Source: Gammaproteobacteria bacterium
GTDB lineage: Bacteria; Pseudomonadota; Gammaproteobacteria; Enterobacterales; Kangiellaceae
DNA: 64,000 bases
Direction: 5' to 3'
Assembly: GCA_013373545.1 (NCBI GenBank)
Contig: JABXHQ010000082.1
Location: 1 to 64,000 of the forward strand
Position numbers and translations under genes: made by a program. The number at the start of each line of letters is the position of its first letter. Position 1 is the first letter of the stretch. Shown here in pieces: positions 1 through 64,000 of this stretch. The notes below the pieces were generated by a model. The model worked only from the letters and a program-made list of their open reading frames with translations, searched no databases and was not told the DNA's origin.

Positions 1-769
<769 letters not shown>

Positions 770-817
770 TCACGAGTTTTTACTTTAGTTTTAAAATATC
801 AATATACCTTTTAGTAG

Positions 818-1090
<273 letters not shown>

Positions 1091-1137
1091 GCGATAACTC
1101 CCCGTCCATAGATTAAGACAAATAAAGGAGTTTTAAA

Positions 1138-1608
1138 GTGGAACCGAATGCAACATTAATTGTTCAATCAATCGCTTTCTTAGCGTTTGTTTGGTTCACA
1201 ATGAAATTCGTTTGGCCTTTGCTAGAAACTGCCATCACCGAACGCCAAAACAAAATCGCTGAAGGCCTTGCGGCTTCAGAGAAAGGTGTTCACGATTTGG
1301 AGCTTGCGAAAGAAAGCGCTTCAAATACGATGAAAGAAGCAAAAGCTCAAGCTGCAGAACTAATTGATCAAGCGAAAAAGCGTCACAATGAAATTGTTGA
1401 TGGCGCTAAAGATGATGCGCGTGCCGAAGCAGATAAAATCCTTGCCGGTGCTCGTGCGGAAATCGAACAAGAAGTTAACCGTGCTCGTGAACAACTTCGT
1501 GCGCAGTTATCAGTACTTGCGGTTGCCGGTGCTGAGAAAATTCTTGAGCGTAACATCGACGCTGCAGCCCAGAACGACATTGTCGAAAAACTGGTCAAAG
1601 AACTTTAA
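1138..1608 (+). CDS. atpF: ATP synthase F0 subunit b (GTG start)
   Basis: 156 aa with N-terminal TM and coiled coil; position between atpE and atpH; GTG start preceded by AGGAG. Confidence 0.96.
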
Positions 1609-1620
1609 TAAGGGTAGACC

Positions 1621-2157
1621 ATGGCTGAATTTACCACAGTAGCAAGACCTTATGCCAAAGCGGCATTTGAGCATGCTATGGCGGCAAATGCACTCGCTAA
1701 CTGGTCAGAAATGCTCGGCTTTATGGCTGCAGTTACTTCTGACGAACAGATGCAAAGTCTGTTGGCGAGCCCGCATTTAACACGCGAGCAACAACGTGAC
1801 GCCATGCTAAAAGTTTGTGCTGACAAGCTGGATGCTCAAGGACAAAACTTTGTTAAGTTATTGTCTGAAAATCACCGCTTATTAGCGTTGCCAAAAATTG
1901 CAGAAATTTTTGATCATTTAAAAGCAGAGTTTGAGAAAACGGTTGATGCTCATGTGATTTCTGCGGCTGAATTAACGGCTGAGCAACAAGATAAGTTAAA
2001 GCAGAAATTGGCAACAAAATTAGGGCGACAGGTCAATATCGATGTCACTATCGATAATTCGTTATTGGGTGGCCTGGTCATCGAAGCTGAAGATATGGTC
2101 ATTGACGGTTCGGTTCGCGGTAAGCTAGCCAAATTGTCAGAGACGCTGAAAGTATAA
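1621..2157 (+). CDS. atpH: ATP synthase F1 subunit delta
   Basis: [19 protein letters not shown] start; C-terminal [23 protein letters not shown]; operon position. Confidence 0.97.
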
Positions 2158-2171
2158 AAGGAATCCAGAGC

Positions 2172-3719
2172 ATGAGTATGCAACTGAATCCATCTGAAAT
2201 TAGCGAGTTAATTAAACAACGAATTAATGAATTCGAAGTTGTTTCAGAGGCTCGTAATGAAGGCACTATCGTCAGCGTTTCTGACGGTATCCTACGTATC
2301 CATGGCCTTGCGGACGTTATGCAAGGTGAAATGATTGAACTACCGGGCGGCCGTTACGGTTTAGCACTTAACCTTGAGCGTGACTCAGTGGGTGCGGTTG
2401 TACTAGGCGACTATTCCGGTATCGTTGAAGGCCAAAAAGCAAAATGTACCGGTCGTATCCTTGAGGTACCTACCGGTGAATGTATGCTTGGTCGTGTTGT
2501 TGATGCATTGGGTAATCCAATCGATGGAAAAGGCCCAATTGAAGGCGCAACCTACTCTCCAGTAGAAAAAGTTGCACCAGGCGTTATTGCACGTCAATCG
2601 GTTTCACAACCAGTCCAAACGGGTATCAAATCAATCGATGCGATGATCCCAGTTGGTCGTGGCCAGCGTGAGTTAATCATCGGTGACCGTCAAACCGGTA
2701 AAACCGCGATTGCTATCGACGCTATCATCAACCAGAAAGGTACTGGTGTTAAATGTATCTATGTAGCGGTTGGTCAAAAAGCCTCAACAATTGCTAACAT
2801 CGTGCGCAAGTTAGAAGAGCACGGTGCAATGGCGCATACCGTAGTTGTCGCGGCTGCTGCATCTGATTCAGCGGCGCTTCAATACATCGCTCCTTTCTCA
2901 GGATGTTCGATGGGCGAATACTTCCGTGACCGCGGTGAAGACTCATTAATTGTTTATGATGATTTAACCAAGCAAGCTTGGGCTTATCGTCAAATTTCAT
3001 TGTTGTTACGTCGTCCTCCAGGCCGTGAAGCTTATCCGGGTGATGTTTTCTACTTACATTCGCGTTTACTTGAGCGTGCTGCTCGAATTAATGCTGAGTA
3101 TGTTGAGAAACTCACTAACGGTGAAGTTAAAGGTCAAACTGGATCATTAACAGCTCTTCCGATTATCGAAACTCAAGCGGGTGACGTATCGGCGTTCGTA
3201 CCGACTAACGTAATCTCGATTACTGACGGTCAGATCTTCCTTGAAACCGACCTTTTCAACTCCGGTATTCGTCCGGCGGTTAACGCAGGTCTTTCGGTTT
3301 CTCGTGTAGGTGGTGCGGCACAAACCAAAATCATCAAAAAGCTGGGTGGTGGTATCCGTCTAGCATTAGCGCAATACCGTGAGTTAGCGGCTTTTGCCCA
3401 GTTTGCGTCGGATCTAGACGATGCAACACGTGCCCAGTTAGAGCATGGTCAACGCGTTACTGAATTGATGAAACAGTCGCAGTACACGCCGCTTTCAGTA
3501 GCTGAAATGGCGGTTTCATTGTACGCAGCTGAGAAAGGTCACTTGAAAGATGTCGAACTCGACAAAATCGGTGATTTCGAATCAGCCTTGATTGATTACA
3601 TGAATAACCAACACAAAGGTTTAATGGATAAAATCAATCAATCTGCAGATTACAATGACGAAATTGCTGCAGAACTTGAAGATTCTGTGACTAAGTTTAA
3701 ATCAACTCAGACTTGGTAA
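2172..3719 (+). CDS. atpA: ATP synthase F1 subunit alpha
   Basis: 515 aa; Walker [38 protein letters not shown]. Confidence 0.99.
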
Positions 3720-3726
3720 TCATATA

Positions 3727-3747
3727 GGGAAGCTTGGCTTCCCTTTT
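3727..3747 (+). terminator. Terminator-like hairpin between atpA and atpG
   Basis: GGGAAGC-TTG-GCTTCCC followed by TTTT, inside the atp operon. Confidence 0.6.
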
Positions 3748-3778
3748 GTGAACCTAACTAGATTGACAGGAAAAACAT

Positions 3779-4639
3779 ATGGCCGGCGCTAAAGAGATTA
3801 GAACGAAAATTGGGAGTATTAAAAACACCCAAAAGATCACCAGTGCCATGGAGATGGTTGCAGCCAGTAAAATGCGTAAAGCACAAGATCGTATGGCTGC
3901 TACTCGTCCCTATGCCAAGCGTATCCGTAATGTTATTGGGCATATCGCTCATGGAAATGTTGAATACCAACACGCGTTTATGAAAGAACGTGAAGTTAAA
4001 CGTGTTGGATTCATTATCGTTTCTACTGATCGAGGTCTGTGTGGCGGCTTAAACATTAACTTGTTTAAGAAAGCTTTGGTCGAAATGAAACAGTGGAGCG
4101 ACCAAGGCGTTGAAATCGATTTATGTTTAATCGGTTCAAAAGCACAAGGCTTCTTCAAGCGATTTGGCGGAAATGTTGTTGCACAAGCTACTCACCTAGG
4201 TGATGCGCCACAAGTTGCCGATTTAATCGGTGCTGTGAAAGTGATGTTAGATAGTTATAACAAAGGCAAAATTGATCGCCTATTCTTAGCTTCTAATGAC
4301 TTTGTGAACACCATGACGCAAGCACCAACGGTTGCCCAAATGCTACCGATTGTTCCGAGTGAAGATGATGAACTTAAACATCATTGGGATTATATCTACG
4401 AGCCTGACGCTAAGTCATTGCTTGAAGTTTTATTTACTCGTTACATTGAGTCACAAGTGTATCAAGGTGTGGTAGATAACATCGCCTGTGAACAAGCGGC
4501 TCGAATGGTGGCAATGAAAGCAGCATCGGACAATGCTGGTGATTTGATCGACGAATTACAACTGGTATACAACAAAGCCCGACAGGCTGCAATTACTCAA
4601 GAGCTTTCTGAGATTGTTGCAGGTGCGGCTGCGGTATAG
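3779..4639 (+). CDS. atpG: ATP synthase F1 subunit gamma
   Basis: [37 protein letters not shown]-terminal [23 protein letters not shown]. Confidence 0.98.
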
Positions 4640-4665
4640 CAGAACAAGAATTAAATTTTGGTTAA

Positions 4666-6054
<1,389 letters not shown>

Positions 6055-6069
6055 GACTAACTTGAAGGG

Positions 6070-6504
6070 ATGAAGACTATGCCATATACATTTCATCTCG
6101 ATATCGTCAGTGCCGAAGAAGAAATCTTCTCCGGCACCGTAGATATGCTCGTTGCTCATGGTGAGCTCGGTGAGTTAGGTATTGCTCCGGGGCATGCTCC
6201 GTTGTTAACTACCTTAAAACCAGGTCCTGTGAAAGTAACCAAGCATGGTGGTGAAGAAGAGTTTTATTACGTGTCGGGTGGTATGTTAGAAGTCCAACCT
6301 CACGTGGTAACTGTTCTAGCCGATACGGCTGTTCGCGCTGGTGATGTTGATGAAGCTGCTGCTCTTGAAGCACAAAAAGCAGCTGAGCAAGCGCTGAAAG
6401 ACCAAAGCGCTGAAATTGAATACTCGAAAGCGGCGGCAGAACTTGCTGAAGCGGTAGCTCAGCTACGAACTTTGCAAGCGATTCGTCGCAAAGCAGGTAA
6501 ATAA
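6070..6504 (+). CDS. atpC: ATP synthase F1 subunit epsilon
   Basis: [33 protein letters not shown]; last gene of the atp operon. A start at 6079 (MPYTFHLD) is also possible. Confidence 0.97.
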
Positions 6505-6529
6505 ACTAGTTTTACCATCACAGTCTTTT

Positions 6530-6553
6530 AAGGGAGGGTAACCTCCCTTTTTT
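6530..6553 (+). terminator. Intrinsic terminator of the atp operon
   Basis: AAGGGAGG-GTAA-CCTCCCTT followed by a T-run, after atpC. Confidence 0.9.
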
Positions 6554-6646
6554 CGTTAGCAGTAATCGCCTTGCCCTATTTCAAAATGGACACGAATAAG
6601 GCAAAATTTAGTCTAGGCGTTTAATGAAGGTTACAGGGAATTAATT

Positions 6647-8011
6647 ATGGGACTAAGTGTTGTTATTTTAGCGGCTGGTCAAGGGACTCGCATGCGCTCA
6701 AGCATGCCCAAAGTACTTCATCCAATTGCGGGTAAACCCATGTTGCAGCATGTGATTGATACCTGCAAAAGTCTGCGCGCTGATAATATTTTTGTCGTCT
6801 ATGGTCATGGCGGCGACCAAGTTCAACAAGCCATTAATGATGACTCCATCCAATGGGTTAAGCAAGAGCAACAACTGGGAACCGGACACGCGGTAGCCCA
6901 AGTAAAACCTTTCTTAAACGATCAAGATAAGGTGTTGATCCTTTATGGCGACGTGCCATTAATTCATCATGATACTTTGTTTGAATTACTCGAAATTCAG
7001 CCTGCAGGTGGCATCTCGTTATTAACCAATATTCTCGACGATCCAACCGGTTACGGTCGCATTGTGCGCGATGACGATAATCGAGTGATTGGAATTGTTG
7101 AACAAAAAGATGCTAATAGCCATCAACTGCTGATTAACGAAGTGAATACCGGTATTTTGGCGGCCAGTTCTGCTGAATTAAAAGGTTGGCTTGGTCAGCT
7201 ATCTTCCGATAATGCTCAGGGTGAGTTTTACCTGACCGATGTCATTGGCTTTGCAGCTAATGATCAGCGCGAAATTGTGACAGCTTCGCCGAATAACTCG
7301 AATGAAGTGGAAGGGGTTAATAATAGACAGCAGCTGGCAGCTTTAGAACGCGCTTATCAATTACAGTGTGCTCAAGTATTACTGGAAGGAGGCGTCACCC
7401 TTCTCGATCCTTACCGCTTTGATCTACGCGGAAAAGTGACCATCGACCCTGATGTTACGTTAGATGTGAACGTCATTATAGAAGGTACCGTGGTTATTGA
7501 AAGTGGTGCTTATATCGGCGCCAATTGTGTGTTAAAGGACTGTCATATCGGTAAAAATACCCTAGTAAAACCCAACTCAGTTATTGAGCAAGCAGTCGTA
7601 GGTAGTGATTGCACCATTGGACCCTTTGCCCGCTTGCGTCCCGATACTGTTCTCCACAACGACGCTCATATTGGAAACTTTGTTGAAGTAAAAAAGTCTA
7701 CCATTGGTAGCGGAAGTAAAGTCAATCATCTTGCTTATATCGGTGACTCGGAGATTGGACAACGGGTAAACGTTGGTGCCGGGACCATAACTTGTAATTA
7801 TGATGGCGCGAACAAACACAAAACCATTATTAAAGATGGCGCATTTATTGGTAGTGACAGTCAATTAGTCGCACCGGTAACAATTGGTTTTAATGCAACC
7901 ATTGGCGCTGGCAGCACCATAGCTAAGGATGTTAGTGATGATGTTTTATGTATCACTCGCGTTAAACAGAAAGAAATTCCGGGTTGGCAACGACCTGTTA
8001 AGTCAAAGTAA
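6647..8011 (+). CDS. glmU: Bifunctional UDP-N-acetylglucosamine diphosphorylase / glucosamine-1-phosphate N-acetyltransferase
   Basis: [27 protein letters not shown]-terminus; left-handed beta-helix C-terminus; next to glmS. Confidence 0.98.
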
Positions 8012-8026
8012 TTTGGAGAAATAACC

Positions 8027-9856
8027 ATGTGTGGAATCGTCGGTGCAGTAGCACAAAGGGATGTGGCCGATATTTTAGTTGAAGGATTGCGCCGTCTTGA
8101 ATATCGCGGATATGACTCAGCAGGAGTCGCGATAATTAATGATGAAAAAATCGACCGAGTGCGACGCCTTGGCAAAGTGAAAGAGCTGAGTGACGCTTTA
8201 GCATTATCCGCATTGCCCGGTGGAACCGGTATCGCTCATACTCGCTGGGCTACTCACGGTGAGCCCAGTGAGATCAATGCACATCCGCATATTTCTGGGT
8301 CTGACATTGCGATCGTGCACAATGGTATTATCGAAAATCATCAGCAGCTTAAACAGCAATTAATAGCTAAAGGCTATGAGTTTGTGTCGGCAACCGACAC
8401 CGAAGTTATGGCGCATTTAGTGGCTGATGAGTTTAAGCAGTGTGAGGATTTATTAACCGCTGTGCAGCGTGCGGTAAAACAGTTTGAAGGCGCTTACGGC
8501 GCTGTCTTTATGCATCGCAATATGCCTGAGCAATTGATTGTTGCGCGCTCGGGAAGTCCTTTAGTAATTGGTCGCGGTATTGGCGAAATGTTTGTTGCTT
8601 CCGATCAACTTGCCCTGTTGCCGGTTACACGTCAATTTTTATATCTAGAAGAAGGTGAAGTTGCGCAGGTAACACGCACGTCGCTAGCGATCTTTGATCG
8701 AAATGACAATGCCGTTGAACGTGATTTTGAAGAGTCATCGGTTCAGCATGATGTGGGCGATAAAGGGCCCTATCGGCACTACATGTTGAAAGAAATTTAT
8801 GAACAACCGGATGCGATAGCGAATACCCTAGAAGGTCGTATTAAAGATGGTACGCTTAATAGCGATATTTTTGGCGAAAAAGCCAAAGAAATATTCGCTA
8901 AGCTTGAAGCAATTCAAATAGTTGCCTGTGGAACTTCTTATCATGCCGGCATGGTTGCGAAATATTGGTGCGAAGATATTGCCAATATTCCTTGTCATAT
9001 AGAGATTGCGAGTGAATATCGCTATCGTAAAAGTTTTGTGCCGAACAATGCATTGTTTATTACGATTTCACAGTCTGGTGAAACCGCTGATACATTAGCG
9101 GCATTACGGTTAGCGAAAGATAATGGATTTATGTCGTCGCTATCGATTTGTAATGTACCTGGATCATCGTTAGTCCGAGAATCTGATCTTGCGTTTATGA
9201 CTCGAGCCGGTGCGGAGATTGGAGTAGCAAGTACAAAAGCCTTCACCACACAATTAGCGAGTCTACTGATGTTGATTGTCGCAATTGCAAAACATAAAGG
9301 TATGCCTGAAGCCGACGTCAAGCGCTACGTTCAAGCTCTAGAAGCCCTCCCGGGTGAAATCAATCGAGCGCTTGAGCAAAATGCGTCGATTGAAAATCTT
9401 GCGGAAGATTTTTCTGAAAAACATCACAGTTTATTTTTGGGGCGTGGCGACCAATATCCGATTGCGATGGAAGGTGCCTTGAAGTTAAAGGAAATTTCAT
9501 ACATTCATGCTGAAGCTTACGCTGCCGGTGAATTAAAACACGGACCGTTAGCTTTGATTGATCATGAGATGCCAATTGTTGTGGTAGCCCCACAAAATGA
9601 ACTTTTAGAAAAATTAAAATCTAATATGGAAGAAGTTCGCGCACGCGGTGGTCAGCTATATGTGTTTGCAGACTCAACTTCAAATTTTGCCAATGAAGAA
9701 GGCTCAAAGGTTGTTTATGTGAACTCAGAACATGCGGTTACAGCACCTATTGTTTACACTGTCCCGCTACAATTATTAAGTTATCACGTTGCGGTTATCA
9801 AAGGCACAGACGTTGATCAGCCGCGAAATTTAGCTAAATCAGTCACGGTGGAGTAA
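8027..9856 (+). CDS. glmS: Glutamine--fructose-6-phosphate aminotransferase (isomerizing)
   Basis: [13 protein letters not shown] glutamine amidotransferase start; SIS domains; C-terminal [13 protein letters not shown]. Confidence 0.98.
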
Positions 9857-9860
9857 GGTA

Positions 9861-10460
9861 ATGCAGGTAGTTAAAGTAGTTTTATTATCGTTGTTAATGA
9901 CATTTGCACTAAGCAGCCAAGCGGTAGAGCTGGAAGAAGGCGTCCACTATAACGTGGTTAGCACTGTGCCAAGCGATAAAAACTTCGTCGCTGTCTACTT
10001 TAACTACGGCTGTCCTGGGTGTTTCAAGTCAGAATCCTTGGTGAAGTATATTAAAGATAACTTGCCGGAAGGCGTCCCATTGATTCATGTTCCATTTGAA
10101 AATCATGCGGGCTGGAAGATTTATGTCCAAGCGTTCTATATTGCTGAGATGCTAGATATGAAAGAAAAGACTCATGATGCTATTTTTCATCGAGTTCATG
10201 TCGAGCGTAAGCACATTGCCGATCTTGATACGCTAAAGGAGTTTTTCGTGAGCTTAGGTGCTGATCCGAAACGCTTTGATAGTGCTGCGAAATCATTCCA
10301 ACTTGACGCGAAGCAACGAATGGCACGCAAGCAAGCCATTGCTAACCAAATCATGTCGACACCTACCTTTGTAGTGAATGATCAATATCGCTTAAATGCC
10401 AATCAATTTAAGTCGAATAAAGAGCTGCTTGATGGTATCAACCAACTGATCGCTAAATAA
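9861..10460 (+). CDS. DsbA-family thiol:disulfide interchange protein with CPGC motif
   Basis: Signal peptide, YFNYGCPGCFKSE active-site-like motif, cis-Pro-like MSTPTFVVN. Confidence 0.82.
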   Translation: MQVVKVVLLSLLMTFALSSQAVELEEGVHYNVVSTVPSDKNFVAVYFNYGCPGCFKSESLVKYIKDNLPEGVPLIHVPFENHAGWKIYVQAFYIAEMLDMKEKTHDAIFHRVHVERKHIADLDTLKEFFVSLGADPKRFDSAAKSFQLDAKQRMARKQAIANQIMSTPTFVVNDQYRLNANQFKSNKELLDGINQLIAK

Positions 10461-10465
10461 TTAAT

Positions 10466-10485
10466 GGGCGCTTCGGCGCCCTTTT
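10466..10485 (+). terminator. Intrinsic terminator after the DsbA-like gene
   Basis: GGGCGC-TTCG-GCGCCC followed by TTTT. Confidence 0.85.
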
Positions 10486-10574
10486 ACATTTCGTTACAGC
10501 TATTTTCGTTCAAGCCAAACTTTTCTCCACTCGCCGTCGTCTATTCTGCGGTAAAACTGATGACGGAGGGTTCT

Positions 10575-11330
10575 ATGAAATATTTAGTCTTATCTATGGG
10601 GATTGCCTGTTCAACCATGGCGACGGCAGGGATTAAAGTTGATGATTGCAACTTAGACATTCCCTATGACATTTCGATTAATCAAAAAGAAGTGTCGATC
10701 CGTGACAAAACCAACACTATTATGCGAGTAGACGCTGATGACCGTTTGTTCATTAATCAAACGGCGGTCGACTTGAGCCCTAAGCAGCAGCAGTTAGTAA
10801 AAGAAATGGGTCGTGAATATCGCGCTATGGTTCCTACAATTGGCAATATTGCTAGCGATGCGGTTGGTGTTGCGTTAAAAGCAGTCACTATGACCATGGG
10901 CGCAGTTTTGGTCGATGATATGGCTTTTCAACAGGATGTAAATGCGCGCCTAGATAAAGTTTCCGAGAAAATTAAAAGCAAGTTTAATGCTAGCTTTTAT
11001 AATGGACAGGCGATTAATGATGGTGCTATCGATGACCTAATTGATGAAGATCTTGACGCTATCATTTCGGATATAGTGGAAAAGTCTTCAGGTCGTATTG
11101 TGGCTAAGGCATTGGGCCAAATTTTTAGTGGAGATGAAGAAGAAATTAAAGATCTCGAATTCAAGATGGAAATGTTTGAACAAGATCTTGAAGCTGAGCT
11201 GGCGAGCCAAGCTGAAAAAATTGAGCAAGAAGCGAAAAAGTTTTGCGTACATTTAAAGCGCATCGATAAAGTAGAAACTCAATTACAACAAGAAGTTGCT
11301 GAGTTCTCATCGATTAATATCGTTCAATAA
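10575..11330 (+). CDS. DUF2884 (YggN-like) secreted protein
   Basis: MKYLVLSMGIACSTMATA signal peptide from ATG 10575 after GGAGG. The longer ORF-track start (10464) runs through the terminator. YggN-like sequence character. Confidence 0.7.
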   Translation: MKYLVLSMGIACSTMATAGIKVDDCNLDIPYDISINQKEVSIRDKTNTIMRVDADDRLFINQTAVDLSPKQQQLVKEMGREYRAMVPTIGNIASDAVGVALKAVTMTMGAVLVDDMAFQQDVNARLDKVSEKIKSKFNASFYNGQAINDGAIDDLIDEDLDAIISDIVEKSSGRIVAKALGQIFSGDEEEIKDLEFKMEMFEQDLEAELASQAEKIEQEAKKFCVHLKRIDKVETQLQQEVAEFSSINIVQ

Positions 11331-11407
11331 GCGCTAACGCTAGGCGGTGGCATTTCCACGGCAGATCCACTAGAATCGGTCGCGTTATCTGTTACGCGGC
11401 CGTCTTC

Positions 11408-12322
11408 ATGCCTAAATCAACCAGCATTTCACAATACTTTAAAAGCACCCTTCTCCGCGTGTTATTCAAAGGCTTTGCATTGCTTCCTTTGTCTTGGCTG
11501 CGTGGTATTGGCCGTTGGCTCGGAAGTTTGGTTTTCTCCATTAATACTCGTGATGTGAAAGTAACTCGCAAAAACATTCAGTTGTGCCTAACTGAATTGC
11601 CTGCGCAGGAACAAGAGCAGTTAACTAAACTGAGCACTCAGGCTTCTATGATGTGTGCCCTCGAATCCGCTTGGGCTTGGTTTAATCCGCGGGCTAAGGT
11701 TACTAAGCAAATCGTTGAAGTATCCGGTATTGAGCATCTAAAACGCGCTCAAGCACAACAACAACCGCTGGTTTTAACGGGCGCTCATCTCGGCAACTGG
11801 GAGGTTTTGCTAAACTGGATCGCCGCTTTTGACGACTGTGCCATCGCCTATAAGCCGCCGAAAAGTTTGGCAATGGACCCTGTTGTGCGCAAAGCTCGAG
11901 AAGCCACCGGTGTCACCATGATTACTGGTGATCGAAGCGGTATTGAACAGATGTTTACCGCTGCGAGCTCTGGCAAGCCATTTGTTATTTTGTCGGATCA
12001 ACGGCCGGGTAAACGCGGTGGCGTGTTTGCACCTTTTTTTAATCTCCCTGCATTTACCATGACTATCGTTCAAAAACTTGTTCAACAGGCAAACGCACAA
12101 CTATTATATTTTCATGCGCTGCGCGTTCCCTCTGGATTTAAAGTGATTATTACACCAGCCGCTTTTGATTTAACCATACCCGATGAAATTGAATTTGCGA
12201 CTGCGCTAAATGCTGGGCTTAGCGAGATAATTACCACTTACCCCAGTCAATTTGAGTGGTCTTATCGACGTTTCCGCCCACTACCCGAAGGGTTCGAACC
12301 GGTATACACTCAGCTGAAATGA
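11408..12322 (+). CDS. LpxL/HtrB-family lipid A acyltransferase
   Basis: HX4E motif in GAHLGNWEVL; ILSDQRPGKRGGVFAPFF. Confidence 0.85.
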   Translation: MPKSTSISQYFKSTLLRVLFKGFALLPLSWLRGIGRWLGSLVFSINTRDVKVTRKNIQLCLTELPAQEQEQLTKLSTQASMMCALESAWAWFNPRAKVTKQIVEVSGIEHLKRAQAQQQPLVLTGAHLGNWEVLLNWIAAFDDCAIAYKPPKSLAMDPVVRKAREATGVTMITGDRSGIEQMFTAASSGKPFVILSDQRPGKRGGVFAPFFNLPAFTMTIVQKLVQQANAQLLYFHALRVPSGFKVIITPAAFDLTIPDEIEFATALNAGLSEIITTYPSQFEWSYRRFRPLPEGFEPVYTQLK

Positions 12323-13188
12323 AAACACTACTTAAATTTTTAGTATTTATTCATGCTCGATTACCCTTGTCGGTTAATCGTTTTCTCGGTCGTTGTTATG
12401 GCCGTTTTATATATTATTTTTCAGCGCGTCTAAAGCACACAACCGAAAAGAATTTATCGGTTTGTTTTCCAGAATGGGATGCCGCAAACTTGCATCGCCT
12501 GACTAAAGAAAGTTGTCGCCACACAGGAATGGCAATTGCTGAATCATTATGGATCTGGGGCCGCAAACCGAGTTCAGTTTTCAAGAAAATTTCGGTTGTT
12601 GGTCAAGAGCTAATTGATGACGCTCTAAGCTCTGGTGCGGGTGTCATTCTCACGGGTTTACACATGGGATGCTGGGAGCTAATTACCAATTGGTCTGGTC
12701 AATATTATTCGAGTTATGGATTCTATCGATCACTAAAAAAGTCTTCATTAGATGGTGTGATTAAACGCGGTCGTAGCCAAACCGGTGCTCACTTGATAGC
12801 GGCAACAAGAAGTAATGTTAAAGTAATCATTGATGCTTTAAAGCAACCGAACGTATTTATTGTGTTGGCTGACCAAGAGCCGAAACGTGGCAGTGGTGTA
12901 TACGCTCCATTCTTTGGTCGCCCAGCTTACACCATGACGTTACCTTATCAATTGGCGAAGAAAACCGGAGCTCGAATACTGGGGTTTGACATTTTACGTA
13001 CCGAAGCCGGTTGGACGTTGACCATCAGTGATATTAGCCACTTGGCTCATTGCGAAACTAAAGAACAGTTTGCAGTGGAGCTTAATCTTATTTTTGCCCA
13101 GATAATTGGCAAAAACATCGCTCAATTTGAGTGGAGCTACAAGCGTTTTAAAACACCATTTGATGGCAACTACGATTTTTACCAATGA
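12319..13188 (+). CDS. LpxL/HtrB-family lipid A acyltransferase, second tandem copy
   Basis: HX4E motif GLHMGCWEL; VLADQEPKRGSGVYAPFFG. ATG at 12319 overlaps the upstream stop codon (ATGA). Confidence 0.83.
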   Translation: MKTLLKFLVFIHARLPLSVNRFLGRCYGRFIYYFSARLKHTTEKNLSVCFPEWDAANLHRLTKESCRHTGMAIAESLWIWGRKPSSVFKKISVVGQELIDDALSSGAGVILTGLHMGCWELITNWSGQYYSSYGFYRSLKKSSLDGVIKRGRSQTGAHLIAATRSNVKVIIDALKQPNVFIVLADQEPKRGSGVYAPFFGRPAYTMTLPYQLAKKTGARILGFDILRTEAGWTLTISDISHLAHCETKEQFAVELNLIFAQIIGKNIAQFEWSYKRFKTPFDGNYDFYQ

Positions 13189-13189
13189 C

Positions 13190-14638
13190 TTAACGCCGCC
13201 AAAACGCGGGTGTAAACAGTACCAATAGCGTAAATATTTCTAGGCGGCCAAACAACATGGCCAAACATAATAACCATTTAGCCAAATCATTAATGTTGGC
13301 ATAGTTTGCTGCCACATCACCCAATCCCGGTCCTAGGTTATTCATACAGGCTGCAACGGCTGAAAAAGCAGTGACTTGATCCATCCCGTCGGCAATCAGT
13401 ACGAGTAGTAAAAGTACAAAAATCGCGACATAGGTAGCAAAGAACCCCCAAACCGCATCGGATACTTTTTCTGGCAAAACTTGTTTGCCGAGTTTAACTT
13501 TTAATAATGCATTAGGATGAATCAACTTTTGTATTTCACGCATACCTTGTTTGAATAACAACAAGAAGCGAATAACCTTGATACCACCGCCGGTTGAGCC
13601 AGCACAACCGCCTACAAAACTAAGAAATAGCAACAACAGAGGTAACATGCCGGGCCAAGCAGAAAAGTCGGTACTGGCAAAACCCGTCGTTGTGCCAATT
13701 GAAATGGTATGAAAAATAGCTTTGTAAATCGACTCACTAAAATTAAAAGTTTGCGTGGCGAATAGCCCGATGAAGCAAATGGCAAAAACGGCCAACATTA
13801 AGCTAATGTAGGCTTTAAACTCAGGATCACGGGTATAAGGTTTAATACTTAACTGGCGGTAGGCAACAAAGTGCAGAGAAAAATTGATTCCTGATATCAG
13901 CATGAAAATGCTACAAATAAGTTCTATATTACTCGACTCAAACCAACCGATACTCAAATCATGAGTTGAAAAGCCGCCAATGGCGACGGTTGAAAAACTA
14001 TGGCTGATGGCATCAAATGGCGACATCCCGGCTAACCAATAGCTGACAGCACACGCTATCGTTAAGCCGAGATAAATAAACCATAAGGCTTTCGCGGTAC
14101 CCGCTATACGCGGTGTGAGCTTGGCATCTTTAACCGGTCCAGGTGTTTCCGCTCGATATAGCTGCATCCCACCAATACCCAGCATGGGCAATATGGCGAC
14201 GGCTAAAACGATGATCCCCATACCGCCAAGCCACTGCAGTTGCTGACGATAAAATAAGATAGCTTTGGGTAAGCTATCGAGACCGGTGATAACCGTGGCT
14301 CCGGTTGTTGTTAAACCAGAAAAAGATTCAAAAACCGCATCCGCCAGACCAAAGTTATCAATATCGGCTAAGTACAAAGGTATTGCACCGAAAAAACTTA
14401 ATACGGTCCAGAACATAACTACAATGACAAAGCCATCGCGGGTTTTAAGCTCCGCGCGTGCGCGGCGATTGGGCCAAAATAAAATCAATCCAGTTAATAA
14501 GCTGAGCAACAGTGCTGTGGCGAAGTTAGCGCCAGCACCATCTTCGTAATAGAGCGCGACGGCAATTGGTGGCAGCATGGTTAAGCTAAATAGCATTAAC
14601 AGAATGCCTACAATGCGAATCACCACCTGTCGTTGCAT
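13190..14638 (-). CDS. trkH: Trk-type potassium uptake membrane protein
   Basis: TTGATVITGLDSLPKAILFYRQQLQWLGGMGIIVLAVAILP; GSTGGGIKVIRFLLL; adjacent to trkA. Confidence 0.95.
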   Translation of the reverse strand: MQRQVVIRIVGILLMLFSLTMLPPIAVALYYEDGAGANFATALLLSLLTGLILFWPNRRARAELKTRDGFVIVVMFWTVLSFFGAIPLYLADIDNFGLADAVFESFSGLTTTGATVITGLDSLPKAILFYRQQLQWLGGMGIIVLAVAILPMLGIGGMQLYRAETPGPVKDAKLTPRIAGTAKALWFIYLGLTIACAVSYWLAGMSPFDAISHSFSTVAIGGFSTHDLSIGWFESSNIELICSIFMLISGINFSLHFVAYRQLSIKPYTRDPEFKAYISLMLAVFAICFIGLFATQTFNFSESIYKAIFHTISIGTTTGFASTDFSAWPGMLPLLLLFLSFVGGCAGSTGGGIKVIRFLLLFKQGMREIQKLIHPNALLKVKLGKQVLPEKVSDAVWGFFATYVAIFVLLLLVLIADGMDQVTAFSAVAACMNNLGPGLGDVAANYANINDLAKWLLCLAMLFGRLEIFTLLVLFTPAFWRR

Positions 14639-14656
14639 GCGTAGCTGCCCTTGCGG

Positions 14657-16030
14657 TTAGAAAAATGAAAAGTCGACTTGGAACAACTGCTCAACATCGT
14701 TGATATATTTCTTATCCACCAAAAATAAAATGACATGGTCATTGGATTGAATAACGATGTTGTCGTGAGCAATTAATACTTGATCATCACGGACAATAGC
14801 TCCGATGGTTGTCCCGGGCGGTAACTCGATTTCGCCAATTGGGCGACCGACAACGCGCGAGGTTTGCTCATCACCATGCGCTATCGCCTCGAGAGCTTCT
14901 GCGGCGCCTCGACGCAACGAGTAAACATTCGCTACATCACCTCTTCGAATGTGGGTGAGTAAACTACCAATCGTAGCGTGCTGAGGCGACACAGCGATAT
15001 CAATTTCGTGACCTTGCATTAAGTCGACATAGGCCGGACGCGAAATCAACACCATGGTTTTTCGTGCACCCATGCGTTTGGCGAGTACCGCTGACAAGAT
15101 ATTAACCTCATCATTATTGGTTACCGCTACAAACACGTCGATGTCTTCGATGTTTTCATCGTTAAGCATATCGTGATTCGAGGCATCGCCTTGCAGTATT
15201 AGGGTATCGTCTAGCTCTTCGGAAATCACTTGTGCGCGTCGCGCATTATGTTCAATTAATTTGACTTGGTATTCTTTTTCGAGCAACTTGGCAAGTCCGA
15301 GCCCTATATTTCCGCCACCGGCGATCATAATTCTGCGATAGGGCTTTTCGAGTCGTTGCAACTCACCCATTACCGAACGAATGTGATGCTTAGCGGCTAG
15401 AAAAAATACTTCATCGTCGGCCTCAATCACAGTACCGCCGGTTGGCATTATGGCCTGTCCTTGACGAAAAATAGCCGCTACGCGAGTATCGATTGTCGGC
15501 ATATGTTCTTTTAGCGCCGATAATGCGTTGCCCACTAGTGGTCCGCCATAATAGGCTTTAACGGCAACCAAGCGAACTTTGCCCTCAGCAAAGTCCATTA
15601 CCTGTAAGGCACCAGGGTTCTCAATTAGACGATAAATCGACTTCACCACCAGCTCTTCTGGACTTATCACCACATCCACCGGAACCGCATCGGATTGAAA
15701 CAAATCCGCTTCATCGAGGTAACTCGGGGCGCGTACTCGAGCGATTTTTCTTGGGGTATGGAAGAGAGAAAAAGCCACTTGGCAAGCGATCATGTTGATT
15801 TCATCGGAATTGGTTACGGCAATCAACATATCAGCGTCTTCGGCGCCTGCTTGACGCAAAATATGCGGATAGGATCCCGATCCAACGATTGTTCTTAGAT
15901 CGAGGTGATCTTGCAGTTCTCGCAAACGTTTGGCGTTGGTGTCAACGACAGTTATGTCATTATCTTCACCGGCTAAGTTAACCGCTAATGTGCCACCGAC
16001 TTGTCCAGCGCCCAAAATGATAATTTTCAT
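14657..16030 (-). CDS. trkA: Trk potassium transporter NAD-binding subunit
   Basis: [20 protein letters not shown]; duplicated RCK/TrkA-N architecture. Confidence 0.97.
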
Positions 16031-16112
16031 AGAAGTCGATCGTTATCTCGTTTTGTAGCCATTATGCGCGTTTTCGCTGTTTTTTCCACTAAAAAGCAAA
16101 AATATCAACAGG

Positions 16113-17414
16113 TTAATCTTCACAGTGAGGCGTTTTTTGTAGCAAGCAATAAAAGAAACCGTCTTGCCAATCAGCGGGGAAAATTTGCCGTCCATACCCA
16201 GTATCGACGCTGTCAGCGATACCGAAGTTGCTTAAAGGCTGTACTGACGCATCTGGATAATCGCGTGCAAAGCGTTTGATCTGCTTAGCATTTTCATCCG
16301 GCAGCAAAGAGCAGGTGGCATACAATAAAAAGCCATTCGGTTTTAGCTGAGCCCAGCAATTTTCTAAGATGGCGCGTTGTAATTTAACCAATGGAAAAAT
16401 GTCCTCATCGCGTCGATGCAACTTGATATCCGGTTGACGTCTAAGGATCCCGGTGGCTGAACAAGGGGCATCGAGTAATATCGCATCAAACTTAGCGTCC
16501 GCTTGAAATTCGCTGGCATCAGCCGTTATTACGCTGGCTGATAGCCCTAGTCGTAGCAGTGACTCGCTAATTTTAACGCTGCGTTCAGGATCAATTTCTA
16601 ATGCGATCACTTCGACATCGTGACGTTCGAGTAAATGCGCTGTTTTACCGCCGGGCGCGGCACAGGCATCCAATACTCGTTGTCCAGATTGCAGCGGTAA
16701 ATAGTGTGCCGCTAATTGGGCACTTAAATCTTGTACTGAAAACAAACCTTCTTGAAATAGTGGGATCTGTTCGACGGGTACGGGTTGTTTTAATTGTACC
16801 GCTTCACTTACTTCACTATGTTGTTGGTATTCTAGTTGCTCAGCGGCGAGCCGCTCAAGTGCCGATGAGGCTTGGCTATGGCGACAATTAATTCGTAAGG
16901 TGAGCGGTGGCGGTTGCAAACTGGCTGCAGCGACGGCTTGATACTGTTCCGGCCATGCATTGCGCAAGCGTTTAAACAGCCACTCAGGCAGTTCCAGTTG
17001 TTCAAATGCTTGCATTGATTGGTCGCTTTCTAACAACGCATCTTCCTGCGCAGCCTTTCTAAGCAGTGCATTAATGAGCCCGCAGGCCCAAGCTCGATCT
17101 AGCTGTTTCGCTGCTTCTACCGCTTCCGAAATAACGGCATGATCAGGTGTTCGCAGATACTTTAATTGGAACAAAGCGGTGAGCAACAGGCTTTCAACAA
17201 TATGCTGTTGCCGTTTAATCGGCTTTTCAAGGTGCTTCGTGAGCCACCAATTTAGCCGCTCAAAGTGACGAGCGGTGCCAAAAATACATTGTTGTGCATA
17301 GCGCTTGGCATCGGGACTTAACCGTTTAAGCTGCGGTTTTATCGATTGAATTGAACGACCGCCAAAGTAAACCTGGTCAAACAGCTCGGCAATAGTTGCG
17401 CGCAGACCTTGCAC
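16113..17414 (-). CDS. rsmB: 16S rRNA (cytosine-967-C5) methyltransferase
   Basis: VLDACAAPGGKTAHLLE, LLDAPCSATGILRRQPDIK; likely GTG start at 17414 in TAGTG overlap with the fmt stop. Confidence 0.94.
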   Translation of the reverse strand: MQGLRATIAELFDQVYFGGRSIQSIKPQLKRLSPDAKRYAQQCIFGTARHFERLNWWLTKHLEKPIKRQQHIVESLLLTALFQLKYLRTPDHAVISEAVEAAKQLDRAWACGLINALLRKAAQEDALLESDQSMQAFEQLELPEWLFKRLRNAWPEQYQAVAAASLQPPPLTLRINCRHSQASSALERLAAEQLEYQQHSEVSEAVQLKQPVPVEQIPLFQEGLFSVQDLSAQLAAHYLPLQSGQRVLDACAAPGGKTAHLLERHDVEVIALEIDPERSVKISESLLRLGLSASVITADASEFQADAKFDAILLDAPCSATGILRRQPDIKLHRRDEDIFPLVKLQRAILENCWAQLKPNGFLLYATCSLLPDENAKQIKRFARDYPDASVQPLSNFGIADSVDTGYGRQIFPADWQDGFFYCLLQKTPHCED

Positions 17415-18364
17415 TAACCGGCACCGATCGCTTGGCCGGACACAAACCAATGTTGACGCGCATTGAGTAAGTCCGCTACTGACATTCGCCGACTGCCGGC
17501 CGGTTGTAATTCTTCAAGTGCCAGTACACCTTCAGCACAGGCAATTAAAATATGCTCGCGGTTTGCAGCGATCACACAACCTGGGGCCAGATCCGTTGAT
17601 TGCTCGATGGCATGAGCCTGCCAAACACGAACCGGCTGCCCATCAACATTAAAATACGCTACTGGCCAGCTGTTAAACGCGCGGACTTTGCGCGCGATGG
17701 TCGTTGCACTCTCTTGCCAATCAATTTCGGCCTCTGACTTAACTAATTTATGCGCATACGTCACGCCTTCCTGGCTTTGTGGGGTCGGGTTTGACTGTTG
17801 CTCAAAGATTTTGGGCAAAGTCTTGAGCAGTGCTTCTGCCCCTAAGGCTGCAAGTTTGTCATGTAAACTGGCGGCCGTATCGTTATTATCGATAAGTAAA
17901 GACTCACTATGCCAAACAGGGCCGGTATCTAAGCCTTTATCCATCTGCATTATCGCAACGCCTGTGGTTTCATCGCCAGCAGCAATGGCGCGTTGAATCG
18001 GCGCCGCACCGCGCCATCGCGGTAATAACGATGCATGGACATTGATGCAGCCGAGTCGTGGGGTTGTCAGAGCGGCTTCTGGTAATAGTAAGCCGTAAGC
18101 CACCACTATCATTAAGTCAGCTTGATAACTTTCTAATTGCGCTAGGTTGTCGCTGGATTTCAAATCGAGTGGCTGCTGCACAGGAATGTCGTGGGTTAGT
18201 GCAACGGCTTTAGTAGCGGAAGGCTGTAGCTTTTTGCCGCGTCCAGCGGGTCGATCCGGCTGAGTATAAACGGCTACGGGTTTAAGATCGCTCGCTATCA
18301 GCTGCTCAAGAATGGTCGCGGCGAAGTCGGGTGTTCCGGCGAAAATTATGCGGGGACGCGCCAT
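17414..18364 (-). CDS. fmt: Methionyl-tRNA formyltransferase
   Basis: IIFAGTPDFAATILEQL; NVHASLLPRWRGAAPIQRAI; between def and rsmB. Confidence 0.98.
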   Translation of the reverse strand: MARPRIIFAGTPDFAATILEQLIASDLKPVAVYTQPDRPAGRGKKLQPSATKAVALTHDIPVQQPLDLKSSDNLAQLESYQADLMIVVAYGLLLPEAALTTPRLGCINVHASLLPRWRGAAPIQRAIAAGDETTGVAIMQMDKGLDTGPVWHSESLLIDNNDTAASLHDKLAALGAEALLKTLPKIFEQQSNPTPQSQEGVTYAHKLVKSEAEIDWQESATTIARKVRAFNSWPVAYFNVDGQPVRVWQAHAIEQSTDLAPGCVIAANREHILIACAEGVLALEELQPAGSRRMSVADLLNARQHWFVSGQAIGAG

Positions 18365-18365
18365 C

Positions 18366-18866
18366 TTAGCGACCTTTATTAAGTTTTTTTAACTTTTTCT
18401 TGATCCGTTCTCGCTTTAGTGGCGACAAGTAGTCGACGAACAAGCGCCCCTCGATGTGATCGATTTCATGCTGGATGCATACAGCGAGTAGTTCGTCGGC
18501 TTCGAGGGTAAACGGTTGTCCGTTTCGGTCGAGCGCTTCTACTGTCACGCGGTCAGCTCGCTGGACTTTAGCGTACACGCCGGGAAACGAGAGACAACCC
18601 TCTTCTCGCTCCTCAACCCCTTCTTTTTTAACTATCTTGGGGTTAATAAGTACTAACGGACTTTTTTGGTCATCGGAAATATCAATGACAATTAATTGAT
18701 GATGGTAGTTGACCTGAGTGGCCGCTAAACCGATGCCCGGCGCTTGATACATTGTCTCAAACATATCATCAATTTGCTTTTGCAACGCCTTATCGAAGCG
18801 TGCAATCGGTTGCGCCTCAGTCCGCAGTCTGGGATCGGGGTATTCAAGAATCTCTAATAAAGCCAT
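18366..18866 (-). CDS. def: Peptide deformylase
   Basis: [26 protein letters not shown] motifs. Confidence 0.98.
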
Positions 18867-19032
18867 ATATCTGTGATCTAAGTTCTAGTAAAAAAGTAAG
18901 TTTTGCTGCTAAGATTATGATCATACTGAATAAGTCGGTTGATTGATAGCAGCCGATTCAAATATGACCGGCGTCTTAACGGCGGCCAATCAGTAGCACT
19001 ATTGCGATAGTATAATTTAAGGGATATCGATT

Positions 19033-20127
19033 ATGAAAAAGTTTATTATCGGTGTGGTGGCCGCAACGGCATTTTTTGTCTGTGCAATCGGTCAAGCAGC
19101 TGAGTTGCGCGACGACCACCCCGAGTTCCACATCGTTCAGCCCGGTGACACGTTATGGGACATCTCCGAAGCCTTTTTGAAAAGTCCATGGCTGTGGCCC
19201 GAGATTTGGCATGTGAATGAGCAGGTGGATAATCCGCATCTTATCTTCCCGGGGGATGTGTTGGCATTAGTTTACATTGATGGCCAACCGCGAATCACCA
19301 AAACTAATCGTTTGCCAAACGGCACCATTAAGTTGTCACCGAAGGTGCGTGAGCTAAGCCGTGGTCAGGCGATCACTACCATTCCGCTCGACGCTATATT
19401 GCCATTTTTAGTCAGTGCACGGGTGGTCTCTAAAGAAGAGCTGCAGCATGCGCCCTATGTGTTAGCTGGTGATGAAGGCCGCTTGGCTAACGCGCAAGAT
19501 AACAAAGTTTATGTGCGCGGTATTATCCAACCCGAAGTCAGCAAGTTCGCATTCTATCGTGAAGGTGAGGTTTATATCGATCCCGATACTGGTGAAGAAC
19601 TTGGCGTTGAAGCTATTCATTTGGGAGCGGGTGTTAAAATTCGTTCTGGCGATCCTTCAACCATTCGAATTGAAAAGTCGGTAGCTGAGGTGCTTAAAGG
19701 TGACCGTTTGTGGCCGACTAATGATGAGCAACTTCGCCCCTATTATTTTCCACATGCGCCAACCAGCGAAGTCGATGCGACTATAATTTCGGTTTACGAC
19801 GGAGTTGTGCAAATTGGCCAATATGACGTTGTGGTGATTAATCGTGGCGAGCGCGATGGGATTGAAATTGGCCATGTGTTAACGGTACATCAGCGTGGCA
19901 AAGAAGTTGAAGATCCTTACGCTAAAGATAATAAAAACGTGAGTGACGATGGCGCAATGAGCCGTTTCTTTAAATCATTGGTTAATGCCAAAGATACGGT
20001 GATGTTACCGGAAGAAGAAGCCGGAACACTGATGATTTTCCGTACTTTTGACAAAGTTAGTTTAGGACTAGTGTTAAAGGCACAGCGTCCTTTACACGTA
20101 TTGGATAAGGCGAAAACGCCCTATTAA
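19033..20127 (+). CDS. LysM domain-containing protein
   Basis: Signal peptide then HIVQPGDTLWDISEAFLKSPWLWPEIW LysM motif; upstream of dprA. Confidence 0.9.
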   Translation: MKKFIIGVVAATAFFVCAIGQAAELRDDHPEFHIVQPGDTLWDISEAFLKSPWLWPEIWHVNEQVDNPHLIFPGDVLALVYIDGQPRITKTNRLPNGTIKLSPKVRELSRGQAITTIPLDAILPFLVSARVVSKEELQHAPYVLAGDEGRLANAQDNKVYVRGIIQPEVSKFAFYREGEVYIDPDTGEELGVEAIHLGAGVKIRSGDPSTIRIEKSVAEVLKGDRLWPTNDEQLRPYYFPHAPTSEVDATIISVYDGVVQIGQYDVVVINRGERDGIEIGHVLTVHQRGKEVEDPYAKDNKNVSDDGAMSRFFKSLVNAKDTVMLPEEEAGTLMIFRTFDKVSLGLVLKAQRPLHVLDKAKTPY

Positions 20128-20161
20128 ACTTTACTGAAAATTAAGCTTAGGAGGTTCAAGG

Positions 20162-21253
20162 ATGAACCTAGAAGCCATCGCTTGGTACAAAACCTTGTTG
20201 GCGATCCCTGGGGTCGGTCCGGCAACGATTAAACACTGGCACTCACAGTTCACCGCTATCGATCAGCTTTTTTCCGCCCCCACTGCGCGGCTTCACCAGC
20301 TTGGGTTGCCAGCCAAAATTATCTCCCAGCTGCACCGTGCAACGCCCAGTGACTTGGAGCATGAGCGCCGCTGGTTAGCCTCATCGCCGCAGCACTTCAT
20401 ACTGACCTTGGATGATCCCGACTATCCGGTTTTGCTCAAACAAATTGACGACCCCCCAGCGCTGCTGTTTGGCAAAGGCGCGAAAAGTTTGTTACACCAA
20501 AGTCAGTTGGCGGTGGTCGGCAGCCGTAATCCTTCGCCGTTGGGACGTGACTTGGCGGGTTCTTTTGCCGGCGAGTTGGTGCGTCAATCAATGACGATTA
20601 CCTCCGGCTTAGCCATGGGTATTGACGCTCAGGCGCATCAGGCGGCTTTACGCAATCATGGTCATACGGTGGCGGTTGTTGGCACCGGGTTAGAGCGCAT
20701 CTATCCAAAACAAAATATTAAGTTGGCGCAAGCGATTGCTGATTCAGGAGTCATTATTTCTGAGCTGCCGTTGACCGAGCCGCCCAAAGCGCACCACTTT
20801 CCGCGGCGTAATCGGATCATCGCGGGCTTAAGTTTGGGCGTTTTAGTCATCGAAGCCGCCGCAAAAAGCGGCTCACTGATTACTGCGCGACTGGCAATGG
20901 AGCAGAACCGAGAGGTGTTTGCCCTGCCCGGCGCCCTAAATAATCCGCTAGCGAAAGGCTGTCATCGCATTTTGAAGCAAGGTGCTCACCTTGTAGAGTC
21001 GGTTGGCGAAATTCTCGAGCATTTGGGTTACCTAGCGTTGGCGCAGCAACAGTTGGCGGTCGTACCCACCGCTCAACCTAGTTCTGCTGGAGCCGCTGAG
21101 TTACTCGCGTTTATTGATTATTCGCCGACCTCTTTAGACACCTTGGTAGAAAGAACTCAAAAAGCGGTAGCTGATCTTTCCCCAAAATTGTTAACATTAG
21201 AGCTAGATGGTTGGATAAAGCAGACCGCAGGCGGCTATTTACGCCAAAAATGA
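20162..21253 (+). CDS. dprA: DNA-processing protein DprA/Smf
   Basis: VGSRNPSPLGRDLA, SGLAMGIDAQAHQAAL, FPRRNRIIAGLSLGVLVIEAA. Confidence 0.96.
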   Translation: MNLEAIAWYKTLLAIPGVGPATIKHWHSQFTAIDQLFSAPTARLHQLGLPAKIISQLHRATPSDLEHERRWLASSPQHFILTLDDPDYPVLLKQIDDPPALLFGKGAKSLLHQSQLAVVGSRNPSPLGRDLAGSFAGELVRQSMTITSGLAMGIDAQAHQAALRNHGHTVAVVGTGLERIYPKQNIKLAQAIADSGVIISELPLTEPPKAHHFPRRNRIIAGLSLGVLVIEAAAKSGSLITARLAMEQNREVFALPGALNNPLAKGCHRILKQGAHLVESVGEILEHLGYLALAQQQLAVVPTAQPSSAGAAELLAFIDYSPTSLDTLVERTQKAVADLSPKLLTLELDGWIKQTAGGYLRQK

Positions 21254-21303
21254 CATAGAATGGACAGTGCTTACTGTCGCTAGGGTTTTTGTTAGGGGCT
21301 TTA

Positions 21304-21777
21304 ATGAAAAATGATGTTCTTGATGTGCTGATGTACATCTTTGAACGCTTTCAAGATCAAGAATATGTTGTGATTGAGGAAGCGAATAAGCTTAGCGATG
21401 AGCTCACTGAAGTAGGCTTTACTGACTCAGAAATAAGTTCAGCTTTAACGTGGATTGATGGCTTGGTTGAGTTAAGAGAAAGTACCGCAAACTCAACTTC
21501 AGATAAGCCGGCCGCTCAATTTAGTAATCGACTATACAGTGAGCATGAGTGTCGGGTACTGGGTTTGACTGCACGCGGCTTTCTTTACCATCTCGAAATC
21601 ATCGGTGTACTTGATTTTGAATCGCGTGAAGCTGTGATTGAGCGCCTAATGGCCTTGGATATCGAGCAAGTTGATATCGAGCAGCTTAAGTGGGTTACTA
21701 TGATGGTTTTGTTTAACTTGCCTGGCCGTGAAAGCGCATGTGCTTGGTTTGAGAACCTAGACGACCACATCCATTAG
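21304..21777 (+). CDS. smg: Smg family protein (DUF494)
   Basis: MKNDVLDVLMYIFERF start, RGFLYHLEIIGVLDFESREAVIERLMAL; next to dprA. Confidence 0.93.
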   Translation: MKNDVLDVLMYIFERFQDQEYVVIEEANKLSDELTEVGFTDSEISSALTWIDGLVELRESTANSTSDKPAAQFSNRLYSEHECRVLGLTARGFLYHLEIIGVLDFESREAVIERLMALDIEQVDIEQLKWVTMMVLFNLPGRESACAWFENLDDHIH

Positions 21778-21855
21778 TCGTTAATATTTTCACAACCCTA
21801 AACTGGCAATACTCAGTGGTGGGGTACGATTGATAGCGCAATTGTTTGGAGCATC

Positions 21856-22434
21856 ATGACACCTTATTACGTTTCTCGTTGGCACCTCAATCAAATAATC
21901 AAGCTGTTGAAGTGCGGTGGTGTGGTGGCTTGCCCTACCGAAACTGTCTGGGGGCTGGGCTGTTTACCAAAGGAGCAGCAGGCGGTGCAGCGCATCTTAC
22001 AACTTAAAGTTCGCGCTGCGAGCAAAGGTCTCATTTTACTTGCTTCACAACCTGAGCAAATAAAGTTATGGACGCGCGGCTTAGATGATCACGACCTGAC
22101 ACAAATAGCAGCGCGTAAAGCGCACCCAACAACCTATATTTTACCAGCGTCGAATGCGGCACCGGCCTGGATAACAGGTGGGCGAGATACAATCGCGATC
22201 AGAATGACGACTCACCCTTTTGTACAAGCGCTTTGTGATCAACTTGGGCTGATCGTTTCAACCAGTGCTAATCGTAGTGGCAAAGCGGTCGCGCGCAACC
22301 GCTTGCAATGTTTGCAATGGTTTGGACGCGGTTTAGACGCGATAGTGCCCGGAAAAAGTGCCAGTGAAATGGACGCAGGTCCAGTCGCACCCTCGCATAT
22401 TATTGATTGGCAGAGTGGCGAGCGCATACGCTGA
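21856..22434 (+). CDS. tsaC: L-threonylcarbamoyladenylate synthase (Sua5/YrdC family)
   Basis: GGVVACPTETVWGLGCLP; LGLIVSTSANRSG. Confidence 0.92.
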   Translation: MTPYYVSRWHLNQIIKLLKCGGVVACPTETVWGLGCLPKEQQAVQRILQLKVRAASKGLILLASQPEQIKLWTRGLDDHDLTQIAARKAHPTTYILPASNAAPAWITGGRDTIAIRMTTHPFVQALCDQLGLIVSTSANRSGKAVARNRLQCLQWFGRGLDAIVPGKSASEMDAGPVAPSHIIDWQSGERIR

Positions 22435-23385
<951 letters not shown>

Positions 23386-23400
23386 TGTCATCTTATTTAG

Positions 23401-24429
<1,029 letters not shown>

Positions 24430-24444
24430 AGATGTAACTAATCA

Positions 24445-26622
24445 ATGGTAAGTGACACTGATAAGAATCAAAATATTGACAATGCGGATGAAATTAAGTC
24501 ACTTGCCAGTTATTTAGAAGACTCAACACTTCCAACAAAAAAGTCGCTTACTGATCTCAAAGCACCCGCTTTGTATATCAATCGAGAGCTGTCATTTTTA
24601 CAGTTTAATTGGCGGGTTTTACAACAAGCATTAGATGAAGATCTACCCCTGCTCGAGCGGATCCGATTTATTTTTATCTTCAGCAACAATTTAGATGAAT
24701 TCTTTGAGGTGAGGGTCGCGTCGTTAGTGCATTGTGCTAACCATCATCCAGAACGCAAAGGTCCCGATGGACTGTCGCCGTTACAAGCGCTTAATGAAAT
24801 TAGTAAGACTTGTCATGAGATGGTCGATGAACAATACCGTATTTTTAATGATGTGCTATTACCTAAGCTAGCTCAAGAGCGGATACACTTCTTACGCCGT
24901 AATCAATGGAATAAACGTCAAGCAGAATGGGTTAAACAATACTTTCTCGATGAAGTCGCGCCAGTTATTAGTCCGATAGGATTAGATTTGGCCCATCCAT
25001 TTCCTCGCTTGGTTAATAAAAGTTTGCACTTCATTGTCGCTTTAGAAGGGAAAGATGCTTTCGGACGCGAGAGTGATTATGCTGTGGTTCATATGCCGCG
25101 CTCACTACCGCGAATTATTCAATTACCGAAACATTTATCAGGCAAAGGTGACAGTTTTGTTTTCTTGTCCGCCATTATCCACGCCAATGCGGAAGAGCTA
25201 TTTCCGGGGATGAAAATAAAAGGCTGTTACCAATTCCGCCTTACCCGAGATTCAGACCTGTTCGTTGATGAAGACGACATTGAAGATCTTGCTAACGCAT
25301 TAAAGTTAGAGCTTCAAAGTCGCGATTTTGGTACGTCGGTTAGACTTGAAATTGCTGATAATTGCCCGGATAAAATTGCCCAATTTCTGTTACAAAAATG
25401 CCATTTAACCGAGCAAGAGTTATATCGAGTAAATGGTCCAGTTAATTTAAATCGCTTGCTTAGTTTAAGTGATATGGTTGATCGCGATGACCTAAAGTTC
25501 AAACCCTTTGCACCGGCAATACCGAAAGCTCTGCGCGTAAAATCTCACAGTATTTTTGAAACATTAAAACAGCACGATGTTTTACTGCATCATCCGTATC
25601 AAAGTTTCGAACCGGTGGTCAATTTCATTCGCGCGGCAGCGCTCGATAATGAAGTGCTGGCGATTAAACAGACTTTGTATCGTACAGGATCGAGCTCACC
25701 AATTGTCGAAGCATTAATTGATGCTGCTCGTTCAGGGAAAGAAGTAACCGCGGTTGTCGAACTTAGAGCTCGCTTTGACGAACATGCAAATATAGAGCTC
25801 GCTAATAAATTACAAGATGCTGGTGCCTTGGTGGTTTATGGTGTTGTTGGGTTCAAAACACATGCAAAATTATGTGTAGTCACTCGGCGCGAAAAGAAAA
25901 AGCTTCGTCACTATGCGCATTTAGGTAGTGGTAATTATCATGCTGGTACGGCAAAACTTTATACCGACATTGGCCTTTTAACCGCGAATAAAAAATTATG
26001 TGAAGATGCGCAACGAGTTTTTCTTCAGTTAACTGGCATGGGTAAAGCTTATGATATGAAAGCAATGCTACAGGCACCGTTTACCTTACATAAAGGTTTG
26101 CTTGCGTTGATTGAACAGGAAATTGCTAACAAAAAGCAAGGCTTACCGGCTTACATCAAAGCGCGTATGAATTCTCTAACCGAAGCGAGTATGATCGAAA
26201 AACTCTACGAAGCTTCACAAGCTGGTGTCGAAATAGATTTAGTAATACGCGGTATATGTTGTTTGCGCCCCGGCCTTAAAAATATATCTGAAAACATACG
26301 CGTACGTTCCATTGTTGGACGCTTTTTAGAGCATTCGCGAGTATTTTGCTTTGCGAATAATGATGATCCGAAAGTCTACGTTTCAAGTGCAGATTGGATG
26401 GACCGAAACTTGTTTCATCGTGTCGAAACCTGCTTTCCAATTCCTGACCCAGCCTTGGCTGAGAGAATTATTAATGAAACATTAACGGTGTATCTAAAAG
26501 ATAACAGTCAAAGTTGGGAGTTAATTAGCGACGGTCGCTACATCAAAAGCTCTCCGGGCGACGCGAGTCATTTTCGAGCTCAAAAGTACTTGTTGGATCG
26601 TCTTTGTCCAAGCAAAAATTAA
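24445..26622 (+). CDS. ppk: Polyphosphate kinase 1
   Basis: NRELSFLQFNWRVLQQA; FKTHAKLCVVTRRE; HLGSGNYHAGTAKLYTDIGLLT. Confidence 0.97.
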   Translation: MVSDTDKNQNIDNADEIKSLASYLEDSTLPTKKSLTDLKAPALYINRELSFLQFNWRVLQQALDEDLPLLERIRFIFIFSNNLDEFFEVRVASLVHCANHHPERKGPDGLSPLQALNEISKTCHEMVDEQYRIFNDVLLPKLAQERIHFLRRNQWNKRQAEWVKQYFLDEVAPVISPIGLDLAHPFPRLVNKSLHFIVALEGKDAFGRESDYAVVHMPRSLPRIIQLPKHLSGKGDSFVFLSAIIHANAEELFPGMKIKGCYQFRLTRDSDLFVDEDDIEDLANALKLELQSRDFGTSVRLEIADNCPDKIAQFLLQKCHLTEQELYRVNGPVNLNRLLSLSDMVDRDDLKFKPFAPAIPKALRVKSHSIFETLKQHDVLLHHPYQSFEPVVNFIRAAALDNEVLAIKQTLYRTGSSSPIVEALIDAARSGKEVTAVVELRARFDEHANIELANKLQDAGALVVYGVVGFKTHAKLCVVTRREKKKLRHYAHLGSGNYHAGTAKLYTDIGLLTANKKLCEDAQRVFLQLTGMGKAYDMKAMLQAPFTLHKGLLALIEQEIANKKQGLPAYIKARMNSLTEASMIEKLYEASQAGVEIDLVIRGICCLRPGLKNISENIRVRSIVGRFLEHSRVFCFANNDDPKVYVSSADWMDRNLFHRVETCFPIPDPALAERIINETLTVYLKDNSQSWELISDGRYIKSSPGDASHFRAQKYLLDRLCPSKN

Positions 26623-26711
26623 TAATTAACGCTTTTTGTTAAGTTGCCACTTTTATTTAGCATAATTACGCGGTAGCATAATTTTTGTTCAACTCATTAG
26701 CAGGTGGTGTA

Positions 26712-28001
26712 ATGAAACGATTAATATTATTCATGGTTGTCGCCTTGCTGTTATCTGGTTGTAGCAATAGTAATAGTGGCAATCAGCAGTGCAGCATAGC
26801 CGAACAAAATTCAGTTTGGTTTAGTTACTTGCAGGACTGGTATCTTTTTTATCAAGATTTACCAAGCGAAATTGATCCGAATAGTTATGCTTCCGTTGCG
26901 GCAATGCTCGAAGCCGTGCGGTCTTCTCAAGATCGATTCTCGTACATTATAACTAAACAAGACTATGATGCCTTTTTTAATAGTGGCAGCTACTTTGGCT
27001 ATGGATTTAGTCTTGATACGGAACAAGTCGCTGATGCCTACGTTATTCGCTACGTTTTTTCAGGCTCTGGCGCTGACAACGCTGGCCTACAGCGTGGCGA
27101 TCAACTAATTTCGATAAACGGATATAGCGTAACGGAAATTAAGCAGCAGAGTTTAGACTCCGCGACCGTATATGGACCCGATCAAGACGGCTATACTATT
27201 TCCGTGACTTATCGTGATGCACAAAGTAATACTATTACAACCGATATTGTAAAAGGCGTAGTCACGACCAATACCGTATTTGACGTTCGATCCTTTAACA
27301 CTAGTGCGGGTACCGTAGGTTATTTATCGTTTCAACATGGTTTTATTGAGCCATCGGAAAATGAGTTGTCGTCGGCATTTGCGACGTTAAGCGCTGATAA
27401 TCCTGAACAACTGATTCTTGACCTTCGCTATAATGGTGGCGGGCGAATTTCCATTGCCCAACAATTGGCGTCTTTAATTGGCGGCGATAACACTGCTGGA
27501 GAGGTTTTTGGCACATTAACCTTTAATGATAAACACACTAATGAAAACTCGACCTATTCATTCGTTTCACTGCTTGATGATTTAAATATCACGAGGTTAA
27601 TCGTGTTAACGACTGATAACACTTGTTCTGCGAGTGAAATGGTTATTAATGGTTTAATGCCTTTTTTAGATGTGGTTGTCGTTGGCGGTACCACTTGTGG
27701 CAAACCGATTGGAATGTCTCCGCAAGAGTATTGTGAAATGGTGATGTCGGCAATTAATTTTAAAGTCACAAACGCAAATGACTATGGTGAATATTTTGAT
27801 GGTCTTACGGCGCAGTGTAGTGTGGCGGACCAAATTGTCGCTGACTGGGGAAGTCTCGACGATCCACTGCTTGCCGAGGGTATTTATTTCGCGGAAAACA
27901 GTAGCTGTTCTAACGTAGTACGGCCGGAGTTGTTATCGCGCTCATTGCAGTCGCAAGAGCTACCCACCTACCAGAGTATCCTATTTGGAAATCGTTATTG
28001 A
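26712..28001 (+). CDS. S41-family C-terminal processing peptidase, lipoprotein
   Basis: MKRLILFMVVALLLSGCSNS lipobox; PDZ-like GLQRGDQLISINGYSV; TDNTCSASEMVINGL catalytic region. Confidence 0.85.
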   Translation: MKRLILFMVVALLLSGCSNSNSGNQQCSIAEQNSVWFSYLQDWYLFYQDLPSEIDPNSYASVAAMLEAVRSSQDRFSYIITKQDYDAFFNSGSYFGYGFSLDTEQVADAYVIRYVFSGSGADNAGLQRGDQLISINGYSVTEIKQQSLDSATVYGPDQDGYTISVTYRDAQSNTITTDIVKGVVTTNTVFDVRSFNTSAGTVGYLSFQHGFIEPSENELSSAFATLSADNPEQLILDLRYNGGGRISIAQQLASLIGGDNTAGEVFGTLTFNDKHTNENSTYSFVSLLDDLNITRLIVLTTDNTCSASEMVINGLMPFLDVVVVGGTTCGKPIGMSPQEYCEMVMSAINFKVTNANDYGEYFDGLTAQCSVADQIVADWGSLDDPLLAEGIYFAENSSCSNVVRPELLSRSLQSQELPTYQSILFGNRY

Positions 28002-29503
28002 TGCTCAAGAAATAACAGTGGCAGGTTTACTTGTGACAAGTAAGCCTGCTCTTGTTCCAAATCGGCAGCCAATAATGAATGTTCAGAAAGATATTGCGCC
28101 GGAAAAACTAAGGTCATTTCTTCATTGTCGACGGCTACTTCTATTTCTGGCCATGCAACATCTCGGCGCCGATGATTAAACAATACAGCTAAACGTAAGA
28201 TTCGTCCTAAGCGAATTAGTTGAGTGCGAAATTTATCATCGCTGATCACTTCAAAGCGGTGTAATGGAAACTTTCGTCGAAAACTTCTTACCAACAAGGC
28301 AAGCAAGCGTTGCTGCATAATACTGAAACCACTTAAGTCCGAGTTTTTAATAATATACTCACCATGTTTTTGCTGCTTGCTAAAATTGATACTCAAACCA
28401 ATTTCATGGCAACGCGCTGCCCAGCTCAACATATATTTAAAGTAATCGTTATCTAAATCCCATGGCTTAGCAACTTTATTCCAAAGGAGCAAAGCAATCG
28501 TATTTACTCGTCGTGCTTGGTCCATATCGATATGGTAACGAGCCAACAGCCCACGAACGGCTCGCTCTTTAATATCAGCGGTTTTTTCTTGACCAACTAG
28601 CTCATAGAGCAATCCTTCACGCAGTGCTGCTGGTGAAGTCGACATCGACTCAATTTTGAGAGTTTTGAATATTGCGATTAGGATTGCTAGTCCAGCCGGA
28701 AGAATTTCACGGCGGGTTTCTGACAGGCCTTCAAGATTGATATCGGCAATATTTTTAGTATCAATGAGGCGTCTTTTAAGGGTTAATAGGTCATTTAGAG
28801 TAATATCGCTCTTTTCGCTATTCGTCGCCTGATAAATGTCTAAAATCGACTCTATTGTCCCCGAGGTGCCAACCGTAATTTCCCACCCTTCGCGCAAATA
28901 TAGATCTTGTATCGAGAGTAACTCTAATCGAGCTGCGGTAATTGCACGCTTGAAATTTGATTTGCTAACGAGTCCATCATTGAAGAACTTTTGACTGTAA
29001 GAGACACACCCCATTTGCAAGCTATCAAGTAACACTGGCTCAAAGGCTTCGCCAATCGCAAACTCGGTACTACCGCCGCCGATATCGACTACCATCTGCT
29101 TGCGATTGGTCAGTTGGAAATGCGCAACGCCTTCGAAAATTAACCGTGCTTCTTCACGCCCGGATATAACTTCGATCGGATAGCCGAGTATGGCTTCGGC
29201 TTTAAGTAAAAATTCAGGGGTGTTTTTGGCTTTTCTTAGAGCATAAGTACCGACTGCTCGCACATACGCGGTATCACTGTCACCCAACCGCTGTTTAAAT
29301 TGCTCAAGACAGTTGAAAGCGCGCTGCTGCGACTCTTCGGTTAAAATATTATTCTTATCAAGGCCGGCTGCGAGTCGTACCTTTTCTTTTAATCGTCCGA
29401 TGATCTGTAAATTATTATGTTGCAGTTGAGCCAGCGTTAAATGAAAGCTATTCGATCCCAGATCAACTGCAGCAATAATAGGGTTGCCATTGTTCTTGGC
29501 CAT
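27995..29503 (-). CDS. ppx: Ppx/GppA family exopolyphosphatase
   Basis: AAVDLGSNSFHLTLAQ; VDIGGGSTEFAIG. Downstream of rhlB (as gppA in E. coli) and near ppk, so ppx versus gppA is ambiguous. Confidence 0.88.
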   Translation of the reverse strand: MAKNNGNPIIAAVDLGSNSFHLTLAQLQHNNLQIIGRLKEKVRLAAGLDKNNILTEESQQRAFNCLEQFKQRLGDSDTAYVRAVGTYALRKAKNTPEFLLKAEAILGYPIEVISGREEARLIFEGVAHFQLTNRKQMVVDIGGGSTEFAIGEAFEPVLLDSLQMGCVSYSQKFFNDGLVSKSNFKRAITAARLELLSIQDLYLREGWEITVGTSGTIESILDIYQATNSEKSDITLNDLLTLKRRLIDTKNIADINLEGLSETRREILPAGLAILIAIFKTLKIESMSTSPAALREGLLYELVGQEKTADIKERAVRGLLARYHIDMDQARRVNTIALLLWNKVAKPWDLDNDYFKYMLSWAARCHEIGLSINFSKQQKHGEYIIKNSDLSGFSIMQQRLLALLVRSFRRKFPLHRFEVISDDKFRTQLIRLGRILRLAVLFNHRRRDVAWPEIEVAVDNEEMTLVFPAQYLSEHSLLAADLEQEQAYLSQVNLPLLFLEHQ

Positions 29504-29509
29504 AAAACA

Positions 29510-30751
29510 TTATCTTCCTTGATTATTGTGGCGCTTATTGGGGCGTCCTCTGTTGTGGCGTTTTACGTGGAAAGGTTTTACTTCAGCAAGTAATTCGGCG
29601 GTGACCTCTTGTTTTGGGATCTCGTGCTCGATGTACTCTTCTATAGCCGGTAAGGCAAATGCGCTGTCTTCACAGGCAAATGAAATAGCATCGCCTTCAG
29701 CGCCGGCGCGCGCTGTTCGACCAATGCGATGAACATAGTCTTCAGCATCTTCAGGAAGATCATAATTAATCACATGAGTGACGTCGTCAATGTGCAAACC
29801 ACGGGCGGCGACATCGGTGGCAATCAAGGCTGGTAGTTCATCGGTTTTAAATTTGTCCAGTAATGCCATGCGCTTCTTTTGCGGGACATCGCCAGTGAGT
29901 AGCCCGACCTGCCAATCATTGGCTCGAAGCATGGCGAAAATGGTTTCGGCATCGCGTTTAGTGTTCACAAAAATCATGGTTTTATCGGGCGTTTCTTGGT
30001 TCATTAATCCAAGAAGCAAACTCAGTTTGTCAGAGTTGCTGGGGTAATAAAGAACCTCACGTACCTTTTTCGCAGTTACTTGTTCGGGTTCGACTTGCAC
30101 ATGTTTTGGTGTATTCATATGCTCATAAGCCAGCTCTTGTACGCGGTGTGATAAAGTCGCTGAAAACAACATATTCAACCGGTCATTGGCCGGCGGCATG
30201 CGTCGGAATAAGTAGCGAATGTCAGCAATAAAACCCAGATCAAACATGCGATCGGCTTCATCGAGTACTACTACGTCGATAGCATCGAGTCGGTAAACCC
30301 CTTGCTTTAAATAGTCGATCAAGCGACCGGTTGTGCCGATCAATACATCGACGCCTTCGGCGAGCATTGTTCGCTGTTCGTCGTAGCCAGTGCCGCCATA
30401 TACAGCCCCGACTTTGAGTTTAGTGAACTCAGCAAGCTTCTCAGCATCATTCATAATTTGCACAACCAGCTCGCGTGTGGGAGCCATAATAATGGCGCGC
30501 GGCTCGTTTTTGAGTCGATTTTGATCTGCGGGCAGAGTGAGTAGCTCATCGAACACCGCTAATAAAAATGCGATTGTCTTCCCGGTGCCGGTTTGCGCTT
30601 GACCCGCAACATCTTGCCCTTTAAGGGTTAACGGCAGCGATAGCGCTTGGATGGGTGTACAATGGGTAAAGTTGTTTTTGTTGAGCGCTTTGATTAACCG
30701 TGGGTCGAGACCGATTTTACTGAAGGCTGTTGTCGATAGGTGTTTTGTCAT
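29510..30751 (-). CDS. rhlB: ATP-dependent RNA helicase, DEAD-box (RhlB)
   Basis: AQAGTGKT-type motif I ([14 protein letters not shown]), [23 protein letters not shown]; divergent from trxA-rho as in E. coli. Confidence 0.92.
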
Positions 30752-30991
30752 AATTATTTATCAAACTGTTGGGTTGGCGACAATTGCGGTTAGCGGCTGC
30801 TCTATTCCAGCCACCGAAAACTGTCGTTAGGTTTCTGATTTGTCACATTATTACGTCAGTGTAATGCCCAATCACGCTTTTGGAAACTGATAGTTTTGCT
30901 ATTGGGCTTGAAATTTGTCAAACTAAACCCCAGTTTACACCTTCTAATATTACGATTGACTGACTACGAACATTTCCGGAGAAAGCAACAG

Positions 30992-31318
30992 ATGAGCGAA
31001 CAAATTGTCCACTTAAGCGATGACAGTTTTGAGTCCGAAGTATTACAATCAGATGTGCCCGTTTTAGTGGATTACTGGGCGGAATGGTGCGGTCCATGCC
31101 GTATGATCGCCCCGATTCTCGATGAGATCGCCAGTGAATACGACGGTAAAATTAAGGTCGCTAAGTTAAACATTGACGAAAATCGAGCAACGCCACCTAA
31201 ATACGGTATCCGAGGTATTCCAACCCTTATGCTGTTTAAGAATGGCGCAGCCGAGGCGACTCAAGTGGGCGCGGTTAATAAGTCACAGTTGGTAGCTTTT
31301 ATCGACTCCAATATCTAA
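30992..31318 (+). CDS. trxA: Thioredoxin
   Basis: [51 protein letters not shown]. Start at 30992 preferred over the ORF-track 30896. Confidence 0.97.
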
Positions 31319-31323
31319 GGTTA

Positions 31324-31351
31324 GGAACGGCTAGTACCGTTCTCGCCTTTT
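31324..31351 (+). terminator. Intrinsic terminator after trxA
   Basis: GAACGG-CTAGTA-CCGTTC followed by TCGCCTTTT. Confidence 0.65.
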
Positions 31352-31572
31352 GAGTTCCCGATTCTTTCATTGCAACACTGGACAGGGTCGGGAATTAATG
31401 CTAATTTCCTTGATAGCTTTCCTGTGGGGCCTCCCAATATCCATAATTCCAGGATAAAGCCAATCACCTAAAACAGTTTTGATAACGGAATCAGTTGGAA
31501 TCAGGTCGTAACAACTCATGTTTGATCGGAATCCATTAACACTCTAACTATAACCATTCGACATATCCAATC

Positions 31573-32829
31573 ATGAATCTAACGGAACTCAAACAGAAAT
31601 CAGCTTCTGAACTTACTAACCTTGCAGCGTCTATGGGCATTGAAAATATGGCCCGTAATCGTAAACAAGATATCATTTTCTCCATTTTAAAAGCGCATGC
31701 GAAGTCAGGCGAAGATATCTTTGGCGATGGTGTTTTAGAAATCCTACCCGATGGCTTTGGCTTTTTACGTAGCGCTGACTCCTCTTACCTTGCGGGGCCT
31801 GATGATATTTATGTATCACCCAGCCAAATTCGACGATTTAGCCTACGCACTGGTGATACTATCTCCGGAAAAATTCGTCCGCCAAAAGATGGCGAGCGCT
31901 ATTTTGCGTTGCTAAAAGTCAACAAAATCAATTACGACAGCCCAGAGAATGCGCGTAATAAGATTTTATTTGAGAACCTAACGCCGTTACATCCCGATGA
32001 GCGAATTCGAATGGAACGTGGCAACGGTAGCTCAGAAGATATTACCGCACGCGTAATTGACTTAGCTGCACCGATCGGTAAAGGTCAACGAGCGTTGGTG
32101 GTTTCTCCACCGAAAGCCGGTAAAACGATGATGATGCAAAACATTGCTCAATCTATCACCGCGAATAATCCCGACTGCACCTTAATAGTGTTATTGATTG
32201 ACGAGCGTCCTGAAGAAGTTACCGAGATGCAACGCTCGGTGCGTGGTGAAGTAATCGCTTCTACTTTCGATGAACCGGCAAGTCGACATGTACAAGTGGC
32301 TGAAATGGTTATCGAAAAGGCAAAACGTCTCGTCGAACACAAAAAAGACGTGGTGATTTTGCTCGACTCAATAACGCGTCTTGCGCGTGCTTACAATACG
32401 GTGATCCCGTCATCTGGCAAGGTATTAACCGGTGGTGTCGATGCAAATGCATTGCAGCGTCCAAAACGCTTTTTCGGTGCGGCACGTAACATTGAGGAAG
32501 GTGGAAGCTTAACGATTATTGCGACGGCTTTGATTGATACTGGTTCGAAGATGGATGAAGTGATTTACGAAGAGTTCAAAGGTACCGGTAACATGGAGCT
32601 GCAACTCGACCGTAAAATAGCGGAAAAACGCGTGTTCCCAGCGATCAATATTAACCGTAGCGGTACCCGTAAAGAAGACTTATTAACTAGCCCAGATGAA
32701 CTGCAGAAGATGTGGATCTTGCGTAAAATTGTGCATCCGATGCAAGAAATTGAAGCTATGGAGTTCTTGGTTGATAAGCTCGCTTTGACCAAAACCAATG
32801 ATGAATTTTTTGAGTCGATGAAACGCTAG
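31573..32829 (+). CDS. rho: Transcription termination factor Rho
   Basis: [53 protein letters not shown]. Confidence 0.99.
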
Positions 32830-32850
32830 TCGATTTGCCTTGAGAGCAGC

Positions 32851-34320
32851 ATGCAATATCGAGACTTAAGAGATTTTATCGCACAATTAGAATCAATGGG
32901 CGAGCTAAAGCGGATTTCTCACCCCATTGATCCCAATCTTGAAATGACGGAAATTGCCGACCGCACGTTACGCGCGGGCGGTCCTGCCCTGTTATTTGAA
33001 AATCCCATTGGCAGTGACATACCGGTGCTGGCAAATTTGTTTGGTACCGCGCGCCGAGTGGCGCTTGGTATGGGACAAGCGGACACCGCTGCACTAAGAG
33101 AAGTCGGTGAGTTATTGGCGTTTTTAAAGCAGCCTGAGCCGCCGCAAGGCATTAAAGAAGCCTGGTCACAGTTACCGATATTTAAGCAAGTCTTGAATAT
33201 GGCGCCAAAAACCATCAAAAAGGCACCGTGTCAGGAGATAGTGTGGCGCGGTGACGAAATTGACCTTGCACGTTTACCGGTTCAGACCTGCTGGCCGGGT
33301 GATGCAGCACCGCTAATTACTTGGGGATTGGTTATTACTCAAGGACCGCACAAGTCGCGGCAAAACCTTGGTATTTATCGGCAGCAAGTGATTGCTCCTA
33401 ACAAAGTTATTATGCGTTGGTTATCCCATCGCGGTGGCGCACTTGACTTTCATGAGTGGCAACAACAACATCCAGGTAAACCCTTTCCTGTTGCTGTGGC
33501 GCTTGGCGCTGATCCAGCGACTATACTCGGTGCTGTGACACCGGTGCCAGACAATATGAGTGAGTACGCTTTCGCTGGTTTGTTACGTGGCAAAAAAACC
33601 GAACTTACCGAGTGTGTTTTACACGACTTAAAAGTCCCTGCGAGCGCTGAGATTGTGCTAGAAGGCTACATTTACCCCGATGAACTAGCGCCTGAAGGGC
33701 CTTTTGGTGATCACACGGGGTACTATAATGAAGTTGATCATTTCCCAGTGTTTACCATCGAAGCAATTACGATGCGTGAGCGCCCGATTTACCACAGCAC
33801 TTATACCGGCCGGCCACCTGATGAGCCTGCCATTTTGGGGGTGGCCCTTAACGAAGTATTTGTGCCAATTTTAAAGAAGCAATTTCCGGAAATTGAAGAT
33901 TTTTATTTGCCTCCGGAAGGTTGTTCTTATCGAATGGCGATCGTCACTATCAAAAAACAATACCCTGGTCATGCAAAACGAGTGATGCTTGGGGTATGGT
34001 CGTTTTTACGTCAATTTATGTATACAAAATTTGTTATAGTAACGGATGACGACGTAAATGCGCGCGATTGGCAAGATGTTATTTGGGCGATTACCACACG
34101 TGTCGATCCTACGCGGGACACCACGCTAATCGACCACACCCCAATTGATTATTTGGACTTTGCGTCACCAGTATCGGGTCTTGGCTCCAAAATGGGCATA
34201 GATGCTACGAACAAATGGCCCGGTGAAACGGATCGTGAGTGGGGGGAAGTTATTCAACAAGACCCTGCGGTAAAACAAAAAATTGATGAAATTTGGCACC
34301 AACTAGGAATAATGGAATGA
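32851..34320 (+). CDS. ubiD: 4-hydroxy-3-polyprenylbenzoate decarboxylase
   Basis: [33 protein letters not shown]; followed by fre as in E. coli. Confidence 0.98.
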
Positions 34321-35045
34321 CAGTTAAGGAAATATTTTGTCAAGTCGCAGAGCTTGATGTTATAGGCAAGGATGTATATCGCGTTAAGCTGACCGCTGAT
34401 GAATTATCAGCCACTCCTTATCAAGGCGGTCAATATTTAACGCTGCAAGTAGAAGGTGGTCGTTGGATACCGTTTTCAATCGGCAACGCTCCCGAAGAGA
34501 AAAGTCATGTCGAGCTGCATATTCGACTAGTCCCTGGACACGAATTGGCACAACAGATCATCGACCAACTGCAACAAACTCGCACCGCGCATATTCAAGT
34601 TCCGATGGGGAAATGCGTGTTGCGCTCTGGATCGCGCGATGTAGTGTGTATTGTTGGTGGTACTGGTTTCTCTCCGATCAAAGCGATGTTGGAGTCAGCG
34701 TTTCACGCGCAAGATGCACGTCGTTTTCACTTATTTTGGGGTGCGCAAACGGCTAGTGAATTGTATTTGAATGAACTGCCTGAGCAATGGCAGCAAAGCA
34801 AAACTAACTTCAATTATGTGCCGGTTATTTCTGGTGATGATCCGAATTGGCAAGGAGAGCGTGGTTTCGCTCATGAACCCGCGTTTCGTCAACTCGACTG
34901 CCTAACCGATAAAGACTTTTATATTTCAGGTTCTCCAGCAATGGTGATGGCGGTGTATGAAGCCTTATTACAGCAAGGCGTCGACAAAAGCCAAGTGTTT
35001 GCCGATATGCTTGATATCAAAAGAGAAATGGGGGAAGACGTCTAA
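34317..35045 (+). CDS. fre: NAD(P)H-flavin reductase
   Basis: Ferredoxin reductase-like fold motifs ([33 protein letters not shown]); ATGA overlap with ubiD stop. Confidence 0.92.
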
Positions 35046-35062
35046 ATCAGACGTCTATCCAA

Positions 35063-35869
35063 TTAAAGCATATAACGCTGTAAAATCTGCTTGTATGTGC
35101 CTTTCTTTTTGAGCGATTTAAGCGCTTCGTTAAAGCGCGTGACCGTCGTGTGATCCACTGACTTAATGCTGAACATTAGGTGCACATCTCCACTGTGTAG
35201 CCGGATGTCGAGCTTGTCAATTTGCTCTTCGATGCCCTTACGTTTGATGTTATAAGCACCGACGAATGGATCTTCGATAATCACATCAACATTGTGTTGC
35301 AACAAGTTATAGTAGTTCGCCTCTCCAACTGCTGAATAAACAAAGCTAGCACTGAATTCTGGCTTATCTTGTAATGAGGAGACTTGCTCGCCATAGATGT
35401 AATCCGTGGTAACGCCGATGCGCTTACCCGAAGCAACAATGTCGCTGAAGCTTTCCGCAAACTTAGCTTTTTCGCCGGCACGAACATAGAGCACAAAGTT
35501 TTCTGAACGATAGGGTTCGGAGAACATGGCATAGCTTTTTCGCTTTTCGGTAATAGACGCTCCCGCAACCAGATCGACCTCACCAACCTCGAGCTTCTGC
35601 AGCAGGCTCATCCAATGATCCTGCACAAAGCTTAGCTGACAGTTGGACTCCTCTGCCAAAGCTTGAATTAATTCAATATCGAGTCCCGAGACTTCATTAC
35701 CCGGGGTTAAATACATGTAGGGTTCCCATGGATCCCAGCCCATGGTTAGCTGACAGTCATTCACTTTTGGTTGCGCAGCGCTCGGTTGTGCTTTGGGTGG
35801 TGCCGGATCGTCACAGGCAACGAGCAATACGCTGGTGATAATTAGAGGTAATATTCGCACGAGTGTCAT
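35063..35869 (-). CDS. Amino-acid ABC transporter-type substrate-binding lipoprotein (SBP_bac_3)
   Basis: ITSVLLVACDDPAPP lipobox; GLDIELIQALAEESNCQLSFV; VDLVAGASITEKRKSYAMFSEPY. Confidence 0.88.
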   Translation of the reverse strand: MTLVRILPLIITSVLLVACDDPAPPKAQPSAAQPKVNDCQLTMGWDPWEPYMYLTPGNEVSGLDIELIQALAEESNCQLSFVQDHWMSLLQKLEVGEVDLVAGASITEKRKSYAMFSEPYRSENFVLYVRAGEKAKFAESFSDIVASGKRIGVTTDYIYGEQVSSLQDKPEFSASFVYSAVGEANYYNLLQHNVDVIIEDPFVGAYNIKRKGIEEQIDKLDIRLHSGDVHLMFSIKSVDHTTVTRFNEALKSLKKKGTYKQILQRYML

Positions 35870-35980
35870 TATCTACTCTCCTTCAATCAGGTGAGACTTT
35901 TTCTTCTTATTGTTAATTGAAGTGTAGTTGATTTTTCTTAGCTGCTAACAAGAACTTTGAGATTTCCCGCGCTGAGAGCA

Positions 35981-36009
35981 AAAAAAAGCGCCCTATTAGG
36001 CGCTTTTTG
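35981..36009 (-). terminator. Bidirectional intrinsic terminator downstream of rpoH
   Basis: AAAAAAAGCGCC-CTATTA-GGCGCTTTTT; T-run on both strands. Confidence 0.88.
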
Positions 36010-36028
36010 CAAATTTTTTGACCGCCGT

Positions 36029-36889
36029 TTAAGCGACAATCGAAGCTTTCAGCTTTTTGATTGCGTTCTTTTCCAGCTGTCGTACACGCTCTGCAGAAAC
36101 TTGGTAATGATCTGCTAACTCCTGCAAGGTGGCTTTGTTTTCATCAAGCCAGCGGCGCTTTAAAATATCTTGGCTACGCGAGTCAAGCTGCTGCATTGCG
36201 GCAATTAACTTTTTCTCATGGTGCTCTTGCCAGTCGTTTTGCTCATAAGAAGTGGCAGGGTCTGCTGACTGATCTTCTAAGAACTGAGCTGGCGCAAATT
36301 GGGCACTGTCATCGTCGTCACCGGCGGGTGCATCAAATGCCATGTCACGCGCATTTAAACGCCCTTCCATGCGACGCACTTCGGCCTCACTGACGCCTAA
36401 GTCATTCGCTACTTGGGTTATTTCATCGTTACTAAACCAGCCCAATCGCTTTTTAGAGCCACGTAAGTTGAAGAATAATTTGCGTTGCGCTTTGGTAGTG
36501 GCAACTTTAACAATTCGCCAGTTGCGTAATACAAACTCATGGATTTCGGCTTTTATCCAATGCACGGCAAAGGAGATAAGACGAACGCCAACATCTGGAT
36601 CGAAGCGTTTTACCGCTTTCATAAGTCCGACGTTACCTTCTTGAATTAAATCGGCCTGTTGTAAACCGTAGCCGTTGTAGCTACGTGCAATGTGCACAAC
36701 AAAACGTAAGTGCGAGAGGATTAATTGTCGCGCCGCTTCTAAATCTTCATTATCGCGGAATCGACGCGCCAGCTCTCGCTCATCGTCAGCGCTTAGTACC
36801 GGGATCGCATTGACGGCATGAACATAAGCCTCGATGCTTCCTTGTGGCACTGAAAGTGCTAAATGTTGATTGGACAGCTGAGTATTCAT
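36029..36889 (-). CDS. rpoH: RNA polymerase sigma-32 factor
   Basis: RpoH box [40 protein letters not shown] Shine-Dalgarno before ATG. Confidence 0.98.
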
Positions 36890-36941
36890 AAGTCTCCTAA
36901 CGAGCAGCTAAGTCTTGTTACCAAAGGGTTTGCGGCAAATA

Positions 36942-36968
36942 TTAGCATTGTTAAAGCTGGAATGCTAA
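36942..36968 (-). promoter_or_regulatory. CIRCE-like element B (HrcA operator candidate), rpoH-proximal
   Basis: Minus strand TTAGCATTC-CAGCTTTAA-CAATGCTAA: 15/18 arm matches to CIRCE consensus TTAGCACTC-N9-GAGTGCTAA, exact N9 spacer. Confidence 0.75.
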
Positions 36969-36971
36969 TTT

Positions 36972-36998
36972 TTAGCAGTCTTAACCTTAGAGTGCTAA
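36972..36998 (-). promoter_or_regulatory. CIRCE element A (HrcA operator candidate)
   Basis: Minus strand TTAGCACTC-TAAGGTTAA-GACTGCTAA: 17/18 arm matches to CIRCE consensus, exact N9 spacer. Confidence 0.9.
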
Positions 36999-37031
36999 AT
37001 TAAGTAAAAGTTTCCGAATCTAAGACTCCCT

Positions 37032-37060
37032 TTTATAAGGGGCAAATGAGGCCTTTTCAA
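37032..37060 (-). promoter_or_regulatory. Candidate rpoH promoter (sigma-70 and/or sigma-32 compatible)
   Basis: Minus strand TTGAAA-N17-TATAAA; the same segment reads TTGAAA-N12-CCCCTTAT, similar in spacing to the E. coli groE sigma-32 promoter. Confidence 0.55.
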
Positions 37061-37106
37061 TCCTTTGTCATACCCAGTTACAAGTTATATTTCGCCTATC
37101 GTGCGG

Positions 37107-38090
37107 TTAAGTGGGTTCAATTTCGCGAATATGGCGGCCAACTGATAACCAGCTGCCCAATAAGCCAAGTCCGGTGGCGATGCCAATTAGCTGTAGTGCC
37201 TCGAACAGCCCAAGGCCACTAAGCTGAAATTGACTCTCATACAGCCCCGCTAAATTACGTACCGGATCTTTCAGCCAGAGCACGCTAAGGTTGACCAAAA
37301 GCCAACTGATGGTTCCGGCTAGAATGCCGTACCACAGGCCTGAATAAAGAAAAGGCCGGCGGATAAATGCATCGGTTGCTCCGACTAGTTTGATGATTTG
37401 GATTTCCTCGCGTTTGTTTTGAATTGCGAGGCGAATGGTATTACCGACAATTAACAGTACCGCGAGCCCAAGCAAAACGCCCAATGCACTTACCGCTCGT
37501 TGTGCGATATCCATCATACTGTAAAGTTTGCGCACCCACTGCAAATCGAGCTGAGCGAGTTCAATTTCCGGCATGGCTTGCAGCTCGCTCAGTAAATCGG
37601 CCGACGCTTGTGGTGAGCTATGCGCTTGTGTGGGTGTCACGACTAAGGTGTCGGGAAGCGGATTGTCGTCTAGCAGCGCAATAGCATCGCCGAATCCCGA
37701 TAGAGATTGAAACTCTGCCAAGCCTTCTGCTTTCGGAATGTACAGCACTGCAGCTATTTTGGGGGAGCGTTCTAAGTCACTGGTAAGTCGGGTAATTTGT
37801 TGGCTACTGAGCTGAGGTTTTAAGAACAACGATATTTGTGTGGCATTGTCCCAGCCACTGGACACTGCTTGGGCATTCTTAAGGAAAACATGAAAAGCGG
37901 CCGGCATTGCCAGCGCGATGGCGAGAACCGCAATGGTCATTAGGCTCGACAATGGCGTTCGAAACAACTCAGAAAGTCCTTTTCGACACTCAAGACTGTG
38001 CTGCCTTAGGCCCATCGCAATGCGCGACGAAAAAGTGCTGCCACTTGATAATTGAGCGCCTTTATTCGATTTTTCTTTTTGCTGGCTCAT
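37107..38090 (-). CDS. ftsX: Cell division permease FtsX
   Basis: Four-TM FtsX topology; follows ftsE with ATGA overlap; ftsYEX-rpoH order. Confidence 0.95.
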   Translation of the reverse strand: MSQQKEKSNKGAQLSSGSTFSSRIAMGLRQHSLECRKGLSELFRTPLSSLMTIAVLAIALAMPAAFHVFLKNAQAVSSGWDNATQISLFLKPQLSSQQITRLTSDLERSPKIAAVLYIPKAEGLAEFQSLSGFGDAIALLDDNPLPDTLVVTPTQAHSSPQASADLLSELQAMPEIELAQLDLQWVRKLYSMMDIAQRAVSALGVLLGLAVLLIVGNTIRLAIQNKREEIQIIKLVGATDAFIRRPFLYSGLWYGILAGTISWLLVNLSVLWLKDPVRNLAGLYESQFQLSGLGLFEALQLIGIATGLGLLGSWLSVGRHIREIEPT

Positions 38091-38773
38091 GATGACGCGC
38101 CTCCATTGGCTTGCAGTCCATCTTGAATCAACTGGCCTTCTTTTAAGGTCATTACCCGGTGCGGCAAGCGTGCGATCAGGCCTAAATCATGCGACGCAAT
38201 GAGCACACTGACACCCACTTGGTTAAATTGTTCGAACAGCGCCATAATCTCGGCTGATAACTCTGGATCCAGGTTTCCCGTCGGCTCATCCGCTAACAAA
38301 AGCGGTGGCTTATTGACCACAGCACGGGCGATACCAACTCTTTGCTGCTCCCCGCCTGATAGCATGATTGGGTATAACTTTTCTTTCGATAGCAACCCAA
38401 CTTTATCCAACGCAGCTCGCACGCGGCGTCCGATTTCTTTGTGAGGATGGCCAGCGATGACTAACGGCAAGGCGACATTGTCAAAAATCGTACGATCGAA
38501 AAGTAAACGATGATCTTGAAAGATCATCCCGATATTGCGGCGAATGTAAGGGATTTTACGTTTGCCAATACGACCAACGTTACGACCATCGATAATAACC
38601 TGACCGGAAGTTGGCTTTTCCATTACGCAAATCAATTTAAGTAGGGTACTTTTACCGGCGCCGGAGTGTCCGGTCAAAAATGACATCTCACCGCTACCTA
38701 GTGTAAACGTCACATTTCTGAGTGCTTCGTGTCCATTAGGATAGCGTTTTGAGACTTCGTTAAATTGAATCAT
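38087..38773 (-). CDS. ftsE: Cell division ATP-binding protein FtsE
   Basis: MIQFNEVSKRYPNGHEALRNVTF; GHSGAGKSTLLKLI; LSGGEQQRVGIARA. Confidence 0.97.
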   Translation of the reverse strand: MIQFNEVSKRYPNGHEALRNVTFTLGSGEMSFLTGHSGAGKSTLLKLICVMEKPTSGQVIIDGRNVGRIGKRKIPYIRRNIGMIFQDHRLLFDRTIFDNVALPLVIAGHPHKEIGRRVRAALDKVGLLSKEKLYPIMLSGGEQQRVGIARAVVNKPPLLLADEPTGNLDPELSAEIMALFEQFNQVGVSVLIASHDLGLIARLPHRVMTLKEGQLIQDGLQANGGASS

Positions 38774-38783
38774 AAGTTTTTTA

Positions 38784-39851
38784 TTATTGTTCAGCTACGT
38801 CAAATAACGCGTTAATAAACTCAGTGGCATTAAACGCCCTGAGGTCGTCGAGTCCTTCACCCACCCCAATAAAACGAATCGGAGTTTGAGTTTTGCGCGC
38901 TAGCGCAAAGATTACCCCACCTTTTGCGGTACCGTCTAGTTTAGTCAAGGTAATACCGGTTAGGCCGATGGCTTTGCTAAATTGTTCGGCTTGATTCAAA
39001 GCGTTTTGTCCAGTTCCAGCATCGAGAACCAGCATGACTTCATGTGGCGCATGCGCATCTAATTTCCCAAGCACTCGCTTAACCTTAGCGAGCTCATCCA
39101 TAAGATTAGCTTTGGTGTGCAGTCGTCCAGCCGTGTCAGCGATGAGTACATCGACGTTCTTTGATTGCGCTGAAGCCAATGCGTCGTAAATAACGGATGC
39201 TGAATCGGCACCTTCTTGCTGCGCGACCACCGGGATTTGGTTGCGCTGCCCCCAAACTTGTAACTGTTCGGTGGCCGCCGCGCGGAAGGTATCCCCCGCC
39301 GCTAACATCACTGATAACCCTTGTCGCTTATATTGCTGAGCCAATTTGCCAATGGTCGTGGTTTTCCCAACGCCATTGACCCCCACCATTAAAATGACGA
39401 AAGGACCTTGATGATCTGGTGGAATTTCTAACCGCTGCTCGACGGGCTCAATCATCGCTTGCAGTAATTGTTGCAAACGCGCCATCAGCGCCGACGCGTC
39501 GCTTAACTCGTTGCGTCTAGTTTGCTCGGTTAATTGCTGAATAATTTCGGTGGTAGCGTCAATTCCGATATCCGCCATCAGCAGTTGGGTTTCAATTTCT
39601 TCGAGTAAGTCATCGTCTATTTGCTTGCGACCAAGAACCAGTGAGGCCAAACCATCGGCAAATCCGCTTCGAGTTTTGCTTAGGCCTTGTTTAAGGCGCG
39701 CAAAAAAACCGGCTTCGCTCTCAGGTTTCGTTTGCGTCTCCGGTTGCGCGGCGTTTTCGGTGTTCGGGTCATCCGTCTGGCTTTGTTCTTTTTTTAACCA
39801 GCCAAACAATCCGCCAGATTTTTTCGGTTTAGAATCAGTTTTATCAGACAT
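38784..39851 (-). CDS. ftsY: Signal recognition particle receptor FtsY
   Basis: GVNGVGKTTTIGKLA; AGDTFRAAATEQLQVW; DTAGRLHTKANLMDEL. Confidence 0.98.
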   Translation of the reverse strand: MSDKTDSKPKKSGGLFGWLKKEQSQTDDPNTENAAQPETQTKPESEAGFFARLKQGLSKTRSGFADGLASLVLGRKQIDDDLLEEIETQLLMADIGIDATTEIIQQLTEQTRRNELSDASALMARLQQLLQAMIEPVEQRLEIPPDHQGPFVILMVGVNGVGKTTTIGKLAQQYKRQGLSVMLAAGDTFRAAATEQLQVWGQRNQIPVVAQQEGADSASVIYDALASAQSKNVDVLIADTAGRLHTKANLMDELAKVKRVLGKLDAHAPHEVMLVLDAGTGQNALNQAEQFSKAIGLTGITLTKLDGTAKGGVIFALARKTQTPIRFIGVGEGLDDLRAFNATEFINALFDVAEQ

Positions 39852-39960
39852 AGTAAATCGAAGTTGAGTTTCCCTGTCGGCTGACAGCGCTTATAATGTT
39901 GGGGTAATTTAACCGCATATCGTACCATTAATCGAATCAAAGCCATAGTGAGATGTCAGC

Positions 39961-40569
39961 ATGATCCATCAAAATAAGCGTCGTCCTGTTAAAGGAGGCC
40001 GAGTCGGTCAAGTTCGCATCATTGGTGGGCGCTGGAAGGGAAGACGACTTAAGTTTGTCGAGGTGAATGGCCTACGCCCAACGTTGGATCGAGTGCGAGA
40101 AACCTTATTTAACTGGTTAATGTATGATGTTGCTGGCGCGCGCTGTTTAGACTTGTTCGCTGGTAGCGCAGCGATTGGTATAGAAGCATTATCGCGTGGT
40201 GCTAAAGAAGTCGTTTTTGTCGAAAAAAACAAGAAGGCAGCTGATTACATTCATCACAACCTCAAAGAGTTAGCCTTTACTAATGCGCGAGTATTCAATA
40301 CCAGCGCTGAAGTGGTTTTGAAAAAAAATGAACAACCCTACGATATTATTTTTATCGATCCGCCATTTTATCAAGATTTCCTCGATAAGATTTTACAAGG
40401 ACTTAATATACCGGCGTTCGTTCACGAAGGAACCCTAGTTTACGTTGAACGAGAGCGCCATAGCGATGACATTACGGTTCCGGACAATTGGCAGCTGGAA
40501 AAATCTAAGCAAGTCGGCGGCCTAGAATTTTATTTATATCGTGTCACTGTTGCAGAGTCAGGACTATAA
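39961..40569 (+). CDS. rsmD: 16S rRNA (guanine-966-N2) methyltransferase
   Basis: RIIGGRWKGRRLKF; LRPTLDRVRETLFNWL; CLDLFAGSAAIGIEALSRGA; FIDPPF. Confidence 0.94.
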   Translation: MIHQNKRRPVKGGRVGQVRIIGGRWKGRRLKFVEVNGLRPTLDRVRETLFNWLMYDVAGARCLDLFAGSAAIGIEALSRGAKEVVFVEKNKKAADYIHHNLKELAFTNARVFNTSAEVVLKKNEQPYDIIFIDPPFYQDFLDKILQGLNIPAFVHEGTLVYVERERHSDDITVPDNWQLEKSKQVGGLEFYLYRVTVAESGL

Positions 40570-40571
40570 AC

Positions 40572-42401
40572 TTGTTTAAATTTTTTGAACGTTTGACCAA
40601 GCCGTTTCCGAGTGCAGAGCCGACCCAGCCACCACAAGGAATATTTCAGTTTTGTCGGCACTACACCAAAGGAATGGAGCGACCACTGATAATAATGTCG
40701 CTGTTAACTGCGCTGATGGCAGTTATTGAAGTGTCATTATTTGGCTTTATGGGAAATACGGTTGATTGGCTTACTCAGTACGAGCCAGACGCGTTTTTTG
40801 CTGCCCAATGGCCAACTTTATTAGCACTGGGTATTGTACTTGTCGTTATTTTACCATTATTGGTTTGGCTACATTCCAACATTACTCATCAATCTTTGTT
40901 GGGTAATTATCCGATGAGTATTCGTTGGCGAGCGCATCAATATTTACTCAAACAAAGCATTGGTTTCTATCAAAATGACTTTGCCGGTCGTGTTGCGACT
41001 AAAGTAATGCAAACCTCGCTTGCTGTGCGCGAAACCGTTATGAAGTTAATGGATGTTTTGTTGTACATCACCATCTACTTTATTAGCGCTTTGATTTTAC
41101 TCGCAATGGCGCATTATTGGTTGATGTTAGTCATGGTAGTTTGGTTAATTGGATATTCACTGATTCAATATTACTTTTTGCCACGGCTAAAACGCATTTC
41201 AGCGGCGCAAGCCGACGCACGCTCATTAATGACAGGTCGAATTGTTGACAGTTACAGCAATATTGCCACGGTTAAGCTGTTCGCTCATACCGATAGTGAA
41301 GCTCAGTATGCCAAAGAAAGTATGAGTGGCTTTTTGGAAACCGTTTACGGACAAATGCGCTTGGTAACCTTGTTAAGCTTTTGTGTGCAAGCGCTTAACT
41401 ACAGTTTGGTTTTTGTCACCGCGCTTACGGCGATTTATTTGTGGACTCAAGGGCAAGTGTCGCCGGGTGAAACGGCAATAGCAATCAGTCTTGCGCTGCG
41501 CCTAAACGGAATGTCGCAATGGATCATGTGGGAAATTTCGAGCTTATTTGAAAACATCGGAGCCGTTGCTGATGGAGCGACGACGCTATCCAAACCGCGA
41601 GAAGTGCTCGATTGCGACGATGCAACACCGATTAAAATACACTCGGGTAAAATTGAGTTTTCGAATGTTGCCTTTCATTATGGCAAAGCCGCCGGTGTCT
41701 TAGAGCAATTTAATTTAACCATTCAGCCGGGCGAAAAAATAGGGTTGGTTGGTAAAAGTGGTGCTGGAAAATCCACCCTGGTAAATTTGCTGCTGCGTTT
41801 TTATGATGTTGAGAGCGGTGAGATTCTGATTGATGAACAGCCAATTAAATTAGCACAGCAAGAGTCTTTACGGGCGCAGATAGGTATGGTGACGCAAGAT
41901 ACATCATTGCTTCACCGATCGGTACGAGAGAACATTTTATATGGGCGGCCTGACGCAACTGAACAAGAATTGTGGCGTGCTATTCAATTGGCAGAAGCCG
42001 ACGAATTCATTGCTCACCTTGAAGACCCTCATGGCAACAAAGGATTGGATGCCGAAGTTGGCGAGCGTGGTGTTAAGCTTTCCGGCGGCCAGCGGCAGCG
42101 CATCGCGATTGCTCGAGTATTGTTGAAAGATGCTCCTATTTTGGTGTTAGACGAAGCAACCTCTGCGTTAGATTCAGAAGTTGAAGCCGCGATTCAAAGT
42201 AGTTTGGAAAAGTTGATGCAAGGCAAAACGGTCATTGCTATTGCCCATCGACTATCGACCATTGCGGCTATGGATCGGCTGGTGGTTTTAGATCAAGGTC
42301 AGATTGTTGAGCAAGGCAGTCATCGTGAGTTACTGCAAAAAAATGGTGTTTATGCACAGCTATGGGCGCATCAAACCGGTGGGTTTTTGGGTGAATCCTA
42401 G
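40572..42401 (+). CDS. ABC transporter, fused permease and ATP-binding protein
   Basis: Six-TM exporter domain; GKSGAGKSTLVNLLLRFYD; LSGGQRQRIAIARVLLKDAPILVLDEATSALDSE. Confidence 0.93.
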   Translation: MFKFFERLTKPFPSAEPTQPPQGIFQFCRHYTKGMERPLIIMSLLTALMAVIEVSLFGFMGNTVDWLTQYEPDAFFAAQWPTLLALGIVLVVILPLLVWLHSNITHQSLLGNYPMSIRWRAHQYLLKQSIGFYQNDFAGRVATKVMQTSLAVRETVMKLMDVLLYITIYFISALILLAMAHYWLMLVMVVWLIGYSLIQYYFLPRLKRISAAQADARSLMTGRIVDSYSNIATVKLFAHTDSEAQYAKESMSGFLETVYGQMRLVTLLSFCVQALNYSLVFVTALTAIYLWTQGQVSPGETAIAISLALRLNGMSQWIMWEISSLFENIGAVADGATTLSKPREVLDCDDATPIKIHSGKIEFSNVAFHYGKAAGVLEQFNLTIQPGEKIGLVGKSGAGKSTLVNLLLRFYDVESGEILIDEQPIKLAQQESLRAQIGMVTQDTSLLHRSVRENILYGRPDATEQELWRAIQLAEADEFIAHLEDPHGNKGLDAEVGERGVKLSGGQRQRIAIARVLLKDAPILVLDEATSALDSEVEAAIQSSLEKLMQGKTVIAIAHRLSTIAAMDRLVVLDQGQIVEQGSHRELLQKNGVYAQLWAHQTGGFLGES

Positions 42402-42402
42402 T

Positions 42403-43143
42403 TTAAGTCAAATACACATCAAATCGATGTTTCTTCATTTTTATTTGGTGAGTAGGTGCTTGATTGGCAAGAAATGGTGCTGACTGAGGTCGCTTGACGA
42501 CGACGCGTTTGCGGGCTTTTTGTTTAGCCGCCAGCAGCAGTTCGTCGGCATCTAAGTCACTCCCGGCTAGTTGTTTAAATACCTGCATTTCTTTTTTAAC
42601 CGCCGCAGATTTTTCGCGACTGGGATACATCGGGTCGAGGTAAATCACATCCGCCATTTCAGTGTGCTTGGCCGTTTGCAGATAATCTACGGCGTTGGCG
42701 TGGCTAAGCTTCCAGGATGGCTGTGGCGTATTAAGCTGATTCATGAGTCGGCGATGCGCATCTTCCAGTAGCGCGAAGATAATTGGTTGACGCTCAATTG
42801 AATGGACCTCGCAACCGAGCGACCAGAGTAAAAAAGACTCTCTTCCCATTCCCGCAGTGGCATCAATGACCGAAGGCACTTGATCGCCTTTGATTCCGAT
42901 GGCTTTGGCAACACCCTCTTTGCGGCCTCCGCCATGATTGGCTCGATAGCGGAGCGCGCCATCAAGAAAGTCGAAGCAAACGGTAAAGTTTTGCTGCATC
43001 AGCTGACCGGTGAGTTGTAAGCAGTCATTAGTATTGTGGTCTAAACGCCAAAGATCATCAGATATCGTTAAGCTGGCTGGAGTGACCTGCTCAATATTGC
43101 AGCGTTGGCTAAGGCTATCACTGGTTGTTTGGATGGTGGGCAC
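42403..43143 (-). CDS. rsmJ: 16S rRNA (guanine-1516-N2) methyltransferase
   Basis: VIDATAGMGRESFLLWSLGCEV; VIYLDPMYPSREKSAAVKKEMQVF. Confidence 0.93.
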   Translation of the reverse strand: MPTIQTTSDSLSQRCNIEQVTPASLTISDDLWRLDHNTNDCLQLTGQLMQQNFTVCFDFLDGALRYRANHGGGRKEGVAKAIGIKGDQVPSVIDATAGMGRESFLLWSLGCEVHSIERQPIIFALLEDAHRRLMNQLNTPQPSWKLSHANAVDYLQTAKHTEMADVIYLDPMYPSREKSAAVKKEMQVFKQLAGSDLDADELLLAAKQKARKRVVVKRPQSAPFLANQAPTHQIKMKKHRFDVYLT

Positions 43144-43201
43144 AGTGCTACTACCAAGAAAAAAGGCCAGTGTACCGGTCGTGACTCAATTGGTAAATTA
43201 G

Positions 43202-43486
43202 TTAGTCATTGTTTGCACTTAACTCGCGACGTGATAATGCGCAGCGACCATTCGCGCAGTAGAGCTTACGCCCTTCTTGATAGCCTTTTTGATATTGTTG
43301 CGCATCAAAGTCTTCTGACGCTCCGCCGCGCACGACATGATAATTATTGCGCCAGTTGGGCGATATTCCGGCTTGGCCTTCTTGCTTACCGATATTGTAC
43401 CAATTGGACGTGGTGGCTTGTGGGATAACCCATTGATTACAACCGGATAGCAGAGCGATGGTGCAGAAAAACAGCAAATAGCGCAT
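43202..43486 (-). CDS. Small DUF2799-like lipoprotein
   Basis: MRYLLFFCTIALLSGCNQ lipobox; repeated Y.xG...G pattern (YNIGKQEGQAG, YQKGYQEGRKLYC). Confidence 0.65.
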   Translation of the reverse strand: MRYLLFFCTIALLSGCNQWVIPQATTSNWYNIGKQEGQAGISPNWRNNYHVVRGGASEDFDAQQYQKGYQEGRKLYCANGRCALSRRELSANND

Positions 43487-43599
43487 AGGGATAAAACCTC
43501 CTTGGTTATCTTTAAGTAAAGTTTAAAACCGCATATTTGCAACGCAATGACGCAAAAATTTTGTCTTTTAATCAATGCGTATTCGGCTTAGCAATTCAA

Positions 43600-43629
43600 T
43601 TGACATACCAACTGGTCTGTTTATATAAT
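43600..43629 (+). promoter_or_regulatory. Sigma-70 promoter of the MMPL operon
   Basis: TTGACA-N18-TATAAT. Confidence 0.75.
43603..43620 (+). promoter_or_regulatory. Candidate TetR-family operator
   Basis: Imperfect palindrome ACATACCAACTGGTCTGT (14 of 18 positions dyad-symmetric) between -35 and -10. Confidence 0.55.
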
Positions 43630-43704
43630 CGCCGCCTACAATCGTATTTTTTGCGATCATGACGGTTAATCATGATCGAATACTCGAGTAATGGAGCTTG
43701 CTCA

Positions 43705-46038
43705 ATGTCTAAATCTTTAACTGTTCGATATGCCGAGTGGGTAATTCGAGCGCGCTGGTGGATCCTGCTTTTTTCTGTGCTCGGTTTGGTCGCAATGATG
43801 GCCGGCTTTCGCAATTTCGATTTTAAAAGCGACTATCGAATCTTCTTTTCTGAAGATAACCCTGAGCTAATTGCTTTTAACAACATGCAAGATACCTACT
43901 CGAAAGCTGATAACGTGATGTTTGTTATACAGCCTAAAGACGGTTCGGTTTTCACAAAAAGTACGCTCGAATCCATCGTTTGGTTAACTGAGCAAGCTTG
44001 GCAAACACCTTTATCAACGCGGGTTGATTCGATTACTAACTTTCAATACACCTATGCCGAAGAAGATTTTTTAACCGTTGAAAATCTGGTCGTTGATGGG
44101 CAAAGCTTAACTGAACAAGATCTCCAGCGAGTACGTGAAGTGGCGCTTAATGAACCTTTGTTGGCAGGTCGCTTGATTGCCCACGACGGTCTAACTACGG
44201 CGGTAAATGTAACCGTACAGATGCCCGACGATCCGCAGACCGAAGAAGAAAAAACGGCGGTGATGAAAGTAGCCGGATTTGCCCGTGATTTGGCCCAACA
44301 ACTGCGCGAGCGCGATCCTAACTTAGAGGTTCGTTTGACCGGAATGGTCATGATGAATGTGTCTTTTCCGGAGGCTACCCTTAAAGACTTATCGAGTTTA
44401 TTGCCATTAATGGGGTTAGTCGTAGTCCCGCTATTTATGTGGTTTATGGTGCGCACTGTCAGCGGAGTATTTGCGTCACTATTATTGAACTTGTTTGCTA
44501 TTTTCGGCGCATGGGGGATGTTTTTTTGGCTCGGAGGTTATTTATCCGGGCCATCGATGAGCACACCTATCGTGATCTTAACCATGGGAGTCGCCGATGC
44601 GGTGCATATTTTGGTGACGTTCATTCAGCAAATTCGCCGCGGAGAAACGCGGCAGCAAGCGATGGTGGAATCATTGCGAATCAATATGCAACCGGTATTT
44701 TTGACCAGTTTAACAACGGTGATTGGCTTTTTGAGTATGAACGCATCCGATGTTCCGCCGCTCCATGATTTTGGCAACATTATTGCCATCGGGGTCGCGC
44801 TCGCATTTATTTATTCGGTTACTTTCTTACCAGCCATTATGATGGTATTGCCGCTAAAAGTTAACCCAAAAGAACCACGCGCCTATCATTGGATGGACAA
44901 CCTCGGTGACTGGGTTATCGCAAAGCGTAAGTTGTTATTGCCCAGTGTTGCGCTAATTTCAGTCGGCTTGGTTGCGTTTATTCCAAGCAATCAGTTGAAT
45001 GATGAGTTTGTAAAATATTTCAGCGAAGAAGTTCCGTTTCGTGCAGATACCGATTTTACTAATGAACACTTAACGGGCATCTACAATGTTTTTGTTGCGG
45101 TGAAAACGGGTGAGAGCAATGGCATTTCCGCGCCCGAGTATTTGGCTGTGCTGGATAAGTTTAGCCAAGATGCCAAGCAGTGGCCCGAAGTACGCCATGT
45201 GGAGTCGTTGAGTCACATTATGAAACGGCTAAACAAAAATATGCACGGTGATGATGAACAATGGTACCGCTTGCCTGAAGATAAAGAGTTAGCCGCGCAA
45301 TATTTATTAATGTACGAGTTTTCATTACCACAAGGGCTCGATCTGACTAATCAAATTGATCTTGATAAAAGTGCGGTAAGAGTAGGCTTAACTTTGTTTA
45401 ATATGTCCTCTAATGAATTGCTAGCATTAGAGGAAAGAATTAATCAATGGTTCGCTCAACATGCTCCTCAATACGCAATTGATATTGCTAGCTCAAACTT
45501 AATGTTTGCCCATATTGGAGAGCGCAACATTAAGAGCAGTTTAGGAGGAACCGCTATTGCTTTGATTTTAATTTCATTGATACTAATGGTTGCACTGCGC
45601 TCATTTAAGCTCGGTATGCTCAGCTTAATTCCTAACTTATTGCCCGCCGCTATCGCGTTCGGTCTATGGGGAATTTTAGTTTCAAACGTAGGTATGGGAT
45701 TATCGGTAGTTGTTGGCATGACCTTAGGCATTGTCGTTGATGATACCGTACACTTCTTAAGTAAGTACTTGCGGGCACGTCGAGAGAAAAATTTGAGTCC
45801 GCAAGAAGCGGTTCGTTATGCCTTTCAAACGGTTGGCATGGCTTTAACAGTGACTACTATTGTCTTGGTTGCTGGCTTTATTATTATGACATTTTCCGAT
45901 TTTACCATGAATAGCGACATGGGCTTGATGACCGCGATTACCATCGCCGTTGCTTTATTGGTAGACTTTCTACTATTACCTCCCCTGTTAATAAAACTCG
46001 AGGAAAAATCACATGCAAAAACTGCTAATCACGCTTAG
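43705..46038 (+). CDS. RND/MMPL superfamily transporter
   Basis: Duplicated MMPL architecture; GVADAVHILVTFIQQIRRG and GIVVDDTVHFLSKYLRARRE motifs. Start at 43705 or 43672. Confidence 0.9.
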   Translation: MSKSLTVRYAEWVIRARWWILLFSVLGLVAMMAGFRNFDFKSDYRIFFSEDNPELIAFNNMQDTYSKADNVMFVIQPKDGSVFTKSTLESIVWLTEQAWQTPLSTRVDSITNFQYTYAEEDFLTVENLVVDGQSLTEQDLQRVREVALNEPLLAGRLIAHDGLTTAVNVTVQMPDDPQTEEEKTAVMKVAGFARDLAQQLRERDPNLEVRLTGMVMMNVSFPEATLKDLSSLLPLMGLVVVPLFMWFMVRTVSGVFASLLLNLFAIFGAWGMFFWLGGYLSGPSMSTPIVILTMGVADAVHILVTFIQQIRRGETRQQAMVESLRINMQPVFLTSLTTVIGFLSMNASDVPPLHDFGNIIAIGVALAFIYSVTFLPAIMMVLPLKVNPKEPRAYHWMDNLGDWVIAKRKLLLPSVALISVGLVAFIPSNQLNDEFVKYFSEEVPFRADTDFTNEHLTGIYNVFVAVKTGESNGISAPEYLAVLDKFSQDAKQWPEVRHVESLSHIMKRLNKNMHGDDEQWYRLPEDKELAAQYLLMYEFSLPQGLDLTNQIDLDKSAVRVGLTLFNMSSNELLALEERINQWFAQHAPQYAIDIASSNLMFAHIGERNIKSSLGGTAIALILISLILMVALRSFKLGMLSLIPNLLPAAIAFGLWGILVSNVGMGLSVVVGMTLGIVVDDTVHFLSKYLRARREKNLSPQEAVRYAFQTVGMALTVTTIVLVAGFIIMTFSDFTMNSDMGLMTAITIAVALLVDFLLLPPLLIKLEEKSHAKTANHA

Positions 46039-46795
46039 TTTTCTACTGTTTTTACCTATGCTCGGATTTGCCGAGACTGCGCAAGAGAAAGGTCTTGCAA
46101 TTGCTCAAGAAGCCGAACGTCGCAACAGTGGCTGGGAGAGTTCTTCGGCGAAGATGGTGATGACTTTAATCAGCAAAAGTGGCGATACCTCAGTCCGTCA
46201 GATTCGGGTGAAATCACTAGAAGTCGAAAATGATGGTGATAAGAGCTTGACCATTTTTGATGAACCGAAAGATGTTGAGGGAACCGCATTTTTATCTTTC
46301 TCACACGCTCAAGAGCCCGATGAACAATGGCTATATTTGCCAGCATTGAAGCGCGTTAAGCGGATATCTTCTGCAAACAAATCAGGTCCGTTCATGGGCA
46401 GTGAATTTGCGTTTGAGGATCTCTCATCATTTGAAATTGAAAAGTATACTTATCAGTATCTGCGCGATGATGTGATTGACGGACAGCCCGTATTTGTCGT
46501 TGAGAGTTATCCTACTTACGAGTACTCAGGTTATACTCGACTAATCAACTATATTGATCAAAAAGAGTATCGGATTCTAAAAACCGAGTACTATGATCGC
46601 AAAAATGCGCTGCTGAAAACGTTAGTGAATAGCGATTTTAAGCAGTTTCTTGACCGCTATTGGCGTGCTCATAAGATGACCATGGAAAACCATCAGAAAG
46701 GCAAAAGTACGGTTTTAGATTGGCAAGATTATCAATTTAAAGTGGGCGTTGACGAAAAGGACTTTAACAAAAACTCACTGAAACGTTTACGCTAA
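46013..46795 (+). CDS. Outer membrane lipoprotein-sorting (LolA-like) protein
   Basis: Signal peptide; FDEPKDVEGTAFLSFSH, WLYLPALKRVKRISSANKSGPFMGSEFAFEDL typical of MMPL-partner proteins. ORF overlaps the MMPL stop. Confidence 0.88.
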   Translation: MQKLLITLSFLLFLPMLGFAETAQEKGLAIAQEAERRNSGWESSSAKMVMTLISKSGDTSVRQIRVKSLEVENDGDKSLTIFDEPKDVEGTAFLSFSHAQEPDEQWLYLPALKRVKRISSANKSGPFMGSEFAFEDLSSFEIEKYTYQYLRDDVIDGQPVFVVESYPTYEYSGYTRLINYIDQKEYRILKTEYYDRKNALLKTLVNSDFKQFLDRYWRAHKMTMENHQKGKSTVLDWQDYQFKVGVDEKDFNKNSLKRLR

Positions 46796-46811
46796 GTGAG
46801 AGGCCTTATCT

Positions 46812-47438
46812 ATGGTAAGTCGTAATCCTGACCAGACCCGTAAAAAAATTCTAGAAGCCGCATTAGAAGAAATTCACTTGCGCGGCTTTCAAGGGATGCG
46901 GGTAGAACACATTTTGCAGCGTACCGGACTGACCAAAGGTGCGTTGTACCATCACTTTACCAATAAAATGGCGATTGGTTATGCCATTGTCGATGAAATT
47001 CTCGGGCAGGATGTTATGGAGCGGTGGATTGGGCCGCTCGCTGATACTGTCGATCCCATCGCAACCTTAATTGCTATATGTGAAGGTGAGCGTGCGGGAC
47101 GGACAATTGATGAAATTGAAAAGGGTTGCCCGATCAATAACTTGAGTCAGGAAATGTCGCCAATTGATGAGGGCTTTCGAGAGCGCTTGGAAGCGGTTTA
47201 TGCTCGCTGGACAGAAGCCATTGCGACGGCTCTAGCCGCGGGGCAACAGCAGGGATATGTGCGTGAAGATATCGATCCGGCCAAAGTGGCGCGGTTTCTG
47301 TTAGCCTCATTACAAGGCATTATCGGAGTCGCGAAGTGTTGTAAAAATGAGCAAGCATTGGATGATATGGCGGAATGCTTTCGTGGGTATTTGATGCAAT
47401 TGCGGCCGATGGAAAGTTCATTAAAAACAGCCAGTTAA
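46812..47438 (+). CDS. TetR/AcrR-family transcriptional regulator
   Basis: TRKKILEAALEEIHLRGFQGMRVEHILQRTGLTKGALYHHFTNKMAIGYAI. Confidence 0.93.
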   Translation: MVSRNPDQTRKKILEAALEEIHLRGFQGMRVEHILQRTGLTKGALYHHFTNKMAIGYAIVDEILGQDVMERWIGPLADTVDPIATLIAICEGERAGRTIDEIEKGCPINNLSQEMSPIDEGFRERLEAVYARWTEAIATALAAGQQQGYVREDIDPAKVARFLLASLQGIIGVAKCCKNEQALDDMAECFRGYLMQLRPMESSLKTAS

Positions 47439-47461
47439 AAAAAAGCCCCGAATGTCGGGGC
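47437..47461 (-). terminator. Intrinsic terminator read on the minus strand
   Basis: Minus strand GCCCCGA-CAT-TCGGGGC followed by eight T. Confidence 0.8.
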
Positions 47462-47588
47462 AAATCTCTCACTAATTCAACCAAAGAGTAGTCAATTCAT
47501 AAAAGCTAAATTCAAATCAAGAGGCTAACACAACCACTTAATTGTTAAGACTGGGAGTTGCTAAAAAAGTTCCGGAAAACCCAAATTT

Positions 47589-47765
47589 TTATTTAAGCGG
47601 ACGATTCTTACCAAAAAACTTCAAGTCGCGACGATAACTGGTACGCTCCAGCTCGGCGCTAGCCCGGTCTGGGAAAGGCCCCATATCAATTCCTTCGCGC
47701 GTTGGGAAAAACCACCCGCGTGGTTGCTGAAAAACTTTTCCGATATCCATATCTTGCGTCACCAT
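47589..47765 (-). CDS. 58-aa DUF6316-like small protein
   Basis: My translation: MVTQDMDIGKVFQQPRGWFFPTREGIDMGPFPDRASAELERTSYRRDLKFFGKNRPLK*. WFF.TREG..MGPF pattern as in DUF6316. Terminator lies downstream. Below the ORF-track length cutoff. Confidence 0.7.
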   Translation of the reverse strand: MVTQDMDIGKVFQQPRGWFFPTREGIDMGPFPDRASAELERTSYRRDLKFFGKNRPLK

Positions 47766-47969
47766 GATTGTTACCCGGCTATATTAATGTGGACGAATTA
47801 TAACAAAGCGAGTTTCCGGTGGCTGTGAGTCAGCGCTGTGGTGTTATGTAAGTGATCGACCATTCTGGCAAATTTCCATAATCGAGCTTTATTTGCCATC
47901 ATTTGCCATAATCTATCGTTCATATCTTGGTATGATTAATTGATAAGACGGACAATAAGGATTACAAAA

Positions 47970-50900
47970 ATGCATCTTTTCAAGTGGTTAGGGCTGATTG
48001 TTTGCCTTTGGCTTGTCACTAGCTGTGAACAGCCATCCGAATCTCCCAGTGTGGAGCCTAAGTCGCAAACGCTCGTACAAGAGCGTCCGCAGTATCAGTC
48101 TCCGACGATTGCTGATGCGCAACGACAACAACTCAGCGAAGAGTTTTCGGCCACACCTTTTAAAGTGCTCAATATCTCTGAGCAAATATATGATGGCGGA
48201 CCAGCGCTTGCGGTTATTTTCTCGGTGCCAATTGATCCTCAGTTAAATGTGACGCGGTATTTGGAGCTTAGCACTGAAGATGGAAAGCCAGTGACAGGTG
48301 AATGGGTCTTGAACGATAGCTTGAACATTGCATACTTTCCTTTTGTTGAGGCGCAAACGCGCTATCAAATTAAAGTACATAAAGGATTACCTGCGATTAA
48401 TGGGCGTTTGCTTGAACGTGATGAAACGCGCACAGTTCGCACCGCAGCCAGTCAACAACAAATACGATTCATTAGTCATGGTGCGCAACTCTCTATGGCG
48501 CTTTCCGACGGACTAAGTGTCGAGGCAATTAATGTTGCGGCAGTGGATATTGATTTTCATCGTGTTAATGATGAGCAAATGAGCTTATTTTTAGGCGACT
48601 ATCTTGGCGATGATTATTATGAGCTCAGACGTTTACAGCAATACGCAACGCTTAGTTACAGCGCTCGTTATGATTTGAACTACACGCCTAACCGCCGCCG
48701 TAGCTCTCTAATTTCAATTAAAAATATAAAACCATTGCAGCAGCCAGGCGTTTACATTGCGGTTATGAAAGGTGCTGGTGATTACCCCTATCGCTATCAA
48801 GTTACGTGGTTCACCATTAGCGACCTTGGATTACAAGTGCGCAGTATTGGGCAAAGTCAGTTAGCGTTCGTCAATAACGCGATCAATGCTCAGCCAGAAA
48901 GCGATGTTGAGATCCGTATTTTAAACCGTAAAGGACAAGTGCTGGCGCAGCAAAAAACCAGTAAGCAGGGGTTTGCAGAGCTTAATGGTGTGCCGTTGGC
49001 TGGCGTAGGTGTCGATCAGCGAGCGTTTGCCGTGGTTGCGCAAAAAGGAGCGCATTTATCGGTGCTCAAACTAGCGAAACCGGCCATGGATTTAACCGAA
49101 TATGGTCTAATTGCACGACCGCAACGCGCACTTGAAATGTTTCTTTATGGACCACGCGAACTGTATCGGCCGGGGGAAACGGTCACGGTTCGCGGCTTAC
49201 TGCGTGATAATGATGGTCGGTTAATTCAGCCGCAGCCGATTCAAGTGACAATCAAACGTCCCGATGGTCGTACTTTTCAATCCTTTGTTTGGCAAGGCGA
49301 TGAGCAAAGCTTTTACCAACACGAATTTAGCTTGCCGAAAACCACATTAACTGGGCAGTGGCGGTTAAATGCGAAACTGGGTAATGGCGATCATTTTGAT
49401 TATGATTTTCAAGTTGAAGACTTCTTACCCGAGCGGATGAAGTTGGCGTTAAACCCAGTGCAATCGCAATTGAGTCCCAATGAAACTGCCGAGATTAACA
49501 TTCAAGGAGACTACCTTTATGGTGCTCCAGCCGCGAATAATCGCGTCGAAGCTGACATAACCGTCCGACAAGCTCGTTCGCTGTCACAACAATACCCAGA
49601 TTATATTTTTGGTATAGAGGATTTCCGTGATTTTGATATTGATAAACCGCTTACTCCGTTGAAGTTAGATAGCCTTGGCCAAGCAAAGCTAACCTTGCCG
49701 AATTTGTGGCAAAAAACTCAGCAGCCATTGAAGTTATCGACTCGAGTAAGTTTATTTGAATCTGGTGGTCGTCCAGTTACCCGTAGTGTGCAGCAAGTGG
49801 TTTGGCCGCGATCCCAGATGCTTGGCGTTAAGCCGGTGTGGGATGGCGCTGTTACGGAGCCGAACGCGACCGCGCAATTTGAAATAATAAATATTAATCA
49901 GGCTGAAGAGCTAGTCGCTTCGAAAAAAATTCTGGCTACTTTGGTACGAGAAAATGCTAATTATTATTGGCAGTGGAATGATGGGTGGAGTTATCAACAA
50001 AGTGTCCGCAATATTCCAGTGTTTAGCAAAACTTTCGCACTTGAAAAAGGCGAGCGAATGTCGCTTGCGCTTCCGGTAGAGTACGGCAATTATCGTTTAG
50101 AATTGCGCGATCCGAGCAATCAATTACTGAATAGCTATCGCTTCTTCGCTGGCTGGCGTTGGGATCGAGCCGATGCGGATGTTACCGGACGTCCCGATAT
50201 GGTGAAGCTAGCTTGGAATCAAAATCACTTTGCCGCCAATGAGCAAGCTGAACTGAATATTGAGGCGCCTTATGCAGGTACCGCGATCGTAACCGTTGAA
50301 GCTGACAACCTATTATGGCGTCAATCGGTAGAGTTGAAACAGCCGCAAGGAAAGGTGTCAATTCCAATCGCGGCGAATTGGCAGCGGCATGATATTTATG
50401 CCACGGTCACGGTAATTCGCCAAGGAGAAGCAAAGAACAAACGCTTGCCAAAGCGAGCGTTTGGCTTATTACACCTACCGCTAGATCGAGAGAGCAGAAA
50501 GCTCGCGGTCACTTTGGATGTTCCGGAAAAAATTCTCCCAGAGTCGACTTTAACCACCAAAGTCAAAGTTACTGGTGCCAGCGGAAGTACGGTAAATGTC
50601 ACTTTAGCGGCCGTTGATGTTGGGGTGCTCAGTTTGCATCGACATGTAACACCGAAACCGGATCAATGGTTTTTTGCTCAGCGCCGGTTTCAAACCGAGC
50701 TGCGTGACACTTGGGGAAGTTTTATTGAACAGCTCAGTGATAAAGCTGCAAGGCAACGATTCGGTGGTGATGCGGACGTTGAACTAAGCCGTGGCGGAGA
50801 TGCGCCAATCAGCGACGTTCAAGTGGTGAGTTTAGTGTCTGAAAAAGTGCAATTAAATGATGCTGGAGAAGCGATCATTGAGTTGCCGGTTCCCTATTTT

Positions 50901-52910
50901 AACGGTGAGCTGAAGTTAATGGCAGTCGCTTTTAATCATTCACAGTTCGGTCATCAGGATGCGCGCGTGAAAGTAGCGGCGCCGCTGGTCGCCGAGATCA
51001 GTATGCCAAGATTTTTAGGCGCCGGCGATCAGTCGCTAGCGACTCTCGACTTACAAAATATGACTGATCAGGACCAGCAGTTAGCGTTAACCTTGCGAGC
51101 GACCTCTGAGTTAGGTGGTGAGGTCATTACCGACACCGTAACCTTGGCACCAAAACAAAAGGAAACCTTTATGGTGGCGCTTACCGGCGCACAAGCGACT
51201 GGAAGTGGCCAAGTTGAAGTGAGCGTCAAAGAGCAAGGTAACTCGGCGCCGGATGCGATCAATCTAACCCGCTCGTGGCGACTGGGATTGCGCTCGCCGT
51301 TTGCTGCCGAGATGCGCCAATGGGACGCTGTGCTAACGCCAAAACAAACGCTCTTGTTACCGCAGGATCTTACCGCGGGTTTACAGGTACCCGGACAGCA
51401 CTTATTGCTAACGGCATCTGATAGTCCTCCATTTAATGCGGCTGATCATCTAAATCATTTATTCAGTTATCCCTATGGTTGTCTCGAGCAAACGACTAGC
51501 CGAGCATGGCCAATATTGTTGGCCAGTCAAGCGGAGTTACTACGCTATGACAACAGTAAAGATAAAGTTCTGGCGAATCAGCGTAGTAGCGTAATTAATA
51601 AAGCGATCAGCCGGATTATATCGATGCAAAGAAGCGATGGTTCGTTTGGTTTGTGGGGAAATCAAAGTGACGAAAATCATTGGTTGTCGGTATACGCGAC
51701 CGACTTTTTATTAACCGCTCAAGATCAAGGATACAGTGTCGACCAAGCGGTTTTAGAGCGCGCGCTGAAACGTTTACAACGCTATTTAACCACCTCGCGC
51801 AAGATGTGGTCGGAAAATCGCCATTACTCTTCCGATCCGGATCATTATCATATTTCGTACCGCGCTTACGCCGCCTATGTTTTAGCGCGTAAACAGCAAG
51901 CACGATTAAGTGATATTCGAAATCTTTACGATCGTTATCATGCCTTAGCAAAATCGCGCTTACCCTATGCGTTTTTAGCGCGCGCGCTGGAACTGGCCGG
52001 TGATGCAAAACGTAGTGAACAAGCATGGGCGAAAGCTTTATCGGCAGAAAAGCGTCAAATTGAATACAGTGGTGATTATGGCTCTGCGGTTCGCGATCAA
52101 GGATTAGCAACATTGTTAGCTCTGCAAAGTAACGCGGTTTCCGATCCCTGGACTTTGGTATTTCAGTTGCGTGATGATTTGCTTGAACGCCGCTGGTTGT
52201 CGACCCAAGAGCGTGTGACTTTGTTTCGCTTGGCGCAGAGCTTTAGTGATCGCAAAGGCGAGCAGTGGACACTTAATGTAACTGTTGACGAAGCCAAAGA
52301 AACGGTGACGAGCACGGGCGATTGGACTAAACATTGGGCGGCTTCTGCAATTCCGAATCAAACTCAGTTGGCCAGTACTTTCAGTAAGCCATTGTATGTT
52401 TCGGCGCGGGTGCAGGGTTATCCCGAGCAAGCCCCTAAAGCGACCAGCGATGGTATTCGAGTGAAACGTGCTTTTTATAATGAGCGCGGCGAAAAGCTAA
52501 ATTTAGCTGCGGTAAATTCGGGTGACTTGGTCTTGGTACGCCTTGATGTACAAAGCACCGGTGAGAACCGAATTCCAGATGCTTTATTGGTGGATCTATT
52601 GCCTGCTGGCTTGGAGTTGGAAAATCAAAATTTAGAGTCTGCGGTGAAAATGGATGAGATGGTGGTAGCAGGTAAAAGTGTCGCACAATGGATGTCGAAT
52701 GTTGCGGTTAATCATCAAGAATACCGCGACGACCGCTTTGTTGCTGCGTTGCCCATTCAGCTGCGCCAAGATGCGACGATCTTTTATCTAGCGCGAGCGG
52801 TGACGCCAGGCACCTACATTATTCCGCCGACGCAAGTAGAAGATATGTATCGCCCTTATTTAAGAGCTATTGGCGATGCTCAAGGGACGATTAAGATTGC
52901 ACCAAAGTAA
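47970..52910 (+). CDS. yfhM: Alpha-2-macroglobulin family lipoprotein (YfhM-like)
   Basis: MHLFKWLGLIVCLWLVTSCEQP lipobox; PYGCLEQTTSRAWP thioester motif; MG domains; followed by pbpC as in E. coli. Confidence 0.93.
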   Translation: MHLFKWLGLIVCLWLVTSCEQPSESPSVEPKSQTLVQERPQYQSPTIADAQRQQLSEEFSATPFKVLNISEQIYDGGPALAVIFSVPIDPQLNVTRYLELSTEDGKPVTGEWVLNDSLNIAYFPFVEAQTRYQIKVHKGLPAINGRLLERDETRTVRTAASQQQIRFISHGAQLSMALSDGLSVEAINVAAVDIDFHRVNDEQMSLFLGDYLGDDYYELRRLQQYATLSYSARYDLNYTPNRRRSSLISIKNIKPLQQPGVYIAVMKGAGDYPYRYQVTWFTISDLGLQVRSIGQSQLAFVNNAINAQPESDVEIRILNRKGQVLAQQKTSKQGFAELNGVPLAGVGVDQRAFAVVAQKGAHLSVLKLAKPAMDLTEYGLIARPQRALEMFLYGPRELYRPGETVTVRGLLRDNDGRLIQPQPIQVTIKRPDGRTFQSFVWQGDEQSFYQHEFSLPKTTLTGQWRLNAKLGNGDHFDYDFQVEDFLPERMKLALNPVQSQLSPNETAEINIQGDYLYGAPAANNRVEADITVRQARSLSQQYPDYIFGIEDFRDFDIDKPLTPLKLDSLGQAKLTLPNLWQKTQQPLKLSTRVSLFESGGRPVTRSVQQVVWPRSQMLGVKPVWDGAVTEPNATAQFEIININQAEELVASKKILATLVRENANYYWQWNDGWSYQQSVRNIPVFSKTFALEKGERMSLALPVEYGNYRLELRDPSNQLLNSYRFFAGWRWDRADADVTGRPDMVKLAWNQNHFAANEQAELNIEAPYAGTAIVTVEADNLLWRQSVELKQPQGKVSIPIAANWQRHDIYATVTVIRQGEAKNKRLPKRAFGLLHLPLDRESRKLAVTLDVPEKILPESTLTTKVKVTGASGSTVNVTLAAVDVGVLSLHRHVTPKPDQWFFAQRRFQTELRDTWGSFIEQLSDKAARQRFGGDADVELSRGGDAPISDVQVVSLVSEKVQLNDAGEAIIELPVPYFNGELKLMAVAFNHSQFGHQDARVKVAAPLVAEISMPRFLGAGDQSLATLDLQNMTDQDQQLALTLRATSELGGEVITDTVTLAPKQKETFMVALTGAQATGSGQVEVSVKEQGNSAPDAINLTRSWRLGLRSPFAAEMRQWDAVLTPKQTLLLPQDLTAGLQVPGQHLLLTASDSPPFNAADHLNHLFSYPYGCLEQTTSRAWPILLASQAELLRYDNSKDKVLANQRSSVINKAISRIISMQRSDGSFGLWGNQSDENHWLSVYATDFLLTAQDQGYSVDQAVLERALKRLQRYLTTSRKMWSENRHYSSDPDHYHISYRAYAAYVLARKQQARLSDIRNLYDRYHALAKSRLPYAFLARALELAGDAKRSEQAWAKALSAEKRQIEYSGDYGSAVRDQGLATLLALQSNAVSDPWTLVFQLRDDLLERRWLSTQERVTLFRLAQSFSDRKGEQWTLNVTVDEAKETVTSTGDWTKHWAASAIPNQTQLASTFSKPLYVSARVQGYPEQAPKATSDGIRVKRAFYNERGEKLNLAAVNSGDLVLVRLDVQSTGENRIPDALLVDLLPAGLELENQNLESAVKMDEMVVAGKSVAQWMSNVAVNHQEYRDDRFVAALPIQLRQDATIFYLARAVTPGTYIIPPTQVEDMYRPYLRAIGDAQGTIKIAPK

Positions 52911-52913
52911 AAT

Positions 52914-55271
52914 ATGAAACGTCGTATTTCTCGGCGTGGAAGGGGCGCTAACCTTCTGCGTCGTTGCCGACAATTGGTGATTACCTTAGCGTTTTTGGTA
53001 GTCGGCTTTTGGTTACTCGACAAGTTATTTCCATTGCCGAGCTTTGCAAAACAGCAGCAGTTTGCGCAAGTGATTACCGACCGCTATGGGCAACCACTTC
53101 GAGTGTTTGCTGATGACAATGGCGTTTGGCGTTATCCAACGGATCGCGCACGGGTGTCGCCATTTTATATTGAAGCGCTGCTTGGTTATGAGGACCGCTG
53201 GTTTTACTCTCATCCGGGTGTTAACCCGTTGGCTCTGTTGCGTGCGGTATGGCAGTGGATTCAGTATGGGCGTCCGGTATCCGGCGGTTCGACGTTAACG
53301 ATGCAAGTTGCGCGTCTTCTCGACCCTCACGACAAAACTATTTCTGGTAAAGTGAAGCAGATGTTCCGTGCTTTCCAACTAGAGTGGCACTTTTCCAAAG
53401 AAGAAATTTTAACTTTGTACCTTAACCATGCTCCTTTTGGTGGCACGATTGAAGGCGTTGAAGCTGCGAGCTATGCGTATCTTGGCAAGTCTGCAAGCGA
53501 TTTGTCGCGTGCAGAGGCCGCTCTATTAGCGGTGTTACCGCAGTCGCCCTCTTATCTTCGACCGGATCGTTATCCCGACCGCGCGCAGCAAGCGCGCAAT
53601 AAAGTATTGAATCGACTACGTGACTTGAAAGTGTGGAGTGCCGAGTCAGTGGCCGATGCAAAACAGGAACAGGTTTTTGCACATTACCAAGGTAGCCCTA
53701 TGGTGGCGCCGTTGTTGGCGCGTCGATTACACCAAGTTGAGGGGACGCGGCGAGTCATTCAGACAACCCTTGATGGCGGTCTGCAACTCGAGCTCGAACA
53801 GTTAGTACGCGATTATTCAGCGTCACTAGCCGCTAGCATGTCGGTTGCCATGTTGGTCGTCGATAACCGGAATATGGAAGTGTTGGCCTACATCGGTTCT
53901 GCGGATTTTAGTGATCCATCACGCTATGGACATGTCGATATGGTCACCGCGCAGCGTTCGCCAGGCTCAACCTTAAAACCATTTTTGTTCGCACTCGCAT
54001 TGGACCAAGGCATTATTCATGAACAATCCATGATGCTCGATGTGCCAGCTGACTTTAATGGCTATCGCCCAGGCAATTTTGTGCCTGGCTATAGCGGGAT
54101 CGTTTCGGCGCGGTCGGCATTGCAGCGTTCATTGAACATACCGGCGGTTCAGTTATTAGATGAAGTCACTCCGGCTCTGTTTTATTCACAGCTTTCTCAA
54201 GCCGGAATTCAGCTTAGCCTGCCGCACAATTCGACGCCCAATTTAGCCATGATTCTAGGCGGTGTCGGAACTTCGTTAGAGGATTTGGTGAGCGGCTTTG
54301 CGAGTTTTGGTCGGCAAGGCAAGGTTGGCCGCATACGGCTACACCGAGACCAAGCTGTGGATTTCGTCGAACGTCCTTTAATGAGCGAAGGCGCCGCTTG
54401 GGTCACGCAGAATGCCTTACGCGAGGTTGCATTGGGCGCAAGCAGTGAAGCTTTTGCCGTGAAGCGAGAACAAACCATTGCCTTTAAAACCGGAACTTCT
54501 TACGGCTTTCGTGATGCGTGGGTATTAGCTGCCAGCGCCAATATTACTGTGGGTATTTGGGTGGGACGTCCGGATGGAACACCAGAAGCGGAAAATTTTG
54601 GTCGCAATTCTGCCGTACCTTTATTGCGTAGCGTTTTGGCCTTGCTCCCTGCGGACGCTTTAGCCGCTCCGGCACGGCCTACAACAGTTAGCACTGCAAC
54701 TATTTGTTGGCCGTTGGGACGTACCGCATCGGTGCAGCAACCCAATTGGTGTTATGAACGCAAACGCGCTTGGTTGATCGATGGCACGGCGCCACCGAGC
54801 TTGCGCGGCCCGCTATTAAATGACTGGGCCAGTTACTTGCAAAATGTTCAAGTTAATCAAGCGGGTAAGCGAGTCACTCCGGATTGTCAGGCGGTGCATA
54901 AGACACGGGAAATTGCGCTTTGGCCCAGAGTGGCCGAGCCTTGGCTAGCCAAGTCGCAGCGCAGCGCTGCTTTGTTACCACCATGGGCTGAAAATTGTCA
55001 GCCACGTAGTCAAGCGGCAAAAATTAAAGTAACCGGGATCCAGCCTGACAGTGAGTATTACTTTAAACGTGGCACTACGGCTCAATTGCAAGTGCAAGCG
55101 CAAGGGGCCGAAGGTGAGCTACATTGGTTTTTAAATGGACGCTGGCTTGGTAAGACATTTGATGAGCATGAGCAGCTTGTTGAGTTAACCGCGTCGGGAC
55201 CGATGCGGCTGTCAGTCATTGATATGCGCGGCGAAACCAGCGCCATCGAGTTTCAGTCTAAATTTGAATAA
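52914..55271 (+). CDS. pbpC: Penicillin-binding protein 1C
   Basis: Transglycosylase EDRWFYSHPGVNPLALLRA and GGSTLTMQVAR; transpeptidase RSPGSTLKPFLFALALDQG, FKTGTSYGFRDAW; C-terminal BiPBP-like domain. Confidence 0.96.
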   Translation: MKRRISRRGRGANLLRRCRQLVITLAFLVVGFWLLDKLFPLPSFAKQQQFAQVITDRYGQPLRVFADDNGVWRYPTDRARVSPFYIEALLGYEDRWFYSHPGVNPLALLRAVWQWIQYGRPVSGGSTLTMQVARLLDPHDKTISGKVKQMFRAFQLEWHFSKEEILTLYLNHAPFGGTIEGVEAASYAYLGKSASDLSRAEAALLAVLPQSPSYLRPDRYPDRAQQARNKVLNRLRDLKVWSAESVADAKQEQVFAHYQGSPMVAPLLARRLHQVEGTRRVIQTTLDGGLQLELEQLVRDYSASLAASMSVAMLVVDNRNMEVLAYIGSADFSDPSRYGHVDMVTAQRSPGSTLKPFLFALALDQGIIHEQSMMLDVPADFNGYRPGNFVPGYSGIVSARSALQRSLNIPAVQLLDEVTPALFYSQLSQAGIQLSLPHNSTPNLAMILGGVGTSLEDLVSGFASFGRQGKVGRIRLHRDQAVDFVERPLMSEGAAWVTQNALREVALGASSEAFAVKREQTIAFKTGTSYGFRDAWVLAASANITVGIWVGRPDGTPEAENFGRNSAVPLLRSVLALLPADALAAPARPTTVSTATICWPLGRTASVQQPNWCYERKRAWLIDGTAPPSLRGPLLNDWASYLQNVQVNQAGKRVTPDCQAVHKTREIALWPRVAEPWLAKSQRSAALLPPWAENCQPRSQAAKIKVTGIQPDSEYYFKRGTTAQLQVQAQGAEGELHWFLNGRWLGKTFDEHEQLVELTASGPMRLSVIDMRGETSAIEFQSKFE

Positions 55272-55441
55272 TTATTGCGCTGCAGCGAATATTGCAAAGG
55301 CATGATATTGTTAACTCATTGATTTATAAAGACTTGTTGTGTTGTGTGCTTTGCGGTAATTAAAAAGATTGTGTTCATTCCTAAATTTGATATGTTCAAA
55401 GGATAAACAAAATAAGACGTATAATTAAAAGTGGGTAGAAC

Positions 55442-55768
55442 ATGCTAGAAACAATCCTTGCGGTATCCGCAGCCGCCACAATGATGGCGCTTTATCAAGG
55501 CTTCAGGGGTGGTTTTGAATATTTAAATCAAGCACGACTTGAAGCGAAGGCGAATATCGTGACCGCGCCGATTTGGTTACAGCTGTTAATGTTGGCGGCG
55601 TTTGCCGTTGTCATTGGCGAGCTAGTGTACATTTGGAACAGTCAGAATTGGTTAGTAGCGTTGGCTATTACAGTCGGGACATTTATGGTTTCGGTCTCTC
55701 TCAAAATGCTATTTATGCCACGAAGCGAGAGTCGATTTTATCAAAAAGTTTTTGGCGAATTATCGTAA
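55442..55768 (+). CDS. Hypothetical small membrane protein
   Basis: 108 aa with predicted TM segments; no family recognised. Confidence 0.55.
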   Translation: MLETILAVSAAATMMALYQGFRGGFEYLNQARLEAKANIVTAPIWLQLLMLAAFAVVIGELVYIWNSQNWLVALAITVGTFMVSVSLKMLFMPRSESRFYQKVFGELS

Positions 55769-55802
55769 CCGGGTTTTAGTGCAAATAATCAATAATAATA
55801 AA

Positions 55803-56444
55803 ATGATTCAAACAGGCGGGTTTACCCGCCTTTTTTTTGTCCTATGGCTAGGTTTTGCTGGCTGTATGCACGGCGCATCAACGGACATTGATGCTCATCT
55901 CACGCGAGATAACGCGTCTGCAGAAAAATTGTTAAGAGCCGCTTATGCTCGTACTCAAGTGTCGGTGGTTTATGATGGTCAATATCAGCGGATTGATTAT
56001 CCAATGGGGGATGTGCCGAATAATATTGGCGTGTGCACCGATTTAATCATTCGTACTTATCGCCAGCTCGGCATCGATTTGCAAGTAAGAGTGCACGAGG
56101 ATATGCGCAATCACTTTGCACAATATCCGAACTTATGGGGAATGACTCAGCCAGATCGCAATATCGATCATCGGCGCGTTCCCAATCTAGAGCGATTTTT
56201 TTCTCGCTATGGTGTTACCCTACCCTTGAGTTCGCGGGGTGAAGATTATCGACCTGGTGACATCGTGACTTGGCGCTTAGCGAATGGTCTTCCCCATATT
56301 GGTTTAATCAGTGCTGACTTGGCCAAAGATGGGAAAACACCTTTAGTTATCCATAATATCGGCGCTGGGCCGCAACTTGAAAACAGCTTATTTGAGTTTA
56401 CTATCGTTGGTCATTTTCGCTATTTTCCTGAGCCAAAAGAGTAG
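55803..56444 (+). CDS. DUF1287 domain protein, possible lipoprotein
   Basis: YDGQYQRIDYPMGDVPNNIGVCTDLIIRTYRQLGIDLQ; NLERFFSRYG; PGDIVTWRL. The start is uncertain (55752 TTG, 55803 ATG, or 55866 ATG). Confidence 0.85.
   Translation: MIQTGGFTRLFFVLWLGFAGCMHGASTDIDAHLTRDNASAEKLLRAAYARTQVSVVYDGQYQRIDYPMGDVPNNIGVCTDLIIRTYRQLGIDLQVRVHEDMRNHFAQYPNLWGMTQPDRNIDHRRVPNLERFFSRYGVTLPLSSRGEDYRPGDIVTWRLANGLPHIGLISADLAKDGKTPLVIHNIGAGPQLENSLFEFTIVGHFRYFPEPKE
55814..55838 (+). terminator. Intrinsic terminator overlapping the 5' coding region of the DUF1287 gene
   Basis: AGGCGGG-TTTA-CCCGCCT followed by a T-run. Confidence 0.8.
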
Positions 56445-56470
56445 CGTTTCAAATTTTCTCAAACCGATTA

Positions 56471-56800
56471 TTAACCAGCGTACATAACTCGATAAGCGTA
56501 AAAAGCGATTGGAGCTGCGATGATAAACAGCGACCAATTAATCCAAATCATGGGCTTTTTAATATTGCGCCAGCTAAAATAAAATATCATTGGTAACATT
56601 AAAAACACGGCAATTGTGGACAACAAATAGTACTTAGCGGCTTTGGCAATTCCGATTAGCACAAAGCCAAGTACAACAGGGATCCCCGCCTTTTTATCTT
56701 CAAGCATTGAGTAAAAAATAATAAGTCCCAAGGTAAGTGCTGCGGTAGCTGTACATAGGGCAAAAACCAAGCCCCACTGACTAAATTCTTCAGGTGTCAT
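56471..56800 (-). CDS. Hypothetical membrane protein
   Basis: 109 aa, several TM segments, no family recognised. Confidence 0.6.
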   Translation of the reverse strand: MTPEEFSQWGLVFALCTATAALTLGLIIFYSMLEDKKAGIPVVLGFVLIGIAKAAKYYLLSTIAVFLMLPMIFYFSWRNIKKPMIWINWSLFIIAAPIAFYAYRVMYAG

Positions 56801-56917
56801 ATAGATGCATTTTGTTGCGATGATTTGGGGTATTATACCGTGCTGGCGCGGCGCTGCGAAATAGAAACATTGACTCGGATCAAAGCCTCAAGCGGCTATC
56901 AAGAAGAAGACTTAACT

Positions 56918-57154
56918 ATGTTGGATGACCCCAAGCTAATTGCACAAGCAGTTAATCAAATAATGCCTTTTGGCAAATATGCCGGTAATGCACTGATCAA
57001 TTTACCAGAGCCTTACTTAGTTTGGTTTAAGCAAAAAGGCTTTCCACAAGGGATGTTAGGACAGCAATTGGCCCTTATATATGAAATTAAATTAAACGGA
57101 CTAGAGGCCCTTGTGCGGCCATTACTAACTGCGAAATCAACCGCTCATGACTAA
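56918..57154 (+). CDS. DUF3820 family protein
   Basis: [48 protein letters not shown] at 56918 preferred over the longer ORF. Confidence 0.85.
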
Positions 57155-57602
57155 GATTTGGGTGGACGCCGATGCCTGTCCAAAAGTAATAAAAGCCATT
57201 TTGTATCGTGCGGCTGAGCGCTGTCAGATCGAGGTGATATTGGTCGCGAATCAAAGTTTGACTGTTCCGAGCAGTCGTTTTATTAAAACATTGCGAGTGT
57301 TAAAAGAGGTAGATGCGGCTGATCAAGAAATTGTTCAACGGTTACTCGCGAATGATTTAGTGATTACCGATGATATTCCGATGGCAGCTGAGGCGATTGC
57401 AAAAGGTGCGATTGTGTTGCGGCCGCGCGGTGAATGGCTTACGCAGGCGAATATCGGCGAGAAACTGTCGTTACGCGACTTTTTTGATGTAATGCGTGGC
57501 GCCGGGGTTGAGTCGGGCGGTCCTGCTGCTTTCTCAGGCCAAGACCAGGCTGCTTTTGCCAATGCCCTCGATGGCTGGTTACAAAAACAAACTCGCACTT
57601 AG
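57147..57602 (+). CDS. YaiI/YqxD family protein (DUF188)
   Basis: [55 protein letters not shown]. Confidence 0.93.
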
Positions 57603-59155
57603 TAGAGCTGTTTAAGGTAGCGATAAAAGGGAGCAAGCTTGCGGTACAGTCGCCGATAAACCGATTGATAAAGTTTGTGATACAAAGGTGTTACGGCAGA
57701 ATTTGGTTCAATCCGACGCTCGATACGGCACATGTTGCTTACTGCTTCAGGGTAATCGTTATAGATTTGCATCCCCACGGCAATGTTAATCGCTGCGCCG
57801 AGCCCTGAAGTTTCATGCGTGTGCGGAACCAATACCGGAAGATTAAAAATATCGGCGGTGACTTGGAGCGCGGTTTCACTTTGTGCGCCTCCGCCCGAGA
57901 CAAATAGCTCAACGACTTTACGGCCGCTGCGTTTCTCCATCTTTTCTTTGCCATCTAATAGACCAAAGGCGATGCCTTCGATCAGTGCGCGATACATATG
58001 GGCACGTGTATGGCCATCGTGAAAACCAATAATAGCACCCCGCGCTTCGGGTCCAGGGTAACGTACGCCTGGGCTCCAATAGGGTTGCAACATTAAACCG
58101 TCCGCGCCTGGCGGAATCGTACTTGCCTGTTGATCGAGAACGGCTTCTGTACTGATCGAGTTTTCCGCAGCTTGCAACGCTTCTTTATGTGCGAACTGTT
58201 CTTTAAACCAGCTAACCATCCAATATCCGCGGTAGATTTGGTACTCACATGTGAAGTAATCCGGTATTGCGGCAGGATAAGGTGGTAAATATCGGATTGG
58301 CTCAAGGTATCGTGTCGATAACATGTTAAAGGTGGCGGTTGTGCCATAACTAATTTGGCCTTGATGCTCCCCGAGAGCGCCACAGCCAAGTGTCTCGCAT
58401 GCCTTATCTGCAGCTGCCGCTATGACCGGTAGGTCTGGTGGCAAACCGCTTTGCTTGGCCGCTGCAGCGGTCACCCGCCCGAGTGTGCCGCCGACTTTTA
58501 CCAGTTGCGGTAACTGTTGCGGATCTATCGGACAAGCTTGCCACTTCCAATCACTGCTTTTAGCCCACCGTTGACGCTTGTAATCAAAGGGTAAATAGCC
58601 CACTTGTGCGCCTACTGAGTCTTTGAATTGACCGGTCAATTGGTGAGTTAAATAGCCCGAAAGTAACAGTATTTTGTCACTCCGCTCGACCACTTCGGGT
58701 TGGTACTGACGCAACCAGTTGATCTCGGCATTTTGTAAAAACTGTTGCACTGTTGCATTAACGCCAGCCAATTTAAATGCTAAACGCCACCACCACTTTA
58801 TTTCGGGCAACTCAGTGGCTTGCCGCTGATCCATCCACACGATCGCTGGCCGCTGTGGCTCTCCCTCTCGATCAACGCAGATAATCGTTGCGCGCTGGGT
58901 GGTAACCGTCATGGCAATGATTTTGTCGCGGTCGACTCCAGGGAGCTGCCACAGCTTTTGACAAGCACGGCAGGTTGAGTCCCAAAAGTAGTGAGCATGG
59001 TGCTCAACCCATCCGGGTTGATCGCTAAAATATCCTTCAAGAGGAACTTGAGACTTTGCAATCAGATTACCAAATTGATCAAAAATCAAGGCGCGGACCG
59101 ATTGGGTACCACAATCAATAGTTAATAGTTGATGTTGGGGGGTAATGCTCGACAC
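57599..59155 (-). CDS. FGGY-family carbohydrate kinase
   Basis: [59 protein letters not shown] start. Confidence 0.9.
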
Positions 59156-59213
59156 AAAAAAGCTCAGACGTTATTTTTCGCTAGAGAATAACAGAAAAAT
59201 AGCCGTCTGAGCT
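59156..59213 (-). terminator. Long terminator hairpin between prlC and the FGGY kinase
   Basis: Minus strand AGCTCAGACG...CGTCTGAGCT (10 bp) plus nested TATTTTTC...GAAAAATA (8 bp), then a T-run. Confidence 0.85.
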
Positions 59214-59227
59214 AACTTGAGTTTTAG

Positions 59228-61282
59228 CTAAATGCCAATGCCGGAGTGTCGGAGGAGTGGTTCCACTTGTGGTTCGCGGCCTCGAAATTCAGTAAATAAT
59301 TCCATTGCTGGTTTAGAGCCACCGCGTTCAAGAATCGCTTGCTTGAAAGCGCGTCCAATTGCAGGGTTAAAAATACCTTCTTCCTCAAAGCGGCTAAAGG
59401 CATCGGCACTCAGCACTTCCGCCCACTTGTAGCTGTAGTAACCTGCACTATAGCCGCCGGCAAATATGTGTGAAAAAGAATTCTCAAAACGATTCCATGA
59501 TGGCGGAATAACCACTGCTACTTCAGCGCGAACACGATCAAGAACCTCTTTAATATTGATTGGTTGATCTGGCGTTTGACTGTGTAAGTGGAAGTCAAAT
59601 AAAGAAAACTCCAGTTGCCTTACCATCATCATCGCTGATTGAAAGTTCCGCGCCGCGATTAGCTTTTCTCGCAAATTATCCGGTAATGGATCGCCGGAGA
59701 GATAGTGTCCTGATAATTGCGCTAATCCGGCCTCTTGATAACAGAAGTTTTCAAGAAACTGACTTGGCAGTTCAACTGCATCCCACTCTACCCCATTGAT
59801 GCCACTCACACTTAAATAGTCCACTTGGGTGAGCATATGGTGTAAGCCATGACCAAACTCATGGAACAGTGTGACTACTTCATCATGCGTTAATAGCGCT
59901 GGTTTATCACCCACTGGTGGATTGAAGTTACAAGTTAAAAAGGCTACCGGTTTTTGCAAAGCGCCATCGGCCTGCTTAAAGCGACTGCAGTAGTCAGCCA
60001 TCCAGGCGCCACCGCGTTTGTTTTGGCGCGCGTAAAGATCGAAATAAAATCGCGCGATGCGCTCGCCAGAGTTTGATTGAAGTTCAAACAAGCGCGCATC
60101 TTGATGCCAGCGATTAAAATCATCGGTAATTTCGACAATGGTAACGTCAAATAATTGTTGTGTGATGCTAAACAATCCTTTGAGTACGGTGTTGACGGGA
60201 AAATAAGGACGCAACTCTTCATCAGAGACACTGAATTTTTGCTCCCGTAATCGTTCGCTGGCAAATGCAATATCCCATGGCTCTAATGTCTCGATGGCTA
60301 AGGTGTCGGCTGCAAAATCGGCGAGTTCCGCGAGTTCCTGCTGTGCCTGTGGCTTTGAGCGCGCGGCTAAATCTTGTAAAAATGCGATTACCTGCTGTGG
60401 CGTATCGGCCATTTTGGTTGCCAATGACAATTCACTGTAACTGTTAAAGTCTAATAAATTAGCTAACTCGCGGCGCAACTGAATGATTTCTTGCATAACG
60501 GGCGCATTGTCGAACTGACCCTCATCGGTAAGCTCAGACGCTCGAGTGGTATAGGCCCGGTAAACTTCTTCGCGTAATGCGCGGTTTTGTGCGTGGCTCA
60601 TAACGGCGTAATAACAGGGGAACTCAAGGTTGATTAATGCACCGTCAAGATCCTGCTGTTTAGCATTTTGTTCCAGCAGTGCTAAAGCCGACTCGGGTAA
60701 TCCTGCAAGCTGTTCAGGGTCGGTTACCTGTTTCTGCCAAGCCATTGTTGCATCCAATATGTTTTGTTCATATTTTGATGACAGCTCCGATAACTTTGCT
60801 TGAATTTCACCATAGCGCTGCTTTTTCTCCGGGGGCAATGACACCCCGGCTAAGTCAAACCCGCGAATTTCATCAGTTAAAATTTTAACTTGAGTTTCAT
60901 CGAGCTGAAGTTCTTCGCGGCGTTGGAAAAGGGTTTGAATTTTTTCATAAAGCGTTTGGTTTTGTCCGAGCCAAGTGCTGTACTCTGACAGCAGCGGTAA
61001 ACAACTGTCATAAGCCGCACGCAACGGCTTTGAGTTGGTAACCGCATTCATATGCGATATTGGGGACCAACGCTTATCGAGCATATTGCCGAGCGTCTCG
61101 AGTGGCAACATTAAGTTTTCCCAAGTGACATCGTCAAGATCGCTGAGTAGCGCTTCAATTTCACTGCGCGATTGTTGCAAAGTCTGCTGAACAGCGGGCT
61201 GAATCTGTTCGGGTTCGATCTCATCAAATGGCGGTAAGTCGTAATCAGTTAAGAGTGGATTGTGCGCGTTAGTTGCGGTCAT
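59228..61282 (-). CDS. prlC: Oligopeptidase A (M3 family)
   Basis: LFHEFGHGLHHMLTQVDY zinc motif HEFGH; GINGVEWDAVELPSQFLENF. Confidence 0.96.
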   Translation of the reverse strand: MTATNAHNPLLTDYDLPPFDEIEPEQIQPAVQQTLQQSRSEIEALLSDLDDVTWENLMLPLETLGNMLDKRWSPISHMNAVTNSKPLRAAYDSCLPLLSEYSTWLGQNQTLYEKIQTLFQRREELQLDETQVKILTDEIRGFDLAGVSLPPEKKQRYGEIQAKLSELSSKYEQNILDATMAWQKQVTDPEQLAGLPESALALLEQNAKQQDLDGALINLEFPCYYAVMSHAQNRALREEVYRAYTTRASELTDEGQFDNAPVMQEIIQLRRELANLLDFNSYSELSLATKMADTPQQVIAFLQDLAARSKPQAQQELAELADFAADTLAIETLEPWDIAFASERLREQKFSVSDEELRPYFPVNTVLKGLFSITQQLFDVTIVEITDDFNRWHQDARLFELQSNSGERIARFYFDLYARQNKRGGAWMADYCSRFKQADGALQKPVAFLTCNFNPPVGDKPALLTHDEVVTLFHEFGHGLHHMLTQVDYLSVSGINGVEWDAVELPSQFLENFCYQEAGLAQLSGHYLSGDPLPDNLREKLIAARNFQSAMMMVRQLEFSLFDFHLHSQTPDQPINIKEVLDRVRAEVAVVIPPSWNRFENSFSHIFAGGYSAGYYSYKWAEVLSADAFSRFEEEGIFNPAIGRAFKQAILERGGSKPAMELFTEFRGREPQVEPLLRHSGIGI

Positions 61283-61388
61283 CGATAATTCCTATCATTG
61301 TGTTCGAGCATTCACCAGTGAAAACTCATCCATTATCCCCTAAACTATGGGCTATTTCGTCAGTAACAAGAGACATTAAGGAAAAAAG

Positions 61389-62738
61389 TTGAGTATATAT
61401 GACTTTGATTATTTAGCGATTGGTGGCGGCAGCGGTGGTATTGCGTCGGTGAATCGGGCTGCCATGTATGGCAAACGTTGCGCCATTGTGGAAGCAAATG
61501 CGCTCGGCGGTACCTGTGTGAATGTTGGTTGTGTGCCGAAAAAAGTCATGTGGTTCGCCGCTCATATTGCTGAAGCGATTAAATATTCAGCTGATTATGG
61601 CTTTGCCGTCGAGCAAAAGCATTTCGATTGGTCGTTAATGACCAAAAATCGTGACGCCTACATTCAACGTATTCATCAATCTTATGAGAATGTGCTTGGT
61701 AAAAACAAGGTGACGGTGATCCCTGGATTTGCGCGATTTGTTGATCGTAATACGGTGGAAGTGAACGGCCGCCAAATTACCGCGGAACATATTTTGATTG
61801 CTACCGGAGGTACTCCGACGGTCCCATCGTTACCGGGTGCAGAGCTAGGCACTGACTCAGATGGATTTTTTGCATTTAGCGAACAACCAAAAAAAGTAGC
61901 GGTGGTTGGAGCTGGTTATATTGCGGTTGAAATTGCCGGTGTGCTCAATGAGCTGGGTAGTGAAACCCACTTGATAATTCGGCATGATAAGCCTTTGCGA
62001 CAATTTGATCCGATGTTGTCAGACACCCTGCTTTCGATCATGTTAGAGAAAGGACTCCACGTGCATAGTAATAGCACCCCGAGTGGGCTTGTGGAATCGG
62101 AGCATGGTATTACCGTAGAACTAGAAGATGGCGCGCAAGTTGGCCCTGTTGATGAAGTCATTTGGGCTATTGGCCGCTCGCCACAAACCCACAACTTAAA
62201 TTTAGCGGCGGCCGGTGTTCAAGTGGATGAGCAAGGATTTATTGTCACCGACGCTTATCAAAATACTAATGTTCCTGGTATTTATGCTGTGGGGGATAAC
62301 ACCGGGCGCATTGCCTTGACTCCGGTTGCAGTGGCGGCTGGACGGCGTTTATCTGAGCGGCTGTTCAATTCGAAAACGAGTGAAAAACTTGATTATACCG
62401 ATGTGCCTACCGTGGTGTTTAGTCACCCTGCGATTGGTACCGTTGGCTTGACTGAGGCAGAAGCTCGTGCCGAATTTGGTGACTCTGTCGCTGTTTATAC
62501 TTCGAGCTTTACTGCGATGTATTCAGCGGTAACACAACATCGTCAGCCGACCAAAATGAAATTGGTGTGTGTTGGAGATGACGAACGAATTGTCGGCATT
62601 CATGTGATTGGTGAGGGAGCAGATGAAATGCTACAAGGCTTTGCTGTTGCGTTGAAGATGGGGGCAACTAAGCAGGACTTTGACAATACGGTGGCGATCC
62701 ACCCAACCTCAGCAGAAGAGTTCGTGACAATGCGCTAA
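61389..62738 (+). CDS. gor: Glutathione-disulfide reductase (TTG start)
   Basis: [47 protein letters not shown]-terminal [15 protein letters not shown]. Confidence 0.96.
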
Positions 62739-62808
62739 GGTTTTTGTTGCTTGCTGTTTTGCAGCAAAGGGTTAAAATCGCGCAATAGCTTTAATTTTCG
62801 GACAGAAT

Positions 62809-63345
62809 ATGAACATACGCCCATTTGAAAACTTCCAACCTCAGCTCGGTCAGCGAGTCTTTGTCGATCCCACCGCGTTAGTGGTGGGACAAGTCACTAT
62901 TGGTGATGACAGCTCAATCTGGCCGATGGCGGTACTGCGCGGAGATGTGCATGCGATCGCGGTGGGCGCACGCAGTAGCATTCAAGATGGTGCGGTGTGC
63001 CACGTCACCCACGCCAGCCATTACAATCCAGATGGACATTCTTTGATTATTGGCGATGATGTAACTGTAGGTCACAAGGCGATGTTACATGGCTGTCAAA
63101 TTCATAATGAAGTGCTGATCGGTATGGGGTCGGTGGTTATGGATGACGTAGTGATCCACTCTAATGTGGTGCTTGGCGCCAACAGTGTGGTACCACCGGG
63201 ACGTGTACTCGAAGGCGGTTATCTTTGGGTTGGCTCTCCCGCACGTAAAATTCGGGCTCTAACAGAAGAGGAAATCGCTTTCTTTAAATACTCAGCCGAC
63301 AACTATGTAAAGCTCAAAGATCGCTACCTGACCAGTCATACTTAA
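62809..63345 (+). CDS. Gamma carbonic anhydrase family protein (YrdA-like)
   Basis: SSIWPMAVLRGDVHAIAVGARSSIQDGAVCHVTH; VGHKAMLHGC; left-handed beta-helix repeats. Confidence 0.94.
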   Translation: MNIRPFENFQPQLGQRVFVDPTALVVGQVTIGDDSSIWPMAVLRGDVHAIAVGARSSIQDGAVCHVTHASHYNPDGHSLIIGDDVTVGHKAMLHGCQIHNEVLIGMGSVVMDDVVIHSNVVLGANSVVPPGRVLEGGYLWVGSPARKIRALTEEEIAFFKYSADNYVKLKDRYLTSHT

Positions 63346-63410
63346 TTCGCCCTTTTTCCTTTCTTAATTTCAACTACACTTTAAAGCGGGATTAACAGTA
63401 ATGGAACATC

Positions 63411-64000
63411 ATGAAAAATTCTCGCTTAATAGTCTTAGCGGCCGCAGTAATGATCGTTGTCGCCACTTTTATGGCTTGGAATTGGCTTGTCTATGTTGCC
63501 GCTGCAGTGGTTTTTATGCAGCAAATATGGTGTCTCATTGATGATATTTCGGTTGCCCAAAGCAGTCGCGAAGAAAAGCAAGATAGCGCCGATTTGACAC
63601 CAGAAAGCCTTCCGCCCAGCGAACTTTATGAGCAAGTATTAAGCCTTGGCGAAGCTGAAGTCATATTACTCAATAATGAGTTAAATCAAGCCGCAAAAAT
63701 TCTTGATGAGGCAAGCAATGAACTCACCGGCTCCTTCACCGGCATGCAGTCAGCCTCGACGTCTCAGCGTGCCATTTTGGTCGATCTAATTAATAATTTG
63801 ATGGCGCTTACACACACCGATGATAAAACCTGTGATGAAATAGAGCACCGCACTTCTAAGTTGCAGCAAATGTTTAATGATCTGTTTGATTATTTTGCTC
63901 AGCATCAACAAGGACAGTCAGCAATTGAGCAACAATATGGTGATATGTCTGAGCGAATGCAACATGTGGAAAGTTTGCTCAACGATATGAATGGGATTAC
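63411..64000 (+). CDS. Methyl-accepting chemotaxis protein-like, 3' end beyond window
   Basis: My translation from ATG 63411 (MKNSRLIVLAAAVMIVVATFMAWNWLVYVAAAVVFMQQIWCLIDD...) stays open to the window end. TM segments followed by coiled-coil sequence. Not in the ORF track because no stop is reached. Confidence 0.5.
   Translation, partial: MKNSRLIVLAAAVMIVVATFMAWNWLVYVAAAVVFMQQIWCLIDDISVAQSSREEKQDSADLTPESLPPSELYEQVLSLGEAEVILLNNELNQAAKILDEASNELTGSFTGMQSASTSQRAILVDLINNLMALTHTDDKTCDEIEHRTSKLQQMFNDLFDYFAQHQQGQSAIEQQYGDMSERMQHVESLLNDMNGI

Follow-up and report, generated by a model that had tools for sequence, protein, structure and literature searches.

Predicted HrcA operators and an overlapping sigma-E-type promoter upstream of rpoH in Kangiellaceae and other Gammaproteobacteria

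The gene of the heat-shock sigma factor sigma32, rpoH, is preceded in a genome of the Kangiellaceae by two CIRCE dyads, which are very probably HrcA operators that repress rpoH. The upstream dyad, CIRCE1, overlaps a sigma-E-type promoter, an overlap first seen in the present analysis, and would cover the -10 of a promoter equivalent to P3 of E. coli; the downstream dyad, CIRCE2, would cover a candidate extended -10 of a sigma70 promoter. The most likely interpretation of the sequence is that HrcA gates the synthesis of sigma32 by GroEL capacity through blocking the sigma-E polymerase at rpoH. The locus lies in a 64-kb stretch of DNA, which is called the window below.

The rpoH locus and the predicted HrcA regulon

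The open reading frame at 36029..36889 on the minus strand (286 aa, start ATG) is assigned to RpoH because each genome of the family has one strong homologue of it (67-91% identity) and because of its position after ftsE-ftsX; rpoH follows ftsX in E. coli as well. The Shine-Dalgarno sequence of the gene, AGGAG, is found 4 nt ahead of the ATG (36894..36898, minus strand). Both CIRCE are situated inside the gap between the end of ftsX at 37107 and the start of rpoH at 36889. A pattern search on the minus strand gives CIRCE1 at 36998-36972 as TTAGCACTC-TAAGGTTAA-GACTGCTAA, with 17/18 arm matches, and CIRCE2 at 36968-36942 as TTAGCATTC-CAGCTTTAA-CAATGCTAA, with 15/18. The sequence, when re-read on the minus strand, confirms the description in the earlier note of two exact 9-N9-9 dyads that are 3 nt apart (the linker is AAA) and offset by 30 bp from start to start. 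Both have the architecture of the operator, TTAGCACTC-N9-GAGTGCTAA, for which up to three mismatches were accepted; CIRCE1 has one mismatch to this consensus and CIRCE2 has three. They are the only matches at that threshold in the window, where shuffles predict 0.01.

The absence of hrcA from the genome had been named beforehand as a result that would speak against HrcA control of rpoH. The gene is present as a 357-codon open frame directly upstream of grpE-dnaK, which matches PF01628 with 205 bits in a profile search of the genome. A search for CIRCE at groESL, dnaK and grpE, suggested in the same place, gave one site without mismatch at groESL, located 73 nt ahead of groES, and none within three mismatches at the hrcA-grpE-dnaK operon. 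Three CIRCE with at most three mismatches exist in the 195 contigs (3.63 Mb) of the genome, namely the two at rpoH and the perfect one at groESL, so that the predicted HrcA regulon consists of groESL and rpoH. At groES the CIRCE forms a unit with a sigma32-type promoter, in which the end of the spacer and the right arm form the -35, GGTTGAGTG, and the -10, CCCCATAT, follows (L002 = G000:C156:4671-4697; groES loci L091-L106). One kind of operator is thus placed over promoters for different sigma factors, of the sigma32 type at groES and of the sigma-E type at rpoH.

Promoter elements at rpoH

The -35 of the sigma-E-type promoter, GGAAACTT, is located at 37008..37015 and the -10, TCTAA, at 36987..36991, both on the minus strand. 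The -10 is contained in CIRCE1 and begins with the two bases that close the left arm and continues with the first three of the spacer. GGAAACTT-N16-TCTAA agrees with the pattern of a GGAACTT-like element and TCTNA at a spacing of 15-17 nt; compared with GGAACTT it has one inserted A, and the AACTT core is intact. When sequences of three genera, the window's own and two neighbours (g1, g4, g5), are aligned, GAAACTTT, just upstream of CIRCE1, forms an invariant block of eight columns 16 nt before TCTNA. AACTT precedes TCTNA in 27 of the 37 family genomes in which rpoH was detectable, with N16 in 24 and N17 in three. Seven Kangiella genomes have AACTT-N16-TCT(T/A) 14-23 bp higher and clear of the left arm (-10 positions by eye). 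P3 of E. coli rpoH, a sigma-E promoter (PMC8103513), reads GAACTT-N16-TCTGA, with the same spacing of 16 nt and at a comparable distance from the start of rpoH. The source genome encodes an RpoE of the sigma-E type, which scores 315 bits in a search with the profile TIGR02939 (cut-off 236). A sigma-E promoter of rpoE itself, which would represent the organism's own consensus, was sought by eye upstream of that gene and none was recognised.

The earlier note had placed a promoter-like sequence at 37032-37060. This sequence, TTGAAA-N17-TATAAA (37032..37060, minus strand), does exist, but only its CTTGAA(A) is recognisable in some relatives; strong conservation is seen instead for the sigma-E-type promoter at 37015-36987. 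The upstream sequence can also be read as sigma32-like, TTGAAA-N12-CCCCTTAT. CTTGAA(A) is present near the corresponding place in several congeners of the source genome; this recurrence and the sigma32-like reading suggest that rpoH may have an autoregulated upstream promoter. The candidate extended -10 of a sigma70 promoter, TGCTAATAT (36939..36947, minus strand), lies over the right arm of CIRCE2. It was compared with the TGNTATAAT-like extended -10, and the accompanying -35, TTAGCA (N18), is weak. The right arm of the rpoH CIRCE continues into TGCTAANAT, a candidate extended -10, and the third base past the right arm is T in 99/106 rpoH sites of the class survey described below vs 2/13 groES sites of the family.

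The gating of rpoH by HrcA proposed in the earlier note is supported by these data, but as an account of HrcA alone it was incomplete, since the sigma-E-type promoter under CIRCE1 had been missed. The position of CIRCE1 over this promoter indicates that control probably combines activation by sigma-E with repression by HrcA.

Distribution of the rpoH sites and of hrcA

The family sample comprised 40 Kangiellaceae genomes, 37 of them with detectable rpoH. A lack of conservation of the dyads in close relatives had been named as a second result against the proposal; all 35 hrcA-bearing family genomes with rpoH have a CIRCE of at least 16/18 (range 16-18) upstream of this gene. Two sites, each of at least 14/18, are found in 30 of the 35. 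The linker between them is usually 4 nt in the family (31-bp offset) and 3 nt in the window's genus (30 bp). CIRCE2 has decayed to 11 and 9 of 18 in two of the three hrcA-bearing congeners of the source genome (G038, G039), which, together with its weak score of 15/18 in the window, suggests that this second operator could be of minor importance in the window's genus.

The tandem form was sought in 84,980 species genomes as two CIRCE 3-5 nt apart, and the 35 loci obtained were sorted by their downstream genes: 19 precede rpoH, nine groES or groEL and six small heat-shock protein genes, and one is unclear. The tandem rpoH loci belong to Kangiella, Aliikangiella and relatives and to three other gammaproteobacterial MAGs (L052, L055 Thiotrichaceae, L059). 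The Hsp20-like genes, recognised by eye from the translation downstream of L037, L043, L047, L063, L065 and L067, are those of Arcobacter relatives and Sharpea/Erysipelotrichaceae. Outside the Kangiellaceae the rpoH CIRCE is mostly single; a neighbouring second site of at least 14 accompanies 3/106 class sites (G407, G087, G163), and a second rpoH CIRCE occurs in one genome of the order survey (G436). The tandem arrangement was therefore rejected as an essential or class-wide trait.

For the class survey 370 genomes were drawn evenly from the Gammaproteobacteria (353 with RpoH, 277 with hrcA), and the 129 rpoH upstream regions whose RpoH is most like that of the window were scored, the counts being uncorrected for phylogeny. 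A CIRCE of at least 15/18 is present at rpoH in 103/116 genomes with hrcA vs 3/13 without it (Fisher p about 1e-6, likewise uncorrected). Reversed regions (n = 129) scored 13 at most and none of the shuffled regions (n = 2580) reached 15; these shuffles and those of the window rule out a chance origin of the dyads. The geometry of operator and promoter is fixed, GAAC being found 16 or 17 nt before TC in 80 of the 106 class CIRCE sites (maximum 4 in 300 shuffles). Thirteen class genomes with hrcA gave no 9-N9-9 CIRCE of at least 15 at the rpoH examined; one of these has an N8 form (G136) and some have two RpoH. Two RpoH-like genes were seen in G416, G457, G486, G069, G198, G334 and G366, and CIRCE was scored at one copy in each.

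In the GTDB order of the window, which we take to contain E. coli as well, hrcA was found in 17/120 sampled genomes. The order genomes outside the family have a rpoH CIRCE of 17-18 in 8/8 cases with hrcA vs 0/16 without it. An organism-specific oddity is ruled out by the surveys of family, class and order. The earlier note had put forward the gating as a property of "this organism", a reading that holds but is too narrow: the arrangement is found in most of the sampled Gammaproteobacteria that have hrcA.

The overlapped promoter might belong to sigma70 or to a different ECF sigma factor, in which case repression by HrcA would be real but untied to envelope stress. About ten further, weaker ECF-like matches are present in the source genome, the -35 is GGAAACTT and not GGAACTT, and GAAC at N14-N18 is missing in 24/106 class sites. 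These points give the alternative a small but appreciable probability; against it, the AACTT-N16-TCTNA spacing is that of E. coli rpoH P3, a known sigma-E promoter, and a promoter of this type persists at rpoH in 9 of the 16 order genomes that lack hrcA. Recognition of the rpoH promoter by sigma-E is preferred.

Two family genomes, G037 of the window's genus and G004 of genus g2, have no hrcA anywhere in the genome by profile search, and nadK is directly beside grpE. Their rpoH CIRCE1 is down to 12 and 10 matches out of 18 and their groES CIRCE to 12 and 9, respectively, while AACTT-N16-TCT(A/T) at rpoH is retained. In family f68 the hrcA-less G104 and G220 have TGTGCACTC...GAGTGTTAA, 15/18, with the promoter intact, and the hrcA-bearing relative G309 has 18/18. 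In the family, class and order comparisons alike, the sites are conserved at orthologous promoters and lost together with hrcA, as is characteristic of operators.

Two further hrcA-less genomes may be recorded separately. In G120 (L185), a fragmented assembly in which hrcA was not found, a 17/18 CIRCE lies on the sigma-E-type promoter of rpoH; this exception is due either to an assembly gap or to a recent loss of hrcA. The rpoH upstream region of G425 (L251) has a CIRCE-like dyad of 13/18 exactly on the sigma-E -10, possibly a relic caught in decay.

HrcA may bind to rpoH and affect it marginally, the sites being kept mainly by the overlapping sigma-E and sigma70 -10s or serving to titrate HrcA. 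The CIRCE arms share bases with TCTNA and TGCTAANAT, so promoter constraint alone would preserve part of the arms, and one 16/18 dyad persists at rpoH in each of the hrcA-less G037 and G004. This explanation is nevertheless improbable, since the arm bases outside the promoter elements are conserved in genomes with hrcA and decay in those without it while the promoter elements persist, and since both CIRCE are intact in the seven Kangiella genomes whose promoter is displaced from the usual overlap. Least probable, and hardly to be expected, is that the dyads act as RNA, in hairpins of the rpoH 5' leader for mRNA stability or thermosensing: they are inverted repeats, they would be transcribed from a start farther upstream such as the promoter-like sequence at 37032-37060, and E. 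coli rpoH is regulated by mRNA structure, but the arm changes are mostly uncompensated (of 81 deviations, a two-sided change keeps Watson-Crick pairing in 4, 29 break pairing and 48 give G-U), in genomes without hrcA the dyads are degraded or absent, and a transcript from the sigma-E start would not include the whole of CIRCE1.

Proposed circuit and comparison with known systems

From the sites and their distribution we infer the binding of HrcA, the repression of rpoH, the recognition of its promoter by sigma-E and the logic of the circuit. Chaperonin sensing by HrcA is established in other bacteria and is assumed here for the source organism. When free GroEL is ample, HrcA would be folded and would occupy both rpoH sites, about three helical turns apart, to the exclusion of RNA polymerase. 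Bound HrcA would cover the sigma-E -10 and start and block the sigma-E polymerase, and CIRCE2 would add a further block, perhaps of a sigma70 promoter. Once GroEL is occupied by unfolded protein, HrcA would become inactive and rpoH transcribable, most strongly with active sigma-E. HrcA would repress groESL and rpoH, sigma32 would activate groESL and GroEL would restore HrcA, which would close a negative loop. At groESL, where CIRCE and a sigma32-type promoter overlap, the effect of HrcA would thus be twofold, direct and via sigma32. If this is true, transcription is the step at which sigma32 synthesis is coupled to the capacity of the chaperonin. HrcA/CIRCE and sigma32, usually presented as alternative or parallel, appear in series in most of the hrcA-bearing Gammaproteobacteria sampled, at the promoter by which sigma-E would feed into sigma32.

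We lean, with some reserve, towards the view that the composite of HrcA operator and sigma-E promoter at rpoH is an ancestral gammaproteobacterial unit. On this view, when hrcA was lost from E. coli and most of its order, the HrcA part of the unit went with it and the sigma-E part (P3) stayed. The textbook heat-shock circuit would then be derived and simplified, and chaperonin capacity in the cytoplasm (through HrcA) and envelope stress (through sigma-E) would both be sensed through a single short DNA element controlling the synthesis of sigma32. This provides a testable account of E. coli P3 as the remainder of a composite promoter minus its repressor. The hrcA losses in close relatives are clean natural experiments. 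A CIRCE relic at E. coli rpoH itself was looked for and rejected (best score 11/18).

A survey of exactly these regulons in gammaproteobacteria was reportedly made by Permina and Gelfand in 2003. In the openly readable literature no report was found of a gammaproteobacterial rpoH CIRCE, of the sigma-E overlap or of the class-wide pattern. As far as that literature goes, the overlap and the class-wide pattern of rpoH CIRCE are new, and part of this may be contained in the 2003 survey.

The HrcA/CIRCE system of the groESL and hrcA-grpE-dnaK operons, found in Bacillus subtilis and many other bacteria, shares with the present case the 9-N9-9 repeat, a repressor of the same family in the genome and an operator in the promoter or start region. 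It differs in that the target here is the gene of a heat-shock sigma factor, with two operators 30-31 bp apart and a sigma-E-type promoter overlapped, and in that the dnaK operon of the source genome has no CIRCE within three mismatches. E. coli rpoH P3 resembles the promoter described here in its GAACTT-N16-TCTNA at a comparable distance from the start of rpoH; E. coli, however, lacks a CIRCE at rpoH, and it also lacks hrcA, being absent from the control genomes with a PF01628 match.

The action of HrcA on rpoH is not new as an idea, since in 2004 a CIRCE was predicted upstream of rpoH in the deltaproteobacterium Geobacter sulfurreducens, as a single perfect site at -51 (Rodionov et al. 2004, PMC545781, Table 8). 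As in the source genome, CIRCE at rpoH and at groESL are found there side by side in one genome. The G. sulfurreducens case differs by the single rpoH site and by an additional CIRCE at hrcA-grpE-dnaK-dnaJ, and the part of that paper considered here mentions neither a sigma-E overlap nor a gammaproteobacterial case. Dual control of groE by RpoH and HrcA has been described in Agrobacterium and Xylella (cited in PMC11764788). The two heat-shock circuits meet at groESL in these bacteria as they do in the source genome, where the sigma32-type promoter is joined to CIRCE. The account cited presents RpoH and HrcA as acting in parallel, whereas in the source genome HrcA would additionally be placed above RpoH.
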